Assembly (NCBI RefSeq): GCF_947494755.1
Contig: NZ_CANLVZ010000010.1
Coordinates: forward strand, 94,388 to 158,387
Reading direction: 5' to 3'
Source of the DNA: an uncultured Tateyamaria sp.
GTDB lineage: Bacteria > Pseudomonadota > Alphaproteobacteria > Rhodobacterales > Rhodobacteraceae
Length of the DNA stretch: 64,000 nucleotides
The notes beneath the pieces are model-generated. The model searched no databases, was not told where the DNA came from, and was given only the letters and a program-made list of their open reading frames with translations. Positions 1-64,000 of the stretch are shown here, one piece after another. How positions within the stretch are numbered: position 1 is the stretch's first letter; every line of letters starts with the position of its first letter. Both the position numbers and the translations under genes were made by a program.

Positions 1-496
1 CATAGCGGTGATGGACCAGCAGGTGTTCGGAGCGGAAATGGGAGTAAAGAACCATGGCCAGCAGCGCATCGCCCAACCAGCGTTCCAGCTTGTTCTTCTG
101 GTGCATCAGCTCGTGGCTGTAGTTGATGCCAACCGTGCCGGTAATCACACCAACCCCAAAGAAGATCGCGATTTTCTCGAAGGTGTTCAGATGCTCGGCC
201 GGGGCCACGTACCAGATCAGCGTGAACAGCATCAGGAATTGCGCAGGCACCCAGGCGATGGTGATCGCGGTGTACCAGAACAGCTCTTCGTCGGTGGTTT
301 CGAGGTCGGCATTGTCGGTGTTTAAACCAACCGCAAGGTCAAGGAATGAAAAGGTATACCACGTGACCAAGGGCAACAGGATCACCGTCCAACCCCCGTA
401 AATGGCACTGATAAAGGCCAGGGGGATCAGCAGGAAAGAGAGGGCGAATGGCAGGGCATTTTGTGCCTTGGCCACAGTCTGAGGAGGCAGGATCAT
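1..496 (-). CDS. alkB: Alkane 1-monooxygenase (AlkB-type), 3' end outside window
   Basis: Integral-membrane di-iron hydroxylase that oxidises the terminal carbon of alkanes or related chains. The 165 visible residues give a hydrophobic N-terminus with membrane segments at about 15-50 and 75-120. Two histidine motifs of the AlkB/desaturase superfamily follow: HELMHQ at 128-133 and EHLLVHHR at 157-164. The HELMH plus EHxxxHHR spacing fits AlkB better than fatty acid desaturases. The start is the ATG at 494-496. The remaining histidine box and C-terminus lie beyond the left edge, so completeness cannot be judged. Rubredoxin and electron-transfer partners are not in view. Confidence 0.85.
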   Translation of the reverse strand, partial: MILPPQTVAKAQNALPFALSFLLIPLAFISAIYGGWTVILLPLVTWYTFSFLDLAVGLNTDNADLETTDEELFWYTAITIAWVPAQFLMLFTLIWYVAPAEHLNTFEKIAIFFGVGVITGTVGINYSHELMHQKNKLERWLGDALLAMVLYSHFRSEHLLVHHRY

Positions 497-582
497 GGTC
501 GGGTCCTTGGGGTTGTTGCGCACCTGATATGTGTAGAGCGATTATGCGCGCGCTGCCAAGCATGACGCGACGGTCGGGCGGC

Positions 583-1626
583 TCACATTTGCGCTAGATC
601 GAAGGCTTTGCGCATGACAGTGGGCAGGTCAGAGGGGCGAAACTCAGTGCGGCTTAGGTATCGGCCCCGATCCGGGACCTCGTCAGTGACGCGCGCCACC
701 ATCACATCGAGGATCAGGTGGAAGTGGGTGAACGTGTGACGCACATCCCCCGGAAGCTTCGTCCACGCAGCATCAAAAGGCGGCGCGGTCGGGCGCGGGG
801 TGCGGACGTCGACCCAGTCGGATCCGGGCCAACCGAGCATACCGCCCAGCAATCCTTTGTCGGGCCGGGTTTCCAGCAACCATGCCCCATCGTCGCGCTG
901 CGCCAGGTACACCGTGCCATGCCGGATGGGTTTAGGCTTTTTGGGTGTCTTTTTAGGCAGATCCGGCGCGGTGCCCTTTGCGCGCGCAATGCAGGGGTCA
1001 TGCCAAGGGCAGATCCCGCATGCGGGCGACTTCGGGGTGCAGATCGTCGCGCCCAGATCCATGACAGCCTGCGCGTAATCCCCGGGGCGCTTTTGCGGCG
1101 TCAGCGCCGCGGCATGGGCGGTCAGGATCGGTTTGGCGGCGGGCAGGGGCGTGTGTTCATCAAACATGCGCGCCATGACCCGCTCGACATTGCCGTCAAC
1201 GACCGTGTGACGCAGATCGAACGCAATCGAGGATATAGCGGCGGCTGTGTAAGGCCCAATTCCGGGCAATTTCAGCAAGGCGGCATGATCGGCGGGGAAC
1301 ACCCCACCATGCTCGTCCACCACGGCGCGCGCGCATTTCAGCAGGTTGCGCGCGCGGGCATAGTAGCCAAGGCCGGCCCATTCGCCCATCACGTCCGCAT
1401 CCTGCGCTGCCGCCAGATCGCTGATCGTGGGCCAGCGGGCCATGAAGCGCTGGAAATAGGCGGTCACGGCGGCCACGGTCGTTTGTTGCAGCATGATCTC
1501 GGACATCCACACAGCATAAGGGTCGGGGCGTTGACCCGCCTTTTTGTCGGCAGGTGCAGTGCGCCACGGCATCACACGCGCATGTACGTCGTACCAGTCG
1601 AGCAGGGTATCGCTGAGGTCACGCAA
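583..1626 (-). CDS. mutY: A/G-specific adenine DNA glycosylase MutY
   Basis: Base-excision repair enzyme removing adenine mispaired with 8-oxoguanine. The 347 aa match the family length. Visible features are the catalytic Glu in SEIMLQQT (about residue 43), a helix-hairpin-helix LPGIGPYTAAAI (120-131), the catalytic Asp in VVDGNVERV (144), and the 4Fe-4S cysteines 196, 203, 206 and 212 in C-x6-C-x2-C-x5-C spacing. A NUDIX-like C-terminal domain ends the protein. The start is TTG with an AAGGA about 11 bases upstream; the first ATG would cut off the conserved LLDWYDVHAR segment. It is transcribed divergently from the DUF721 gene. Confidence 0.95.
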   Translation of the reverse strand: MRDLSDTLLDWYDVHARVMPWRTAPADKKAGQRPDPYAVWMSEIMLQQTTVAAVTAYFQRFMARWPTISDLAAAQDADVMGEWAGLGYYARARNLLKCARAVVDEHGGVFPADHAALLKLPGIGPYTAAAISSIAFDLRHTVVDGNVERVMARMFDEHTPLPAAKPILTAHAAALTPQKRPGDYAQAVMDLGATICTPKSPACGICPWHDPCIARAKGTAPDLPKKTPKKPKPIRHGTVYLAQRDDGAWLLETRPDKGLLGGMLGWPGSDWVDVRTPRPTAPPFDAAWTKLPGDVRHTFTHFHLILDVMVARVTDEVPDRGRYLSRTEFRPSDLPTVMRKAFDLAQM

Positions 1627-1708
1627 GAGTTATGGAATCCTTGATCGGAAGGCTGGTTATCACAAGCCCATCCGCTATGATCACGCACGGGTGAAAAGGA
1701 ACATAGCC

Positions 1709-2230
1709 ATGGCTGCGCGCCGCGCCACAACAAAAGGGTTCAAACGGACAGCCTCGCTGCTGACCGGACGGATCAGGCAGGCCAGCGAAAGCCGGGGTTT
1801 TGCGCAAAGCCGCCTGTTGACGGATTGGGCGGAGGTGGCAGGTGCAGATGTGGCAGCCATCGCGAGACCGGTCGAGGTCAGCTATGGACGGGGCGGTATG
1901 GGCGCGACACTAACATTGCTGACAACCGGGGCACAGGCCCCCATGCTTGAGATGCAAAAGGAGCAGCTGCGCGCCAAGGTCAACGCGGTCTATGGTTACA
2001 ACGCCATCGCGCGCATCCGGATCACGCAAACGGCGGCCACAGGGTTCGCCGAAGGGCAGGTGGCCTTTGATCATCGCCCCAAAGACAAAAGCCCCAAGGC
2101 CCCGAATGCAGAGATGCACAAGGCCGCCGGGCAAGTCGTCGCGCCGGTGGCCGATGACGGATTGCGCGCCGCGCTCGAGCGGTTGGGCGCAAACATTCTG
2201 ACACGTGAAAAACAAGGAACACGTACATGA
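1709..2230 (+). CDS. DUF721 (DciA-like) family protein
   Basis: A 173-aa DUF721 protein. The N-terminal KH-like region carries the family pattern around LLTDWAEVAGADVAAIARPVEV, followed by a Lys/Pro-rich linker and a short C-terminal helix. The family includes DciA, a loader of the replicative helicase in many bacteria; whether alphaproteobacterial members do this is inference. The start is the ATG at 1709, which begins MAARRATTKGF. Its stop overlaps the start of the DsbA-like gene (ATGA), so the two are translationally coupled. Confidence 0.8.
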   Translation: MAARRATTKGFKRTASLLTGRIRQASESRGFAQSRLLTDWAEVAGADVAAIARPVEVSYGRGGMGATLTLLTTGAQAPMLEMQKEQLRAKVNAVYGYNAIARIRITQTAATGFAEGQVAFDHRPKDKSPKAPNAEMHKAAGQVVAPVADDGLRAALERLGANILTREKQGTRT

Positions 2231-2925
2231 ACCGTATTGTTGCCATACTGGCCATCGTGATCGGGGTGGCTGGCTATTTTTGGTATTCCTCGACGCAAAC
2301 CGGCGGCACCTCGCCCGACCAGCAGGCACAGGCCGAGCGATTGCTGGGCGCTGCCAGCGCCCAAACCGCTGCCGAAGACATCGACACATCAGGTGTGGTC
2401 GAAATGCAGATCGGTAACCCGGATGCCGCCGTGACAGTCATCGAATATGCCAGCTATACCTGCCCCCATTGCGGCAGCTTTCATACAGGCCCCTACAAGC
2501 AGCTGAAAGCGGACTATATCGACACCGGCAAGATCAACTTTGTCTACCGCGAAGTCTATTTCGACCGGTTCGGGCTGTGGGCCTCGGCCATTGCGCGCTG
2601 TGCGGGCACACCTGAGTCCTTCTTTGGGATCACCGATATCCTCTACAGTACCCAGGCCGAATGGAGCCGTGCTGGCGGCGGTGATCCAGCCCAGATAGCG
2701 GACGAGCTGCGCAAGATCGGCCGGCTGGCCGGCCTGAGCGGCGATGCGGTCGAAGCCTGTCTGAACGATGCCGACCAGTTGCGCACGCTCGTGGCGTGGT
2801 ATCAGGAAAACGCCGAGGAAGACGGCGTGCGCTCCACCCCGAGCTTTGTGATCAACGGTACGACCTACAACAACATGGCTTACGAAGAAATGGCCCGTCT
2901 GATCGAAGAGGCGGCTGGCAGCTGA
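2227..2925 (+). CDS. DsbA-family thiol:disulfide oxidoreductase
   Basis: Periplasmic thioredoxin-fold oxidoreductase of 232 aa. A hydrophobic N-terminal anchor or signal (residues 4-20) is followed by a linker and a DsbA-like domain. The redox motif is CPHC (79-82), inside EYASYTCPHCGSFH. The cis-proline segment is RSTPSFVING near residue 204. This is the 'DsbA family/thioredoxin domain' type common in Rhodobacterales, which lacks classical DsbA's flanking features. It overlaps the DUF721 gene upstream and the CoA-transferase downstream, forming a compact operon. Confidence 0.88.
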   Translation: MNRIVAILAIVIGVAGYFWYSSTQTGGTSPDQQAQAERLLGAASAQTAAEDIDTSGVVEMQIGNPDAAVTVIEYASYTCPHCGSFHTGPYKQLKADYIDTGKINFVYREVYFDRFGLWASAIARCAGTPESFFGITDILYSTQAEWSRAGGGDPAQIADELRKIGRLAGLSGDAVEACLNDADQLRTLVAWYQENAEEDGVRSTPSFVINGTTYNNMAYEEMARLIEEAAGS

Positions 2926-4043
2926 TGTCTGGCGGCGGGCCTCTTTCGGGCCTGCGCGTCGTTGAACTGGCACGGGTTCTGGCTGGCCCCTGGGCGGGCC
3001 AGACCCTGTCCGACCTTGGCGCTGAGGTGATCAAGGTCGAAGCCCCGCGTGGCGATGACACGCGCCAGTGGGGTCCGCCCTTTGTCACCCGCGACGGCGA
3101 TGTGTCGGCGGCGTATTTTCACTCCACCAATCGCGGCAAAGCATCGGTTACGGTCGATTTTCGCACACCGGAGGGCAAGGCCAAGCTGCTGGACCTGATT
3201 GGGGACGCCGATATCCTGATCGAGAATTACAAGGTTGGTGGGCTGGCCAAATACGGCCTCGACTATGAGAGCCTGCGCGATCAGTTCCCACGCCTGATCT
3301 ATTGTTCGATCACAGGCTTTGGCCAAACGGGCCCATATGCGCACCGGGCGGGATACGACTTTATCATCCAAGGCATGTCCGGGTTGATGTCGATCACTGG
3401 CGCGCCCGAAGGACAGCCCCAAAAGTCGGGTGTTGCGATCACCGATCTGTTCACCGGGGTCTATGCGACCACGGCCATTCTGGCGGCGCTTCATCAACGC
3501 AGCAGCAGCGGACGGGGGCAGCAGATTGATATGGCGCTGCTGGATGTCGCTGTTGCCATGACCTCGAACCAGGGCATGAACTATCTGACCAGCGGGGATG
3601 TGCCGGGGCGTATGGGCAATGCCCATATGAATCTGACCCCCTATCAGGTGTTTGATTGCGCGGATGGACATATCATCATCGCCACCGGAAATGACGGGCA
3701 GTACCAACGCTTGTGCGAGTTGCTGGGGCTACCGGAGATGGCCTTGGCTCCGGCGTTTCTCAAGAACGCGGACCGCATCGCCAATCGTGATGAAATGACC
3801 CGACTGCTGACTGCCGCCACGATCGTGCGCAGCCGGGATGATTTGCTGTCTGCCTGTGAGGCGCGGGGTGTGCCCGCGGGTCCGATCAATGACATGGCGG
3901 ATGTGATGGCTGATCCGCAGGTCCACGCGCGCGGTATGCAGATCGAGTTGAACGGTGTGCCCGGTATTCGCACGCCCATCCGGTTTTCGGATACCGATCT
4001 GACCTTTGATCGTCCCGCGCCGGCCTTGGGTGAGGATGATTGA
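2925..4043 (+). CDS. CaiB/BaiF-type CoA-transferase (family III)
   Basis: Formyl-CoA/carnitine-type CoA-transferase of 372 aa, which moves CoA between carboxylic acids in the cytoplasm. The N-terminus has the hallmark LxGLRVVELARVLAGPWAGQ, then LGAEVIKVEAP. The central GYDFIIQGMSGLMSITG region and a C-terminal AGPINDMADVMADPQ segment are also typical of the family. The start ATG (2925) shares a base with the stop of the DsbA-like gene (TGATG). Substrate cannot be read from sequence. The 3' end faces lpxK, with a dispersed repeat between them. Confidence 0.9.
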   Translation: MSGGGPLSGLRVVELARVLAGPWAGQTLSDLGAEVIKVEAPRGDDTRQWGPPFVTRDGDVSAAYFHSTNRGKASVTVDFRTPEGKAKLLDLIGDADILIENYKVGGLAKYGLDYESLRDQFPRLIYCSITGFGQTGPYAHRAGYDFIIQGMSGLMSITGAPEGQPQKSGVAITDLFTGVYATTAILAALHQRSSSGRGQQIDMALLDVAVAMTSNQGMNYLTSGDVPGRMGNAHMNLTPYQVFDCADGHIIIATGNDGQYQRLCELLGLPEMALAPAFLKNADRIANRDEMTRLLTAATIVRSRDDLLSACEARGVPAGPINDMADVMADPQVHARGMQIELNGVPGIRTPIRFSDTDLTFDRPAPALGEDD

Positions 4044-4067
4044 GGCGCTGACGCGCCGCATGATGTT

Positions 4068-4130
4068 TTGCATCCCCCTCCGGGGTCTGCGCTTTCCGCT
4101 CCGCTTGGGCGGTATTTTTGGTCAAAAGAA
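4068..4130 (+). repeat. Dispersed intergenic element, copy 1
   Basis: In the gap between the convergent CoA-transferase and lpxK genes lies GGTATTTTTGGTCAAAAGAA (4111-4130), preceded by a GC-rich stretch. Exactly the same 20 bases occur at 20020-20039. A close inverted copy is at 56737-56756 and a decayed one near 35285. A GGCGC-TGAC-GCGCC hairpin sits just upstream, near the CoA-transferase stop. The position suggests a 3'-end or terminator role, which is inference. Confidence 0.65.
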
Positions 4131-4132
4131 GA

Positions 4133-5116
4133 TTATGGGGTGAGCAGGGTATCGAGGGCCGCGTCCAGGTGCGCAGGGTCTGCAATCTGGAGCCGCACGG
4201 GAAGTGTGATCACCTTGGAGCGGAAGGCGGGCGGCACTCTGACCGCGTCCTTTTCTGTGGTGACCAGCTGTGCGCCGCGCGCCCGTGCTTCGGTTTCCAA
4301 CCGGGTGAGGAATGCAGGCGAGAGCGGCTGGTGGTCTGCCAGATTTTCGGCGCGCAGGAGTGTGGCCCCGAGATCATTGAGCGTGTCGAAGAACTTTTGC
4401 GGTCGTCCGATCCCGGCAAAGGCGATCAGTGGCGTGTCTGTCCAGTCCATCCCGGTCTGCAAAGGGGCCAATGTGGCCTGTACCCGTGGCAGCTTGGTGT
4501 TGGGTGCGAAGCTGGCCTGCGCCGTCGGCGGCCCGATGCTCAGAAGAAGGTCTGCGCGTTGCAGTCCGACATCGCTTGGTTCGCGCAACGGGCCTGCGGG
4601 CAGGCACAAGCCGTTGCCGAACCCGGTTTGGGCGTCTACCACAACGATTGAAAGATCATGGACCAGACTTGGGTTCTGAAAGCCGTCATCCAGCACAATC
4701 ACCTGCGCCCCAGCCTTGATCGCCGCTTGCGCCCCTGCGAGGCGATCCCGCGCGACCCATGTGCGCGCGAAGGCGCTGAGCAGTAGTGGCTCGTCCCCGA
4801 CGTCTTTGGCGCTGTGTCGGCCCGGATCAACCTCCACCGGGCCTGCAAGGGAGCCTCCATAGCCGCGGCTGATGATGTGCGGGTCGACAAAGCGGTTCCG
4901 CAACCGTTCGACCAGTGCCATGACCGTTGGCGTCTTACCGGTGCCGCCTGCGTTGATGTTGCCGACGCAAATGACCGGGACGGGCAACCGTGCGCGAGGC
5001 CCTTTGCTGAGCCGGTATGCGGTGGCCTTCCCGTAAAGCGCGCCAAGAGGGCGCAGCAATCTGGCCCGCCAATCGCGCGCACCCTGTTGCGAGGTCCAGA
5101 ATGCCGGGGTGCGCAT
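4133..5116 (-). CDS. lpxK: Tetraacyldisaccharide 4'-kinase
   Basis: Membrane-associated kinase that phosphorylates the lipid A precursor at position 4'. The 327 aa match LpxK. It has an amphipathic N-terminus, a P-loop [12 protein letters not shown] (52-63), RGYGG (about 86-90), and DDGFQNPSL, which carries the conserved DDGxQ of the family. The start ATG (5116) overlaps the stop of the Kdo-transferase gene, so the two lipid A steps are coupled. The order Kdo transferase-lpxK is typical in this group. Confidence 0.95.
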
Positions 5117-6336
5117 CAGGTGAGCCCTTGATCGATGCGGTCCAGATGCGCCTGGACCAGCTCGATGATCCGATCAAGCGTGTCTGCCCCCTGGGTCACG
5201 ACCTCCCATCCGGCCATGGCCATTTGGGCGGCGTGATCTGGGGCGATCATCTGGATCACGGCGCGGCCCAGGGATTCGGTGGAATTCACGATGCGGGCCG
5301 CCCCTGCATTCATCAGTCGGGTAAAAGCGTCCACATGTGCGCCCACATTGGGCCCATAGATCATTGCCGTGCCATGGGCAGCCACGGCGTAGGGGTCGAT
5401 CACCGACTGCCCCGAGCGCAAGGAACCGCCCAGAAAGGTGACGGGCGCGATCCGCAGCCAGAGGCCAAGGTCTTCGTCATCATCGGCAAGCAGGACCTGG
5501 GTGTTGTCATCGGGCAGTTCACCGACGCTCCACCGGGCGATGCGCAGACCCATCTCCTGGGCGATTTCGGCCAGTTTTTCCTCTTCGCTTTGGTCCGAGA
5601 AATGCAAGATCAGCAACAGCCGGTGCGAGGTTTTCACGGCGATTCGATGTGCGGCCAGAATCGTGCGCCCCTCGTTGATGGCGGCGCGGGCCGCCAACCA
5701 GACGGGCCGTCCCCCCAGGGCTTGCGTCATTTCGGTGATGTCGGTTTCAGCGACACTGAGCGTACGCCCGAACGGATGCAGCGGGGCGGCAAGTTCGATG
5801 GCATTGAGCGCCTGCCCCAGTTGCGCAAGTCGCAGGTGGGCCTGCTGATCGCGTGCGATGACGTGCGAGAATTGGGACAACAGCCGCTTGGGGACTTCGG
5901 GCAACCATCGGTCGCGCCGCCCGTCAAAGCCGTCGCGGGCCGCGTCAATCAGGATCATGCGCGCGCCACTTTCGGCAGCGGACAGGATCAGATTGGGGCG
6001 GAAGCCGCCCCATGACCAGATCACCACATCCGGGCGCCAGTGTTTGATAAACGCATCCGTAACGACAGGATGATCAGGTGGGACATCGGCATTGATCACC
6101 GAGGCTCCGCGCTGCACCTCAAAGCCGTCGCTTGCGCAGGTCAGGACGATATGGCAGCCATGCCGCATCGTCGCCAGCCGGTGCGCGAGATCGTTCAGAG
6201 CGCGGTTGTTGCCCTCTTCAGCGGCGTGGATCCACACCACTTCGCCTTCGGGGCGGTCTTGCGCGGGCGTATAATCAGGAGGTGCGCGCCGACCCGACAG
6301 CGTGCGATAGGCCGCAAGCCCCAGAGATCCGCGCAT
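5116..6336 (-). CDS. waaA: 3-deoxy-D-manno-octulosonic-acid (Kdo) transferase, divergent
   Basis: Inner-membrane glycosyltransferase adding Kdo to lipid A precursors. About 406 aa when started at the ATG at 6336 ([13 protein letters not shown]), 8 bases after the DUF4170 stop. An open frame extends further upstream into that gene but is implausible there. Family features are the [13 protein letters not shown] segment at the N-domain, [12 protein letters not shown], and [19 protein letters not shown] with the FxGGSL...G.NPxE-like acceptor/donor region. The usual GEV near the catalytic Glu reads EEGNN, so this is a divergent member. Coupled to lpxK. Confidence 0.85.
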
Positions 6337-6344
6337 ATGGGGCC

Positions 6345-6587
6345 TCAGCCCAACTCTTCGGTGGGTGCAGCTGCGTTTTCCTCGTCCCGCAGGCGGTGCA
6401 GATGGGCAATGAAATACCGCATATGCGCGTTGTCCACGGTGCGCTGCGCTTCGGATTTCCACGCATTGTAGGCGGTGTCATAGTCAGGAAAGATGCCGAC
6501 CATGTGCAGGTCGTCCACATTCTTGAACACATTTTTCGAAGGGTCCACCAGTTCGCCACCAAAGACGAGGTGCAGGCGTTGAGACAT
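6345..6587 (-). CDS. DUF4170 domain protein
   Basis: An 80-aa cytoplasmic protein of the DUF4170 family, starting MSQRLHLVFGGELVD and containing MVGIFPDYDTAYNAWKSEAQ. In Rhodobacterales this small protein commonly precedes the Kdo transferase. Its function is unknown. The stop is 8 bases before the Kdo-transferase start, so the genes are probably co-transcribed. Confidence 0.8.
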   Translation of the reverse strand: MSQRLHLVFGGELVDPSKNVFKNVDDLHMVGIFPDYDTAYNAWKSEAQRTVDNAHMRYFIAHLHRLRDEENAAAPTEELG

Positions 6588-6656
6588 GGGGCGTTTCCTT
6601 TGATCGGTTCGGGAATAAGCGGTGTATCGCGCAGTTTGCGCATATGGCGGCGGGGG

Positions 6657-7442
6657 TCAAGCGCAGTAGGTCTTTAGTCTGGGGGCCAGTGCGCTATGCA
6701 CGGGCCCGCTGCCCGCCACCACCCCGTTCAGCGTAGGATGGGGGTTGTTGAATCGTAGGGGCGCGCCGGTCTGGTCCGTGATCGTGCCGCCCGCTTCGGT
6801 GATGATCAGTGCGCCCGCGGCGATGTCCCATTCCCAACTGGGCCGCAGGGTCAGCATTGCATCAAAGCGGCCCTCACCTATCAATGCGAGACGGTAGGCG
6901 AGGGACGGGCGGTAATGGCGGGTTATGTCGGGTATGCCATCGGTCCAGTGTTTGGGGTCCATGATGGGGCGCGCGGCCAGCACAGTGCTTGCAGGGGACA
7001 TCGCGGCATTGCTGACCGCAATGGGTTGCCCGTTCAGCGCGGCCCCTGCGCCATGCGCTGCCGCATAGAGCCGATTGCGCAGCGGCAGATACACGACCGC
7101 GGCCGTCACCTGACCCAGATGGGCGATGGCGATTGAAATCGCCCATGTCCGTGAGCCTTCGACAAAGCTGCGGGTGCCGTCGATGGGGTCGATGATGAAC
7201 ACAGTGTCGTGCGACAGGCGGGTTGCATCGTCTTCGGTTTCTTCGGACAGCCAGCCATAGTCCGGGCGCGCCGTGCGCAATGTGGCTGACAGGGCGTCGT
7301 TCACGGCCAGATCCGCCTCGGTTACGGGGCCTGCATCGCCAGGCTTGTCCCAACGCGTCGCCGTGTCACCGGCAAAGCTGGTCGCCACCCGGCCAGCGAT
7401 CCGCGCTGCGTCAATCAAAAGGGGCAGGTCAGCTGCCAGCAA
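6657..7442 (-). CDS. Inositol-monophosphatase-family phosphatase, CysQ-like
   Basis: Mg-dependent, Li-sensitive phosphatase of 261 aa. The metal-site motifs are all present: the KPGDAGPVTEADLAVN region, SEET (about 78-81), DPIDGTRSFV (92-101) and WEWDIAAGALIITEAGG. The WLSEE and DPIDGTRSF forms favour 3'(2'),5'-bisphosphate nucleotidase (CysQ) over inositol monophosphatase, but substrate is inferred. The start ATG (7442) overlaps the end of the PmbA-like gene by 14 bases. Confidence 0.85.
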   Translation of the reverse strand: MLAADLPLLIDAARIAGRVATSFAGDTATRWDKPGDAGPVTEADLAVNDALSATLRTARPDYGWLSEETEDDATRLSHDTVFIIDPIDGTRSFVEGSRTWAISIAIAHLGQVTAAVVYLPLRNRLYAAAHGAGAALNGQPIAVSNAAMSPASTVLAARPIMDPKHWTDGIPDITRHYRPSLAYRLALIGEGRFDAMLTLRPSWEWDIAAGALIITEAGGTITDQTGAPLRFNNPHPTLNGVVAGSGPVHSALAPRLKTYCA

Positions 7443-8778
7443 GGGTCATTCCGGGTACAAGCAGCGAGGGCACAACGCGGCTAAGGTAGGTGCGGGCATC
7501 ATTGGCGGGCACTATATTGCGCAGCATCTCGGGCAAGCTGCCCGCAATGGTGCACTCGTTGACCGGATAGGTGACCTCGCCATTTTCGACCCAGAGACCC
7601 GCAGCCCCGCGCGAATAGTCGCCCGTGTTGGGGTTGATGGTCGAGCCGATCATTGACGTCACCAGCAGCCCGGTGCCCATGTCGCGGATCAGGTCGGCCT
7701 GGCTCGCGCTGCCTTGATCCAGCGCCACGTTCCAATTCGAAGGGCTGGGCGGCGCAGAGGTGCCCCGCGCCGCGTTCCCGGTCGAGGACAGCCCGAGTTT
7801 GCGCGCTGAGGCGAGATCAAGAGTCCAGCCCGTCAGGATGCCGTTTTCGACGATGGCACGGCGCCGTGTGGGCAGCCCTTCGCCATCAAAGGGTCGGGTA
7901 CCCCCTGTGCGGGGGCGGTGAGGGTCTTCGATCAGGTCCAGCGAGGTGGGCAGCACTTGCTGTCCCAACAGATCGCGCAACCATGAGGCTCCGCGGGCGA
8001 CGCTGGACCCATTGGCCGCGGCCAACAGGTGCCCGATCAGCGAGGATGAAATGCGTTCGTCAAACAGGACGGGATAGGCTCCCGTAGGTGGCTTGCGGGC
8101 CCCTGTGCGGGCGATGGCGCGGGTGCCTGCTTCGTGTCCGATCTCGCCTGGCGCGCGCAGATCACTTTGAAAGATACGGCTGTCCGCGCTATAGTCCCGC
8201 TCCATCTCGGCCCCTGTGCCTGCGATGGCCACACAGCTTGTGGCCCGGTCGGTGCGCCGATAGCCGCCTGAAAATCCGTTCGAGGCGGCCAGCCAGATGT
8301 CGCGCGCTCCGTAAGCGCCGGTGGATTGCTGCACCTGATCGACACCAGCAACGGCCAGCGCGGCGGCTTCTGCGGCCAACGCATCGGCCTGCAACTCTGC
8401 CGGGCTGGGTTCGGCCGTCGGATCAAACAGCTCAAGCGCGTCCAGATCCCAGTCGGTAGCCAATTGGCCGGGATCGGCCAGACCCGCATGCGGGTCCTCG
8501 GGGGCTTCGTTTGCCATGGCCACGGCGCGGGCGGCCATCTCCTCGATCGTGCGGTCCGAGGCGTCTGACGATGACACGTTGGCCTGCTTCTGGCCCACAA
8601 ACACACGAAGACCCAGATCAATCCCCTCGGACCGTTCGGCCTGTTCAAGCGCACTGGCGCGCACATCCACCGAGATCGACGTGCCCTGTACCGCCATCGC
8701 ATCTGCGGCGTCTGCACCTGCGGATTTGGCCGCGTTGATCAGCCGTTCGGTCAGGGTGGACAGATCAGATGGGGTCAT
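7429..8778 (-). CDS. pmbA: TldD/PmbA family metalloprotease-like protein
   Basis: A 449-aa member of the TldD/PmbA family, which with TldD matures microcin-type peptides and processes antitoxins in E. coli. Recognisable parts are the N-terminal AADAMAVQGTSISVDVR, the central DERISSSLIGHLLAAANGSSVARG and the C-terminal LGLSSTGNAARGTS...NPNTGDYSRGAAGLWVENGE. The HExxxH metal motif of TldD is not expected in the PmbA partner and is not seen. It precedes the CysQ-like gene with a short overlap. Confidence 0.9.
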   Translation of the reverse strand: MTPSDLSTLTERLINAAKSAGADAADAMAVQGTSISVDVRASALEQAERSEGIDLGLRVFVGQKQANVSSSDASDRTIEEMAARAVAMANEAPEDPHAGLADPGQLATDWDLDALELFDPTAEPSPAELQADALAAEAAALAVAGVDQVQQSTGAYGARDIWLAASNGFSGGYRRTDRATSCVAIAGTGAEMERDYSADSRIFQSDLRAPGEIGHEAGTRAIARTGARKPPTGAYPVLFDERISSSLIGHLLAAANGSSVARGASWLRDLLGQQVLPTSLDLIEDPHRPRTGGTRPFDGEGLPTRRRAIVENGILTGWTLDLASARKLGLSSTGNAARGTSAPPSPSNWNVALDQGSASQADLIRDMGTGLLVTSMIGSTINPNTGDYSRGAAGLWVENGEVTYPVNECTIAGSLPEMLRNIVPANDARTYLSRVVPSLLVPGMTLAGS

Positions 8779-8828
8779 AAGAACGCTCCGCAGGGTTGCG
8801 CATCAGGTAGAGGTGTCGGGGCTGGGGC

Positions 8829-8859
8829 GCAAGGGCGCGCGCAGATGCGCCGCCCTTGC
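8829..8859 (-). terminator. GC-rich stem-loop after DUF2125 gene
   Basis: A perfect 9-bp inverted repeat GCAAGGGCG / CGCCCTTGC (8829-8837 and 8851-8859) lies between the DUF2125 stop and the pmbA start. The loop is itself self-complementary. There is no T-tract, so intrinsic termination is not certain; it may protect or attenuate the upstream transcript. Confidence 0.35.
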
Positions 8860-8881
8860 CAGTCGGCTCGTGCCCGTTCGT

Positions 8882-10414
8882 TCAGCGAATACGCTGCCCA
8901 TTGGCCAGCACGTGACCCTGATCGTTCACTTCGATGCGGGAATTGAGCGTGTCTGCCCCTTCACCGGGCACCGCAAAGAGGCCCATCATCATCCGGGCCC
9001 CGATGGCCTGATCCTCGGGCAACAGGCCCATGTTGACCAGCTTGTCCAGCAGTCCGTTGCCGCCCACAAGTTGCAGATCGATGCCGCCTTCGGGGCGAGG
9101 CAGCCCGTCAAAGGTGGTCAGATCGGTGTTGTCAAAGACGAAATCGCCCGAGCCCGTCAGCTTGGCCCCTGCGGCGTCGATATTGAGCGTGTTGAGCGTC
9201 AGCGCGTTCAACTCACCCGGTACTGCACCGGTTTCTTCGAGTACCTCCGCCTGATCGGCGTCAAGGAGATCAAGCAGCAATTTCGCCTTGCCCGACAGGT
9301 CCACCGCGATTGTGGCGGGTTCTCGGGGCAGTTGCGCGCTTGGATCAAACAGCGACCAGATCACATCGGACATGGTGAAATCGCTGAGGGTCAGGCCAAG
9401 GCCGAAATCCTGTTCATCCTGTGATTTCTGAAGCGGCATCTGGAAGCTGCTGCCCATTTCAGCCGCGTTGAAGGACACGGGCAAGGGAAAGGCTGACACA
9501 AGCATGTTGACCGCCACGTTGCGTTGCACGATGTCATAGGCCAGACCCACCGAACTCATGCTGAAACCGATGGTGGAGCCTTCGGACACGCCATTGATCG
9601 TGCCGCTGCCCTCGGGGCCGTTGAAGGACGCGTCATAGGTCCCGCCTTGCGTCGTGAGGGTGCCTGCGCCGAACAAACCGGCTTTGAGCATGGCATTGAA
9701 GTCCTGGGTATCGACCCCGAAAGGCATTGCGCCGGTACCGTCGACGCCAACGCCCTCGACTGCACCTGTCACACTGAATGCGCCTTCGCCCGCTGGATCG
9801 TTAAAGCTGAGGTCGTAGTCGATTGACGCAATACTCATCACCTGTGCTATCGATCGGCCATCGCCCGAGGTCGTGTCCGTGGTTATGCCCACCTCGTTCA
9901 TGGTCATGTTCACCTTGGCCACCTGCTCACCAAGGCTCACCCCGTCGACCATCAATTCGGCAAGGTTCACCTGCGCCATCCCCGCCTGATAGACGTAGCG
10001 CAGCGCGCTTGGATCGCCGGACGCGACATAGCTGTGATCACTCTGGCTGACATCAATTGCCACGTTGATGGTTTCGCCGGTCTCGCTTTGAAACGCTATC
10101 GCGACACTGCTGGTACCCGGCAAGTCGATATCGACGGATCCATCGTCCCTTTCGACAAACTGCATCGTGCCTAGGATGATGCCAGCCGATTCTATTTCAT
10201 CGGCATCGGCGAAGTCCATATTCAGGACGACATCGTCGACCGTCAGGGTATCGCCCGCCGCCTCTTCATTTCCGCTCACGCTGTATCCGGACTCTGTCAT
10301 GTAGGACTTCCAGTCCGCCCACACATCAGCAGCGGTCAGGTCTGCAAGGGCTGCCGTGGCGGGCAGGCACAACGCAATCGCGGTGCTCTGGATAAGGCGG
10401 GACATACGGGGCAT
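8882..10414 (-). CDS. DUF2125 domain protein, exported
   Basis: A 510-aa exported protein with an N-terminal signal peptide ending near ALADLTAADVW (cleavage about residue 24). The rest is beta-rich and acidic with many Asp/Gly repeats, as in DUF2125 proteins of Rhodobacterales. The family's function is not known. The start is ATG 10414; an internal ATG nine bases on (MSRLIQ) is an alternative. It is divergent from the SDR gene, with about 130 bases between them. Confidence 0.8.
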   Translation of the reverse strand: MPRMSRLIQSTAIALCLPATAALADLTAADVWADWKSYMTESGYSVSGNEEAAGDTLTVDDVVLNMDFADADEIESAGIILGTMQFVERDDGSVDIDLPGTSSVAIAFQSETGETINVAIDVSQSDHSYVASGDPSALRYVYQAGMAQVNLAELMVDGVSLGEQVAKVNMTMNEVGITTDTTSGDGRSIAQVMSIASIDYDLSFNDPAGEGAFSVTGAVEGVGVDGTGAMPFGVDTQDFNAMLKAGLFGAGTLTTQGGTYDASFNGPEGSGTINGVSEGSTIGFSMSSVGLAYDIVQRNVAVNMLVSAFPLPVSFNAAEMGSSFQMPLQKSQDEQDFGLGLTLSDFTMSDVIWSLFDPSAQLPREPATIAVDLSGKAKLLLDLLDADQAEVLEETGAVPGELNALTLNTLNIDAAGAKLTGSGDFVFDNTDLTTFDGLPRPEGGIDLQLVGGNGLLDKLVNMGLLPEDQAIGARMMMGLFAVPGEGADTLNSRIEVNDQGHVLANGQRIR

Positions 10415-10544
10415 ACAAGAATCCTCAATTCACAATTTGGGTGCATCGTCCGCCGTTGGGCGCACAGCGTCAAGGTCACGGGGTAGACGTAAAGCCCTGC
10501 CCAGCCTACCACAGGGCAAACTGCGCAAGGAGTGGGATAGTTTG

Positions 10545-11297
10545 ATGCAGGATATGTCGGAAAAGTCGGTTTTGATCACAGGTGCCAGCCGGGGTATCGG
10601 GGCGGACACCGCACGCCTGTTCGCCAAGGCAGGCGCGCAGGTGGCCCTGGTGGCTCGTAGCGCCGAAGCCATATCGGACATCGCCACCGAGATCGGGTCC
10701 CAAGCCATCGCGATCCCCTGCGACGTCAGCGACTTTGCGGCGGTCGAGGCGGCGGTGGCACAAACGGTGCAGAATTTTGGCGGGCTGGATGTACTGATCG
10801 GCAATGCAGGCGCGATTGAGCCGATCTCGCATATGGCAAGTGCTGATCCGGGTGCCTGGTCTCAGGTCATCGACATCAACCTCAAGGGGGTCTTCTACGG
10901 GATGCGCGCGGCCTTGCCCGTGATGCTTAAGGCGGGGGGTGGCAGTATCCTCACGATCAGTTCGGGCGCGGCCCACGGTCCGGTCGAGGCGTGGTCGCAT
11001 TACTGCGCCTCCAAGGCGGGGGCCGCGATGCTGACCGCCTGCGCGCACAAGGAAAACGGCCGCTATGGTATCCGTGCGATGGGCCTCAGCCCCGGCACGG
11101 TTGCCACAGAGATGCAACGCGAGATCAAGGCCAGCGGGATCAACCCGGTCAGCCAGTTGGACTGGTCCGACCACATCCCTGCGGATTGGGTGGCCAAGGC
11201 GTTGCTGTGGATGTGCAGCGCCGATGCAGATCACTGGATCGGCTCAGAAATTTCGCTGCGTGATCCCGACATTCGCGCGCGGGTCGGCCTCGCGTGA
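10545..11297 (+). CDS. SDR-family oxidoreductase
   Basis: Classical short-chain dehydrogenase/reductase of 250 aa. It has the NAD(P)-binding TGASRGIG near residue 12, GNAGAIEPI, the catalytic Ser in ILTISSGAA, and the YxxxK in HYCASKAG. The start is ATG 10545 with AAGGAG 12 bases upstream; a second ATG at 10554 is also possible. The stop overlaps the GTG start of the enoyl-CoA hydratase gene (GTGA). The substrate is probably an acyl or hydroxyacyl compound, given the partner gene. Confidence 0.88.
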   Translation: MQDMSEKSVLITGASRGIGADTARLFAKAGAQVALVARSAEAISDIATEIGSQAIAIPCDVSDFAAVEAAVAQTVQNFGGLDVLIGNAGAIEPISHMASADPGAWSQVIDINLKGVFYGMRAALPVMLKAGGGSILTISSGAAHGPVEAWSHYCASKAGAAMLTACAHKENGRYGIRAMGLSPGTVATEMQREIKASGINPVSQLDWSDHIPADWVAKALLWMCSADADHWIGSEISLRDPDIRARVGLA

Positions 11298-11902
11298 TTG
11301 AGGCGGACACAGACGGGCCGATCTGGACGCTGACAATCAACCGCCCCGACAAGGCCGGCGCATTGACCGAAGAGATGTTGCAAGAGTTGGTCGCGCAGTG
11401 CCGCGCAGCCAAGGACGCCCGCGCCCTGATCCTGACTGGCACGGGCAAGGTGTTCAGCGCCGGTGCGGATCTAGATGCGGCAAAGGCCGGTTTGGCCGTC
11501 TCCCCTTTGTGGGAGGAGTTGTCGGGTGCCATTGCGGCGCTGCCCTGCCTGACAATTGCCGCGCTCAACGGGACGGTCGCAGGGGGGGCAAACGGAATGG
11601 TGCTGGCCTGCGATATGCGGATCGCCGCCCCCGGCACCAGATTTTTCTATCCGGTGATGCGGCTTGGATACCTGCCGCAACCCAGTGATCCGGTGCGCAT
11701 GGCGGCGCTGATCGGGCCCGCGCGGACCAAGATGGTGCTGCTGGCGGGACAAAAGATTGATGCAGCCACCGCCTATCAGTTCGGGCTGGTTGACGAAATC
11801 ATCGAGGATGGGGATGTGACCGGGCGCGCGCGGGTTTTGTGTAGCGACGTGCTGAATGCTGATATGGTGACGGCGCGAACAATCAAGGCGTTGTGCCGCT
11901 GA
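11294..11902 (+). CDS. Enoyl-CoA hydratase/isomerase family protein, short
   Basis: Crotonase-fold protein of 202 aa, below the usual 255-265. It contains FSAGADLDAAKAG and the oxyanion loop AALNGTVAGGANGMVLACD. The Glu normally in GG(x)E is Asn-Gly here, and the second Glu position lies in PVMRLG. Both hydratase acid/base residues therefore seem replaced, so simple hydration is doubtful and an isomerase or other crotonase reaction is more likely. The C-terminal helices are shortened. It starts at GTG, coupled to the SDR gene. Confidence 0.8.
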   Translation: MIEADTDGPIWTLTINRPDKAGALTEEMLQELVAQCRAAKDARALILTGTGKVFSAGADLDAAKAGLAVSPLWEELSGAIAALPCLTIAALNGTVAGGANGMVLACDMRIAAPGTRFFYPVMRLGYLPQPSDPVRMAALIGPARTKMVLLAGQKIDAATAYQFGLVDEIIEDGDVTGRARVLCSDVLNADMVTARTIKALCR

Positions 11903-11966
11903 CGGACCACCCGTCCTGCGAGTAGCAAGAAACTGAAAAATGTGATACGATTCGAGGGCGTTTCAG

Positions 11967-12143
11967 ATGGCCCGAGACAACCATATCATACGCCCTGCGC
12001 GCCCCACCCGCCCTGCGAAGGCTGCGCCAAAACCGCTGACCCGCGCGGAACGCGTCGCGTTGCTGGCTGCGTTTGCCTTGGGCAAGGTGGCGCATGATCT
12101 TGACAGCAAAGCTGGCCCACCCCCGATCAAGCCGCGCCGCTGA
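11967..12143 (+). CDS. Small hypothetical protein (58 aa)
   Basis: A short frame from ATG 11967 to TGA, beginning MARDNHIIRPARPTRPAKA. It is basic and Pro/Ala-rich at the start, with a hydrophobic stretch LLAAFALGKVAHDL in the second half. It sits between the crotonase gene and the converging 3' remnant of the HNH endonuclease. I do not recognise it. Codon use is like the host's, but coding status rests only on the frame and composition. Confidence 0.4.
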   Translation: MARDNHIIRPARPTRPAKAAPKPLTRAERVALLAAFALGKVAHDLDSKAGPPPIKPRR

Positions 12144-12144
12144 C

Positions 12145-12304
12145 CTAACGTTTGCGCCGCTTGCCCGGCACCTTTGAGGCAAAGCCGGGCGGGCGCTTGG
12201 CCACCCATTCAGCGAATTTGGCGAGGCGAGGATGGGCACGCAACGCCTCGGGTGTGGCATAGTCGCGGGCCAGTTCCGTCTCTGTCAGGGTCGCGTGAAT
12301 TTCC
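12145..12304 (-). pseudogene. HNH endonuclease, 3' part, cut off by transposon
   Basis: Read on the minus strand, the frame from EIHATLTETELARDYATPE to the stop at 12145-12147 is the C-terminal half of a small HNH endonuclease. It has KFAEWVAKRPPGF and a basic KRRKR tail. Its N-terminal half is at 16056-16196, on the same strand, across the inserted element. The two halves rejoin in frame around HHIC...EIHATL, which carries the last His of the HNH motif. The gene is therefore disrupted. Confidence 0.82.
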
Positions 12305-12328
12305 GGCCTTATGTATCAAACGCACCAA
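12304..12328 (+). repeat. Left terminal inverted repeat of transposon
   Basis: Starts CGGCCTTATGTATCAAAC and ends GCACCAA. It is the exact reverse complement of 16032-16056. Outward of base 12304 the two flanks no longer match, and inward of 12328 they diverge, so 25 bp is the full perfect repeat. Confidence 0.92.
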
Positions 12329-12361
12329 AACATCTGACACGTGATCCGTTACAACGTTGTC

Positions 12362-12745
12362 ATGACACGCAGATACTTCCGCCCGCTTAAACCCAAGACC
12401 GTGATCGACACGCTGCACTACGTCCGACAGGAAATGGTGCGCGAGGAACGCGATGGGCTAGAGCATGTAGATTACCTTCTTAGGTTATACGGTGCCGAGC
12501 CTATGGCGCTCAACATGCCAGCAAAGACGCCCAAGGACTTCCGCAAGGGCGAGCTGCGTCGGATGGTTCTTGAAACGCTTAGGAGTGGCCCGCAGACAGG
12601 GGCGGACCTTGCGAATGCGATCCAATCTTGCAAACCCAACCTAACCTATCAACAGGTTTACAGGCGGGTCTACGTATGTCTATGGGGTCTGAAAAAGGCA
12701 GGCCGAGTTAGACACACTGGGCGATTTTGGCTAGCGCCCAACTAG
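12362..12745 (+). CDS. Transposon passenger: winged-helix-like protein
   Basis: A 127-aa protein from ATG 12362 (MTRRYFRPLKPKTVID); an in-frame GTG at 12341 would add seven residues. The first half is charged and helical. The second half, GELRRMVLETLRSG...GADLANAI...YQQVYRRVYVCLWGLKKAGRVRHTGRFWLAP, has the helix-turn-helix plus wing pattern of MarR/PadR-like DNA-binding domains. It lies directly inside the left end. I do not recognise a named family; a role in transposition or regulation is inference. Confidence 0.7.
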   Translation: MTRRYFRPLKPKTVIDTLHYVRQEMVREERDGLEHVDYLLRLYGAEPMALNMPAKTPKDFRKGELRRMVLETLRSGPQTGADLANAIQSCKPNLTYQQVYRRVYVCLWGLKKAGRVRHTGRFWLAPN

Positions 12746-12763
12746 TCTCGCCATCACGCAAGA

Positions 12764-13339
12764 TCAGAACGATCCATTCTTACGCATGTGCAACACATCT
12801 AGTCGGCATATAAACCTGACAATATCTGGATGAAGACCATGATGCGCAGCTATCTGATCTTCGTCCATCTCCGCAGCTATCATTGGCTCTACCACGCTGT
12901 GCGGTAAAATCATCTCAGCCGCAGCCAGTAGGCCGTCGTCGTCTGCCGCCACTCTCGGTGTATAGGGCATGTCCACGCTGCTGAGTTCGTCGAATAGCTG
13001 TGAGACTGCCAGAGGTGTAGATGCGTATTTTTCAGGGGGTGTGAAGCAGTGCATCATCTCTTTTACCGCTACAAACTCCTTCCAATGCGGGTGCAAGTCT
13101 CGGTGGACGAAGACATGTGCTACGTCTGGTTCTTCCCCACTACTCACCAATCTTACAAACATACCATCTATGGGACGTTCAAGCATTTCGACGGATAGAT
13201 TGATTCGTCCAATTGATGAGTGTTCAGATGCCTCGACCGCGTCCCAAATTTCTTGGACACGCATAGCAGCGTTCATCGACCTGCCAGATTTGGCAAGACG
13301 ATACTTTCGCAATTGCTCAGAAATGTGAGAAAACTTCAT
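12764..13339 (-). CDS. Transposon passenger: degenerate ImmA/IrrE-like protein
   Basis: A 191-aa protein. Its core VAVKEMMHCFTPPEKY corresponds to the helix that carries HExxH in ImmA/IrrE peptidases, but the first His is Lys (KEMMH). Downstream, DDDGLLAAAEMILPHSVV aligns with the region holding the third zinc ligand (usually EAxxFAAxLLMP), and the protein ends with an HTH-like DEDQIAAHHGLHPDIVRFICRL. It looks like a relative of ImmA with an altered metal site. The gene follows a 58-aa gene on the same strand, 68 bases apart. Confidence 0.65.
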   Translation of the reverse strand: MKFSHISEQLRKYRLAKSGRSMNAAMRVQEIWDAVEASEHSSIGRINLSVEMLERPIDGMFVRLVSSGEEPDVAHVFVHRDLHPHWKEFVAVKEMMHCFTPPEKYASTPLAVSQLFDELSSVDMPYTPRVAADDDGLLAAAEMILPHSVVEPMIAAEMDEDQIAAHHGLHPDIVRFICRLDVLHMRKNGSF

Positions 13340-13407
13340 GGTGTGACCCTACAATATTGCTAGGGACGCACCGATCATGTTGTGTTCATCCAGCTACACG
13401 GCACTAC

Positions 13408-13584
13408 TTAGCCGAGTGTGGACGCATCTTCAAGGATTTCAGCGTGTTTAACAATGTTGGCCATGTTCGCATCAACATCAGATGCTTTTTGGCCATCAAT
13501 GTCATCAACATTCATGATAAATTTGATATCACGCACCTCATATCCAGGGTGTTTTTCCTGGAGTGCTGCGAAAAGTTTTTCCAT
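13408..13584 (-). CDS. Transposon passenger: small acidic protein (58 aa)
   Basis: Begins MEKLFAALQEKHPGYEVRD and ends KHAEILEDASTLG. It has an excellent ribosome-binding site, AAGGAGG (13591-13597), seven bases upstream of the ATG. Acidic and helical, with no membrane segment. It lies just upstream of the degenerate ImmA-like gene and is probably co-transcribed with it. The family is not recognised. Confidence 0.7.
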   Translation of the reverse strand: MEKLFAALQEKHPGYEVRDIKFIMNVDDIDGQKASDVDANMANIVKHAEILEDASTLG

Positions 13585-13797
13585 TGTGCACCTCCTTGTG
13601 CGTGTTAGATTAGTGGTCGCTTAGCACGACCATTGCAAGTCCACTAGACATCAATCACGACATTTTGGCAAAAATACGTCGCGGAAGCTCCTTTTCCTCT
13701 CAAAAGAACTTCTCATGATCATTGAAGGTTCCGTATGAACTTACACCAAAAGATATAACACATTGTTAACAAATTTTCAATGATCGCTAGCAAACGG
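13585..13797. promoter_or_regulatory. AT-rich region with inverted repeats
   Basis: Between the small passenger gene and the end of the transposase gene. TGGTCG/CGACCA (13614-13619, 13627-13632) lies just upstream of the small gene and could be an operator. GATCATTGAA (13717-13726) and TTCAATGATC (13776-13785) form a 10-bp inverted repeat close to the transposase stop. No further gene is seen. Confidence 0.4.
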
Positions 13798-14766
13798 TCA
13801 GCCAGTGGAGTGCCTTTGCCAGTACCCCTTCCAGTTGCGCGACACAGGCGCGGCCATTGAGTTACTTACTACAATCTGCGCCAGAGTACCGTTGTCTGTG
13901 CGGCGGTTGTCTTCCAACCAAGCGGCGTGGTTCGCATACTGATGCAGGTACTGCGGGCTAACATGGTGGTGCTGGCCCTGCACCATGCGGCGCAGGCGTG
14001 AGAAATAACTTTCCACCATGTTCGAGTGCTTGCCGTGGTCGCTGTAAATCTCTGAGTGGTTCACGCGGTCCACGTGATAGCCAGCGTGCAGCATATCCCA
14101 ATGGCTGGCCTCGTCCGCTGACATAGTTGCCATGCGGCTTACGTTCTCGTTTGCCAGCGCAACGCCTTCGCCCTCAGACATGCGAACGAATGGCAAAGTG
14201 CGGCCCTCACGCTCCCGCAGGGCAATGACGACACGGCGCTTGCCTGTCTGGTTCACTTTCAAGCGGCGGTCCTTGCGGTCTGCCTTGGCGTTCTCAGGGC
14301 GGATGTGACCACCGAAATACGCGCCATCAATCTCAACATGGCCCTGCAACACTTCGCCCGTCTGGACCTCTTGGGCCATCGCCTCGCGCAGCTTGTGGGC
14401 CAGCACAAAGGCAGTCTTGTACTGGCAGTCCAGATCACGGCTCAGTTGAACCATGCTCACGCCCTTAGAGGCGTTCACGATGATGCAGATCGCGCCCAGC
14501 AGGTCCACAAAGTCCATCTTGCGCGAGGCGAAAATGGTGCCGCTGGTTACGCTGAACTGGTGCGCACATGCCTTGCACTTGAATTTGCGGCGCGTGGTGA
14601 TCTTGTAGGTTTCGTGGTTGCTGCAACGGGGGCAAACCGCCTCACCGTCTGTTTCAGGCCAGCGCATCTGGCAGAACGTCTCGTAGGCCGCATTTTCGCC
14701 AGCCTTGTAGATCGACCGCAGTGAAAGCGTCCGAGAAGCTGCTGAAAGGAGGAAATGCTGGGCCAT
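13798..14766 (-). CDS. IS1595-family (ISXO2-like) transposase
   Basis: A 322-aa transposase, intact, moving the surrounding element. The N-terminus has a zinc ribbon CPRCSNHETY...FKCKACAHQFSVTSGTIF typical of this family. The catalytic domain has VEIDGAYFGG (first Asp), MSADEASHWD (second Asp) and HSNMVESYFSRLRRMVQGQHH, followed by QYANHAAWLEDNRR. The start is ATG 14766, reading away from the DUF6471 gene across the operator array. No frameshift or internal stop is seen, so it may be active. Confidence 0.92.
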   Translation of the reverse strand: MAQHFLLSAASRTLSLRSIYKAGENAAYETFCQMRWPETDGEAVCPRCSNHETYKITTRRKFKCKACAHQFSVTSGTIFASRKMDFVDLLGAICIIVNASKGVSMVQLSRDLDCQYKTAFVLAHKLREAMAQEVQTGEVLQGHVEIDGAYFGGHIRPENAKADRKDRRLKVNQTGKRRVVIALREREGRTLPFVRMSEGEGVALANENVSRMATMSADEASHWDMLHAGYHVDRVNHSEIYSDHGKHSNMVESYFSRLRRMVQGQHHHVSPQYLHQYANHAAWLEDNRRTDNGTLAQIVVSNSMAAPVSRNWKGYWQRHSTG

Positions 14767-14788
14767 TGTACTCTCTGTGATTACCTAT

Positions 14789-14866
14789 ATCATAAATATA
14801 GTACATACATATCACGTTTACAATGGCAAATATCACATTTATAGTGCCTTTATCATATATAGAGAG
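14789..14866. promoter_or_regulatory. Four phased operator-like repeats between divergent genes
   Basis: Four related 15-mers: ATCATAAATATAGTA (14789), ATCACGTTTACAATG (14811), ATCACATTTATAGTG (14832) and ATCATATATAGAGAG (14852). They are spaced 22, 21 and 20 bases apart, about two helical turns. They fill the space between the transposase start and the DUF6471 start. This arrangement suits cooperative binding by a small regulator controlling both genes; the DUF6471 protein is the obvious candidate, by inference. Confidence 0.55.
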
Positions 14867-14870
14867 CGCC

Positions 14871-15077
14871 ATGCCAGATCAGACTGATTGGGAAGCCAAA
14901 GCGGCGAACATGTTGAAAGCAGAGTTGAAGCGGCAGGGCGTTACGTACGCACAGCTTGCTGAGTTAATTGGGGATAAAGAGCCGAACGTCCGCAACAAAC
15001 TGTCGCGCGGCAAGTTTAGTGCAGCCTACATGCTAAAATGCTTGAACGCCGTAGACGTCGGGGAACTTAGAATTTAG
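14871..15077 (+). CDS. DUF6471 protein, probable HTH regulator
   Basis: A 68-aa protein beginning MPDQTDWEAKAANMLKAEL. The segment LKRQGVTYAQLAELIGDKEPNVRNKLSRGKFSAAYMLKCLNAV is a helix-turn-helix of XRE/DUF6471 type. Start ATG 14871 is chosen; an in-frame ATG at 14823 would add 16 residues running through the operator array. The 3' end overlaps the converging ImmA/IrrE gene by 11 bases. Confidence 0.8.
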   Translation: MPDQTDWEAKAANMLKAELKRQGVTYAQLAELIGDKEPNVRNKLSRGKFSAAYMLKCLNAVDVGELRI

Positions 15078-15558
15078 TCGCTGGAGCGCCCACTCTGATT
15101 GACATGGCGCTCTCAGAAACTTGAAAAATCTCTGCCAAAGCGGCCACCGATGTGGTTCCACTCGCGATGTATTGATTAAGTAATACGCGAGGCATCAGAA
15201 TGTCCGCTGCTAGCTTGTTGGCTTGCGCCTCCATGGCGTTACTCAACCGACTACGGTAAAGTCCATCATCAACAATACCATCGCCGATGAACCGTCTGTG
15301 CAGAATGAAATGAGCGATCTCATGGGCTGTAGTGAACCGGCGGCGATTGATGTGGTGGCCCTTGTTCACATAAATCGCATATCCAGATGAGCCGCCTTGA
15401 TCAGCAGACTTTACGATCTTTCCAGATAAGTCGTCAGGCCAGTTCGGAACGTGCCAAACTTTCAGGCCAAGATCATCGGCGATAGCGACAGTTTGTACCG
15501 GAGGCGAGGCCTGGTGTCGCTGAATGACCGATAGTTGCTCTGGATAAGTAAGGTTCAT
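15067..15558 (-). CDS. Transposon passenger: ImmA/IrrE zinc metallopeptidase
   Basis: A 163-aa ImmA/IrrE family peptidase. The zinc motif HEIAH is at 79-83 in RRRFTTAHEIAHFILH, and the third ligand Glu is at 110 in NAMEAQANKLAADILMP. The C-terminal SVAALAEIFQVSESAMSIRV is the usual short HTH-like tail. The family cleaves repressors (ImmA of ICEBs1, IrrE/PprI with DdrO). The start overlaps the stop of the two-TM gene (ATGA), so the pair is coupled. Confidence 0.9.
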   Translation of the reverse strand: MNLTYPEQLSVIQRHQASPPVQTVAIADDLGLKVWHVPNWPDDLSGKIVKSADQGGSSGYAIYVNKGHHINRRRFTTAHEIAHFILHRRFIGDGIVDDGLYRSRLSNAMEAQANKLAADILMPRVLLNQYIASGTTSVAALAEIFQVSESAMSIRVGAPATKF

Positions 15559-15971
15559 TCGTCTTTCGCTGGCGTTGCGCCCTCTATAGGCTGATCGTCT
15601 AAGCCGTAGTCACCGCTATGTTCGGGTTTGCTGTTGTCGTCTCTCGCCCTTACGGCGTCAAGTATGCTGAGTTGCTCTGATACAGTGTCTTTCGCCTCTT
15701 TCTCTGCTGCCTCTACGGCTGCACGAATGGCAGCATTCTTGATCTCAGTGTAACCGAAAAGGCCTAGAGCTGCGAGGATAAAGCCCACCAGCACCAATAT
15801 CATCTCAAGTATCGTGACGTTCAAGGCCAGCGCCTCAACAGTGTAACCAGTAGGACTGACGGGCATGAGGGCAGTTACTTCAGAGGCGCTATACCAGTAG
15901 ACAAAGAAAGCAAGATTTGCTGCCCCGACAATGGCGATGAATAAGATCAGTAGTCTTTTCGCCAACTTCAA
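15555..15971 (-). CDS. Transposon passenger: two-TM membrane protein
   Basis: A 138-aa protein with membrane segments at about 6-26 and 52-75, a short periplasmic loop, then a cytoplasmic Ala/Glu-rich helix KNAAIRAAVEAAEKEAKD and an acidic Pro-rich tail. No known family recognised. It is the first gene of a two-gene unit with the ImmA/IrrE peptidase and would place a partner or effector at the membrane, by inference. Confidence 0.72.
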   Translation of the reverse strand: MKLAKRLLILFIAIVGAANLAFFVYWYSASEVTALMPVSPTGYTVEALALNVTILEMILVLVGFILAALGLFGYTEIKNAAIRAAVEAAEKEAKDTVSEQLSILDAVRARDDNSKPEHSGDYGLDDQPIEGATPAKDE

Positions 15972-16031
15972 GACGCAAACCCCAGAAACAACTCACCATC
16001 GGATATCTGAAATCACAGGATACTGGAAGGC

Positions 16032-16056
16032 TTGGTGCGTTTGATACATAAGGCCG
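16032..16056 (-). repeat. Right terminal inverted repeat of transposon
   Basis: Exact inverse of 12304-12328 over 25 bases. It reads TTGGTGCGTTTGATAC then ATAAGGCCG on the + strand. On the outer side the HNH coding sequence resumes at once. Confidence 0.92.
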
Positions 16057-16196
16057 CAGATGTGGTGCAACAGCACCGTTGGCCCGCCTTTGCCACCTTT
16101 CAGCTTGGGGATCAGGTGATGCAGGCTTTGCGGGGCATCTGCCGGGATGGGGCGTCGGCAAAGCGGGCACAGGGGGACGGTCTTTGGATCGGACAT
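16056..16196 (-). pseudogene. HNH endonuclease, 5' part, cut off by transposon
   Basis: From the ATG at 16194-16196 the frame reads MSDPKTVPLCPLCRRPIPAD with a CxxC zinc pair, then LHHLIPKLKGGKGGP and LLHHIC, the start of the HNH core. At base 16056 it runs into the transposon end, giving an aberrant tail. The C-terminal half is at 12145-12304. The 5' portion could still be expressed as a truncated protein lacking the last HNH His. Confidence 0.82.
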
Positions 16197-16271
16197 GGGC
16201 GTGATCCCTTGCGCGGATGGGGCTTGGCATGACAATTGGTCCACGACGTGCATTGGACAAGGGGGCGGGGC

Positions 16272-17603
16272 GTGGAGTTTGATCTGGAAAGCCAGCCGGA
16301 GATTGTGCAGACGATCGCAGGCTATGCCATTCAAGCGTGGGAATTGGCGCTGACGTGGCTGCTGAGCCCGGCGGCATGGTCCCAGTTTGGCGTACTGATC
16401 GTGGCCTATGTCATTGCGGTTCTGGTGACGCGCCGGGCGCGACCGGCATTGGCCGAGCTTCTTGATCCGGGCCCAAGCACTACCGTGATTGCCAAGGCCC
16501 GTCGGTTCGTCGCGCAATTCCTGCCGCTCATGCTTGCCTTGCTGGCCTATATGTTCACAGCCGTGGGCGAGGCGATCATCCGCTCGATCTTTGATTCCGG
16601 TGCGGTCATCGCCTTTGGCAAGCGCGTGTTCATGTTCCTGGCGGTGCGGGCGTTGGTGCGCGATATCATCGCCGATCCGTTCCTCAAACTGCTTGGCCGC
16701 TATGTCCTGATCCCGATTGCCGCGCTTTATGCGGTGGGTCTGCTGACTCCGGCGATGGTCCAGCTTGAAGCGACGGTCATCCCGCTTGGCAACCTGTCGT
16801 TCAACCTGTTGTGGTTACTGCAATTCGTCACTGTTGCGGGCGTCATTTTCTGGCTGGGGCAGTGGTCAAACTCGCAATCAAACGAGTTCATTCAAAAGCA
16901 GGAAGAAATGCGGCCCTCGCTGCGCCAACTGGTGACTAAAGCGGTCGAGTTCCTGATCTTTGGCGTCGCCTTCCTCGTGTTGATGAACATCATGGGCATC
17001 AACCTGTCTGCCTTGGCCGTCTTGGGCGGGGCCATCGGTGTCGGCCTTGGGTTTGGCCTGCAAAAGATCGCATCGAATTTTATCTCTGGCGTGATCCTGC
17101 TGGTCGAAGGCCAGGCGACCGTTGGCGATTATGTCGAGCTCGATGGCGGCGAGTCGGGAACCATCGTGAAGATGACCGCGCGCGCCGCGATCCTTGAGAC
17201 CTATGACGGGCGCTGGATCGTCGTCCCGAACGAGGATTTCATCACCACCCGCGTTGTCAACTACTCCGACAGCGGGTCGGCGAACCGGTACGAGGCCCCA
17301 TTTTCGGTGAGCTATGACACGGATATCAACGCCATCCCGGCCATGATCGAAGCGGCGGTGGCCACGCATCCCGAAGTGCTCGACAGCCCCTATCCGCCTG
17401 ATTGTGAGTTGCGCGGGTTCGGCGACAGCGGCATCGATTTCGCGGTCGAGTTCTGGGTGAATGGGATCGATGATGGGCCCAACAAATACACATCTGACGT
17501 GCTGTTCCTGATCTGGAACGCGCTCAAGGCCAATGACATCATCATCCCATATCCGCACCGCACGGTGGAGTTGACGGGCGAGTTGCGGACACGCGCCGAA
17601 TGA
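16272..17603 (+). CDS. MscS-family mechanosensitive ion channel
   Basis: Inner-membrane tension-gated channel of about 443 aa. Several TM helices are followed by the MscS pore-lining helix with ALAVLGGAIGVGLGFGLQKIASNFISG. Then comes the beta domain ILLVEGQATVGDYVELDGGESGTIVKM and the cytoplasmic VPNEDFITTRVVNYS. The start is the GTG at 16272 after a G-rich sequence; a TTG at 16236 is in frame but less likely. It lies immediately beyond the HNH 5' fragment and overlaps the flavoprotein gene downstream. Confidence 0.9.
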   Translation: MEFDLESQPEIVQTIAGYAIQAWELALTWLLSPAAWSQFGVLIVAYVIAVLVTRRARPALAELLDPGPSTTVIAKARRFVAQFLPLMLALLAYMFTAVGEAIIRSIFDSGAVIAFGKRVFMFLAVRALVRDIIADPFLKLLGRYVLIPIAALYAVGLLTPAMVQLEATVIPLGNLSFNLLWLLQFVTVAGVIFWLGQWSNSQSNEFIQKQEEMRPSLRQLVTKAVEFLIFGVAFLVLMNIMGINLSALAVLGGAIGVGLGFGLQKIASNFISGVILLVEGQATVGDYVELDGGESGTIVKMTARAAILETYDGRWIVVPNEDFITTRVVNYSDSGSANRYEAPFSVSYDTDINAIPAMIEAAVATHPEVLDSPYPPDCELRGFGDSGIDFAVEFWVNGIDDGPNKYTSDVLFLIWNALKANDIIIPYPHRTVELTGELRTRAE

Positions 17604-18778
17604 AACAAGTGGCAGTGATCGGCGGCGGCCCGGCGGGGTTGGCGGCCGCCGAAGTGATGGCCGAGGCCGGGTTGGCGGTGACGATCTACGAGGCCAAACC
17701 GTCCTTGGGCCGCAAGTTTCTGATGGCGGGCAAGTCGGGCTTGAACCTGACCCATGCGGCGGCATTGCCCGATTTGATGCAGGGATACTCGGATGCGGCC
17801 CCTTGGTTGCAGCCAGCCGTCTCTGCATTCGACAGCGATGCCATTGTCGCTTGGGCCGAGGGGCTGGGCCAGGAGATGTTCACGGGCACCACGGCGCGTG
17901 TTTTTCCCCGCGCGATGAAAGCCTCGCCTTTGCTGCGCGCGTGGTTGGCGCGGCTGGATAGCCTTGGCGTTGTGTCGAAAACCCGCTGGTCCTGGACCGG
18001 ATGGGAGGGGGAGGCCCTGCGGTTTGACACCCCCGAGGGGCCGCAAAGCGTGGCATGTGATGCTGTGGTGCTCGCCCTTGGTGGCGCAAGCTGGGCGCGG
18101 TTGGGATCGGACGGCGCATGGGCGCAGACACTGGAAGGGGCGGGCGTGAACCTCAGCCCGTTTGCCCCCGCCAATGCAGCCATTTGGGTTGAGTGGTCGC
18201 CGCATATGGACAGCCATTTGGGCAAGCCTCTCAAAGGTGTGACTTGGCGAGCAGGCGATTATCGCAGTCGGGGCGAAGGCGTCGTGTCGCGGCGTGGGCT
18301 TGAAGGCGGTGGTCTTTATTCGGTGTCACGTGGTGTGCGCGAGGGCGCGCGGCTGTTTGTCGACTTGCTGCCGGATCTCAGCGTGGACGAGGTTGCCGCG
18401 CGTCTCGCGCGCCCGCGTGGCAAGACGAGTTTTGCCAACCATCTGCGCAAGGTGCTGAAGCTCGATCCGCTCAAGATCGCGCTGGCGCAGGAGTGGGGGC
18501 GTCCATGGCCCGAAGGGGATGTGGCGACGGCGCGGCGGCTGAAAAAGCTGGTTGTGACCCATGTGGGCTTGCGCCCGCTGGACGAGGCGATCTCGACCGC
18601 AGGGGGTGTGCATGCAAATGCGCTTGGCCCTGATTTGATGCTACGGGCCGTGCCGGGGGTATTTTGCGCCGGTGAAATGCTGGATTGGGAGGCCCCGACG
18701 GGCGGCTATCTGCTGACCGCGTGCCTTGCGACGGGCCGTCACGCGGGGCGCGGGGTGGTGGACTGGTTGGCGGGCTAA
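17600..18778 (+). CDS. HI0933-type FAD-dependent oxidoreductase (TIGR03862-like)
   Basis: A 392-aa BaiN/RdsA-type flavoprotein. It has a dinucleotide-binding VIGGGPAGLAAAEVMAEAG at the start, GRKFLMAGKSGLNLTHA, VLALGGASWARLGSDG, and C-terminal GGVHANALGPDLMLRAVPGVFCAGEMLDWEAPTGGYLL, which contains the second FAD contact. The reaction is not known for this family. The ATG overlaps the MscS stop (ATGA). Confidence 0.88.
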   Translation: MKQVAVIGGGPAGLAAAEVMAEAGLAVTIYEAKPSLGRKFLMAGKSGLNLTHAAALPDLMQGYSDAAPWLQPAVSAFDSDAIVAWAEGLGQEMFTGTTARVFPRAMKASPLLRAWLARLDSLGVVSKTRWSWTGWEGEALRFDTPEGPQSVACDAVVLALGGASWARLGSDGAWAQTLEGAGVNLSPFAPANAAIWVEWSPHMDSHLGKPLKGVTWRAGDYRSRGEGVVSRRGLEGGGLYSVSRGVREGARLFVDLLPDLSVDEVAARLARPRGKTSFANHLRKVLKLDPLKIALAQEWGRPWPEGDVATARRLKKLVVTHVGLRPLDEAISTAGGVHANALGPDLMLRAVPGVFCAGEMLDWEAPTGGYLLTACLATGRHAGRGVVDWLAG

Positions 18779-18791
18779 GGACCGCCTTACG
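18769..18791 (-). repeat. Hairpin element with TTACG tail, degenerate copy
   Basis: GGCGGGC-TAAG-GACCGCC then TTACG spans the stop codon of the flavoprotein gene and the short gap to the converging GST gene. One stem pair is lost and the loop is 4 rather than 5 bases. It resembles the three better copies at 27241, 32563 and 42169. Confidence 0.45.
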
Positions 18792-18794
18792 GCA

Positions 18795-19385
18795 TCAGTG
18801 TGCGGCGGCTGCGCGAAATGCGGGGCGGGCACGCAAGCGTTTCGTATAGGCCTTGACCGTCTCGGGGATTGGCGGGAAGCCCGCTCCGAACGCCCATCCG
18901 AAACAATGGACCGCCAGAAGATCCGGCAGCGTGATCTGATCGCCCATGATAAATTCGCCCGCAGCATCGAGCGATGCGGCGAAGGTGTCGGCGGTGCGCG
19001 CGAATTCCTTTTTCAGAGTAGGTTTGACTTCTGCCGCGCGCAGTTTCTCGGGCAGAACAAAGCTGTGTTTCGCATAGGTCCAGAGGATGGCATCCATTTC
19101 GTCGATGAGCCACAGGGTCATCGCATCCTGCCGTGCGCGTTCGGGGGTGCCAGCAGGGGCGGTCAGTTTGCCGTGTTTGTCCGCTAGGTAGGTCATGATC
19201 GCGACACTGTCGGTCAGCACGTTGTCGCCATCGACCAAGGCCGGGATCTTTCCCAACGGATTATACTCGCGCGCCTCGTCCGAGCGGGGGGCGGCTGGCG
19301 TGACCTCGTAGTCCTGACCCAGTTCGTCGAGCATCCACATGACCCGAAAGGCACGGCTTTTGACGGTTCCGATGACGCGGTACAT
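18795..19385 (-). CDS. Glutathione S-transferase family protein
   Basis: A 196-aa cytosolic GST. The N-terminal thioredoxin-like domain has SRAFRVMWMLDELGQDYE, NPLGKIPALVDGD and the Glu/Asp-Ser glutathione contact in LTDSVAIMTYLAD. The all-helical C-domain has FIMGDQITLPDLLAVHC. Ser in KSRAF may be the catalytic residue. The substrate is unknown. Converges with the flavoprotein gene. Confidence 0.88.
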   Translation of the reverse strand: MYRVIGTVKSRAFRVMWMLDELGQDYEVTPAAPRSDEAREYNPLGKIPALVDGDNVLTDSVAIMTYLADKHGKLTAPAGTPERARQDAMTLWLIDEMDAILWTYAKHSFVLPEKLRAAEVKPTLKKEFARTADTFAASLDAAGEFIMGDQITLPDLLAVHCFGWAFGAGFPPIPETVKAYTKRLRARPAFRAAAAH

Positions 19386-19523
19386 GGGGTGTCCTTTCGG
19401 CTGAGGGCTGTGATGCGCACGATTGCAGTGTGGCGTGCCGGACGCAAGCCGATGACAGAAGCTGTCACCATTGCGCGCTATTGTATAGGCTCAGACAACA
19501 GAGCGGTTTTTCGGGAGTTCGCT

Positions 19524-19961
19524 ATGCCTCATTCTGGTTCGTGCATGTGTGGTGCGGTGTCCTTCAACGTCACCGCGCCCCTATCGGAAACGGGTGCGTG
19601 CCATTGCGGGATGTGTCGCAAGTGGTCAGGGGGCGTGTTCATGAGCGTGGCCGTGCCCGAAGGCGGGCTGGACATAAAGGGTGCCGAGAACCTGACGGCC
19701 TATGCCTCGTCCCCATGGGCCGAGCGGGTGTTTTGCAAGCTGTGCGGGTCGAGCGTGTTTTATCGGGTGACCGCCGATGGTCCCATGAAGGGCGAGATGC
19801 ATGTGGGGTTGGGGACGTTGGATGATGTGTCTGATCTGACCTTTAACAGCGAGATCTATATCGACCGCAAACCGGAGGCTTACGCCTTTGCGGGCGAGGG
19901 GCGGACGCTGATGACCGAAGCGCAGGTGGTGGACCTCTTTGGTGGAGTTGTGCCTGACTGA
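19524..19961 (+). CDS. GFA-family (glutathione-dependent formaldehyde-activating-like) protein
   Basis: A 145-aa zinc protein. CMCGAVSF, ACHCGMCRKWSGG and the later FCKLCGSSV supply the seven-cysteine pattern of the GFA/CENP-V fold. True Gfa speeds adduct formation between formaldehyde and glutathione, but most members are uncharacterised. A second, different GFA-family gene sits at 47933 in the demethylation cluster. Start ATG 19524 precedes MPHSGSCMCGAV. Confidence 0.85.
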   Translation: MPHSGSCMCGAVSFNVTAPLSETGACHCGMCRKWSGGVFMSVAVPEGGLDIKGAENLTAYASSPWAERVFCKLCGSSVFYRVTADGPMKGEMHVGLGTLDDVSDLTFNSEIYIDRKPEAYAFAGEGRTLMTEAQVVDLFGGVVPD

Positions 19962-19984
19962 TCAAAGCCCAGAGGAAACCTTTT

Positions 19985-20040
19985 GGGGGGCTTTGCCCCC
20001 TGCCCGCGGCCTCCCCCAAGGTATTTTTGGTCAAAAGAAA
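19985..20040 (+). repeat. Dispersed intergenic element, copy 2, with hairpin
   Basis: A GGGGGGCTTTGCCCCC hairpin is followed by a GC-rich spacer and GGTATTTTTGGTCAAAAGAA (20020-20039), identical to the copy at 4111. It fills the gap between the convergent GFA and holA genes. Confidence 0.65.
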
Positions 20041-20050
20041 TTTGCGGGTC

Positions 20051-21052
20051 TCAGCGCCGGGCCAGCATCGCCAACCGGATGAATGTCCGTTCCACCAGCG
20101 CCAGGGCGGGCGCATGTTGGCCTGCCGAGCGTAGTTGCAAATCTGTGTCTGTCAGCTCGGTCAGGGCTGTTTCCAGCTTGATCGGACCCCACGCGCGGGC
20201 CTGCGCCATCATCTTGTCCCGGTTCGGCCCCCAAATCTGGGGCCGCCCTGAGGTATCTGTCGCTGCGCGGTGCAATGTTCGAAAGTGTCGCATTGCCCCG
20301 ATGCATAAGGTGACGGCGTTCACCCCTTGCGCTTGCAGGCGCTGCATGACGGGGCCGATGGCCGCGGCCTGCCCATCCGCCACGACCAGCAGCACATCGT
20401 CCACGTCCGCCTCGATTGAGACCGGCGCGCAGGCGGCGATGTCATCGGCATTAAGCGGGGTGTTGTCGTTGAGCTTGTAGAGCCCGATCTTGGTCAGCGT
20501 CTGGCGAAAATCCCCTGGTTCGAGGTCACGCGCCAAATCCATGAGTAGATGCATCGCGTCCTGCGGGGCGTCAGTGATGCCCGCGGCCTTGAGGTCACGC
20601 TCAATCTCGTCCCGGGTCGGAGGATTGTCGTAGATGCCGACCGCATAGGCGGACGCGTGTCCCTCAAACGCCTTGCGCAGTTTCGAGGTGGGTTTGAGGT
20701 TGCCGGCGGTCGCGATGATCTGCGCGTCACCCGGTGCCCACGCGGCCAGGGCGTCGATGACGATGGGCCCTGTGATTTCGTTCACGTCCTCGATCAGCGC
20801 CACGCGCGGGCCGGGAAAAAATCCGATGGCCTTGACCGCATCCAGCAAGAGCGCGGGGTCCTTGCGTACCTCGCTGGCAGCCATCCTGGTCAGCCGCATC
20901 TCTTCTTCACCCCGTGGGCCGATCAGAGCGGCGACGACTTGCTGCCGCTTGAGCGCGATACGCATCCCGTCCGCGCCAAAGATCAACAGACCCGCTGCCT
21001 CAGCATCAGGTTTGGCAAAGTAGCTGGCGGATTGTCCGGCCGAGAGTTTCAC
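20051..21052 (-). CDS. holA: DNA polymerase III subunit delta
   Basis: Clamp-loader subunit of 333 aa that opens the sliding clamp. It has LIFGADGMRIALKRQQVVAALIG near the N-terminus, PGPRVALIEDVNE, LAAWAPGDAQIIATAGNLKPTSKLRKAFEGH, and a C-terminal helical part with QTLTKIGLYK. Degenerate Walker features are as usual for delta. The start overlaps the LptE stop (ATGA), so it is the last gene of leuS-lptE-holA, an order also usual elsewhere in proteobacteria. Confidence 0.92.
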   Translation of the reverse strand: MKLSAGQSASYFAKPDAEAAGLLIFGADGMRIALKRQQVVAALIGPRGEEEMRLTRMAASEVRKDPALLLDAVKAIGFFPGPRVALIEDVNEITGPIVIDALAAWAPGDAQIIATAGNLKPTSKLRKAFEGHASAYAVGIYDNPPTRDEIERDLKAAGITDAPQDAMHLLMDLARDLEPGDFRQTLTKIGLYKLNDNTPLNADDIAACAPVSIEADVDDVLLVVADGQAAAIGPVMQRLQAQGVNAVTLCIGAMRHFRTLHRAATDTSGRPQIWGPNRDKMMAQARAWGPIKLETALTELTDTDLQLRSAGQHAPALALVERTFIRLAMLARR

Positions 21053-21516
21053 AGATCGCTGGCTTGCAGTTGCAACACGATCTGGTCCGCGAGGATCGTC
21101 ATGAGCCGTTGTGTGGCGTCGCGTTGTGCAGCCACGGTTGCGACGTTGGTGCCCGTTGCGGAATAGCCGACGAAACTGTTCACCTGATCCGAGCGTATCA
21201 CGGCCCCTGTGCCCGAATCGGTAAGCGTGTAGGCTGCAGCGCCGATCAGGTGAAACCGCCGCACATCCCCATCAGGGTCGATGGCCCGCGATTGCAGCCC
21301 CGCCGACAGGTTGACCGCCAGCCGATAGGCCGGATCGCCCGCGCGCCCCAACCGTTCTTCAAGCCGCTGGACCAGCAAGAACCCCTCGCGGTCATTGGGC
21401 GGGTCAATCTGAACCCGATTTTGCAAGGCCGTGCCCGCCCCGCCAGGCCCATAGACCGGTTCAAACCCGCAGGCCGCGAGCGTCAGGCAAAGCAGAACGG
21501 TTTTGAGCCAGTGCAT
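21049..21516 (-). CDS. lptE: LPS-assembly lipoprotein LptE
   Basis: Outer-membrane lipoprotein of 155 aa that plugs LptD. Signal peptide MHWLKTVLLCLTLAACG with lipobox LAAC (Cys 16), followed by GFEPVYGPGG, the standard LptE/RlpB start. It sits two bases after the leuS stop and overlaps holA. Confidence 0.88.
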   Translation of the reverse strand: MHWLKTVLLCLTLAACGFEPVYGPGGAGTALQNRVQIDPPNDREGFLLVQRLEERLGRAGDPAYRLAVNLSAGLQSRAIDPDGDVRRFHLIGAAAYTLTDSGTGAVIRSDQVNSFVGYSATGTNVATVAAQRDATQRLMTILADQIVLQLQASDL

Positions 21517-21518
21517 GT

Positions 21519-24056
21519 TCAGATCACCACGTTGACGATGCGCCCGGGCACGACGATCACCTTCTTGGGGGTGCCGCCATCAAGCGCCTTTTGCACAGCT
21601 TGGGTCGCGAGCGCCTGCTTTTCAACCTCTGCTTTGTCGAGGTCTGCGGCCACTGTCAGTTCGCCGCGCCGTTTGCCGTTGATCTGGATCGGCAGGGTCA
21701 CAGTGTCGGAGACCAGCATTTTTTCGTCCGCCACAGGCCAGGGTGCGGTCGTGACCAGACCCTCGCCGCCTTGGTGGGCCCAGATATCTTCGGCGAGGTG
21801 CGGTGTCATAGGGGCCATGAGTTGCGCGAGCGTCATAATCGCCTCGCGTTGAGCTGCGTGGCTGGCCTTGGATTTCTGCAAGGTCGCGGTAAAGCCATAG
21901 AGCTTGGCAATGGCGGCGTTGAACCCAAAGGATTCGACCCCGAGCGTGACGTCATTGATCGTCTTGTGCATGGCGCGCAGCAGGTCGTCATCGCCTGTCC
22001 CTGAGGCGTCGGTGTCCATCGCGCTGATCCGGTCGCAGATGTTCCAGACGCGCGCGAGGTGTTTGTAGGCAGCCTCGGCCCCCGAGGCTGTCCATTCCAC
22101 ATCCCGTTCGGGCGGGCTGTCGGACAGCACGAACCAGCGCGCGGTGTCAGCGCCGTAGCTTGCGATAATCCCAAGCGGGTCGACCACGTTCTTTTTCGAC
22201 TTGGACATTTTGGCAGAGGGGATGATTTCGACCTCGGTGCCATCGCTGAGTTTGCCGTCGGTGACATCATCGGGCAGGTGATAAACGGGGCGCCCCTTAG
22301 CGTCCCTCGTCTGATAAATCTCATGCGTGACCATGCCTTGGGTGAACAGCGCATCGAACGGTTCAACTGCGGATTTGGGCAGGTGGCCGGTGATCTCCAT
22401 CGCGCGTGCAAAGAAGCGGGAATAGAGCAGGTGCAGAATCGCGTGCTCGATCCCACCGATATATTGGTCCACATTCATCCAGTATTCGGCGTCTTCCTTG
22501 ATCGTGGGTGTGTCGGCACGAGGCGCTGTGAAGCGGGCGAAATACCACGAACTGTCCACGAAGGTGTCCATCGTGTCCGTCTCACGCTTGGCTTGTTTGC
22601 CGCAGGACGGGCAGGACGTGTCGCGCCATGTGGGGTGGCGGTCCAGCGGGTTACCGGGCACGTCAAAGGTCACATCGTCAGGCAACTCAACCGGCAGGTT
22701 CTCTTTCTTCTCGGAGACTACGCCGCAGTCGTCGCAATGCACGACGGGAATGGGGCAGCCCCAATAGCGTTGGCGCGACAGACCCCAGTCGCGCAGGCGA
22801 TATTGGGTCTGACCCACGCCCAGTTCGTGCGCCTCGAAATAGTCGATGGTCGCGTCGATGCCATGCTGGCTGGTGGTTTCGGTGATACCCGCGAAGTGGT
22901 CGATATAGACAACGGTTTCGGTCTTGGCGGGCACAAGTACTTCGGCTTCAACCTCAACCGGATTGCCGGGCATGTGAAAGGCGTTGCGCACGGGCAGGCC
23001 GTATTTGCGGGCAAAGTCCAGATCGCGCTGATCATGGGCCGGACAGCCAAAGACCGCACCGGTGCCATAGTCCATCAACACGAAGTTGCCGATCCAGACG
23101 GGCAGCTCCACGCCGTCATAGACGGGGTGTTTGACGCGCAGGCCGGTGTCGATCCCCTTCTTTTCGGCCTTTTCCATAGCCGCTTCGGTCGTGTCCATCT
23201 TGCGGCACTCATCGATAAATGCGGCAAGGTCGGGGTTGTCCGCCTCAAGTGCCTTGGCCACAGGATGATCGGGTGACACTGCGATGAAGGACGCGCCGCG
23301 CATGGTGTCGGGGCGCGTGGAATAGCAGCGGATCGTACCTGCGCCATCGGTGCGCACAAAGGGGATGTCGATCCCGCGGCTCTCACCGATCCAGTTTTCC
23401 TGCATCAGCCGCACCTTGGCGGGCCAATTGTCGAGCCCGTCAAGGGCGGATTTCAACTCGCCCGCCATGTCCGAAATCTTGAAGAACCACTGGGTCAGCT
23501 CGCGCCGCTCAACCTCCGCACCCGAACGCCAGCCTTTGCCGTCGATCACCTGCTCATTAGCGAGCACGGTCATATCGACCGGATCCCAGTTCACCTGCGC
23601 GTTCTTTCGATAGACAAGACCGGCCTCAAGGAAGTCGAGGAACAGCGATTGCTGCTGGCCGTAATATTCAGGGTCACAGGTCGCGAATTCGCGCGACCAG
23701 TCGATGGACAGGCCCAAAGGCTTCATCTGGCCGCGCATGTCGGCGATATTATCATAGGTCCAGGTCTTGGGGTGACCGCCGATGGCCATGGCCGCATTTT
23801 CGGCAGGCATTCCAAAGGCATCCCAGCCCATCGGGTGCAGGACGTTGTGGCCCGTGGCAAGCTTGTAGCGTGCGATCACGTCGCCCATCGTGTAGTTGCG
23901 CACGTGTCCCATGTGTATGCGCCCCGACGGATAGGGAAACATCTCGAGGACGTAGTATTTCGGCTTGTCCGCGCTGCGGCGGGCCTTGAACACATCGGCC
24001 TCGTCCCACGCCTTTTGCCAGTGGGCTTCGATCTCGGACGGGGAATAGGTGGGCAT
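21519..24056 (-). CDS. leuS: Leucyl-tRNA synthetase
   Basis: Class I aminoacyl-tRNA synthetase of about 845 aa. It has the HIGH-like [19 protein letters not shown], an editing domain, a zinc-type [25 protein letters not shown], and the KMSKS loop [14 protein letters not shown]. The start at 24056 ([13 protein letters not shown]) matches where family members begin. An ATG at 24083 would lie within a few bases of the terminator of the upstream gene and add MSKIRISSH. Confidence 0.95.
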
Positions 24057-24084
24057 GTGAGAACTGATCCTGATCTTGGACATG

Positions 24085-24110
24085 AAAACGCCGGGCTGGT
24101 GGGCCCGGCG
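24085..24110 (-). terminator. Intrinsic terminator after DUF3576 gene
   Basis: Read on the minus strand, CGCCGGGC-CCACCA-GCCCGGCG is followed by TTTTC. The stem is 8 bp (24089-24096 with 24103-24110). It ends the DUF3576 transcript directly upstream of leuS. Confidence 0.75.
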
Positions 24111-24146
24111 CTTGTCATAGTGTGGAATAGAAGGCGCGAAAAGGGG

Positions 24147-24647
24147 CTAGAGCCGGTTGTCGGCAATGCGCAACTGACGGGCGCGGGTCAGGATCGCATC
24201 CTCGACGGCGCGCACAGCGGCGGCGCTGGCCGGGCCGTTGCGGGTTTGTAGGGCGACGTTCAGCGACCGGGCATCAAGGGCGGGGTCACTGATCAGCACC
24301 GTGGCGCGATATGCGCGTCCACCACCGGGTGGTGTTCCGAATCCAGTCACGATCACGCCGGTAAACGGATCGACCGTCTGGATGGGCAGAAAGTCCAAAA
24401 CCTGGATCGAAGCGGACCAGATGTATTTGTTGACGCTGACGACTGCTTCCTGATTCCGGCGCGCGCGCAGCGCCTCGCCCAGGGTCGTGCCGCCCGCACC
24501 CTGCCGACTGAGGGCAATATCACTGTCGGTGTCGATATCGGTCGAGCCCCGAGATGTGATGGGTTGCCCGCATCCCGCCATTGCACCCACGGCAGTCAAA
24601 AGCAGCGCGTGCCGCGTAAAGCGCCCTGTAGACTTGAAAATACCCAT
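24147..24647 (-). CDS. DUF3576 lipoprotein
   Basis: A 166-aa lipoprotein from ATG 24647 (MGIFKSTGRFTRHA); signal ends AVGAMAGC with lipobox Cys near residue 23. The mature part TLGEALRARRNQEAVVSVNKYIWSASIQVLDFLPIQTVDPFTGVIVT is the DUF3576 core. Function unknown. An upstream in-frame extension to 24770 lacks the signal pattern and is less likely. Confidence 0.82.
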   Translation of the reverse strand: MGIFKSTGRFTRHALLLTAVGAMAGCGQPITSRGSTDIDTDSDIALSRQGAGGTTLGEALRARRNQEAVVSVNKYIWSASIQVLDFLPIQTVDPFTGVIVTGFGTPPGGGRAYRATVLISDPALDARSLNVALQTRNGPASAAAVRAVEDAILTRARQLRIADNRL

Positions 24648-24897
24648 GAAACTGCCCCACAACGTCAATTCTTTGCGCCTGTGATAGACAAGTTGATTTA
24701 ACCCCGCAAGGCGCAGACGCGATGGGTGCCTATAGAGAGCGTCAAACAGACTGTGGCAAAGCTGCACCAACCATGGTGGAATTAAGGTGCGGGTTCATGC
24801 GCTGCTTGAGGTGTGCGGTCAAATGAGTGAAACACCACTCATCCCCTCACCGGATTCCCCGGTTAGGGCGTGTGAATTGAAAACCGAGGGAAAACTC
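24648..24897 (+). promoter_or_regulatory. Porin upstream region with leader stem-loop
   Basis: The 250-base divergent region between the DUF3576 gene and the porin. ATGAGTG-AAACAC-CACTCAT (24823-24842) is a perfect 7-bp stem. The region downstream to the ATG has no gene. The ribosome-binding site is likely GAGGG near 24886. Long leader plus stem-loop could control porin mRNA stability or sRNA pairing, by inference. Confidence 0.4.
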
Positions 24898-25956
24898 ATG
24901 AAAAAAGTTCTCTTTGCTACAACCGCTCTGATCGCCACAACCGGCATGGCAGCAGCGGAAATCAGCTTTGGCGGCTTCGGTCGTTTTGGCTTGTTCTATG
25001 ATGATGGTGCGGATGAAGATGTACGGGTGGAACAGCGTTTCCGTCTGACAGCAACCGGCACAACCACGTCGGACAACGGCCTGGAATTCGAAGGTCGTAT
25101 CCGTTTCCAGACAGACGACAACGTCAATGGCGCTTCCGGCCTGGCCAACCGGTCGGCAGCTGGTTTTGCTGTTTCGACAGGTGGCTTCCGCTTGGACGTG
25201 GGCCAAGTCTCCGACGTGATCGACTCCGGTGACGTTGTGAACTACTACGGTTACGGCGTTGGTCTGACATCGTTCGCTGAACAGTCGTCGGGCTTCGGTC
25301 TGCCAGCTTCCGGCTTCGGTACATCCTCGGATGACACAGAAGTCGCACCAACAGTGAAACTGCGTTACCAAATGGGTGACTTCACTGTGTCGGCTTCGAT
25401 CACAGATGACTCCGAAATCTCGGCAACATCTGCGGCCATCAGCGACGGTGAATTGCTTGCATCCGACGGCACAATCGTTGCTGCCGGTGGTACGCTGGAG
25501 AACACCACAACAACATCGCGTGACGAGTACCAAATCGGTGTCGGCTACAGCTTCGGCAACTACTCGGTTGGTGTGGCTTACGGTAACGAAGACGGCGACG
25601 TTGTCGCGAGCTCCGTTGTTGACGGCGTTCTGACATCGACAGTCAACACCAACGAAGACTTTGACTTCTGGGCTGTGTCCTTCGACGGTGAGCTGGGCGC
25701 ATTTGCCTTCTCGATCCTGATCGCTGACTACGAGAAAAACGACGACACATCGTACGGTTTCTCGGTCAAGTACGACGTTGGCGCCGCCACAGACATCCGT
25801 TTCGCTTTTGCTGACAACGGTGTTGACGGTGACGACGAAGTCTACGCAATCGGCTTCCAGCACGGTCTGGGTGGCGGCGTGTCCCTGCGCGGCGGTGTCG
25901 GCCAAGCGACAGACGGCGACACAATCGCTGACCTCGGTGTGGTCTTCAACTTCTAA
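24898..25956 (+). CDS. Outer-membrane porin (Rhodobacter type)
   Basis: A 352-aa beta-barrel trimeric porin. Signal peptide MKKVLFATTALIATTGMAAA before EISFGGFGRFGLFYDDGADE, with short alternating strands and acidic turns throughout. The last residue is Phe (VVFNF), as required for BamA insertion. Codon choice is strongly biased, suggesting very high expression. A terminator follows directly. It would be a main route for small hydrophilic solutes. Confidence 0.92.
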   Translation: MKKVLFATTALIATTGMAAAEISFGGFGRFGLFYDDGADEDVRVEQRFRLTATGTTTSDNGLEFEGRIRFQTDDNVNGASGLANRSAAGFAVSTGGFRLDVGQVSDVIDSGDVVNYYGYGVGLTSFAEQSSGFGLPASGFGTSSDDTEVAPTVKLRYQMGDFTVSASITDDSEISATSAAISDGELLASDGTIVAAGGTLENTTTTSRDEYQIGVGYSFGNYSVGVAYGNEDGDVVASSVVDGVLTSTVNTNEDFDFWAVSFDGELGAFAFSILIADYEKNDDTSYGFSVKYDVGAATDIRFAFADNGVDGDDEVYAIGFQHGLGGGVSLRGGVGQATDGDTIADLGVVFNF

Positions 25957-25979
25957 TAGTTGAACACATCTGAAGTTTT

Positions 25980-26006
25980 GGGGCGGGCCTTTGGCTCGCC
26001 CCTTTT
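25980..26006 (+). terminator. Intrinsic terminator of porin gene
   Basis: GGGGCG...CGCCCC (25980-25985, 25997-26002) with inner GGCC/GGCT pairing and a TTTT tract at 26003-26006, 24 bases after the porin stop. Confidence 0.8.
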
Positions 26007-26082
26007 CGTTTGCGCCCCTTTTGTCCGCTGAAGTGGGGTGCTAACTCGGTGCCACAGCTTACGACAGTCAAAGGTGCCCGCC

Positions 26083-26739
26083 ATGTCTCTCAGCGAAATC
26101 ACCCAGCACATTGCCGACGCCGAGGCCAAAGCGGGGCGGGCCCCCGGTTCTGTCACTTTGATCGCTGTCAGCAAGGTACAGCCCAATGACCGCGTGGCCG
26201 CTGTTCTGGATCAGGGCCACCGCGTCTTTGGTGAAAACAAGGTGCAGGAGGCCGCTGGCAAGTGGCCGGAGTTTCGCGAGACCTATGGCGATATTGACGT
26301 CCACCTGATCGGCCCGCTGCAATCCAACAAGGTCCGTCAAGCGATGGAACTGTGTCAGGCCATCCACGCCGTTGATCGCCCCAAACTCGCCAAGACAATT
26401 GCCCGTTTGGCGCAGGAAATGGGCCAATGCCCCGATCTGTTCATTCAGGTCAACACCGGGGAAGAAGACCAAAAGGCAGGCGTCCCGCCCCGCGAAGCCG
26501 ATGCGTTTGTGGCCGAGTGCCGCGCCCTTGATCTGCCTGTGCAGGGTTTGATGTGCATCCCCCCCGTCGACGAAGAGCCATCGCTGCATTTTGCGCTGCT
26601 TGCCAAGATCGCAGCGCGCAATGGTCTGTCGGGGCTGTCGATGGGGATGAGTTCGGATTTTGCCTCAGCCATTGCGCTTGGGGCGACGCATGTGCGGGTC
26701 GGGTCTGCCATATTCGGAGCGCGCCAGCCGCAGGGCTGA
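26083..26739 (+). CDS. YggS-family PLP-binding protein
   Basis: A 218-aa PLP homeostasis protein (PLPBP/YggS), not an enzyme in known members. LIAVSKVQ holds the PLP Lys near residue 31. GENKVQEAAGKW, HLIGPLQSNKVRQAM, IQVNTGEEDQKAG and GLSMGMSSDFASAI are all standard. Start ATG 26083 (MSLSEITQHI). Converges with the L,D-transpeptidase gene, stops adjoining. Confidence 0.93.
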   Translation: MSLSEITQHIADAEAKAGRAPGSVTLIAVSKVQPNDRVAAVLDQGHRVFGENKVQEAAGKWPEFRETYGDIDVHLIGPLQSNKVRQAMELCQAIHAVDRPKLAKTIARLAQEMGQCPDLFIQVNTGEEDQKAGVPPREADAFVAECRALDLPVQGLMCIPPVDEEPSLHFALLAKIAARNGLSGLSMGMSSDFASAIALGATHVRVGSAIFGARQPQG

Positions 26740-27234
26740 TCAGCGCACGATCAGCCGTGTCTGATAAGTGATCCGTGGTGCAATCCAGGCCAAATGCTGT
26801 GGATCAAGGCCGATGCACCCTTCGGTCGGGTATCCGGGACGCCGCCAGCGATGGATAAAGATGGCGGAACCGCGCCCCGGCACCGCATAAGGCCAGTTCC
26901 AATCGGTCAGGATCACCAGATCATACAGAGGGTCCGCGCGCCGCAGTTTTTCATGGCTGTGCGCATAAGGTGCCCGGACCATGTGGTTGTAGTTCTCGGC
27001 TTGTGGATCATCAGACCACAGATCGCCGGGCCGTATCGGAACTGCCCAATCTGTCGGGCGCGCGATCCGATCCGGGCGAAAGATCATCCCGACGATCCGG
27101 TGGGCGCCAGTCGGTGTCGCCCCGTCGCCCTCTTGCTTGCGCGCAGAGATGCCGCCGCGTCCGATGGTGCAGGGAAACAGACGGCCAGCAAACCGCAGAC
27201 CACGCGGGCACAAGATCAGATCGTAAGGGGTCAC
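26740..27234 (-). CDS. L,D-transpeptidase family (YkuD) protein
   Basis: About 164 aa with a YkuD catalytic motif: IHRWRRPGYPTEGCIGLD, with His near the front and Cys in EGCIGL. No signal peptide is seen, so its location is uncertain; family members link peptidoglycan peptides in the periplasm. Start GTG 27234 (VTPYDLILCPRGLRF) is preferred; a GTG at 27252 would overlap the hairpin element at 27241-27264. Confidence 0.82.
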   Translation of the reverse strand: MTPYDLILCPRGLRFAGRLFPCTIGRGGISARKQEGDGATPTGAHRIVGMIFRPDRIARPTDWAVPIRPGDLWSDDPQAENYNHMVRAPYAHSHEKLRRADPLYDLVILTDWNWPYAVPGRGSAIFIHRWRRPGYPTEGCIGLDPQHLAWIAPRITYQTRLIVR

Positions 27235-27240
27235 AGAGCA

Positions 27241-27264
27241 CGTAAGGCGCACATGTCGTGCGCC
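27241..27264 (+). repeat. Hairpin element, copy A
   Basis: CGTAAGG tail, stem GGCGCAC/GTGCGCC, loop ATGTC. It lies between ribA and the L,D-transpeptidase gene (both minus). Same architecture as 32563-32586 and, inverted, 42169-42192, with compensatory changes in the stem. Confidence 0.7.
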
Positions 27265-27268
27265 CCTG

Positions 27269-28357
27269 TCACAGCAAGTGCCCGGACTTGGCGGCTTTGG
27301 TCGCCAGATAATCGTGGTTAAACCGGTTTTCGCCCACTTTCAAAGGAACGCGCTCGGCCACTTGCAGGCCGCTCGCCTCCATCATGGCCACCTTGGCGGG
27401 GTTGTTGGTCAGCAGGCGGACGGCGGAAAACCCCAGTGACGTCAGAATATCGGAGCCGAGGCGAAAGTCGCGCTCATCATCTTCAAATCCAAGCCGATGA
27501 TTGGCCTCGACCGTATCAAAGCCCTGGTTCTGCAACGCATAGGCTCGCATTTTGTTGGCCAGACCGATGCCCCGCCCCTCTTGGTTGAGGTATAACAGCA
27601 CGCCGGTGCCTTCCGCGCCCATCTGGGCCAAGGCACCGCGCAATTGCGGACCACAGTCGCATTTGAGGCTGCCCATCACATCGCCGGTGAAGCAGGCCGA
27701 ATGCAGACGGGCCAGCACGGGCATACGTCTGTCGGGGCGCCCGATCTCGATAGCGTAATGTTCCTCGCCGCCATCCTCCGGGCGGAACACATGCAGCCGT
27801 CCGGCCTCGGACGCCTCAATCGGCAGGCGAGCATGCACAACCGGATGCAACGGGCTCCCGGTCGTCATCAACGGCACCACAAGCGCGAGCGATACCGCCG
27901 TCAGCCCGTATTCCATTGCCACCCCAAGACCATCCGTCACCTGTGCGCACAGGGCCGCAGGCAGCAATCGGGCCGATTTGCACAATTGGATGGCCGTTCT
28001 ATGGGGGGTCGCATCACCGCCGCGCACACTGTTGAGCGGGCCTTTCATCGGCGTATTGAGATCATCTGCCGGGTCTGCGAGCGCCTGCAACCAAGCCAAT
28101 GTAGCATCCCCCGGCAGCGCGATCCGGGCGACCTCACCGTCATAGGCACGCGCCTTCAGCGTCTCGGCACGCCGCCCGCTCAGGGCCAGAACGCTGTCCC
28201 CGTCCAGCGCACGCAGTGCGGCCAACCGCTGTGCTGACAGTGTTTCGACGGGAACCACCACGACGCTTGGCGTGCCCAAAAGCACCACGGGCACACCCAT
28301 GCGTAGGTCAGCACGTGCGCGCGCGAGCGTTTCGATGATGTCGGGAGCGAGGCCCAT
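27269..28357 (-). CDS. ribA: GTP cyclohydrolase II with degenerate RibB-like N-domain
   Basis: First committed step of riboflavin synthesis. 362 aa from ATG 28357 (MGLAPDIIETLARARADL); an ATG at 28390 is possible. The C-terminal half is a complete RibA: the zinc cysteines in HSACFTGDVMGSLKCDCG, then NQEGRGIGLANKMRAY, and TNNPAKVAMMEASG. The N-terminal half resembles DHBP synthase but lacks its acidic and cysteine catalytic signatures, as in other alphaproteobacterial fusions. It ends at the hairpin element before the L,D-transpeptidase gene. Confidence 0.88.
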   Translation of the reverse strand: MGLAPDIIETLARARADLRMGVPVVLLGTPSVVVVPVETLSAQRLAALRALDGDSVLALSGRRAETLKARAYDGEVARIALPGDATLAWLQALADPADDLNTPMKGPLNSVRGGDATPHRTAIQLCKSARLLPAALCAQVTDGLGVAMEYGLTAVSLALVVPLMTTGSPLHPVVHARLPIEASEAGRLHVFRPEDGGEEHYAIEIGRPDRRMPVLARLHSACFTGDVMGSLKCDCGPQLRGALAQMGAEGTGVLLYLNQEGRGIGLANKMRAYALQNQGFDTVEANHRLGFEDDERDFRLGSDILTSLGFSAVRLLTNNPAKVAMMEASGLQVAERVPLKVGENRFNHDYLATKAAKSGHLL

Positions 28358-28515
28358 GTTACAAAATCCAAGATCCGTTACACCCGACATACGCAAAACC
28401 CCCCGGAATTGAAACAATTGCCGTGATGGCCACACATGGACGTGAGACAAACCGTGAAAACTTGCCCAAACCGTTGCTAACCCTCATCTATTCCTCAACA
28501 CGAAGCCGGGGACCG

Positions 28516-28539
28516 CGTCTCCGACATGAGAGGGAGACG
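28516..28539 (+). promoter_or_regulatory. Stem-loop covering the regulator's ribosome-binding site
   Basis: CGTCTCC (28516-28522) pairs with GGAGACG (28533-28539), a 7-bp stem with a 10-base loop. The likely Shine-Dalgarno GGGAG (28532-28536) lies in the 3' arm, 9 bases before the ATG at 28546. The stem could limit translation until opened, by inference. Confidence 0.45.
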
Positions 28540-28545
28540 GGACCG

Positions 28546-29232
28546 ATGGCACAACTGAAGAAGATTCTGCTGGTCGATGATGACGAAGATCTGCGCGAGG
28601 CGCTGAGCGAACAACTTATCATGACCGAGGACTTTGATGTCTTTGAAGCGGGCAACGGTCAGGACGCGTTGGTCAAGTCCAAGGAAGCGATCTATGATCT
28701 CGTGATCCTTGATGTCGGTCTGCCTGATACGGACGGTCGCGAATTGTGCCGGGTGATGCGCAAGCAGGGTGTTAAATCCCCGATTCTCATGCTGACCGGG
28801 CACGACACCGACGCCGATACCATTCTGGGCCTTGATGCCGGTGCGAATGACTATGTCAGCAAGCCCTTCAAATTCCCCGTCCTTCTGGCCCGTATCCGCG
28901 CGCAACTGCGCCAGCACGAGCAATCCGAGGACGCGGTGTTCACCCTTGGGCCATACACCTTCAAGCCGTCGGTCAAGATGCTGATCACCGAGGACGACAA
29001 GAAAATCCGCCTGACCGAGAAAGAGACGAACATCCTCAAGTTCCTCTATCGCTCGACCGAAGGCGTTGTGGCGCGCGACGTGCTTTTGCACGAAGTGTGG
29101 GGCTATAATGCGGGTGTGACGACGCACACGCTCGAGACCCATATCTACCGTTTGCGCCAGAAAATTGAACCAGATCCGTCAAACGCCCGCCTTCTTGTGA
29201 CCGAATCCGGTGGGTATCGTTTGATGGCCTGA
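28546..29232 (+). CDS. OmpR-type response regulator, CenR-like
   Basis: A 228-aa DNA-binding response regulator. The receiver domain has DDDED acidic pocket, phospho-acceptor Asp in LVILDVGLPD (about 54), and the Lys in SKPFKFPVLL. The winged helix has RLTEKETNILKFLYRS and THTLETHIYRLRQKIEPD. The sequence strongly resembles the orphan regulator called CenR in Rhodobacter/Caulobacter, essential for envelope upkeep; no sensor kinase is adjacent. Assignment to CenR is from memory, not alignment. Confidence 0.88.
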   Translation: MAQLKKILLVDDDEDLREALSEQLIMTEDFDVFEAGNGQDALVKSKEAIYDLVILDVGLPDTDGRELCRVMRKQGVKSPILMLTGHDTDADTILGLDAGANDYVSKPFKFPVLLARIRAQLRQHEQSEDAVFTLGPYTFKPSVKMLITEDDKKIRLTEKETNILKFLYRSTEGVVARDVLLHEVWGYNAGVTTHTLETHIYRLRQKIEPDPSNARLLVTESGGYRLMA

Positions 29233-29234
29233 CA

Positions 29235-29248
29235 TTGATCTGGATCAG
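29235..29248 (+). promoter_or_regulatory. FNR/FnrL-like box
   Basis: TTGATctggATCAG matches TTGAT-N4-ATCAA in 9 of 10 positions, three bases after the regulator's stop. No gene starts downstream before the terminator at 29344, so it would drive a short RNA if functional. Confidence 0.35.
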
Positions 29249-29343
29249 TGCGGAACCTTTTGCGCCGATCCATGTTCATATCCAGACACCCGCGCATGTC
29301 GGGGCCGCGCTGCGGCAGAACATGCACCTCCCTGTTGGACTTG

Positions 29344-29370
29344 CCCGGGCCGCGTGCCCGGGTCTTTTTT
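29344..29370 (+). terminator. Intrinsic terminator (+ strand)
   Basis: CCCGGGC-CGCGT-GCCCGGG followed by TCTTTTTTT. It ends the response-regulator transcript, or a short RNA starting near 29250. Confidence 0.85.
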
Positions 29371-29390
29371 TGCCCGATCACTGGATACGG

Positions 29391-29418
29391 AAAAAGGCGC
29401 ACCCGGTTGGATGCGCCT
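29391..29418 (-). terminator. Intrinsic terminator of cold-shock gene
   Basis: AGGCGCA (29395-29401) and TGCGCCT (29412-29418) form a stem. Read on the minus strand it is followed by TTTTT (29391-29395). It lies 40 bases beyond the csp stop. Confidence 0.8.
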
Positions 29419-29458
29419 TTCTGGAGTTCCTGGTGGCCCGTGTTGGGCCAGCTTTGGC

Positions 29459-29665
29459 TTATGCCAATGCGATGTTCGACGCGCTTTCGCGACCATCACG
29501 GCCCGCTTCGATGTCGAATGTCACTTTTTGGTTGTCTGCCAGACCTGTGAGGCCGGCGCGCTCAACCGCAGAGATGTGCACGAACACGTCCTTGCTGCCG
29601 CCGTCGGGCGCGATGAAGCCGAAGCCTTTAGTTGTGTTGAACCATTTGACTGTACCAGTGGCCAT
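29459..29665 (-). CDS. Cold-shock-domain protein (CspA family)
   Basis: A 68-aa single-stranded nucleic acid chaperone. [18 protein letters not shown] holds RNP1 (KGFGFI) and DVFVHIS is RNP2. Start ATG 29665, with AAAAGGAAAA just upstream; the longer frame MKRKND includes the ribosome-binding region. The leader holds an interrupted CTGCCCGCA/TGCGGCAG stem (29688-29706), as long leaders of csp mRNAs often do. Confidence 0.93.
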
Positions 29666-29954
29666 GTCATTTTTCCTTTTCAAGTACTGCCCGCAGGATG
29701 CGGCAGGTCGGCAAAGTCAGAACAAGATCGCAAGACTGAGCCGATGAAAGGAGCAGTGAGGTCGATAGTGGTAACGTCGCACCGCCCACATAGGCCCCGC
29801 GCCCTACAATAGCAAGGGTGACGTACGCCCCCGATTGCAAGCGGCGCATTCCCGCCAATGCCAAACCACGTCACCAAGCGCCGCATTCGGGCTGGTGCCG
29901 CCCCATGGGCCGGGCTAGGGTCGGCCCGCCCTACCCGGACCGGAGCCTGCCCCT
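29666..29954. other. Intergenic region between csp and xthA
   Basis: 289 bases with no gene. The csp leader stem-loop is at 29688-29706. A GC-rich inverted sequence GGGCCGGGC...GCCCGCCC (about 29906-29932) lies upstream of xthA. Nothing else is supported. Confidence 0.5.
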
Positions 29955-30743
29955 ATGCCTTTCACCCTCGCCACCTGGAACATCAATTCTGTCCGCCTGC
30001 GCGAACCGATTGTCCTCAAGCTGCTTGAGGAACAAGCGCCGGACGTTCTGTGCCTTCAAGAGTGCAAGAGCCCGGTCGACAAGATCCCGCGCGACGGGTT
30101 CAACGCCCTTGGCTATACCCACATGGTCGCGCGCGGTGACAAAGGTTATAATGGCGTCGCGATCCTGTCCAAACTGCCGATGGAAGAGGCGGGGGCCGAA
30201 GACTTCGCATCCCTCGGTCATGCCCGCCACATCGCAGGCCGTCTGGAAAACGGGGTCACCATCCACAACTTCTATGTTCCTGCAGGCGGCGACATTCCTG
30301 ACCGAGAAAAGAACATCAAGTTTGGCCAAAAACTCGACTACCTGACTGAAATGCGCGACCATTTCAGCAGCACGAAGCCCGAGAAATCCATTCTCGTCGG
30401 CGATCTCAACATTGCCCCGCGCGATGATGACGTCTGGAGCCACAAGCAGCTCCTCAAGATCGTCAGCCACACGCCCATCGAAGTGGACCATCTGAACGCG
30501 GTGCAGGATGCGGGCGATTGGGTCGACATCACCCGCAAGGATATCCCCGAAGGCTTGCTTTACTCTTGGTGGTCCTACCGCGCCAAGGATTGGGATGCCG
30601 CTGACAAGGGGCGCCGCCTGGATCACGTGTGGGCAACCTCTGACATTGCCGGTGCCGCCCACTCCAGCCGGGTGTTGCGCGATGTGCGCGGTTGGGAAAA
30701 GCCAAGCGATCACGCCCCGGTCTTTGCCACCTTTGACCTTTGA
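29955..30743 (+). CDS. xthA: Exodeoxyribonuclease III
   Basis: AP endonuclease/3' exonuclease of 262 aa. LATWNINSVRLR, LCLQECKS (metal Glu), GYNGVAILSK, VGDLNIAP (Asp/Asn), and the terminal WEKPSDHAPVFA with the catalytic Asp-His. Complete family length. The next gene (thioredoxin) begins 53 bases downstream on the same strand. Confidence 0.94.
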   Translation: MPFTLATWNINSVRLREPIVLKLLEEQAPDVLCLQECKSPVDKIPRDGFNALGYTHMVARGDKGYNGVAILSKLPMEEAGAEDFASLGHARHIAGRLENGVTIHNFYVPAGGDIPDREKNIKFGQKLDYLTEMRDHFSSTKPEKSILVGDLNIAPRDDDVWSHKQLLKIVSHTPIEVDHLNAVQDAGDWVDITRKDIPEGLLYSWWSYRAKDWDAADKGRRLDHVWATSDIAGAAHSSRVLRDVRGWEKPSDHAPVFATFDL

Positions 30744-30796
30744 TTCCGGGGCGCAGGGGGCCATATAACCCCCAAGCCAAGAATGAGGATAAGACG

Positions 30797-31714
30797 ATGA
30801 TTGATTTGGGACTGTCCAGTGGGCCCGCTGATGCCGACCTGATCAAGGATGGATCAGAGGCCACCTTCATGGCCGATGTCGTCGAGATGAGCCAGACCGT
30901 GCCCGTGATCGTGGATTTCTGGGCCCCTTGGTGCGGACCGTGCAAGACGTTGGGCCCAATGCTCGAGGATGCCGTCAAGGCGGCTAAGGGCGCGGTCAAG
31001 ATGGTCAAGATCAACGTGGACGAGGCCCAGATGATCGCGGGCCAATTGCAGGTGCAATCAATTCCCACGGTTTATGCCTTCTGGAAAGGGCAGCCGGTCG
31101 ATGGGTTTCAAGGCGCGCAGCCCGGGTCGGAAATCACCGCTTTCATCGCCAGGGTTATCAAGACATCCGGCGGCGAGGCCCCCGGCGACAGCCTGAACGA
31201 CGCGGTCGAGGCGGCTGAGGAAATGTTGACCGAAGGGGCGGCGGTTGATGCCGCACAAACCTTTGCTGCGATCCTTGGTGAAGACCCGGCCCATGCCGGG
31301 GCCTATGGTGGCCTCGTGCGCGCCCATATCGCGATGGACGATCTGGATCAGGCCGAGGCGATCCTGAACGGGGCACCTGCCGAAATCTCGACCGCGCCTG
31401 AATTGGAGGCCGCGCACGCCCAGTTGCAACTGGCGCGCCAGGCCGCGGATGCAGGTCCGGTAGCCGAATTGCGCGCGGCGGTTGAGGCATCGCCGGACGA
31501 TCTGCAAGCGCGTTTCGATCTGGCCCAGGCCCTGCACGCAAGTGGAGATGCCGAAGCAGCGGTCGAGGAATTGCTGACGATCTTTGGCAAGGACAAGGAA
31601 TGGAATGACGGGGCAGCCAAGGCGCAACTGTTCACCGTGTTTGATGCGCTCAAGCCCAACGATCCGATCGTATTGAACGGGCGGCGGCGTTTAAGCTCGA
31701 TGATATTTGCCTGA
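30797..31714 (+). CDS. Thioredoxin-TPR co-chaperone (CnoX/YbbN-like)
   Basis: A 305-aa two-domain protein. Thioredoxin fold with FWAPWCGPCKTLGP (WCGPC active site near 47-51) and cis-Pro in SIPTVYAFW, then four TPR-like helical pairs from about residue 130. Unlike E. coli CnoX, the full CGPC is kept. Start ATG 30797. It probably holds unfolded proteins while guarding cysteines. Followed closely by the LON-domain gene. Confidence 0.9.
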   Translation: MIDLGLSSGPADADLIKDGSEATFMADVVEMSQTVPVIVDFWAPWCGPCKTLGPMLEDAVKAAKGAVKMVKINVDEAQMIAGQLQVQSIPTVYAFWKGQPVDGFQGAQPGSEITAFIARVIKTSGGEAPGDSLNDAVEAAEEMLTEGAAVDAAQTFAAILGEDPAHAGAYGGLVRAHIAMDDLDQAEAILNGAPAEISTAPELEAAHAQLQLARQAADAGPVAELRAAVEASPDDLQARFDLAQALHASGDAEAAVEELLTIFGKDKEWNDGAAKAQLFTVFDALKPNDPIVLNGRRRLSSMIFA

Positions 31715-31741
31715 GCCACTTGTCGGGCTAGCTCGCATTAT

Positions 31742-32383
31742 ATGATCAAGGTGAATGACCTTCCCGGAGCGATCCCGGTATTTCCTCTGCCGGGTGCGCT
31801 GCTTTTGCCGCGATCCCGGTTGCCCCTCCACATTTTTGAACCGCGCTATTTGCAGATGATGGATGACGCCCTCAAGACGCCGGGGCGACTGATCGGGATG
31901 GTGCAACCCAACGAGGTCGCAGGGCGGTCCGGGTCGGGACTGCACACCATCGGCTGTGCGGGCCGGATCACGCAGTTTTCCGAGACCGAGGACAATCGTT
32001 ACCTGATCACACTATCGGGGATTTCCCGGTTCCGGGTGGTGAACGAAATCGAAGGCTTCACGCCCTATCGCAAGTGCGACGTGAACTGGGACGGGTTTGA
32101 CCGGGACCGGGGCAACACCGAACAGGATACCAGCTTTGATCGGCCCGTGTTCCTTGATTTGTTGGGGCGATACTTCGACGCCCGCTCCCTCTCTGCCGAT
32201 TGGGAAACGCTCAAGGAAGCGGACGACGAATTGCTGATCAATTCGCTCTCGATGATGCTGGATTTCGACCCTGAGGACAAACAGGCGCTGCTCGAAGCAC
32301 CCTCGCTCAGCACGCGCCGCGAGACGTTGGTGACACTGATCGAATTCGAGATGCGCGGCGGTGAAGGGGATATGATGCAATGA
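31742..32383 (+). CDS. LON substrate-binding-domain protein
   Basis: A 213-aa protein with only the N-terminal LON domain: [34 protein letters not shown], then [12 protein letters not shown], and no ATPase or Ser/Lys protease domain. Such proteins are common and of unknown role. Stop overlaps the Trm112-like start (ATGA). Confidence 0.9.
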
Positions 32384-32556
32384 CGACAGATGTGGACCGC
32401 CGGATGCTGGAGGCGCTGATTTGCCCACAGACCCATGCGACATTGCGCTATGACGCGGCGGCGCAGGAGTTGATCTCGGACAGTGCGCATCTGGCCTATC
32501 CGATCCGAAACGGAATACCGGTCATGCTGGTGGATGAAGCGCGCAAGATCGACTGA
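32380..32556 (+). CDS. Trm112 family protein
   Basis: A 58-aa protein: [17 protein letters not shown]...[19 protein letters not shown], the Trm112/UPF0434 pattern. Only one of the usual zinc Cys (CPQ) is clear. Coupled to the LON-domain gene; the 24-base hairpin element follows. Confidence 0.9.
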
Positions 32557-32562
32557 CGCGCC

Positions 32563-32586
32563 CGTAAGGCGGACGTGTCGTCCGCC
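32563..32586 (+). repeat. Hairpin element, copy B
   Basis: CGTAAGG tail, stem GGCGGAC/GTCCGCC, loop GTGTC, between the convergent Trm112-like and ubiquinone hydroxylase genes. Confidence 0.7.
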
Positions 32587-32590
32587 CTGC

Positions 32591-33817
32591 CTACAAGGAT
32601 TGGCCTTTCATCAGACGGGGCAAATCGCCTGTCAAACCTGCCGCTTCGCGGATAAAACTGCGCCGCAGGCCTGGCAGGGCGTTGATGACCCCCATACCAA
32701 TGTCACGCACACCGCGCACCAGCGCGTTGTCGTTCGAAAACAGCTTGTTAAAGCTATCTGTCGCGACAGCGAGTGCCGTATTGTCAAATCGCCGCCATTG
32801 CTCGTAACGGGCCAGAACGGCCGCGCTGCCAAGGTCTTCGCCGCGCCGGGTGGCATCGGTGATCACTTCGGCCAGTGCCGCAATATCGCGCATCCCTGCA
32901 TTCAGACCCTGACCTGCGATGGGGTGGACGCCGTGGGCCGCATCCCCGATCAGCGCCACGCGCTCGGCCACCAGATGGGTGGCCAGTGATAAGGACAGTG
33001 GATAGCTGAAGCGCTTCCCGGCAAGGCTGATCTCACCCAGAAAATCGCCGAAGCGGGGGCGCAGCATGGTCAGATAATCATCGTCCGGCAGCGCCTCGAA
33101 AGCGGTAGCATTCTGGGCCGTTTCGCTCCAGACAATGGAACTCACATTGCCGGGCAAGGGCAGGATCGCAAGCGGGCCGGAGGGCATGAAGAATTGGTGC
33201 GCAACGCCGTGATGCGGCTGTTCATGGGCGATGGCACAAACCAGTGCGGTTTGTTCATATCCCCACCCGGTGCGCTTGATGCCCGCGCGCGTGGCGGTGC
33301 CGCTGCCACGCCCATCGGCGCCGACAACCATCCGCCCGGTCAACGTCTTGCCAGAGGCCAACGTCACGGATGCGCCGCCTGCGCCGATGTGCTGGCTGGT
33401 CACCGTTTCACCTGCCAGATGCGTGACACCTGGCGTTTCCGACATGGCGTCAAGCAAGGCGCGCCGCAGATGGCGGTCCTGCACCATGTGACCCATGGGC
33501 CCTTCTTCGATTTCGGCGTGATCAAAGTGCATGAAAAAGGGGGAAGGCCCTTGGCCCGCGCGCCCGTCGGACACTTTGATTTCAAGGATGGGCTGGGTCC
33601 GCTCTGCGATACTGTCCCACACGCCGATCCCGTCGAGCAGGCGCTGCGAGGTCAGCGCCACCGCGTAGCTGCGCCCGTCAAAGGCAGCGTTTTTGCGCAC
33701 CTTTTCGTCAAGCGCGTCAATCACCGTCACGTCGTGCCCCGTCTGAGCCAGCGCGATGGCAAGGATCGGCCCCGAAAGACCGCCGCCGATGATCAGGATG
33801 TCGCTGTCATATCTCAT
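32591..33817 (-). CDS. UbiH/UbiF/COQ6-family FAD monooxygenase
   Basis: Aromatic-ring hydroxylase of ubiquinone synthesis, 408 aa from ATG 33817 (MRYDSDILIIGGGLSG). GxGxxG at the start, MVVGADGRGSGTATRAG mid-chain (DG motif), and ALIGDAAHGVHPIAGQGLNAGMRDIAAL, the GDAAH motif. Which ring position is hydroxylated cannot be told. Frame extends upstream to 33925, but the fingerprint starts properly at 33817. Divergent from the amidase. Confidence 0.9.
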   Translation of the reverse strand: MRYDSDILIIGGGLSGPILAIALAQTGHDVTVIDALDEKVRKNAAFDGRSYAVALTSQRLLDGIGVWDSIAERTQPILEIKVSDGRAGQGPSPFFMHFDHAEIEEGPMGHMVQDRHLRRALLDAMSETPGVTHLAGETVTSQHIGAGGASVTLASGKTLTGRMVVGADGRGSGTATRAGIKRTGWGYEQTALVCAIAHEQPHHGVAHQFFMPSGPLAILPLPGNVSSIVWSETAQNATAFEALPDDDYLTMLRPRFGDFLGEISLAGKRFSYPLSLSLATHLVAERVALIGDAAHGVHPIAGQGLNAGMRDIAALAEVITDATRRGEDLGSAAVLARYEQWRRFDNTALAVATDSFNKLFSNDNALVRGVRDIGMGVINALPGLRRSFIREAAGLTGDLPRLMKGQSL

Positions 33818-33897
33818 GCTCCGCAATATGGCCGTGTCCCAAGGATTGTCCATGCGTTGCGACGTCGCTACCGTCACCCTGAATGACGGAGGATATG

Positions 33898-35226
33898 ATG
33901 CAAGAGTGGTTGAGCAAAAGCGCAAGTGATCTGGGGCGGGCCATTGGCGCGGGCGAGGTTGATCCGGTGAACCTTGCGCATGCGTTTTTCGAACGCATCA
34001 ACGCCCATCCGTTACGCGACCGCATCTATGCGCGGGTGACCGAAGATCGCGCCATGGCCGAAGCGCTGGCAGCTTCTGACCGCGCAAAGGCGTGCGCGCG
34101 TTTGTCGCCGCTTGACGGAGTGCCGGTGAGTTGGAAGGATCTGTTTGACACCGCAGGGGTCGGGACCGAAGCGGGATCAAAGCTGTTGGCGGGCCGCGTG
34201 CCGGATACGGACGCGGTTGCCTTGCGCAATGCCACGGCTATGGGATTGGTCTGTCTGGGCAAAACGCACATGAGCGAGCTGGCGTTTTCGGGGTTGGGCT
34301 ATAACCCCTCAACTGCGACACCGCCTTGCGTGAATGATGACGCGGCGGTGCCTGGGGGGTCATCCTCCGGTGCGGCGGCTTCGGTCGCCTTCGGGCTGGC
34401 CCCGGCGGCGATTGGGTCTGACACGGGTGGGTCCGTACGCATTCCGGCGGCCTGGAATGACATGGTGGGGTTGAAGACGACGGCTGGTCGCATCTCGATA
34501 GAAGGCTGTGTGCCGCTGAGCCTCAAATTCGACACGGTAGGCCCGTTGACCCGTACTGTTGAGGATGCCGCCGCACTGCTTGCCATTCTGGAAGGGGGGC
34601 GTGCCGCTGATTTGCGCGGTGCCGATCTGCGTGGCAAGCGGTTTGCGGCGCTTCAGACGGTGGTTCTGGAGGATATCCGAGACGCGCCAATGGCAGCCTA
34701 TCACTCCGCGCTTGAGCGGTTGCAGGCGGCGGGGGCGACCATCGAACCCCTTGAAGTGCCTGAAGTTATCGGCGCGATGGAGAACGCGGGCCCCTTGCTG
34801 CCCGGTGAAGTCTATGGGCTGTGGCGCGATGTGATCGAGGCCAATCCGGATGCGATGTATTCCGAAATTCTGGAACGCTTCCGCCTTGGAGGGGCTTTCA
34901 GCGCGCCGGATTATAATGCAGCTTGGGCGCAATTGGATGGTGCGCGCGCCGCTTGGGACGCCGCCGCCACAGGGTTTGACGCCATCCTTGCGCCGACGGC
35001 ACCGATCCTGCCTCCGAACCTCGAGCGGTTGAACACCGATAGCGCGTATTACAAGACCGAGAACCTGCTGGCTCTGCGCAACACCCGAATTGGCAACCTG
35101 ATGGGCATCTGCGCGCTGACTTTGCCGACGGGGACGCCCAGTTGCGGCATCATGCTGATGGGTGCGCCTGACTGCGAAGAGGCATTGCTGCGCGTCGGTG
35201 TCGCGGCAGAGGCTGCACTGGCGTAA
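33898..35226 (+). CDS. Amidase (amidase signature family)
   Basis: A 442-aa amide hydrolase. Catalytic triad parts: Lys in VSWKDLFD, cis-Ser in VPGGSSSGAAASV and nucleophile Ser in GSDTGGSVRIPA. Start ATG 33898 (MQEWLSKSASDL) has GGAGG (33888-33892) five bases upstream; the earlier ATGs at 33883/33895 sit on or too close to it. GatA-like but no gatB/gatC near, so probably catabolic. Confidence 0.9.
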   Translation: MQEWLSKSASDLGRAIGAGEVDPVNLAHAFFERINAHPLRDRIYARVTEDRAMAEALAASDRAKACARLSPLDGVPVSWKDLFDTAGVGTEAGSKLLAGRVPDTDAVALRNATAMGLVCLGKTHMSELAFSGLGYNPSTATPPCVNDDAAVPGGSSSGAAASVAFGLAPAAIGSDTGGSVRIPAAWNDMVGLKTTAGRISIEGCVPLSLKFDTVGPLTRTVEDAAALLAILEGGRAADLRGADLRGKRFAALQTVVLEDIRDAPMAAYHSALERLQAAGATIEPLEVPEVIGAMENAGPLLPGEVYGLWRDVIEANPDAMYSEILERFRLGGAFSAPDYNAAWAQLDGARAAWDAAATGFDAILAPTAPILPPNLERLNTDSAYYKTENLLALRNTRIGNLMGICALTLPTGTPSCGIMLMGAPDCEEALLRVGVAAEAALA

Positions 35227-35257
35227 TCCCAAGGACGCGTGCCGCGACGCGATGTTT

Positions 35258-35320
35258 AAGGGGGCCAGCCCCCCGTCCTTGCGGACTCCCCCCCGGCATT
35301 TTTTTTGAACAATGAAAGCT
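35258..35320 (+). repeat. Dispersed intergenic element, decayed copy
   Basis: GGGGGCCAGCCCCCC hairpin, a GC-rich spacer, then GGCATTTTTTTTGAACAATG, between the amidase and aminotransferase genes. Same order of parts as copies 1-3 but the 20-base core has changed. Confidence 0.45.
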
Positions 35321-35440
35321 GCGTGCTGGCGGATTTGCCACAAGCTGCGCATTTGGCGTGGTTTTTCTGGACGAGAGTCAGGGCCTTGGGGTAGGATTGG
35401 ACAACCGGGGCGTAAATGATCCCGAACCTGAGGCAGTTTT

Positions 35441-36622
35441 ATGAAGTTTCCCGAGCGGTTTTCGAACCTTCCGGCTTATGCGTTCCCGCGTTTGCGCGAA
35501 TTGTTGGATGTGCACGCAGCCGGTGGTGATGTCGTTCATATGACCATTGGCGAGCCCAAGCATGCCTTTCCGGCCTGGGTGACGGATGTGATTGCCGAGC
35601 ATGCGGCAGGGTTCAACAACTACCCCCCCAATGAAGGCATTTCGGAGTTGCGCCTGGCGTTTTGTGACTGGCTTGACCGACGCTACGGCATTGAGATGGA
35701 CCCGGATGCAAACGTGATGCCGCTGAACGGGACCCGCGAGGGGCTTTATAATGCGGGCATGGCCTTGTGTCCTGAGGTCAAGAACGGCCAGCGCCCCGCG
35801 GTGCTGATGCCCAATCCGTTTTATCAGGTCTATATGCTGGCCGCGATTTCGGCAGGGGCGGAGCCTGTGCTGGTGCCCGCCACAGCCGCGACGGGGCATC
35901 TGCCGGATTACGCCTCTGTCGACCCCGAGATTTTGAACCGCACCGTTGCCTGTTACATGTGCTCGCCTGCCAATCCGCAAGGCGCTGTTGCGGGTGCTGA
36001 GTATTGGCGCGACCTGATTGCACTGGCCGAGCGTTATGATTTCCAGATTTTCGCCGATGAGTGCTATTCCGAGATTTACCGCGATGTCCCGCCTGTGGGC
36101 GTTCTGGAATGTATCGGCGATGCGGACCCCGAGCGGGTGGTGGCCTTTCATTCGCTGTCCAAACGGTCGAACCTGCCGGGCTTGCGGTCTGGTTTCATTG
36201 TTGGCGGGCCTGCCACCATTGCCGAGGCCAAGCAGTTGCGCACCTATGCGGGCACGCCCTTGCCCACCCCCTTGCAACATGCGGCCGCTGCGGTCTGGGC
36301 GGACGAGGATCATGTGATCGACAACCGCGCGCAGTACCACGAGAAATACGACATGGCCGATCGCATCCTTGGGCATGTGCCCGGATACAGCGCGCCCGAG
36401 GCCGGGTTCTTCCTTTGGCTGCCGGTCGAGGATGGCGAGGCGGCGGCGCTGAAGCTGTGGCAGGCCACGGGGGTTCGGGTTCTACCCGGCGCGTATCTGG
36501 CGCGCGCAATCGACGGGGTGAACCCCGGTGACACATATATCCGGGCGGCACTGGTCGCCCCAAAGGCACAGACGGAGCGGGGGCTGACGGCTATTCGCGA
36601 TACGCTCTATGCCGCGCAATAA
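35441..36622 (+). CDS. Class I/II aminotransferase, DapC-like
   Basis: PLP-dependent transaminase of 393 aa. NPxN-like [10 protein letters not shown], the Asp in [11 protein letters not shown], the PLP-Lys in [16 protein letters not shown], and Arg in YIRAALVAP. Order and motifs fit succinyldiaminopimelate transaminase (DapC), lysine/meso-DAP pathway. 13 bases before ftsK. Confidence 0.85.
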
Positions 36623-36635
36623 CGAGGGACGAAGC

Positions 36636-39503
36636 ATGGCATATCAGACACGGCGTGATCCGCTTTTTGACCACACGATGCAGGCGGCGATTGAAAAACG
36701 CAGCCGCGAGCTGATCGGGATCGGACTGTTTGTGGTGGGCCTTATGGCGGCGGCCATGATGCTGAGCTATACGCCGGATGATCCCAACTGGATGGCTTCG
36801 ACGGACGCACCTGTGCAGAACTGGATGGGGCGTACGGGCGCGTCGCTGGCGGCCCCGATGTTCATGATTGCGGGTTGGGGCGTGTTCGGGATTGCGATTG
36901 TCCTGCTGGTCTGGGGCGCGCGGTTTGTCCTGCATCGCGGGACAGAACGCGCACTTGGCCGCCTGATCTTTGCCCCCATCGCCATTGCATTCGGCTCGAT
37001 CTACGCCGCCACGCTGCAACCCGAGGCCGCATGGCAGGCCACCCACGGCTTTGGCCTGGGCGGGCTGTTTGGCGATACGGTCATGGCCTTTATCCTGACG
37101 GCGCTGCCGGTCGGGTCGACATTCACGGTCAAGCTGATGTCGCTGATCATGGCGGCAGGCATCGTGGTATTCGGGGCCTTTGTGCTGGGCTTTACCCGGC
37201 CCGAAATCGCGCGCTGCATTCGGTTCATGCTGGTCGGTCTGGTGATGGCCTATGCAGGTATCATGACGGTTCTGGGTCGCGGGGCGAGTGGGGCCGTGCA
37301 AGCCGCCCGCGCCATGCAGGACCGCCAGAACGCGCGCAAGGCTGAGCGTGCCGCCCTTGCGGCGGAGGCCGAGGCCTATGCGGTCAGCGTGCCCCCGATC
37401 CCGGAATATGAAGAAGCGAACTACGAAGAGCCTGTCAAAACCGGCTTGCTCGCGCGGATGCCCGCATTGATCAAGCGCCCTGAGCCGACCTCGCAAGAGC
37501 TGCCGGAAATGGAGCTTGTGCAGCCCTATCACGATGTCGATGGGGTCGAAGCGCCGGGCGCGGATCGCATCAAGAACAAGATCACCGATGTGATCAAATC
37601 GCGCGTGCGGTCGAACCCGGCGGTGCAAGCAGAATCGGTGGCACCCCTGACCAAAGGGCGGGGTCGCGGCCCGGATCCGCTGGTCTTGAACACGACGCCG
37701 CACACGACGTTGCCGCCCGAACCTCCGCTGACGGCTGCGGCGTCCTTGCGCCGGATTGAGCCCCCTCTGTCGTCGCCATCCGCGCCTGCATACGCGGACG
37801 TCGATCAAGTGGTTGAGTTTGACGATACGCCGAAGGAACCGGACGTGCCCTCACCCTTGGCCGCAGCGCCTGCAATTCCAGTAGCCGAACCGCGCAAAGT
37901 GGTGCAGCAGCCTGCGCGCAAACCCGTGCAACCGAGCAGCCGCGCCCAGGCCGAGGCGCAACCTGCGCTGAAATTCGAAGACACGCATCCCGGCTTTGAA
38001 CTGCCGCCGCTAAACCTGCTTGAAAATCCGATCGAAGTGCAGCGCCATCATCTAAGTGACGAGGCCCTCGAAGAAAATGCGCGGATGCTGGAAAACGTGC
38101 TGGATGACTACGGCGTCAAGGGCGAGATCGTCGCCGTGCGTCCCGGGCCTGTGGTTACGATGTATGAACTGGAACCGGCACCGGGTCTGAAAGCCAGCCG
38201 CGTAATCGGTCTGGCGGATGATATCGCGCGGTCCATGGCGGCGCTGTCGGCGCGCGTGTCGACCGTGCCCGGCCGGTCTGTGATCGGAATCGAACTGCCA
38301 AATGAGAACCGCGAAAAGGTGGTGCTGCGCGAAATCCTGTCGACGCGTGATTTCGGCGACGGCAACCAGAAGCTACCCCTTGCCCTAGGGAAAGACATTG
38401 GCGGTGATCCTGTTGTCGCCAACCTTGCCAAGATGCCTCACCTGCTGATTGCGGGGACGACCGGGTCGGGTAAGTCGGTCGCAATCAATACGATGATCCT
38501 CAGCCTGCTTTACAAGCTGACGCCCGAGGAATGCCGGTTGATCATGATCGACCCCAAGATGCTGGAATTGAGCGTCTATGACGGCATCCCACATCTGCTG
38601 TCGCCCGTTGTGACAGACCCCAAGAAGGCGGTTGTGGCCCTCAAATGGGTCGTGGGTGAAATGGAAGAACGCTATCGCAAGATGTCCAAGATGGGCGTGC
38701 GCAACATCGACGGCTATAATGGCCGGGTCAAAGAGGCGCTGGCCAAGGACGAAATGTTCAGTCGCACCGTGCAGACCGGCTTTGACGATGACTCGGGCGA
38801 GCCAATCTTTGAGACCGAGGAATTCGCGCCCGAAGCGATGCCCTATATCGTCGTGATCGTGGACGAGATGGCCGACCTGATGATGGTTGCGGGCAAGGAA
38901 ATCGAGGCGTGCATCCAGCGTCTTGCGCAGATGGCGCGGGCCTCGGGCATTCATTTGATCATGGCCACACAGCGCCCGTCAGTCGATGTGATCACCGGCA
39001 CGATCAAGGCAAACTTCCCCACGCGGATCAGTTTCCAGGTGACCTCCAAAATCGACAGCCGGACGATTCTGGGCGAGATGGGGGCCGAACAACTCCTCGG
39101 CATGGGCGACATGCTCTATATGGCCGGTGGGGCCAAGATCACCCGTTGCCACGGGCCGTTCGTTTCGGACGAAGAGGTCGAGGAGATCGTGAACCACCTC
39201 AAGGCCTTTGGCGCGCCGGACTATGTTAGCGGCGTGGTGGAAGGGCCGGATGAGGACAAGGAAAACAACATCGACGCGGTGCTTGGTCTTGGCGGGAACA
39301 CGGATGGCGAAGATGCGCTTTATGACACTGCCGTCGCCATCGTAATCAAGGATCGCAAGTGCTCGACCAGCTATATCCAGCGCAAGCTGGCCATTGGCTA
39401 CAACAAGGCTGCGCGCCTTGTCGAGCAGATGGAGGACGAGGGCGTGGTGAGCCCGGCCAACCACGTGGGCAAGCGCGACATCCTGGTGCCTGAGCAAGGT
39501 TGA
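36636..39503 (+). CDS. ftsK: DNA translocase FtsK
   Basis: Septum-located chromosome pump of 955 aa from ATG 36636 ([11 protein letters not shown]). Four TM segments in the first 190 residues, a Pro/Ala/Glu-rich linker to about 450, then the RecA-like motor with [14 protein letters not shown] (Walker A) and [12 protein letters not shown] (Walker B), and the gamma winged helix [21 protein letters not shown] that reads KOPS. Terminator follows. Confidence 0.95.
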
Positions 39504-39520
39504 GCCCGCTGAAATAATCG

Positions 39521-39544
39521 GGCCCGGCAGGGAACTGCCGGGCC
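39521..39544 (+). terminator. Strong stem-loop after ftsK
   Basis: GGCCCGGCAG-GGAA-CTGCCGGGCC, a 10-bp perfect stem with a stable GNRA-type tetraloop, 18 bases after the ftsK stop. Weak T-tract (TTGAT), so termination may be partial. Confidence 0.6.
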
Positions 39545-39625
39545 TTGATCACCGTTGCTATCGCATAACACCCGCCCGCGCCCTATATCCGGGACAACAG
39601 GCGACGACCAGGAAAGGTGCGCGAT

Positions 39626-40219
39626 ATGAAGATGATGACACGGATCGCAGCAATGGCCATTGCGGCCCTGACGGCACAAACGGCATGGGCAGACAAACTG
39701 CCTCTTAACAGCATTTCAAGCTATCTCAATGACCTGAAGACGGCCCAAGGCAGCTTTACCCAGATCAATGATGATGGGACGATTGATACCGGCACGGTCT
39801 ATATCAAGCGCCCGGGCAAGATGCGGTTTGAGTACAACGCCCCCAACACATCGCTGGTCGTGGCCAGTGCCAACGCGGTGTATATTGCAGATTCCAAATC
39901 GAACCAGCCGCCCGAAACCTATCCGTTGCGGCGCACGCCGCTGTCGCTGATTTTGGCGCGCAATGTAAACCTGGGCCGAGCCAACATGGTCACGGGGCAC
40001 AGCTTTGACGGGACGGCGACGATTGTGACGGCGCAGGATCCCGAAAACCCCGAATACGGCAACATCCAGATGAAGTTCACCGACAGCCCGGTGCAGCTGC
40101 GCCAATGGGTCGTGAATGACAGCGGTGGCGGGCAAACTACAGTCGTACTGGGTGAGTTGAGTACAGGCGGCTCACTGTCGAACCGCCTGTTTGATGCACC
40201 ACGCGGGCGCAGCAACTGA
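39626..40219 (+). CDS. lolA: Outer-membrane lipoprotein carrier LolA
   Basis: Periplasmic chaperone of 197 aa that ferries lipoproteins from LolCDE to the outer membrane. Signal MKMMTRIAAMAIAALTAQTAWA, then LNSISSYLNDLKTAQGSFTQIN, KRPGKMRFEYNAP and a typical C-terminal beta segment. Start ATG 39626 with AGGAAAGG 9 bases upstream. No lolB is near. Confidence 0.9.
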   Translation: MKMMTRIAAMAIAALTAQTAWADKLPLNSISSYLNDLKTAQGSFTQINDDGTIDTGTVYIKRPGKMRFEYNAPNTSLVVASANAVYIADSKSNQPPETYPLRRTPLSLILARNVNLGRANMVTGHSFDGTATIVTAQDPENPEYGNIQMKFTDSPVQLRQWVVNDSGGGQTTVVLGELSTGGSLSNRLFDAPRGRSN

Positions 40220-40225
40220 TCCCGC

Positions 40226-40801
40226 TCAGCAGGACCGCAGCTGCATCGCATACATGTCCGAGCGGGCGTCCACTTCGCCCGCGACACGCAACAGCCACGG
40301 CTTCGAATTATAGCTGCCTCGGGCAAAGCCCGTCCGCCCCTCGTGATAGGCAAGGTACTGGTTGCGCGTATCGGTCAACGGCACGCCCAGTCCTTCATAG
40401 GTTTTGGTCATGTACCAGCCCATGAAATCCGTCGCATCGCCGATCCGATCCCGGCGGGATGACCGTTTGCCGGTCTCGCGCTGATATTCCTCCCACGTGC
40501 CGTCAAGCGCCTGGCTATAGCCGAAGGCGCTGGACTGACGGCCAATCGGGATCACCCCGGCGGCATAGCGGTTTGGGGTGCGTGCGTCGGAAATGAACTT
40601 ACTTTCCTGATAGATGGTCGCCATCTGCACGTGGACGGGTACGCCGTATTTGCGTTCGGTGGCCTTGAAGGCCCTCAGATATTCCGGGCGCTCGCGGACA
40701 ATGGAACATGCGTTGTCCAGCTGATTGGGGGCCGTACCCGACCCGCCGCCGCAACTGGCCGCCAACAATACCAATGCCAAAGCGCGAAAGAGTTTGCTCA
40801 T
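40226..40801 (-). CDS. Lysozyme-like (SLT-fold) lipoprotein
   Basis: A 191-aa lipoprotein from ATG 40801 (MSKLFRALALVLLAASCG; lipobox LAASC). The mature part has IYQESKF with a likely catalytic Glu, then SAFGYSQALDGTWEEYQRETG and YHEGRTGF, the pattern of goose-lysozyme/SLT transglycosylases. Probably cuts peptidoglycan at the envelope. Converges with lolA, stops 6 bases apart. Confidence 0.78.
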   Translation of the reverse strand: MSKLFRALALVLLAASCGGGSGTAPNQLDNACSIVRERPEYLRAFKATERKYGVPVHVQMATIYQESKFISDARTPNRYAAGVIPIGRQSSAFGYSQALDGTWEEYQRETGKRSSRRDRIGDATDFMGWYMTKTYEGLGVPLTDTRNQYLAYHEGRTGFARGSYNSKPWLLRVAGEVDARSDMYAMQLRSC

Positions 40802-40870
40802 CTGCCTCACTCGCTTTTTTATGTTTTTTTGAAGTGTAGCGAAAAAATCGACGGGTGGGAATCACGTTTT

Positions 40871-41752
40871 CTAGAGAACGGCCGCCAAAAGCAGCGGCAG
40901 CGCGCCGACGGACATCAACGTCGAGGCGACCACCAGCCCCGCCACCGATTGCGCATCGGCCCCGTATTTCTCGGCCAGCAGATACGAGGTCACCGCCACC
41001 GGGGTCGCCACCTGGAGGACCAGCACGCCGAAGGCGATGGGATCGAGCGCAAAATGGCGTCCGACGACCCAGGCAATCGCGACACACAAGGCCAGCTTGA
41101 TCGCCGACAAAAGAGCGGCGAACGCAAGACCCCGCCCCGACAGTCGTGCGACGGCAACGCCAAGGGTGATCAGCATCATCGGAATCGCCATTTGCCCCAC
41201 AAGGGTCAGCGTGTTCGTCAGGAATGGCGGGATTTGCCAGCCTTGCCACAAGAACAGCGCGCCCAGCACCGTGCCCCAGACCAGCGGCTCACGCAGCACC
41301 TTGCTAAAGGATCCGGCACCCGCAACCAGCCAGATCCCGAAGGTGTAGGACCACAGCGCCATGATCGCGAAGACGATGATCGCATAGCTGAGCCCGATCT
41401 CTCCAAACGCGAAAAGGGCCAGGGGCAGGCCCAAATTGCCCGTGTTTCCAAAGATCAGCGGCGCGGTGTAGGTGCGCGTTTGCAGGCGCAGGGCCTTGAC
41501 GAGGACGAGAAACACCACCGTTACAGCGACGTAGGATACCACCGACGCCAGCGAAAGCGCCCTCAGGGCGGCGGGGTCGATCTGGGTCCGCATCAGCGAC
41601 ACGAAGATCAGGCAGGGCAATGACAGGGTCATCGCCAGTTGCGTCACGAACTGGATGCGGTACTCAAGACCCGCCTTGACCCACGCAAAGCCGATCCCCG
41701 CCAAAAGGAAGACGGGCGCGACGATTTCCAGCACTGTTAAGATAAGGTTCAC
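40871..41752 (-). CDS. AEC-family transporter
   Basis: A 293-aa membrane protein of the auxin efflux carrier family with about ten hydrophobic segments. LPCLIFVSLMRT, FGNTGNLGLPLALFAFGEIG (the conserved Asn/Gly crossover region) and ATPVAVTSYLLAEKYGAD. Bacterial members export malonate or other dicarboxylates; substrate unknown. Confidence 0.87.
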   Translation of the reverse strand: MNLILTVLEIVAPVFLLAGIGFAWVKAGLEYRIQFVTQLAMTLSLPCLIFVSLMRTQIDPAALRALSLASVVSYVAVTVVFLVLVKALRLQTRTYTAPLIFGNTGNLGLPLALFAFGEIGLSYAIIVFAIMALWSYTFGIWLVAGAGSFSKVLREPLVWGTVLGALFLWQGWQIPPFLTNTLTLVGQMAIPMMLITLGVAVARLSGRGLAFAALLSAIKLALCVAIAWVVGRHFALDPIAFGVLVLQVATPVAVTSYLLAEKYGADAQSVAGLVVASTLMSVGALPLLLAAVL

Positions 41753-41837
41753 AGACTGTTTCCAGCAAAAATGTGCTCAATTATTGGACAACTGTCCCTT
41801 GCAACGTGTAGTCACGGTCGATAGGGGGCGCAACGCT

Positions 41838-42164
41838 ATGCTGAGAACACGCGCAAAATATCATCTGGGCCAGATCGTGCGGCATAAGAAACACCCCTTT
41901 CGCGGGGTGGTCTTTGACGTGGACCCCGAGTTTTCGAACACGGACGAGTGGTACGAAGCGATCCCCGAAGACAGCCGCCCCAAGAAGGCGCAGCCGTTTT
42001 ACCACCTGCTCGCCGAGAACGATCAAAGCTATTACGTGGCCTACGTGTCCGAGCAGAACCTTGTTGCGGACTATTCCGGCGAGCCTGTGGATCACCCGGA
42101 CATTCCGGATCTGTTCGGCCCGTTCGAGGACGGCACCTATCCGTTGCACTTCCAGCTGAACTGA
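41838..42164 (+). CDS. hspQ: Heat-shock protein HspQ
   Basis: A 108-aa Lon-associated protein that speeds Lon proteolysis and binds hemimethylated DNA in E. coli (as YccV). YHLGQIVRHKKHPFRGVVFDVDPEF and YHLLAENDQSYYVAYVSEQNL are characteristic. Start ATG 41838. Confidence 0.92.
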   Translation: MLRTRAKYHLGQIVRHKKHPFRGVVFDVDPEFSNTDEWYEAIPEDSRPKKAQPFYHLLAENDQSYYVAYVSEQNLVADYSGEPVDHPDIPDLFGPFEDGTYPLHFQLN

Positions 42165-42168
42165 CGGT

Positions 42169-42192
42169 GGCGGGCGACACGCCCGCCTTACG
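42169..42192 (-). repeat. Hairpin element, copy C
   Basis: Read on the minus strand: CGTAAGG, stem GGCGGGC/GCCCGCC, loop GTGTC. Sits between the convergent hspQ and gamma-glutamyltransferase genes, like copy B. Confidence 0.7.
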
Positions 42193-42194
42193 CC

Positions 42195-43769
42195 TCAGTA
42201 CCCAAGCGCGCAGCCATCCTTGCGCGGATCACTTGCACCTTCCAGCACGCCATCATCCCGCATCAGGATCGCTTGCGCCCCGCCAATCGCGGTGTCAGGG
42301 ATGCTGACCTTGTGGCCAAGATCGCTTAACTCGGCGCGTACAGCATCCGAATACCCTCGCTCGACCTTCATATCGCCCTGATCGGAAAACGCGCGCGGTG
42401 CATCGATCGCGCCCTGCGGATCAAGTCCAAAGTCCACCAGATTGGACACAAGACGCGCATGACCGTTGGGCTGGTAGGCCCCGCCCATCACGCCAAACGG
42501 CATGAACGGCTTGCCGTTTTTGGCCAGCATGCCCGGAATGATCGTGTGCATCGGCCGCTTATCGCCCTTGAGCTCGTTCGGGTGCCCTTCTTCCAGCGTG
42601 AACCCGGCCCCGCGATTTTGCAGGAGGATACCGAATTTTTCAGACGCAATGCCGGAGCCAAAACCGTGAAAGATCGAATAGATCAGGGACACGGCCATCC
42701 CGTCGCGGTCCACCACGGTGATATAAATCGTATCCTTGTGGACCTGTTCGCTGATCGGAGCGGCTGCGGTCATCGCTTTGCGCGGATCGATCAATGCGGC
42801 CAATTGAGACGCCGTTTCCGGCGCAAGCATGTGGTCGAGCCGGTTGGTGTAATCCGCATCCGCGAGGAATCGATTGCGCGCATCATAGGCGAGTTTGGCG
42901 GCCTCGGCCTCGATATGGGCGCGCTGGCTGCCCCAAGGGTTCATGCCTGCGATGTCAAATTGCGCAAGGATGTTCAGCATCAGATTGCCAGTGGCCCCTT
43001 GCCCGTTTGGCGGATGTTCGACCATATCGACGTCTTTGTATGCCGCGCTGATCGGGGTGGTTGGCGTGCTGGTGTGATCCGCAAAGTCCCGTGCGCTGTG
43101 CTTGCCCCCAAGGGCGCTGAGCGCGGCGAGCATATCGTCCGCGACTTCGCCAGCGTAGAATGCATCCCGCCCGTCTTTTGCGATACGGCGCAGTACCTCG
43201 GCCTGACCGGGGGCTGCAAATACCTGGCCCACCGCAGGGATTTTGCCATTGATCGAATAATGCAGGCGGGCGGCACCCTGCAGGACGGTTGCGTCCTTGG
43301 CCCAGTCGAAGGCAACGCGGGGGGCCACCGGCACTCCGGTTTCGGCATAGTGGATCGCTGGTGCCAGAATCGCATCAAGGCCAAGTGTGCCAACTGTATC
43401 TGCCAGAGTGCAAAAGGCGTCGATGGCACCGGGAATGGTCACGGCGTCCGCGCTGTAGGGGGGGACCACCGTGTCACCGCGACTGCGCAAATCTGCGGCA
43501 TCCAGTGCCGCGGGCGCGCGCCCCGACCCGTTCATCGACTTGATCTGACCGTCCGGCCCGGACCACAAGACAAAGCAATCGCCACCAATGCCGGTCATTT
43601 GCGGCTCGCATATGCCAAGCAGAACGGCCCCCGCGATTGCGGCATCCATAGCGTTGCCGCCTGATTTCAGGATTTCGATTGCGGTTTGTGCGGCCAGCGG
43701 ATGCGATGTTGCGCACATCCCTGACGTCGCAAGGACAGGCGAACGGCCCGGCAAGTGGAAATCGCGCAT
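42195..43769 (-). CDS. Gamma-glutamyltransferase family protein
   Basis: Ntn-hydrolase precursor of 524 aa. AIEILKSGGNAMDAAIAG, GIGGDCFVL, and the autoprocessing/catalytic Thr in HKDTIYITVVDRDGMAVSLI (Thr of DTIYIT), then PMHTIIPGM and FGVMGGAYQPNGH. No signal peptide seen, unlike periplasmic GGTs, suggesting a cytoplasmic member. Ribosome site GGAGAGG lies just before the ATG at 43769. Confidence 0.9.
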   Translation of the reverse strand: MRDFHLPGRSPVLATSGMCATSHPLAAQTAIEILKSGGNAMDAAIAGAVLLGICEPQMTGIGGDCFVLWSGPDGQIKSMNGSGRAPAALDAADLRSRGDTVVPPYSADAVTIPGAIDAFCTLADTVGTLGLDAILAPAIHYAETGVPVAPRVAFDWAKDATVLQGAARLHYSINGKIPAVGQVFAAPGQAEVLRRIAKDGRDAFYAGEVADDMLAALSALGGKHSARDFADHTSTPTTPISAAYKDVDMVEHPPNGQGATGNLMLNILAQFDIAGMNPWGSQRAHIEAEAAKLAYDARNRFLADADYTNRLDHMLAPETASQLAALIDPRKAMTAAAPISEQVHKDTIYITVVDRDGMAVSLIYSIFHGFGSGIASEKFGILLQNRGAGFTLEEGHPNELKGDKRPMHTIIPGMLAKNGKPFMPFGVMGGAYQPNGHARLVSNLVDFGLDPQGAIDAPRAFSDQGDMKVERGYSDAVRAELSDLGHKVSIPDTAIGGAQAILMRDDGVLEGASDPRKDGCALGY

Positions 43770-44072
43770 GAAAGACCTCTCCGGCGATGGTAGACGCGGG
43801 CACCCTACTCGAGGGGCGTCTGTTGTCTACTCGAATGTCGGAAAAGAAAGTTCCTCGGTGCCGCGCACTGGGTGGGGGCTATTACACGCGGCACCGAGGG
43901 AAGCTATATGCAGCTACACTGAGATGTATCGCCGTAAATCAGGGCAGAAATGTGATCAGGGCGGGGCCGTTTTGCGAAGTTTTTGCAAGTGGCGAGAATG
44001 TGCTGCTGCGGCTTGGCCCAATGGGCCAACTGTCGCCGTTTTGCTAGGTATCAGGCTTGGTATCCTGCTTAC
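43770..44072. promoter_or_regulatory. Structured 303-base region upstream of ggt-like gene
   Basis: No gene. It holds a 13-bp perfect inverted repeat CCTCGGTGCCGCG (43853-43865) with 43887-43899 and a 21-base loop; an AGACGC/GCGTCT pair and two TCGAGTAG copies 22 bases apart nearer the start codon (minus sense); and TTGGCCCA-A-TGGGCCAA (44013-44029) just past the RsbW-like gene, likely its terminator. Confidence 0.5.
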
Positions 44073-44537
44073 TTAGGCCATCGCCACCGCAAGCCGCAAT
44101 GTCAGGCGGTTCTGCGGCGCGATCCGTTGATAGGTCACGTCCTTGGCCAGATCCTTGATCAGGAACCAGCCAAACCCGCCTTCGGGGATGTCACAAAAAT
44201 CCACGTCCAGATTCGCAGCTTGCCCTAGCGGTGTGCGCCCATTTGGCATGCCGCGGCCTTCGTCAATGACGGTCAGGTGCAGGCCGTCGGTTGCGTGTTT
44301 GCATGCGATATTGATCGGACCTGCAGGATCGCCTTCGGGATAGGCATGCTCGACAATGTTGTTCAACGCTTCGGCCATGACCAGTTCGACTGTTCCGATT
44401 TCTTCCACATCCAGGTCGAGTGGCCCAAGCCCCGCCAAAAGCTCTTTGAGTGCTGCACGCACCGCCAACTCGCTACTTTGAACGCACACTCGGATATCGG
44501 GCATCTGTGAAACGAATGACATAACGCTTTCTTTCAT
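44073..44537 (-). CDS. Serine-kinase-type anti-sigma factor (RsbW-like)
   Basis: HATPase domain protein of about 154 aa. VMAEALNNIVEHAYPEGD is the N-box, VIDEGRGMP the G1 box, and GGFGWFLIKDLAKDV the G2 region. It would bind a sigma factor or phosphorylate the STAS protein encoded just upstream. Start is uncertain: ATG 44537, ATG 44522, or GTG 44549 adjoining the STAS stop. Confidence 0.85.
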   Translation of the reverse strand: MKESVMSFVSQMPDIRVCVQSSELAVRAALKELLAGLGPLDLDVEEIGTVELVMAEALNNIVEHAYPEGDPAGPINIACKHATDGLHLTVIDEGRGMPNGRTPLGQAANLDVDFCDIPEGGFGWFLIKDLAKDVTYQRIAPQNRLTLRLAVAMA

Positions 44538-44550
44538 CAGGATCGACACA

Positions 44551-44889
44551 TCAGGCTCTCAATTCGGTCAGGGCACCGTCGAGAGTGGGAAATACGGGGA
44601 ACACGCTGTCCATGCGGGTCAGGCGAAATACCTTGTCGACCGTCGGCGTCAGACCGGCCAGTGCGAGGGTGCGGGCCTGTCCCATATTCTTCATCGCGGC
44701 GACAATCGCGCCAAGCCCGCTTGAATCGATAAACTGCACCTCGCTCAGATCCAGAATGACGGTCTCACTGCCCCCATCCGTCGAGGCGCGCATGGCGTCC
44801 TTGAATTCAATCGCAACGGCTGCATCAATGCGCGCATCATGCACCGACACCACTTGCAGGTTATCCTCTGATCGGCTGCGAAGATCCAT
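44551..44889 (-). CDS. STAS-domain anti-sigma factor antagonist
   Basis: A 112-aa SpoIIAA/RsbV-like protein. The phosphoacceptor motif is IDSSGLGAIVA, within LDLSEVQFIDSSGLGA. Its dephospho form would sequester the adjacent RsbW-like kinase. No PP2C phosphatase is in the window, so the switch is incomplete here. Divergent from the thiolase gene. Confidence 0.9.
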   Translation of the reverse strand: MDLRSRSEDNLQVVSVHDARIDAAVAIEFKDAMRASTDGGSETVILDLSEVQFIDSSGLGAIVAAMKNMGQARTLALAGLTPTVDKVFRLTRMDSVFPVFPTLDGALTELRA

Positions 44890-44981
44890 GTATGCCCTCT
44901 TGCAATTGTCTGGTTACATTGCGTGTGTAGGCTCCAATCGTTACCAATCAGTTTCTATTCGCCAAGATCGGAGGTCAGAGC

Positions 44982-46154
44982 ATGAAACCAGTCGTGATAG
45001 CGGGTGCGGCCCGTACGCCCATGGGCGGTTTTCAGGGTGCTTTGTCCAACATGACAGCCTCCGACCTTGGCGGTATCGCGATCAAACACGCATTGGATGG
45101 CGCAGGAACCGACACGGCGGATGAGGTGCTGATGGGTTGCGTCTTGCCTGCGGGCCAAGGGCAGGCCCCTGCGCGGCAGGCCGGGTTCGCCGCAGGTCTG
45201 GGCGAAGAGGTGCCAGCCACCACCCTTAACAAGATGTGCGGATCGGGCATGAAGGCGGCGATGTTCGCCTATGATCAGATCGCCTTGGGCCAGGCGGATA
45301 CGATGATCGCCGGCGGTATGGAGAGCATGACAAATGCGCCCTATGTCCTGCCCAAAATGCGGGGTGGGGCGCGGCTGGGTCATGGGCAGGTCATCGACCA
45401 CATGTTCCTTGATGGGCTTGAGGATGCCTATGACAAGGGCCGTCTGATGGGCACTTTCGCCGAGGATTGCGCCGAAACCTACCAGTTCACCCGCGACATT
45501 CAGGACAATTATGCGCTGGCCTCGCTCGCGCGGGCGCAGGCTGCGATTGAAACTGGCGCGTTCGCGGCCGAAGTCGCACCCGTCGGCATCACGTCACGCA
45601 AAGGATCCGTAACCGTCGATCAGGATGAACAGCCAGGCACCGCACGCCCTGATAAAATCCCGCATCTCAAACCAGCTTTCCGCGAGGGCGGCACGGTTAC
45701 GGCCGCCAACTCTTCGTCGATCTCGGACGGGGCGGCGGCCTTGCTGTTGGCCAGCGAAGATGCCGCAAAGGCGCAAAACCTGAACATCCGCGCGCATATT
45801 GTGGGCCATGCGAGCCACGCGCAGGCCCCCGGATTGTTCACAACGGCCCCCATCCCTGCGGCGCAAAAACTGCTGGACCGGATCGGGTGGCGCAAAGAGG
45901 ACGTCGACCTGTGGGAGGTGAACGAAGCCTTTGCCGTCGTGCCCCTCGCATTCATGCATGAAATGGGGTTGAGCCATGAGATCGTGAACGTGAACGGTGG
46001 TGCCTGCGCTTTGGGCCATCCAATCGGCGCATCAGGCGCGCGGATCATGGTCACGTTGCTGCACGCCCTCGAGGCGCGAAACCTCAAACGAGGGGTGGCG
46101 GCGATTTGCATCGGTGGCGGCGAAGGCACGGCCATCGCGATTGAGCGGGTCTGA
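44982..46154 (+). CDS. Acetyl-CoA C-acetyltransferase (thiolase)
   Basis: Thiolase of 390 aa, forming or cleaving acetoacetyl-CoA. Nucleophile Cys in NKMCGSGMKA, GGMESMTNAPY, NEAFAVV (His substitute region), GGACALGHPIGASGAR with the His, and final CIGGGEGTAIAIE with the second Cys. Family members serve PHB synthesis or fatty acid degradation. Confidence 0.92.
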   Translation: MKPVVIAGAARTPMGGFQGALSNMTASDLGGIAIKHALDGAGTDTADEVLMGCVLPAGQGQAPARQAGFAAGLGEEVPATTLNKMCGSGMKAAMFAYDQIALGQADTMIAGGMESMTNAPYVLPKMRGGARLGHGQVIDHMFLDGLEDAYDKGRLMGTFAEDCAETYQFTRDIQDNYALASLARAQAAIETGAFAAEVAPVGITSRKGSVTVDQDEQPGTARPDKIPHLKPAFREGGTVTAANSSSISDGAAALLLASEDAAKAQNLNIRAHIVGHASHAQAPGLFTTAPIPAAQKLLDRIGWRKEDVDLWEVNEAFAVVPLAFMHEMGLSHEIVNVNGGACALGHPIGASGARIMVTLLHALEARNLKRGVAAICIGGGEGTAIAIERV

Positions 46155-46219
46155 TCCTTCCCCCAAAAGAACACCGGTCTGTTTGAAAATACCACCACCG
46201 CTGCAACATCGAGTGACGC

Positions 46220-46672
46220 ATGCCCGCCTATTCCACCCTGTCCCAAACAGTCCAAAGCCTGACCGACGGCGAGGATGACGTGATCGCGCTGATGGCCACC
46301 GTTGCCTGCGAAGTGCACCACAGCGATGCCCGCTTCGACTGGACCGGATTCTACCGCGTCACCGGCCCTGAAATGCTCAAGATCGGACCCTATCAGGGTG
46401 GGCATGGATGCCTGCACATCCCGTTTTCGCGTGGGGTTTGCGGGGCGGCGGCCCGCACGGGGCAGACGCAATTGGTGGCTGACGTAGACGCCTTTCCGGG
46501 CCACATCGCCTGCGCGACATCCACACGATCCGAACTGGTGATACCGGTACGAAACGGGGCGGGGGAGCTGATCGCCGTCTTCGATATCGACAGCGATCAA
46601 CCGAGCGCATTCACTGAGCACGATGCAGAACAATTGGACGCAATTCTGACGGGCGTTTTCGGGCGGCTCTGA
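46220..46672 (+). CDS. Free methionine-(R)-sulfoxide reductase (GAF type)
   Basis: A 150-aa GAF protein. FDWTGFYR, QGGHGCLHIPFSRGVCGAAA and FPGHIACATSTRSELVIPV contain the three Cys (GCL, GVC, IAC) that fRMsr uses. Repairs free oxidised methionine. 66 bases before the XRE-cupin gene. Confidence 0.88.
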   Translation: MPAYSTLSQTVQSLTDGEDDVIALMATVACEVHHSDARFDWTGFYRVTGPEMLKIGPYQGGHGCLHIPFSRGVCGAAARTGQTQLVADVDAFPGHIACATSTRSELVIPVRNGAGELIAVFDIDSDQPSAFTEHDAEQLDAILTGVFGRL

Positions 46673-46683
46673 AAATCGGGCTT

Positions 46684-46734
46684 GATTTTTCACGCGGCTT
46701 GGATTTACGTGAAATTCGAACGGGATTTTTCACG
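46684..46734 (+). promoter_or_regulatory. Operator-like TTTCACG repeats before XRE-cupin gene
   Basis: GATTTTTCACG at 46684-46694 and again at 46724-46734, 40 bases apart, with an inverted CGTGAAAT midway (46708-46715). Four bases before the ATG. Suits autoregulation by the XRE-cupin protein, by inference. Confidence 0.5.
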
Positions 46735-46738
46735 AACC

Positions 46739-47311
46739 ATGCTACAGACCAGCCCAACCACCGCACACAGCCTTGGCGCAGACCTGCGTGCGCTGCGCAA
46801 AGCGCGGGGGCTGACCTTGCAGGATATGGCGGATGTGCTGGGGCGCTCGGTTGGGTGGCTTAGCCAGGTGGAGCGGGACCTTTCCGAACCTTCGATCACG
46901 GACTTGCGCCATATCGCGGCCACGCTGGATATCGCGGTGTCCACCCTGTTTCGCCGCGGGGCTGCGCCTGCCTCCGAAGAGGGTTACGTGGTGCGCCATG
47001 GTGCCCGCCGTCCCATCGGATCCCGCGCCGCCGGGCTGGTCGAAGAACTGCTATCCCCTGATCTCACCGATGATTTCGAAATGGTCCACTCGACCTTTGA
47101 GGCGCATAGCGAAATCAGTGATGCCGTCACGCGCCCCACGCAAGAGGTGGGCTATCTGATCTCGGGCAGGCTGGACCTTGAGATTTCGGGCCAGACCTTT
47201 TCGATTGGGCCCGGCGACAGCTTTCGGGTGCGGGGCGAGCCGTTCCGTTGGAAAAACCCCTATGATCAGCCTGCCGTGGCGATCTGGGTCATCGCGCCGC
47301 CGGTCTACTGA
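46739..47311 (+). CDS. XRE-family regulator with cupin domain
   Basis: A 190-aa SutR-type repressor/activator. HTH at about 12-66 (DLRALRKARGLTLQDMADVLGRS...SQVERDLSEPSI), cupin at about 110-190 (QEVGYLISGRLDLEI...PGDSFRVRGEPFRWKNP). The cupin senses a small molecule, unknown here. Stop shares a base with the LysE-family start (TGATG). Likely the local regulator of the demethylation cluster. Confidence 0.88.
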   Translation: MLQTSPTTAHSLGADLRALRKARGLTLQDMADVLGRSVGWLSQVERDLSEPSITDLRHIAATLDIAVSTLFRRGAAPASEEGYVVRHGARRPIGSRAAGLVEELLSPDLTDDFEMVHSTFEAHSEISDAVTRPTQEVGYLISGRLDLEISGQTFSIGPGDSFRVRGEPFRWKNPYDQPAVAIWVIAPPVY

Positions 47312-47931
47312 TGCCGTTTGAAGGGTGGATCATATTCGCGCTGTTCTGGGTGGTGTTCGTGACCACACCGGGCCCGAATGCGGTGAATTGCATCTCAAAC
47401 GGAATGACATTGGGGATGCGTCGCGCGATGCCGGGTGTGCTGGCGATCCTGACCCAAGCGACCCTGTTTCTGATCCTGTCAGCCTTGGGCGTTACGGCCC
47501 TGATCGCCGCTTCACCTACCGCCTTCTGGATCGCCAAACTGATCGGAGCCGGGGTCCTGATCTATCTCGGCGTACGCGGCTGGATGCGGGCTGGCATACC
47601 GCCTGAGGTCGCCGATCAGACAGGCCGATCCATCTATCTGCGCGCCTTTGCGATCGCGACGATCAATCCCAAAAGCGTGGCGGGCTACCTGGCCGCCTTT
47701 TCGCAGTTCATCCAGCCGGGCATGCCCGGCTGGGATCAGATGTGGGTGATCATGCCCACGGCACTGACGATCACCGCGCTCAGCTATACCGGGTTCACCG
47801 CCCTTGGGGCAGGGATCGGACGGGCGGCCTTGGGCGCGGTGTTCAACATCTGGGTGCGTCGCGTGATGGCCGTGTGCTTTGTTATCTACGGTGTGCTTTT
47901 GGGCGCGTCTACTGCACCGGCGAGGGCCTGA
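47311..47931 (+). CDS. LysE-family translocator
   Basis: A 206-aa exporter with about six TM helices. FVTTPGPNAVNCISNGMTLG near the start is the LysE/RhtB signature. Exports amino acids or related amines. Coupled to the XRE-cupin gene; a GFA-family gene follows at once. Confidence 0.87.
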   Translation: MPFEGWIIFALFWVVFVTTPGPNAVNCISNGMTLGMRRAMPGVLAILTQATLFLILSALGVTALIAASPTAFWIAKLIGAGVLIYLGVRGWMRAGIPPEVADQTGRSIYLRAFAIATINPKSVAGYLAAFSQFIQPGMPGWDQMWVIMPTALTITALSYTGFTALGAGIGRAALGAVFNIWVRRVMAVCFVIYGVLLGASTAPARA

Positions 47932-47932
47932 T

Positions 47933-48304
47933 ATGCTGACTGGATCGTGCAACTGCAAAGCCATCACCTTCGAAGTGGCCAATACCATCCGCGCCAGCGC
48001 GTGCCATTGCGGGCAGTGCCGCAAGCAGTCGGGGCACCACTGGGCGTCGGGCCTTGCCCATGACAGCGATGTGACCATCACGGGGCCAGTCACCTGGTTC
48101 GCCTCAAGCCGAACCGCCAAGCGCGGCTTTTGCCCGACCTGCGGCTGCTTCCTGTTCTGGAAAATGGAAGGCGAGGCCAAGATCAGCTTCTCGCTTGGGA
48201 CCATCGATGGGGCAACGGGCCTGCGCCTCGACCGACATATCTTTACCGCCGACAAGGGCGACTACTACGACATCGCGGACAACGTGCCGCAACGAAAGGA
48301 CTAA
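47933..48304 (+). CDS. GFA-family protein, small
   Basis: A 123-aa zinc protein: SCNCKAITFEV, ACHCGQCRKQSGHHW and RGFCPTCGCFLFW complete the cysteine pattern. Formaldehyde is released when N-methyl groups are oxidised, so a formaldehyde/glutathione role next to demethylases is attractive but inferred. Start ATG 47933. Confidence 0.82.
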   Translation: MLTGSCNCKAITFEVANTIRASACHCGQCRKQSGHHWASGLAHDSDVTITGPVTWFASSRTAKRGFCPTCGCFLFWKMEGEAKISFSLGTIDGATGLRLDRHIFTADKGDYYDIADNVPQRKD

Positions 48305-48307
48305 GGG

Positions 48308-50755
48308 ATGAGCGATTTTCCAACGACGGCCCGCGTGGTCATCATCGGCGGCGGCGTGGTGGGCACCTCGACGCTGTATCATCTGGCCAAGGCCGGCTGG
48401 ACCGACTGCGTGCTGCTGGAAAAGAACGAGTTGACGGCCGGGTCCACCTGGCACGCGGCGGGCAACTGCCCCAACTTCTCGGGGTCCTGGGCTGTGATGA
48501 ACATGCAGCGCTACGGGCTGGAAATGTATCGCACCCTCGCGGACGATGTGAACTATCCGATGAACTACCACGTCACCGGATCGCTGCGTCTCGCCCATTC
48601 CAAGGAACGGATGCAGGAATTCGAGCGGGTGTCGGGCATGGGCCGCTATCAGGGGCTCGAGATGCCAATCATGACGCCTGCCGAGATGCAGGACTACCAC
48701 CCGTTCATGGAAACCCACGACCTTGCGGGCGGCATGTGGGATCCGCTGGACGGTGACATCGACCCCGCCCAGTTGACGCAAGCCTTGGCCAAGGGCGCGC
48801 GGGACGCTGGCGCACATATCGAACGGTTCTGCCCTGCGACGGGGATCGAGCGGGACGGCGACGAATGGGTCGTGAAGACCGACAAGGGCGACATCCGCTG
48901 CCAGTATGTCGCCAACTGCGCAGGCTATTATGCGCAGCGTGTGGGCGAGATGTTCAAACCCTTCGGCGGACGCACCGTGCCGATGGTCGTCATGTCCCAC
49001 CAGTATTTCCTGACCGACGAGATCGCCGAAGTCGCCGCATGGACCAAGGAGAAGGGGCACAAGCTTCCCATCATCCGCGACGTCGACATCAGCTATTATC
49101 TGCGCCAGGACAAGAACGGGCTGAACCTTGGTCCGTACGAGCGCAACTGCAAGGCGCATTGGGTGACACCCTCCGATCCGATGCCCGAGGACTTCTCGTT
49201 CCAGCTTTATCCCGACGATCTCGAACGGCTTGAATTCTATATTGAAGACGCGATGGAGCGGGTGCCCGCGCTTGGCACTGCCGGGGTCGGGCGCAACATC
49301 AACGGCCCCATCCCCTATGCGCCCGATGGCTTGCCGATGATCGGCCCAATGCCGGGCGTCAAAAACGCGTTCGAGGGCCATTCGTTCACCTTCGGCATCG
49401 CCCAAGGCGGCGGGGCGGGCAAGGTTCTGTCAGAATGGATTATGCACGGCGAAACCGAGTGGGACATGTGGGCGACTGACCCGCGCCGCTACACCGACTA
49501 TGCCGATCACGACTATTCCCTGGCCAAGGCGCTTGAGACCTATGGGCACGAATACGCGATGCATTTCCCGCATCACGAATGGCCTGCGGGACGCGACAAG
49601 AAACTCTCGCCGATCGACGACCGCATCCGGGCCGCGGGGGGGCAGATGGGTGCCTATAACGGATGGGAACGGGCCAACTGGTTCGCCAAGGACGGCGACG
49701 ACACGTCTGAGGACGCGACGCACACATGGGATCGCAGCGGCCCATGGGCTCCGCGCGTCAAGGCCGAGGTCGAGGCCGTGCGCGACGGGGTCGGCGTGCT
49801 GGACCTGCCGGGCTTCTCGCGCTTTGAGTTGAGCGGCGAGGGTGCTGCGGAATGGCTGCGGGGCCGCATCGCAGGTGCCTTACCCAAGGCGGGCCGCATG
49901 ACGCTTGGTTATTTCCCCGACAGCCGGGGGCGCATCCTGACGGAAATGTCGCTGGTCCGGCACGCCGAGGATCACTTTACGCTCATCACCGCCGCGACCG
50001 CGCAATGGCACGATTGGGATGTGCTGAACGACGCGCTGCCCGAGGGGCTGAGCCTCTCGGATCACACGACCGAACTGTCGACGCTGATCGTGAGCGGGCC
50101 GAAATCGCGTGCATTGTTCGAAAGTCTCAGCACCGAAGCGGACCTGTCGCTTGGCTGGTTGACCCATCAGGACGCCGTTGTCGCCGGAGTGAAATGTCGG
50201 TTGCTGCGGGTGTCCTTTGCGGGCGAATTGGGCTGGGAGGTGCACGCGCCGATGGCCGACATTCCCGCCCTTTATGATGCGATCATCGGGGCAGGGGCGA
50301 CGCCCTTTGGGATGTACGCGCTGAACTCCATGCGGATGGAAAAAGGGTATCGGGCGTGGAAAGGTGACCTCAGCACCGACTACACCTTGTTCGAGGGCGG
50401 GCTGGACCGGTTCATCAAGCTCGACAAACCGCAGGACTTCCCCGGCAAGGCCGCGCTGCAGAACGAAAAGCAGCAAGGGTCGAAGAAGCGGTTCGTGACG
50501 ATGCTGGTGGACGCGGGCGATCAGGACGCGCCCTATATGTCGACCATCTGGAGCGGGGATGAGGTTGTGGGCGAAACCACGTCGGGTGACTGGGGATACC
50601 GGATTGATGCCTCGATCGCGTTGGGTGTCGTGCGCACCGACTTGGCCGAGCCGGGCACCGACGTTGAGGTCGAAATCTTTGGCCAACGCTACAAGGCGAC
50701 CGTGCAACCCGATCAACCTTTGTGGGACCCTGCCAACGAACGCTTGCGGGCGTGA
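48308..50755 (+). CDS. FAD/GcvT-type demethylating dehydrogenase, first copy
   Basis: An 815-aa flavoprotein of the dimethylglycine/sarcosine dehydrogenase family. VVIIGGGVVGTSTLYHLAKAG (FAD), AGSTWHAAGN with the His used for covalent FAD in DMGDH, then from about 430 a GcvT-type tetrahydrofolate domain (GVLDLPGFSRFELSGEGA...SLVRHAEDHFTLITAATAQ...MRMEKGYRAWKGDL). It likely removes an N-methyl as methylene-THF. The second copy has equal length but diverged sequence. Confidence 0.88.
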   Translation: MSDFPTTARVVIIGGGVVGTSTLYHLAKAGWTDCVLLEKNELTAGSTWHAAGNCPNFSGSWAVMNMQRYGLEMYRTLADDVNYPMNYHVTGSLRLAHSKERMQEFERVSGMGRYQGLEMPIMTPAEMQDYHPFMETHDLAGGMWDPLDGDIDPAQLTQALAKGARDAGAHIERFCPATGIERDGDEWVVKTDKGDIRCQYVANCAGYYAQRVGEMFKPFGGRTVPMVVMSHQYFLTDEIAEVAAWTKEKGHKLPIIRDVDISYYLRQDKNGLNLGPYERNCKAHWVTPSDPMPEDFSFQLYPDDLERLEFYIEDAMERVPALGTAGVGRNINGPIPYAPDGLPMIGPMPGVKNAFEGHSFTFGIAQGGGAGKVLSEWIMHGETEWDMWATDPRRYTDYADHDYSLAKALETYGHEYAMHFPHHEWPAGRDKKLSPIDDRIRAAGGQMGAYNGWERANWFAKDGDDTSEDATHTWDRSGPWAPRVKAEVEAVRDGVGVLDLPGFSRFELSGEGAAEWLRGRIAGALPKAGRMTLGYFPDSRGRILTEMSLVRHAEDHFTLITAATAQWHDWDVLNDALPEGLSLSDHTTELSTLIVSGPKSRALFESLSTEADLSLGWLTHQDAVVAGVKCRLLRVSFAGELGWEVHAPMADIPALYDAIIGAGATPFGMYALNSMRMEKGYRAWKGDLSTDYTLFEGGLDRFIKLDKPQDFPGKAALQNEKQQGSKKRFVTMLVDAGDQDAPYMSTIWSGDEVVGETTSGDWGYRIDASIALGVVRTDLAEPGTDVEVEIFGQRYKATVQPDQPLWDPANERLRA

Positions 50756-50821
50756 TCGTTTTCCGACACGGGAAACGAAACGGGCACTGCGCCGGTGCCT
50801 GTGCGCGCAAGGAGAAACGCT

Positions 50822-51715
50822 ATGGCTGACATCACCCTTCTGGACGGGGGCATGGGACAAGAACTGGTCCACCGGGCAGGCGACAAGCTGACCCCGCTGT
50901 GGTCGACCCAGATCATGCTGGATCACCCCGGCATGGTCACCAGCGTCCACGCGGATTTCTTTGCAGCCGGAGCGACGGTAGCGACAACCAATAGCTACGC
51001 GATTCATCACGACCGTCTGGCGGGCACACCGGTCGAGGGTGCGTTCACGGCCTTGCACCAAAGCGCATTGTTTGAGGCGCGGACCGCGCGGCGCGAGCAT
51101 GGAACGGGACGAATTGCCGGTGCGATTGGGCCGCTTGTGGCCAGCTATCGGCCTGACCTGCATCCTGCCTCGGATGTAGCGGTGCCCTTGTTTGCCGAGG
51201 TCACGGCCCTGCTTGCTCCTGCGTGCGACTTGCTGATCTGCGAAACGGTGGCCTCCATCGACCATGCGCGTGACATTCTTGCGGGCTGTGCAGACGCGGC
51301 CATCCCCGTGTGGTTGGCGATGACAGTGGATGACCGCGACGGCACAAAACTGCGCTCGGGTGAGCCGATTGCGGATGTGGTCCCTATCGCCGAAGCGGGT
51401 GCAACTGCGCTGCTGGTGAACTGCTCGACGCCGGAAGTGATCCCGGCGGCGCTGGCCTCCGTCGCCCACACCTCGCTGCCATTCGGGGCCTATGCCAATG
51501 GATTTGAACAGATCGCTGACGGCTTTCTTGAGGACAAACCTACCGTGGATAGCCTGACGCTGCGCCGCGACTTCACCCCCGAGCTTTACGCCGATCAGGT
51601 CATGACTTGGGTCGCAGCGGGGGCCACCATCGTGGGGGGATGCTGCGAAGTCAGCCCAGCCCATATCGCTGAAATCGCCCGTCGTCTGCGCGACGCGGGC
51701 CACACCATCGTCTGA
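50822..51715 (+). CDS. Homocysteine S-methyltransferase family protein (BHMT-like)
   Basis: A 297-aa zinc methyltransferase. LLDGGMGQEL, GATVATTNSYAI, ALLVNCSTPEV and VGGCCEVSPAHI supply the three zinc Cys. Lies between two demethylating flavoproteins, so betaine (or another methyl donor) to homocysteine is the best guess. AAGGAG 9 bases before ATG 50822. Confidence 0.9.
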   Translation: MADITLLDGGMGQELVHRAGDKLTPLWSTQIMLDHPGMVTSVHADFFAAGATVATTNSYAIHHDRLAGTPVEGAFTALHQSALFEARTARREHGTGRIAGAIGPLVASYRPDLHPASDVAVPLFAEVTALLAPACDLLICETVASIDHARDILAGCADAAIPVWLAMTVDDRDGTKLRSGEPIADVVPIAEAGATALLVNCSTPEVIPAALASVAHTSLPFGAYANGFEQIADGFLEDKPTVDSLTLRRDFTPELYADQVMTWVAAGATIVGGCCEVSPAHIAEIARRLRDAGHTIV

Positions 51716-51727
51716 GGAACCACACCA

Positions 51728-54175
51728 ATGCCCGACCTTCCCAACTCTGCACGCGTCGTCATTATCGGTGGGGGCGTTATTGGCTGTTCTGTGGCCTATC
51801 ACCTGACCAAGCTGGGCTGGAAAGATGTGGTGCTGTTGGAGCGCAAGCAGTTGACCAGTGGTACGACATGGCATGCGGCAGGGCTGATCGCGCAACTGCG
51901 CGCCACGGCGAACATGACCAAACTGGCCCGCTATTCGCAGGAACTTTATGGCGATCTGGAAGCGGAAACCGGGGTTGCCACGGGCTTTAAACGGGTGGGG
52001 TCCATCACGGCGGCTCTGACGGATGAACGGCTTGAGGAGTTGCGCCGCCAGGCGGGCATGGCGCGCGCCTTTGGGGTCGAGGTCGAGGAAATCTCGCCCG
52101 CGGAAGTGAAGGCGAAATACGAACACCTCAACATTGATGATGTGACGGGCGGCGTTTACCTGCCCCTCGACGGGCAGGGCGATCCGGCCAATATCGCGCT
52201 GGCCTTGGCCAAGGGCGCACGGCAACGCGGTGCCAAGGTGCAGGAACGGGTGGCCGTGACGCGGATAGCCCACGAGGGGCGACGGGTCACGGGCGTCGAT
52301 TGGACTGGCGAGGATGGGACTGAGGGTCACATCACCTGCGACCATGTGGTCAACTGTGCGGGCATGTGGGGCCACGAGGTCGGGCGTATGGCAGGCGTGA
52401 ACGTCCCACTGCAAGCCTGCGAACACTTCTATATCGTGACCGAAGCGATCAAGGATTTGCAGCAACTCCCCGTGCTGCGCGTGCCGGACGAGTGCGCCTA
52501 TTATAAGGAAGACGCGGGCAAAATGCTACTGGGCGCGTTTGAGCCGAATGCAAAACCCTGGGCGGTGAAGGGCATCCCGCGCGACTTTGAATTCGACCAG
52601 CTGCCCGAGGATTTCGACCACTTTGAACCGATCCTCGAGGCGGCGGTGAACCGGATGCCGATGCTGGCCGAGGCGGGCATTCACACTTTCTTCAACGGCC
52701 CCGAAAGTTTCACGCCCGATGACGCCTATCACCTCGGTCTTGCTCCTGAGATGGACAATGTGTGGGTGGCCTGCGGGTTCAACTCCATTGGTATCCAGTC
52801 GGCAGGCGGTGCAGGCATGGCGCTGGCGCAATGGATGGAGGATGGCGCAAAACCCTTTGATCTGGGCGACGTGGACATTTCCCGGATGCAGCCGTTCATG
52901 GGCAACAAGACCTACCTGGCGGAACGCTCGACCGAGACCTTGGGCCTGCTCTATGCCGACCACTTTCCGTTCCGCCAAAAGGCGACGGCGCGGGGGGTGC
53001 GGCGCACCCCGTTCCATCACCACCTGCTGCAAAACGGCGCGGTGATGGGCGAGCTTGCGGGCTGGGAACGCGCCAACTGGTTTGCGCGGGAGGATCAGGA
53101 GGCGGCCTATGCGTATTCATGGAAACGGCAGAACTTCTTTGAGAACGTGGCCGCCGAACACCAGGCGGTGCGCGAGAATGTGGGCATGTATGACATGTCA
53201 TCCTTTGGCAAAATCCGGGTCGAGGGGCGCGACGCCGAGGCGTTCATGAACTTTGTGGGCGGGGGCAACTATTCGGTGCCCAATGGCAAAATCGTCTATA
53301 CCCAATTCCTGAACGAGCGCGCCGGGATCGAGGCGGACGTGACCGTCACCCGGTTGAGCGAAACCGCCTATCTGGTGGTCACCCCTGCCGCGACACGGCT
53401 GGCGGATCAGACTTGGATGCAGCGCCATGTGGGCGAGTTCAACGTGGTGATCACGGACGTGACGGCAGGCGAGGGTGTGCTGGCGGTGATGGGCCCCAAC
53501 GCGCGCAAGTTGCTGAACGCGGTCAGCCCGGCGGACCTGTCCAATGCCGTGAACCCTTTCGGCACCGCGCAGGAGATCGAGATCGGCATGGGCCTCGCCC
53601 GCATCCACCGCGTCACCTACGTGGGCGAACTGGGTTGGGAGGTCTATGTCAGCGCGGATCAGTGCGGGCACGTGTTCGAAACCCTGCACGCGGCTGGCGA
53701 GGGGATGGGCGCAAAGCTGTGCGGGATGCACATGATGGACACCTGCCGCATCGAAAAGGGCTTTCGCCATTTCGGCCACGATATCACCTGCGAGGATCAC
53801 GTGCTCGAGGCGGGCCTTGGCTTTGCGGTCAAGACCGACAAGCGGTCGTTCATCGGACGGGACGCGGTGCTGCGCAAGAAGGATGAGGGACTGGCGAGCC
53901 GCCTTGTGCAGTTCAGGCTGACCGACCCCGAGCCGCTGCTCTATCACAACGAGCCGATTGTGCGGGACGGCGAGATTGTCGGCTATCTCAGTTCAGGGGC
54001 GTATGGGCACCACCTCGGTGGGGCCATGGGCCTTGGCTATGTGCCGTGCAAAGGCGAGACGGCAGCGGACGTTCTTGCGTCGTCCTACGAGATCGACGTG
54101 GCGGGCACGCGCGTCAAGGCGGAGGCATCGCTGAAGCCGATGTATGATCCCAAATCCGAACGGGTGAAAGCGTGA
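51728..54175 (+). CDS. FAD/GcvT-type demethylating dehydrogenase, second copy
   Basis: An 815-aa paralogue of the gene at 48308. VVIIGGGVIGCSVAYHLTKLG, SGTTWHAAGLIAQLRATANM with the covalent-FAD His, CGFNSIGIQSAGGAGMAL, and the GcvT half GVLAVMGPNARKLLNAV...MDTCRIEKGFRHFGHDI. Twelve bases after the methyltransferase. Pattern closest to dimethylglycine/sarcosine dehydrogenase; exact substrate inferred. Confidence 0.9.
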   Translation: MPDLPNSARVVIIGGGVIGCSVAYHLTKLGWKDVVLLERKQLTSGTTWHAAGLIAQLRATANMTKLARYSQELYGDLEAETGVATGFKRVGSITAALTDERLEELRRQAGMARAFGVEVEEISPAEVKAKYEHLNIDDVTGGVYLPLDGQGDPANIALALAKGARQRGAKVQERVAVTRIAHEGRRVTGVDWTGEDGTEGHITCDHVVNCAGMWGHEVGRMAGVNVPLQACEHFYIVTEAIKDLQQLPVLRVPDECAYYKEDAGKMLLGAFEPNAKPWAVKGIPRDFEFDQLPEDFDHFEPILEAAVNRMPMLAEAGIHTFFNGPESFTPDDAYHLGLAPEMDNVWVACGFNSIGIQSAGGAGMALAQWMEDGAKPFDLGDVDISRMQPFMGNKTYLAERSTETLGLLYADHFPFRQKATARGVRRTPFHHHLLQNGAVMGELAGWERANWFAREDQEAAYAYSWKRQNFFENVAAEHQAVRENVGMYDMSSFGKIRVEGRDAEAFMNFVGGGNYSVPNGKIVYTQFLNERAGIEADVTVTRLSETAYLVVTPAATRLADQTWMQRHVGEFNVVITDVTAGEGVLAVMGPNARKLLNAVSPADLSNAVNPFGTAQEIEIGMGLARIHRVTYVGELGWEVYVSADQCGHVFETLHAAGEGMGAKLCGMHMMDTCRIEKGFRHFGHDITCEDHVLEAGLGFAVKTDKRSFIGRDAVLRKKDEGLASRLVQFRLTDPEPLLYHNEPIVRDGEIVGYLSSGAYGHHLGGAMGLGYVPCKGETAADVLASSYEIDVAGTRVKAEASLKPMYDPKSERVKA

Positions 54176-54220
54176 CGACCCTGTGACGGGGTGCTAGTCA
54201 GGGGGCGAAAGGACCCTCCC

Positions 54221-55117
54221 ATGACGCAGACATCTGGTGATACACCGCAGGGCCTTGGCTTTGCGCTTGGGGCTTATGTCCTCTGGGGGTTCCTTCCACT
54301 TTACATGAAGTTGCTCAGCCATGTCGGCCCGGCCGAGGTGGTTGCGCACCGCGTTATCTGGTCGGTGCCTTTGGCAGGGGCTCTGCTGATTGCATTGCGG
54401 CGGACGGGCGATCTGCGCGCTGCGTTTTCCAGCCCGCGCACGCTGGCGATGGGCTGCGTGACAGCGGCGCTGATCACTGTGAACTGGGGCATATACGTGT
54501 GGGCGATCACGTCGGACCGCACCCTTGATGCGGCGCTTGGCTATTACATCAATCCGCTGTTTTCGGTGGCGTTGGGGGCGCTCTTGCTGCGCGAGCGGCT
54601 GACCGGCGCACAACTGGTGGCCATCGCGCTTGCGGCCTGTGCGGTCGCGGTCCTTGCGATCTCTGCCGGGTCGGTACCATGGGCGGCCATCGGGCTGACG
54701 GTGTCATGGGGGTTCTATGCGCTCGCCAAGAAACAACTGCCGATCGGACCGAACCAGGGGTTTCTGCTTGAGGTCCTGATCCTCCTGATCCCGGCGCTGG
54801 CCTATGTCGCTTGGCTCGGGTGGAAGGAGCAGGGGGTGTTTCTGTCTGGAGATGCCGAAACGAACTGGCTCTTGCTGGGGTGCGGTGCGGTCACGGCCAT
54901 TCCGCTGATCCTCTATGCGAACGGAGCCAAAGGGTTGCGTCTGACCACCATTGCGATCCTGCAATACATCGCGCCGACGATGATTTTCCTCTGTGCCGTG
55001 ATCGTGTTCAAGGAACCCTTCGGGCAGGCGCGCATGATCGCATTCCCGATGATCTGGACGGCGCTTGTCATCTATTCAGTATCGATGGTCCGCCAGATGC
55101 GCGCGGCACGCGCCTAG
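54221..55117 (+). CDS. rarD: RarD-type EamA permease
   Basis: A 298-aa inner-membrane transporter with ten TM helices. The LSHVGPAEVVAHRVIWSVP, WGIYVWAITSDRTLDAALGYYINPLFSV and LYANGAKGLRLTTIAILQYIAPT are all diagnostic of RarD. Start ATG 54221. Its stop overlaps the convergent hydrolase stop by 4 bases. Confidence 0.9.
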   Translation: MTQTSGDTPQGLGFALGAYVLWGFLPLYMKLLSHVGPAEVVAHRVIWSVPLAGALLIALRRTGDLRAAFSSPRTLAMGCVTAALITVNWGIYVWAITSDRTLDAALGYYINPLFSVALGALLLRERLTGAQLVAIALAACAVAVLAISAGSVPWAAIGLTVSWGFYALAKKQLPIGPNQGFLLEVLILLIPALAYVAWLGWKEQGVFLSGDAETNWLLLGCGAVTAIPLILYANGAKGLRLTTIAILQYIAPTMIFLCAVIVFKEPFGQARMIAFPMIWTALVIYSVSMVRQMRAARA

Positions 55118-55911
55118 CGGGTTTCGAACCAGTCGCGGGCCAGGGTCGTCCAACCGCGCGGCAGGCCATGACCGCCATCATGCTCGCAAAACCGGATCGC
55201 ACCTGCGCCGCAACTGTCATCCCATGTGCGGCACCGGAACTGATCATCGATCGTGATGGCGTCAGGATGGCTGCGACACTCATTGGCGGCGCGGGCAAGG
55301 GACAGGCTGTCCCACAGGCTGCCCTGATGCCAGTCACGAATGGCGCGCCCCTCGAAGGGGACCTGATTGTCCGCAAAGCCATGGATTTGGAGGAAGTTGA
55401 CAGGCGCAGAGGGGCAGTCGGTGGTGTCATTGGGTTGGCGCAACGCGCCTGAGACGGATGCAAACCCCGCAAACTGCCCTGCGGCCTTGCACGCCATCAG
55501 CCAGGCCATTGAGCCACCAGCCGAAAAACCCGCGACATAGACCCGGTCCAGATCAATCGAGGCGCGCGCCGCCGCATCGGCAATCACATCAAGGGTAAAG
55601 GCCACATCATCGCGACTGCTGCCCTCGCGGCCCGCCCACCGACGAGTACTGCGCCCCTCAATCGGGGTGCCATTCGGCGCAATCAGCACGTACCCCGCAC
55701 CCGCAAACTCGGACCGCAAACCGCCGCGAAAGATCATCTGCCCGGTCGCATTGTGCCCGTGAAAGAACACAAGCGCGGGTGCATCCTCTGCCACATCGTC
55801 AGGCACAAGCATGTGATAGGACCCGCCCGCAATCTCGCACGGAGCATCTGGCCCACAGGCCGCATGGGACAGGGAGGGAAGGACGGATAACAGGGCAATA
55901 ATGTAACGCAT
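55114..55911 (-). CDS. Alpha/beta hydrolase, PHB depolymerase-type esterase
   Basis: A 265-aa secreted esterase. Signal MRYIIALLSVLPSLSHA, oxyanion LVFFHGHNATG, nucleophile Ser in YVAGFSAGGSMAWLMAC, and the His in CEHDGGHGLPRG. Cys pairs are numerous, fitting a periplasmic enzyme. Similar to LpqC/feruloyl or PHB esterases. Start ATG 55911. Confidence 0.82.
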   Translation of the reverse strand: MRYIIALLSVLPSLSHAACGPDAPCEIAGGSYHMLVPDDVAEDAPALVFFHGHNATGQMIFRGGLRSEFAGAGYVLIAPNGTPIEGRSTRRWAGREGSSRDDVAFTLDVIADAAARASIDLDRVYVAGFSAGGSMAWLMACKAAGQFAGFASVSGALRQPNDTTDCPSAPVNFLQIHGFADNQVPFEGRAIRDWHQGSLWDSLSLARAANECRSHPDAITIDDQFRCRTWDDSCGAGAIRFCEHDGGHGLPRGWTTLARDWFETR

Positions 55912-56017
55912 GGATGCACAGTGCACATGTGCGCAACCGTTGACAGGCACAGCGCGCAGATGTCGCTGAATTGTGAAGGCTCTTGCGCTAGGGGCGCACA
56001 TTTGACAGGCGAACGGC

Positions 56018-56665
56018 ATGGATGACGCCTATACCCCGCCGCAGGACCCATTGGTGGTGCTGCATGATGACGCCGAGATGCTCGTGGTCGACAAACCTTC
56101 GGGGCTGTTGTCGGTGCCGGGCAAGGGTGCGGATCTGGCCGATTGTCTGATCGCGCGGGTGCAGGCGGTGTGGCCGCAGGCGCTGCTGGTGCATCGGCTG
56201 GACCGGGACACCAGCGGGGTCATGGTGTTCGGGCTCACGCCCCACGCGCAGCGGTTCCTGTCCAAGCAATTTGAACTGCGGGCCGCCAAGAAAACCTATG
56301 TGGCGCGGGTGTGGGGGCGGCTGACGCCCAAGACGGGCCGTGTCGATTTACCCCTGATCGTGGACTGGGAAAACCGGCCAAGACAGCATGTGAACCACGA
56401 GACGGGCAAAGCAGCGATCACCGATTGGCGGGTGCTGCGCGACAGCGCGCGCGAAAGCCGCGTGCGGCTGATGCCCAAGACCGGACGGAGTCATCAGTTG
56501 CGGGTCCACATGCTCGCACTGGGGCACCCGATCCTGGGCGACCCGTTCTACGCCACAGGAGAGGCGTTGGCCTTCGAGCGGCTGATGCTGCATTCCGAAG
56601 AGTTGCGGATCAAACATCCCGACAGCGGCAAGATGATGCGGTTCCGACAATCCGCACCGTTCTGA
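56018..56665 (+). CDS. RluA-family pseudouridine synthase
   Basis: A 215-aa synthase: MLVVDKPSGLLSVPGKG, catalytic Asp in VHRLDRDTSGVMVF, KKTYVARVWG, and TGRSHQLRVHMLALGHPILGD. No S4 domain, like RluA itself; E. coli RluA modifies 23S U746 and tRNA U32, target here inferred. Followed by a repeat element. Confidence 0.9.
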   Translation: MDDAYTPPQDPLVVLHDDAEMLVVDKPSGLLSVPGKGADLADCLIARVQAVWPQALLVHRLDRDTSGVMVFGLTPHAQRFLSKQFELRAAKKTYVARVWGRLTPKTGRVDLPLIVDWENRPRQHVNHETGKAAITDWRVLRDSARESRVRLMPKTGRSHQLRVHMLALGHPILGDPFYATGEALAFERLMLHSEELRIKHPDSGKMMRFRQSAPF

Positions 56666-56730
56666 CCCGCCACCACTTGCGCAATCACCCCACCTTGGCA
56701 GGCCGGAGCAGACGAAAGCATCGTCCGCCC

Positions 56731-56790
56731 CTTCCTTTCGCCAAAAATACCTCGGGGGGCCCGCAGGGCGGGGGCAGCGCCCCCTTATCC
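56731..56790 (-). repeat. Dispersed intergenic element, copy 3 (inverted)
   Basis: On the minus strand: GGGGGC-GCT-GCCCCC hairpin, GC spacer, then GGTATTTTTGGCGAAAGGAA. It is the same architecture as 4111 and 20020 with three core changes. It fills the gap between the convergent RluA and aldehyde dehydrogenase genes. Confidence 0.65.
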
Positions 56791-56792
56791 CG

Positions 56793-58232
56793 TCAGTCTG
56801 TCGACCAACCCGATACGGACTTCACTTCGAGGAAATCTTCGATCCCCCAAATGCCGCCTTCGCGCCCGTTGCCCGATTGCTTCATCCCACCGAACGGCGA
56901 TCCGGCCGCGCGGGAGGTGCCGTTCATTTCCACCATGCCGGACCGCAACCGCGTGGCCATCCGGTTCAGTCGTGCCCCATCTTGTGTCTGGACATAGTTG
57001 GTCAGGCCGTAGGGCGTGTCATTGGCGATTTCGACAGCCTCTTCTTCGGTATCAAAGGGGATGATGGACAGGACGGGCCCAAAAATCTCTTCGCGCGCGA
57101 TGGTCATGTCGTTGTTGACGTCCGCGAACACTGTGGGGCGCACATAGAACCCCTTGTTGAAGCCCTCGGGGCGGCCCGTGCCACCGGCGACAAGCTTGGC
57201 CCCCTCATCAATGCCTTTCTGGATCAGATCCTGGATCTTGTTCCATTGCACTTCGTTCACGACAGGCCCAATGTGGCGGCCCGCCTCACTCGCGGGGCCG
57301 ACAGTGACCTTGCCTGCCACCTCCGCGGCCTCCTGCACCGCCGCCTCATATTTGGCGCGTTGCACCAGCATCCGCGAGGGCGCGTTACAGGATTGCCCGG
57401 TATTGTTCATGATATGGAGCACACCGCGTTTGACGGCCTTTTCGTCCGCATCCTCGAAAATCAGGTTGGCCCCTTTGCCCCCCAATTCGAGGTGGACGCG
57501 TTTCAGTGTCTCAGCCGCGTTCTTGGAAATCAGGCGGCCCGCACGGGACGAACCGGTAAAGCTGACCATGTCGACATCCGGGTGACCCGACAGGGTGGTG
57601 CCCACACCGGGGCCATCACCGTTCACCATATTGAAGACACCCGGCGGAAAGCCCGCCTCGTGCATCATCTCGGCAAAGATGATGGCATTCAGCGGCGACT
57701 CTTCGCTTGGCTTCAGAACCATCGTGCATCCCGCAATGGCGGCTGCCCCGACCTTGAGGGTGATCTGGTTCATCGGCCAGTTCCAAGGCGTGATGAGGGC
57801 CGCAACCCCCACCGGTTCGTGGATGATCCGGTCGTTGGGGGCGTGATCGCCCAAAGCATGGTTGAAGTCGAACCCCTTGGCCGCATCAATAAAGTTCTTC
57901 AGGTGCCATGTGCCTGCGCCGACCTGCTGGCTGCGCGACATGTCTATCGGCGCGCCCATTTCGGCGGACATTGCGCCTGCCAGGTCCTCGGCGCGGGCTT
58001 CGTACACGCTGATCAGTTTTTCGACCAATGCGATTCGCTCGGCAACAGGGGTCGCCATCCATGCAGGAAACGCCGCCTTGGCCGCCGCAATCGCAGCCTC
58101 TGCATCTTCGGCACCCCCAAGCGAGATCACGGCCGCTGGTTCCTCGGTCGAGGGGTCAATCACGTGATGGTCCTTGCCGTTTTGCGGAGCGACCCATTGG
58201 CCGTTGATGTAAAAATCGCGTTTCTCGAGCAT
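56793..58232 (-). CDS. Aldehyde dehydrogenase (NAD(P)-dependent)
   Basis: A 479-aa ALDH from ATG 58232 (MLEKRDFYINGQWVAP). ITPWNWPMNQITLKV, LELGGKGANLIFEDAD with the catalytic Glu, GQSCNAPSRMLVQ with the catalytic Cys, and EEIFGPVLSIIPFD. Substrate unknown; could oxidise aldehydes downstream of alkane oxidation or betaine aldehyde. Divergent from peroxiredoxin. Confidence 0.92.
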   Translation of the reverse strand: MLEKRDFYINGQWVAPQNGKDHHVIDPSTEEPAAVISLGGAEDAEAAIAAAKAAFPAWMATPVAERIALVEKLISVYEARAEDLAGAMSAEMGAPIDMSRSQQVGAGTWHLKNFIDAAKGFDFNHALGDHAPNDRIIHEPVGVAALITPWNWPMNQITLKVGAAAIAGCTMVLKPSEESPLNAIIFAEMMHEAGFPPGVFNMVNGDGPGVGTTLSGHPDVDMVSFTGSSRAGRLISKNAAETLKRVHLELGGKGANLIFEDADEKAVKRGVLHIMNNTGQSCNAPSRMLVQRAKYEAAVQEAAEVAGKVTVGPASEAGRHIGPVVNEVQWNKIQDLIQKGIDEGAKLVAGGTGRPEGFNKGFYVRPTVFADVNNDMTIAREEIFGPVLSIIPFDTEEEAVEIANDTPYGLTNYVQTQDGARLNRMATRLRSGMVEMNGTSRAAGSPFGGMKQSGNGREGGIWGIEDFLEVKSVSGWSTD

Positions 58233-58375
58233 GGCTGTGCCTTTCGTTGACGTTTGGCGAAACTCTGACACCGCTGGGACGCGCCCACAAGTGGGCCCAC
58301 ACATCAGGGGATGAAAACGCCGACGCGATGTCTTAGGATACTTCGCAACATCAACCATTCCCGACGGAGGACACC

Positions 58376-59029
58376 ATGGGTTTGCGCATTAACGACACGA
58401 TCCCGGATTTGACGGTCGAAACAGACCACGGGACGATTTCGCTGCATGACTGGATCGGGGACAGCTGGGCGATCCTGTTTTCGCATCCCAAGGATTTCAC
58501 TCCGGTCTGCACAACCGAATTCGGCGCGGTCGCGCAACTGGCTGATGAGTGGGACAAGCGCGGCACAAAGGTCATCGGCGTTTCGGTGGACGGTGTAGAG
58601 GATCACAAGAAATGGAAAGGTGACATTGAAAAGGTCGCTGGCACCACGGCGGGATTCCCGATCATCGCCGATTCCGGCCTTGAGGTGTCAAAGGCGTTCG
58701 ACATGTTGCCCGCCGAAGCCTACCTGCCCGATGGCCGCACACCTGCTGATAGCGCGACTGTCCGGTCCGTATTCATCATTGGCCCTGACAAGCAATTGAA
58801 GCTGTCGATGACCTATCCGATGACGGTTGGCCGCAACTTTGCCGAGGTGCTGCGCGCGCTTGACGGTTTGCAAACGTCGACCGGCAAGGGCGTCGCAACG
58901 CCCGCCAACTGGAATGTGGGCGATGATGTGATTATCCCCGCGACTGTGTCGGATGAAGATGCCAAAGCGAAATTTGGCGAATTCACAACCGTGCTGCCTT
59001 ATTTGCGGACGACCAAGGCACCGAGCTAA
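58376..59029 (+). CDS. 1-Cys-type peroxiredoxin (Prx6 group)
   Basis: A 217-aa thiol peroxidase. Peroxidatic Cys in FSHPKDFTPVCTTEFG, Arg in SATVRSVFIIGPDK, and the long C-terminal domain with ATPANWNVGDDVIIPATVSDEDA typical of Prx6. No resolving Cys is evident. GGAGG 6 bases before ATG. Confidence 0.92.
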   Translation: MGLRINDTIPDLTVETDHGTISLHDWIGDSWAILFSHPKDFTPVCTTEFGAVAQLADEWDKRGTKVIGVSVDGVEDHKKWKGDIEKVAGTTAGFPIIADSGLEVSKAFDMLPAEAYLPDGRTPADSATVRSVFIIGPDKQLKLSMTYPMTVGRNFAEVLRALDGLQTSTGKGVATPANWNVGDDVIIPATVSDEDAKAKFGEFTTVLPYLRTTKAPS

Positions 59030-59041
59030 TCACATCGACTG

Positions 59042-59067
59042 GGGCGGTCCGCGTCTTTGGACCGCCC
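59042..59067 (+). terminator. Stem-loop after peroxiredoxin gene
   Basis: GGGCGGTCC (59042-59050) pairs with GGACCGCCC (59059-59067), loop GCGTCTTT, 13 bases after the stop. The T-tract is weak (ATCCCATTT). Confidence 0.6.
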
Positions 59068-59253
59068 ATCCCATTTGATCATCCCTTCTGGTGGTCCGAA
59101 AACTGAAATTGCCGGTATGGACCAGCGACTGCCGAGGCCGTCCCGAAGTCTTTTCTGAAAAACAGCTATGTTAATGTTGTGGGCCGGGCGATGCTGGACC
59201 CTTGGCCCGACATTGACTATGGACCGGGTCATACTGTGACCCGAGGTAAGTGT

Positions 59254-61671
59254 ATGGCGTCCAAGGCCAAGACCTTTTTCTATCAGCTTCTTCGCAACGT
59301 CCGATCAAAGCAGGGCGTAGAGCGCATTGGCTGGATTGCGGTGCTTGTCTTGCTCTTGCCGGTGGCCTTGCCAATCTTGATCGCAAAGATGCTGGTAAAG
59401 GCTGTGCTGAGCCGGTTGTTTCCGGACTACTATCGGGGCAATGCGCCTTATTTTGTCAAACGTGCAACAGCATCCGCACCCGATATCGATCCGGTTGCCG
59501 AGGACGCTGCGCGTGCGCTCCCTGACACCTATGCTTTGATCCGGATCGTCGGCAACGACCTGCCTCCGCGGCATGCTCTGGGACAGTCATTACAGAACGT
59601 TGAATTCATCCTGGAAAACGAACCGGAGTTTGAAAACTGTCAAAAGATGTGGGTGCTCAACCGTATCCGCGACGCGGATCAGGAACGTCGTCTTATCGCC
59701 GCGTTCGAGGCTGCGGGCCATGCCTACAAGCGACTACCCTTTGTTCTTGATGACTACGCAGAGGTGCCACTTGATCTGACAAAGCTTCCGTCAGCCGACT
59801 ACATCTTCACGGATGCATTTGAGCAACTTGAAGAAGAGCAAAAGCACCGGGCTATCGCGTCCATCTATCGCCACAAGAATATCCACGTGATGCACAACAA
59901 CGGGTCACGCAACATTGCGCTGGATTGGGGGCGTGAAAATGCGAAATGGGTTTTGCCTTGGGACGGAAACTGCTTTCTCACCGTCGAGGACTGGGCGAGC
60001 GTTGTAAAGGATATCCAAGAACAGCAAGCGTGTCGGTATTTCGTTGTTCCTATGGCCCGATTGGGATCGAACAAGAAAGCCTTTGACACATGGGACCCTA
60101 GAGACGCCTCGGAAGAGCCCCAAATCGCCTTCCGTTTCGATGCCAAAGAGCGGTTTGACGAGCGTTTCCCCTATGGCCGCCGTCCTAAAGTCGAGCTGTT
60201 GGTTCGGCTCGGCGTGAAGGGGCCTTGGAGCACCGGGCGGATGGACCCGTGGGACCTGGATAGCACGCCGCTCGTGCCTGGCTCTCATTTGGTGGGTAAT
60301 GCTGGCATGGTCCGCCGCCTTGCATCTGGTCAGGCGCAATTGGAAGTGGGCGGCGCTCAGGGGCAAAGAGACCGAACCTATGCCCGCAATGATGCAATTG
60401 TTGCGCAACTGAAGTCGCTTGATCACCAGGTTATCGAGCGTCGCGGTTTCGATCCCCGAGTTCCAGTGTTTTACGACACGGAGACTTTGGCGCGCCTTGG
60501 GCAGGAGCCGACCTTAGATCATAGAAAGCGTTTGCGTGAGGCGGCCGATACCGCGCTTGGCCGTGGCCCGTTTTCGGTGTTTGACAAAACCGAGACTGCG
60601 CCGAGTGGCGACAAGGCTGACTATCTGGAGCTTGCGCCTTATTGGTGGCCCGACTCGCAGCGTAAGGATGGTACCCCCTATATCCGGCGCACCGAAGAGC
60701 GACTGCCAGACACGGTCCTTTATGCTCCGGAAAGTGACGCCTTTGATCGTACCCGCCTGCAGCATGTGTTTGATGATGCAACAGCGTGCAGTCTCGCATG
60801 GGCGGTATCTGGCGCACCGCAATACCGCGATCATGCCCGCCAATTGATCAAGGCGTGGTTCCTGAAACAGGAGACCGCGATGACGCCGCATCTGCGCTAT
60901 GCTCAGGTGCGCCGCGGGCACAACGGGAACACGGGCGACAAAGCCGGGATCATCGCGTTCAAGGATATCGGGTATTTGCTGGACGGGGTGCGGATGTTGG
61001 ATGATCCGGACCTGAGCGCGGACTTGGCGGACTGGCTGCGACCCTATCGCGACTGGCTTTTGAACAGCGCGCAGGGCAAGGGCGCGCGCAGCAGTGCGAA
61101 CAGCCTTGGTGTCTTCTATGACCTTCAGCTTGGCTCAATCGCGGCCTTTCTTGACGATGCCGATACGCTGATGGACTGCTATCTGAACTCGACCGCCCGT
61201 CTGAAAACGCATTTTGATGATGAGGGGGGGCAGCCTCAGGAACTACAGCGCCCGGGGGGGCAACATCATTGTGCCTTTAACCTCGGTGGATGGCTAAGCC
61301 TCTACCGCTTGTACCAATCGTGTGGGTTTGCACTCGAACATCAGCCGGAGTTCGCAAGATTGCACAAAGGGGTGGCATGGTTTCTGTCGCATCGGGGGGC
61401 TGAGTGGCCCCATGCTCAAGGTTCGGATTTTGATGAGGACCGATGCACGGCACTCGCGATGCTCGCAGGCGGCGTTGGCATCGAAGTGGCGGTGCGGGCG
61501 GGCGACAGCGACATTGCGCGCCAAAAGCCCCGGTTTCACCCCCATGACGGGCTTCCCGGCTTTTGGCCGCTGATGTTGGGTGCAGACCGTGCCGGTTCAG
61601 TCATGGGTCGGACGCCCGCCACGCCTCAGCACGTGGACGCAGTCGAAGGTACAGCCAAGGCGTTACCTTAG
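59254..61671 (+). CDS. Glycosyltransferase-like / alginate-lyase-like fusion protein
   Basis: An 805-aa protein from ATG 59254 (MASKAKTFFYQ; GAGGTAAG upstream). One TM at about 27-48. Then a domain with ALIRIVGNDLPPRHALGQSL, FENCQKMWVLNRI and VMHNNGSRNIALDWGRENA...LPWDGN, like bacterial sugar-transfer proteins of polysaccharide loci. From about 440 an alginate-lyase-type (alpha/alpha) domain: ELAPYWWPDSQRKDGTPYIRR, NSLGVFYDLQLGSI, PGGQHHCAFNLGGW. Seems to couple polymer handling in one chain; the ABC exporter lies 193 bases on. Function inferred. Confidence 0.75.
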   Translation: MASKAKTFFYQLLRNVRSKQGVERIGWIAVLVLLLPVALPILIAKMLVKAVLSRLFPDYYRGNAPYFVKRATASAPDIDPVAEDAARALPDTYALIRIVGNDLPPRHALGQSLQNVEFILENEPEFENCQKMWVLNRIRDADQERRLIAAFEAAGHAYKRLPFVLDDYAEVPLDLTKLPSADYIFTDAFEQLEEEQKHRAIASIYRHKNIHVMHNNGSRNIALDWGRENAKWVLPWDGNCFLTVEDWASVVKDIQEQQACRYFVVPMARLGSNKKAFDTWDPRDASEEPQIAFRFDAKERFDERFPYGRRPKVELLVRLGVKGPWSTGRMDPWDLDSTPLVPGSHLVGNAGMVRRLASGQAQLEVGGAQGQRDRTYARNDAIVAQLKSLDHQVIERRGFDPRVPVFYDTETLARLGQEPTLDHRKRLREAADTALGRGPFSVFDKTETAPSGDKADYLELAPYWWPDSQRKDGTPYIRRTEERLPDTVLYAPESDAFDRTRLQHVFDDATACSLAWAVSGAPQYRDHARQLIKAWFLKQETAMTPHLRYAQVRRGHNGNTGDKAGIIAFKDIGYLLDGVRMLDDPDLSADLADWLRPYRDWLLNSAQGKGARSSANSLGVFYDLQLGSIAAFLDDADTLMDCYLNSTARLKTHFDDEGGQPQELQRPGGQHHCAFNLGGWLSLYRLYQSCGFALEHQPEFARLHKGVAWFLSHRGAEWPHAQGSDFDEDRCTALAMLAGGVGIEVAVRAGDSDIARQKPRFHPHDGLPGFWPLMLGADRAGSVMGRTPATPQHVDAVEGTAKALP

Positions 61672-61864
61672 CATCGTGTTCCGCGGTTATGACTTCCGTG
61701 AGGTCACGCGCATTGACGTCAGGGGGCAGGAAGCTGATATATAGCGCAAGCGGACAGCGGATGTCGTCGGATCAGATCAACGATACAAACCTCCAGCCAT
61801 AGCCATCGCCCTGAGTTCGTGCGATGCGTAGCGCCCAAACTCCAGTCAGAATGCAGAGTGCAAC

Positions 61865-63637
61865 ATGATCGAACCTGAAAGCAGTTCCAAGGGTATCACG
61901 GGGCAGGAAACCACAGCGACAGGCATCCGCCTGATCCGCGAGGCGCTGCCACCACGCTGGAAGCTGTATGCACTGTCCGTCATCTGCATGCTTGGCGTTG
62001 CCGGGTTCACGGGCGCGCTCGCATATTCCACCCGCCTTATCGTGAACGACGTCTTTGTGGCGGGGGACGCAAAGGCGGCTTACTCGGTCGCCTTGCTTGT
62101 GGTGGCCGTGGCCTTTGGCAAGGCGTTCTCGGTCTATGCAAATGCGGTCGTCAAGACCGTGTTCAAGCGATCCGTCATATCGCACTATCAAAAGCTGACG
62201 TTCCGGCGACTGGTATTGCAGGAAACCCGGTTCTTTGCGGACACTCATGCAAGTATGCAGATGGCGCAGCTCAAGCTGTTCGGGAACGCGTGTGGATCGA
62301 CCGTCGTTGGGGTAACCAATACGATGTTCACCGACATCATGACCGTGACCGTCCTGTTTGGTGTCATGTTCTTTCAGGACCCCCTGATGACGCTGTTATG
62401 CTCAATGATTCTGCCAGTGATCTTTTTGACGGTGACTTTGTTGTCCCGTCGGGTGCGTGAGCTGGCAAGCGCGGAGCGTGCGCTGGATGGTGCCTATTTC
62501 GCCGTGGGGGCCGAGACCTTTGAAGGGATCAAGACCGTCAAGGTCTATGGTCTGGAAAGCAAATCGGTCGGCCGTTTCGAAGGGGCCGTGACGGCGCTGG
62601 AAGACCGGATGCTGTCGATCGCCCGGATTACGTCGGCGACAAGCCCGCTGATGGAATTTCTGGGCGGGATCGTGATTGGTCTTTTCGTGATCTATGCCGC
62701 GTGGCAGACGATGACCTTTGGCAAGACACCGGGGGAATTCACCGCCTTTATCACAGCCTTCCTGATGGCCTACCAGCCAGCCTCTCGGCTGTCCAAAGTC
62801 TGGGTCGATATTCAGAAATCGCTGGTACACACCGGTCGCATGTACAAGATATTGGATCGGCCCATCCCCCTGCAATCCAACGGTGCCGAGGTTCTTGCAC
62901 CGGGCGAAAACTCCATTTCGTTTGAAGATGTAAGCTTTGAATACGAGAAGGGCGCGCCTGCCCTGCGGAACGTGTCTGTTGATATCAAGGCGGGGGAAAA
63001 AGTTGCCATCATCGGACGCTCCGGCTCTGGCAAAAGCACGCTGATCGATCTTGTACTGCGGTTTTATGACCCAACAAGCGGTACCATCCGCATCGGGGGA
63101 TACAACGCGACTGACATCTCCAACGAATCCATGCGCGCGTCCACGGCGCTGATCAGCCAGGACGTCTTTCTGTTTGACAGTACGATCCTTGAGAACATCC
63201 GCGACGGCAATGCCGGTGCCTCTGACGAGGATGTGGAGCGTGCCGCCCGTCGCGCGGCCTTGACCGAAACACTGGACAACATGCCCGCTGGTCTGCAAAC
63301 CGTCGTTGGCCCGAATGGCTCGGCGCTGTCAGGTGGTCAGAAACAGCGGATCGGGATCGCGCGGGCCTTGGTCAAGAATGCGGACATTTGCGTCTTTGAC
63401 GAGGCCACCAGCGCCCTCGACGTCGAAACCGAACAGCAAGTCTTGGAAAGTGTGACTAAGGAGCTTGAAAACAAGACCGTCCTGTTTGTCACGCATCGTC
63501 CGGCGACGCTTGACTATGTCGACCGTATTTTGCTGCTGGACGATGGGCGCCTGGTCTCTATCGGCACCAAGGAAGAGCTGGAAAGCGGAAGTGAGCAGTA
63601 CCGCGCCTTGCTAAATATTGCGATGAAGGGAAGCTGA
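61865..63637 (+). CDS. ABC transporter, fused permease-ATPase (MsbA/LipA type)
   Basis: A 590-aa half-transporter: six TM segments in the first 320 residues, then Walker A GRSGSGKSTLIDL, Q-loop, signature SALSGGQKQRIGIAR, Walker B ICVFDEATSALD, H-loop VTHRPATLD. Exports lipid-linked or polysaccharide cargo. Placed after the glycosyltransferase/lyase fusion; cargo is inferred to be that polymer. Confidence 0.9.
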   Translation: MIEPESSSKGITGQETTATGIRLIREALPPRWKLYALSVICMLGVAGFTGALAYSTRLIVNDVFVAGDAKAAYSVALLVVAVAFGKAFSVYANAVVKTVFKRSVISHYQKLTFRRLVLQETRFFADTHASMQMAQLKLFGNACGSTVVGVTNTMFTDIMTVTVLFGVMFFQDPLMTLLCSMILPVIFLTVTLLSRRVRELASAERALDGAYFAVGAETFEGIKTVKVYGLESKSVGRFEGAVTALEDRMLSIARITSATSPLMEFLGGIVIGLFVIYAAWQTMTFGKTPGEFTAFITAFLMAYQPASRLSKVWVDIQKSLVHTGRMYKILDRPIPLQSNGAEVLAPGENSISFEDVSFEYEKGAPALRNVSVDIKAGEKVAIIGRSGSGKSTLIDLVLRFYDPTSGTIRIGGYNATDISNESMRASTALISQDVFLFDSTILENIRDGNAGASDEDVERAARRAALTETLDNMPAGLQTVVGPNGSALSGGQKQRIGIARALVKNADICVFDEATSALDVETEQQVLESVTKELENKTVLFVTHRPATLDYVDRILLLDDGRLVSIGTKEELESGSEQYRALLNIAMKGS

Positions 63638-63752
63638 TGGGTGCAGACCTGTTGACCTTTTGATTAGGTCATGCAGCAGCCTCTGCACAGGCCTCACCTT
63701 TCAAGCGGTATGTTGGTCTGATCGTGATGGGAGCGGGTTGATGTAGGTATTC
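63638..63752. other. Spacer after ABC transporter gene
   Basis: No gene is supported. ATGGGTGCAGACCTG begins a nine-codon frame directly after the transporter stop, ending at TGA, perhaps the remnant of a following gene displaced by the repeat array. Confidence 0.4.
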
Positions 63753-63821
63753 GCCGATGCGCGTCAGTCAGCGCCTAGGGGTTCTGAAATGTGCTGATCT
63801 TGATGCTGGAACGAACAAGAA

Positions 63822-63850
63822 TGGTGGAGCATAGCGGGATCGAACCGCTG
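63822..63850 (-). tRNA. Partial tRNA-Ala-like 3' end, first repeat
   Basis: Read on the minus strand: CAGCGGTTCGATCCCGCT, the T-arm, then ATGCTCCACCA with encoded CCA. The U at position 70 fits tRNA-Ala (G3-U70). No anticodon arm or 5' half is present, so this is a fragment, not a functional tRNA. Confidence 0.6.
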
Positions 63851-63939
63851 TACTCAGCGTAGCGGCCTTGGCCGATGCGCGTCAGTCAGCGCCTACGGGT
63901 TCTGAAATGTGCTGATCTTGATGCTGGAACGAACAAGAA

Positions 63940-63968
63940 TGGTGGAGCATAGCGGGATCGAACCGCTG
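63940..63968 (-). tRNA. Partial tRNA-Ala-like 3' end, second repeat
   Basis: Identical to 63822-63850, 118 bases on. Again only the T-arm and acceptor 3' strand. Confidence 0.6.
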
Positions 63969-64000
63969 TACTCAGCGTAGCGGCCTTGGCCGATGCGCGT

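Follow-up and report, generated by a model that had tools for sequence, protein, structure and literature searches.

An IS1595-family element in the window, the 64,000-nucleotide stretch from an uncultured Tateyamaria sp. analyzed here, encodes a small winged-helix protein, p134, that is most likely a modular target-site selector, choosing where the element inserts as TnsD and TnsF do. We regard p134 as the probable selector because, in sequence comparisons across related elements, its type sorts with the insertion site in most of the elements that can be assigned to a site class, even when the transposase and the DUF6471 protein differ.

Results

The element spans positions 12304 to 16056 (~3.75 kb) and holds seven genes, the transposase and six more, as first described. 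Its ends are inverted terminal repeats of the IS1595 kind, at 12304 to 12328 (the end beside p134) and at 16032 to 16056, each of 25 bp and matching perfectly, as the first-pass annotation had stated; by arithmetic, 4 kb of sequence would not be expected to contain a perfect inverted match of this length by chance. The transposase (13798 to 14766, minus strand) carries a DDE_Tnp_IS1595 domain (PF12762, 124.2 bits, cut-off 27) and an N-terminal zinc ribbon (PF12760, 52.4 bits, cut-off 25.4), and it matches NF033547 (139.8 bits, cut-off 75). These two domains, together with ends beginning (C)GG and 8-bp target duplications in relatives, make up the likeness to the IS1595 family.

That an IS1595-type element with passengers lies inside an HNH-like gene was borne out by the ends, the domains and the intact gene in relatives. 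The 5′ half of this gene (16057 to 16196) and the 3′ half with its stop codon (12145 to 12303), both on the minus strand, are unsplit in 22 of 24 homologous loci, where the reading frame runs straight through the junction; the exceptions are the window and genome G786, which confirms that the element split a single gene. Its identification as an HNH endonuclease fared less well. The 5′ half alone scores 17.0 bits against PF01844, below the cut-off of 21.4, and the peptide of the unsplit frame from locus L003 matched nothing in Pfam at E 1e-3. The product shows a C..C...HH...CH...H pattern, which we take to be that of an HNH protein, but the name is weak and we call the gene HNH-like only.

The window element interrupts this gene at the codon HHIC^H. 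The site is not incidental, because eight elements of the first set and the one in G786 share it. The usual 8-bp target duplication is absent from the window element, whose minus-strand flanks are CACATCTG and GAAATTCA, while among elements of the same set it was exact in 70 of 77, had one mismatch in 2 and was absent in 5. The right junction is without 7 bp that an intact copy in the same genus (L179) has, and a small deletion there at a later time best explains the missing duplication. The junction is at odds with a plain single insertion, as initially proposed, because the target duplication is missing.

For comparison, 80 of 212 relatives were kept. Twelve loci in which one end or both ends were missing were dropped, as were all duplicates and 5 short or broken p134; from 62 further loci we left out 22 in which no ends were found, 6 duplicates and L155, whose ends are doubtful. 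In the 79 distinct elements, window included, the transposase was present in 79, p134 in 79 and the DUF6471 protein in 78, and this conserved core recurred in 29 of 33 further elements. Since both recur with the transposase, p134 and DUF6471 belong to the core of the element and are not cargo. Three elements of 1.5-1.7 kb (L162, L164 and L165) have the transposase and p134, with no DUF6471 found.

The p134 gene lies at 12362 to 12745 on the plus strand with an ATG start, and a GTG at 12341 is an alternative possible start. The protein is about 127 aa long and is predicted to form a winged helix (pLDDT 90.2), which is confident over residues 63-134. Its gene usually stands beside one terminal repeat. 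The DUF6471 helix-turn-helix protein (14871 to 15077, plus strand; PF20075, 77.1 bits, cut-off 26.8) is encoded divergently from the transposase and is likely its regulator.

The remaining genes are sporadic. A 191-aa protein (12764 to 13339) and a 58-aa open frame (13408 to 13584), both on the minus strand and each in 1 of 79 elements, had no match at E 0.1 in Pfam or NCBIfam. An ImmA/IrrE-like M78 peptidase (15067 to 15558, minus strand; PF06114, 55.7 bits, cut-off 22), whose frame contains HEIAHF, occurs in 8 of 79 and also resembles PADLOC capP (E 2e-23). Its partner, a 138-aa membrane-like protein (15555 to 15971, minus strand, with an uncertain TTG start), occurs in 5 of 79, all of which also have an M78 gene. 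The first-pass annotation had taken everything beside the transposase for one coherent cargo, which does not hold with two core genes at 79/79 and 78/79 and the others at 1-8/79; of the two protease modules it described, the M78 gene stands and the second is not supported.

A survey of 175 cargo frames of at least 80 aa in the 79 elements gave 93 clusters, and scans of 81 representatives matched Panacea, RelE, HicB, RhuM, Bro-N, M78, BstA (2), PDC-S05, HEC-09, PDC-S23 and capP, the PADLOC matches being from the best 25 of 62 families. With family matches this mixed, a single cargo function was rejected as an explanation. ImmR/ImmA-type systems are regulator-protease pairs, and the M78 peptidase beside a helix-turn-helix gene recalls them; however, with M78 in 8/79 elements and DUF6471 in 78/79 the two are no fixed pair, and a fixed ImmA/ImmR pair controlling the transposase is not supported.

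Exact insertion sites recurred at the HNH codon, the comM Walker B region, the upp stop codon, a glycosyltransferase gene, a methylase gene and an AT-rich motif, with 8, 7, 3, 3 and 2 elements, respectively, at the same codon of the five genes. Labels for the AT-rich motif were set by eye from the site list before any tree was shown. In a leave-one-out test, which excludes class E and unlabelled elements and in which, as in all counts and statistics here, related elements are not independent of one another, the nearest p134 gave the right class for 52/52 labelled elements (gene targets, 24/24), compared with 32/53 (11/24) for the nearest transposase and 18/47 (2/18) for the nearest DUF6471. 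On the p134 tree the target class requires 6 changes, where the minimum possible is 5 and shuffled labels average 18.2 (0/200 as low); the transposase tree requires 15 (1/200 as low) and the DUF6471 tree 18 (113/200 as low). In label-free comparisons, p134 identity correlated with site similarity at r 0.401 (0/500 permutations), and at 0.398 given the transposase, against 0.064 (75/500) for the transposase and 0.123 (12/500) for DUF6471.

It could be that the transposase itself or the ends hold the site preference and that p134 merely travels along. Within the comM class and within the upp class the elements also resemble one another in their transposases, whose nearest neighbor predicts the class in 7/7 and 3/3 cases, and on the enlarged-set transposase tree the labels cluster better than shuffles (19 changes against 23.9, 0/200 as low). 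Against this, the transposase predicts HNH in 1/9, glycosyltransferase in 0/3 and methylase in 0/2 cases, the HNH class on its tree takes 8 changes, no better than shuffles (500/500 as low), and similarity of the terminal 60 bp shows no link with the site (left 0.039, 73/300; right -0.006, 160/300). In G786, of the same genus and noticed only through its split HNH gene, that gene is interrupted at the same 8 bp, CACATCTG, by another IS1595 lineage: one site is shared with the window by elements whose transposases are 57% identical and whose ends are different, while their p134 proteins are 72% identical and the seven best p134 matches are all HNH-class. We consider this explanation improbable.

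Linkage without function could also arise if p134 were swapped among same-site elements by homologous recombination through the flanking gene, and the usual place of p134 beside one terminal repeat means that a flank crossover could carry it. The HNH, comM, upp and methylase classes, unlike the glycosyltransferase class, contain both orientations, so that p134 lies beside opposite target halves; in L059 it is on the other strand, adjoining the transposase, and the site is nonetheless HNH. Recombination through the flank would, moreover, leave new landings at one codon unexplained. We consider this the least probable of the alternatives.

The association of p134 with site extended to newly added elements, as the p134 proteins of four comM elements (L142, L143, L148 and L149) and one methylase element (L119) fell in the clades of their classes. 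The p134 type co-varies with the site independently of the transposase, with several exceptions. In one clade of 13 close p134 proteins, no common site or motif was found (12 with usable flanks; the best 6-mer was reached in 29/200 permutations). L037 has a p134 inside the glycosyltransferase clade with the element elsewhere, L075 has one that pairs with that of HNH-type L070 in an element not at the HNH site, and L035 has a methylase-type p134, yet other flanks and no duplication. The two class E elements (L023 and L048) have a common site (0.65) and p134 proteins that do not form one clade, and L163 has lost most of p134, yet shares its insertion codon with L162.

The 13-member clade without a fixed site would fit a role for p134 in regulating or assisting transposition in general, with recurrent sites being those that host selection tolerates. 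Winged-helix proteins commonly act as repressors, and the stop-codon insertion leaves upp intact. The HNH, comM, glycosyltransferase and methylase insertions, in contrast, break their target genes, and tolerance gives no reason for sites to group by p134 type in different hosts and with different transposase lineages, so we find this reading very unlikely.

Discussion

We propose that p134, acting as a selector, binds a conserved target sequence and brings the transposase there, which would cut the element at its 25-bp ends and join these to the marked site at positions 8 bp apart. The DUF6471 protein would control the transposase gene, which is divergent from its own. The remaining genes, for the M78 peptidase, the membrane-like protein and the 191-aa and 58-aa proteins, are exchangeable cargo. 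p134 behaves as a module, the same type tending to go to the same codon or motif, in both orientations in several classes, with transposases, DUF6471 proteins and ends mixed among sites; the type in the window element goes with HHIC^H. More broadly, IS1595 elements of Alphaproteobacteria probably represent a minimal form of protein-guided transposition, in which a DDE transposase is joined by a fast-evolving winged-helix selector of ~127 aa that is exchanged between lineages and guides the element into conserved sites, among them the comM Walker B region, the upp stop codon and the HNH-like codon, the 1.5-1.7-kb elements being the two-gene version.

Elements of the IS1595 family usually carry one gene, that of the transposase, according to PMC8101967, whereas the elements described here have p134 and mostly DUF6471 beside it, as well as recurrent gene-specific sites. 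Among the papers listed in our literature search, which covered openly licensed work, none reports target selectors in IS1595. The closest likeness is to TnsD/TniQ and TnsF of Tn7-like elements, which in PMC10293859 are also dedicated element-borne proteins with a type matched to a conserved site. upp is a housekeeping gene, and insertion at its end recalls attTn7. There are also differences: no TnsC ATPase or TniQ was found with Pfam and NCBIfam among the seven proteins of the window element; one DDE transposase of another family is used; most gene targets are broken; and TnsF is a relative of tyrosine recombinases (PMC10293859), whereas p134 is a short winged helix.

If this proposal is true, Tn7-like elements with an ATPase hub are not alone in having dedicated target selection, as the job of a Tn7-type selector would be done here by a small winged-helix protein next to one transposase. 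In PMC10293859, TnsF of Tn6022 and of Tsy is linked to this comM Walker B region, and p134 would provide a third, unrelated route to it. Selector exchange and the gain of new targets would become testable, with natural pairs that differ in their sites already in hand, and genes now labelled as IS passengers would deserve re-examination as transposition machinery.

An IS1595-family element in an HNH-like gene

The IS1595-family element spans 12304-16056 of the window (3753 bp) and has perfect 25-bp inverted ends, which confirm the element proposed in the first-pass annotation. It carries genes for a transposase, a divergently oriented DUF6471 helix-turn-helix protein, an M78 peptidase, a membrane-like protein (overlapping the M78 gene) and two unknown proteins, as well as p134 (12362-12745), which points inwards from one end and encodes a small winged-helix protein (127-134 aa). 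The element is present in full once in its own genome, which also has a single distant transposase (31%). The window transposase (13801-14766) is a full-length match to a PHROG family of unknown function (phrog_25593, E 2.5e-72), and IMG/VR contigs also hold relatives of it. The annotated insertion into an HNH gene, a name resting on a weak Pfam match, also held: a homologue of the 5′ half was present in 24 of the 61 genomes searched, and the gene was unsplit through the junction in 22 of these 24 loci, most same-genus matches among them.

A transposase scan covered 80 of 212 relatives from named genomes plus further loci from 295 family genomes, and ends were located at 91 loci, representing 79 distinct elements. 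All 79 encoded a p134 homologue according to an iterated profile (77 already in the first round) and 78 encoded DUF6471, while the remaining window genes were scarce, with M78 in 8, the membrane gene in 5 and the two unknown genes in the window element only. An added sample of genomes, plasmids and viral contigs yielded 33 further delimited elements (transposase identity 28-92%), with p134 in 29 and DUF6471 in 22; one of them, L144, gave no p134 profile match among the delimited elements and a weak one (E 2.2e-4) in the genome search. Anti-phage or toxin-antitoxin models matched cargo of the 79 elements (81 representatives scanned): BstA in 2, PDC-S05, HEC-09, PDC-S23, capP-like, Panacea, RelE and HicB. 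The commonest cargo cluster lies in the left part of 31 of the 79 (e.g., L041:4665-5714), and the 350-aa frame representing it had no Pfam match at E 1e-4.

Window p134 matched no Pfam family, and individual relatives gave weak matches to winged-helix families. Its predicted structure is confident (pLDDT 90.2, pTM 0.56), with two helices followed by a winged helix, a fold resembling many DNA-binding regulators. A profile search retrieved 554 proteins at E 0.001, and the 120 listed had no precomputed Pfam domain. Matches at E 1e-20 or better occurred at 30 places in 394 family genomes; 26 were at loci with an intact or fragmented IS1595 transposase. The remaining four, among them L132, a derivative that kept p134 and lost its transposase, each had at least one terminal repeat within the retrieved sequence.

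Target sites and duplications

Exact 8-bp duplications flanked 70 of the 77 elements with both flanks, and 2 more had one mismatch. The five without duplication were the window element, L070, L011, L035 and L100. The window element (12303/16057) and L070, two different elements, have the junction GAAATTCA in common, which the junctions of L035 and L113 (GAAATGCG, GAAATATC) resemble, unlike those of L011 and L100. In IS1, a deletion can arise beside the element when a second strand transfer hits an AT-rich site. By analogy, such a later deletion would fit the window element, L070, L035 and L113.

Empty sites anchored on the duplication and compared pairwise showed a tail of highly similar pairs. 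At the protein level, 107 sites included same-codon classes at HNH (8), comM (7), glycosyltransferase (3), upp (3) and methylase (2) genes, plus smaller pairs, with both orientations represented in the HNH, comM, upp and methylase classes. The target names rest on Pfam scores of 175 bits (UPRTase), 213 (Mg_chelatase) and 52 (glycosyltransferase), and on a weak 19.6, under its cut-off, for the methylase. Seven elements (L102, L025, L042, L142, L143, L148 and L149) used a single codon of comM, a Mg-chelatase-like gene, at NGVLFMDEFPE^F in the Walker B region, the same region that PMC10293859 reports for TnsF of Tn6022 and Tsy. L027 (4940-5060), L032 and L033 were inserted at the upp stop codon, which in L027 lies inside the 8-bp duplication, so the gene remains whole. 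An AT-rich motif was common to ~30 elements, its labels being assigned by eye from the site list before any tree was displayed.

p134 follows the target site

Six target labels could be placed on the p134 tree (74 rows) with 6 changes (minimum 5; shuffles 18.2, 0/200 as low), compared with 15 on the transposase tree (1/200 as low) and 18 on the DUF6471 tree (113/200); the HNH label required 2, 8 and 7, respectively. In a label-free comparison of 69 elements, p134 identity correlated with site similarity (r 0.401, 0/500), with r 0.064 (75/500) for the transposase and 0.123 (12/500) for DUF6471; the p134 value was 0.398 with the transposase held constant, and the terminal 60 bp at either end showed no correlation with site. 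Nearest neighbours predicted class in 52/52 cases for p134, 32/53 for the transposase and 18/47 for DUF6471.

Five new elements lay at known codons, four at comM and one at the methylase gene, and were found via p134 (L142, L143) or transposase (L148, L149, L119) searches; their p134 grouped with those of their classes. On the enlarged p134 tree, seven labels needed 7 changes (minimum 6; shuffles 23.7, 0/200). The enlarged transposase tree needed 19 (shuffles 23.9, 0/200 as low), so the transposase is also not blind to target.

A further element, encountered during a check for intact HNH genes and hence not selected by p134, splits the HNH gene of a same-genus genome (G786) at the same codon as in the window. 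Its ends (CGGTATTAGGTAGCAAGC...) differ from those of the window element, it has a clean CACATCTG duplication, and no DUF6471 was detected in it. Its transposase is 57% identical to that of the window, the closest being L121 (71%), whereas its p134 is 72% identical to window p134, and its best seven p134 matches are all HNH-class, followed by L075 and L070. As two elements usually differ much more in p134 than in the transposase (median pair identity 28% vs 82%), this pattern is a reversal, and these sequence comparisons point to exchange of p134 between element lineages along with the site.

Several cases stand against a simple correspondence. Thirteen elements with very similar p134 had no common site or motif that we could find, L037 and L075 are not at the sites used by their p134 relatives, nor is L035, which has no duplication, and L023 and L048 have a common site without a common p134 clade. 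In an integrase-core (rve_3) gene, one codon is occupied both by L162 (1543 bp), which has p134, and by L163 (1132 bp), which has lost most of it; the two are 74% identical, so this loss may have come later. These counter-cases may reflect relaxed specificity, help in trans, or p134 not being the whole story.

In conclusion, we established the element, its core genes, its recurrent sites and an association of p134 with site that is independent of much of the remaining element. We infer that p134 is a target-binding protein that recruits the transposase, and DUF6471 presumably has a regulatory role. The window element does not belong to the Tn7-like transposons, and its p134 system probably works like a target selector.
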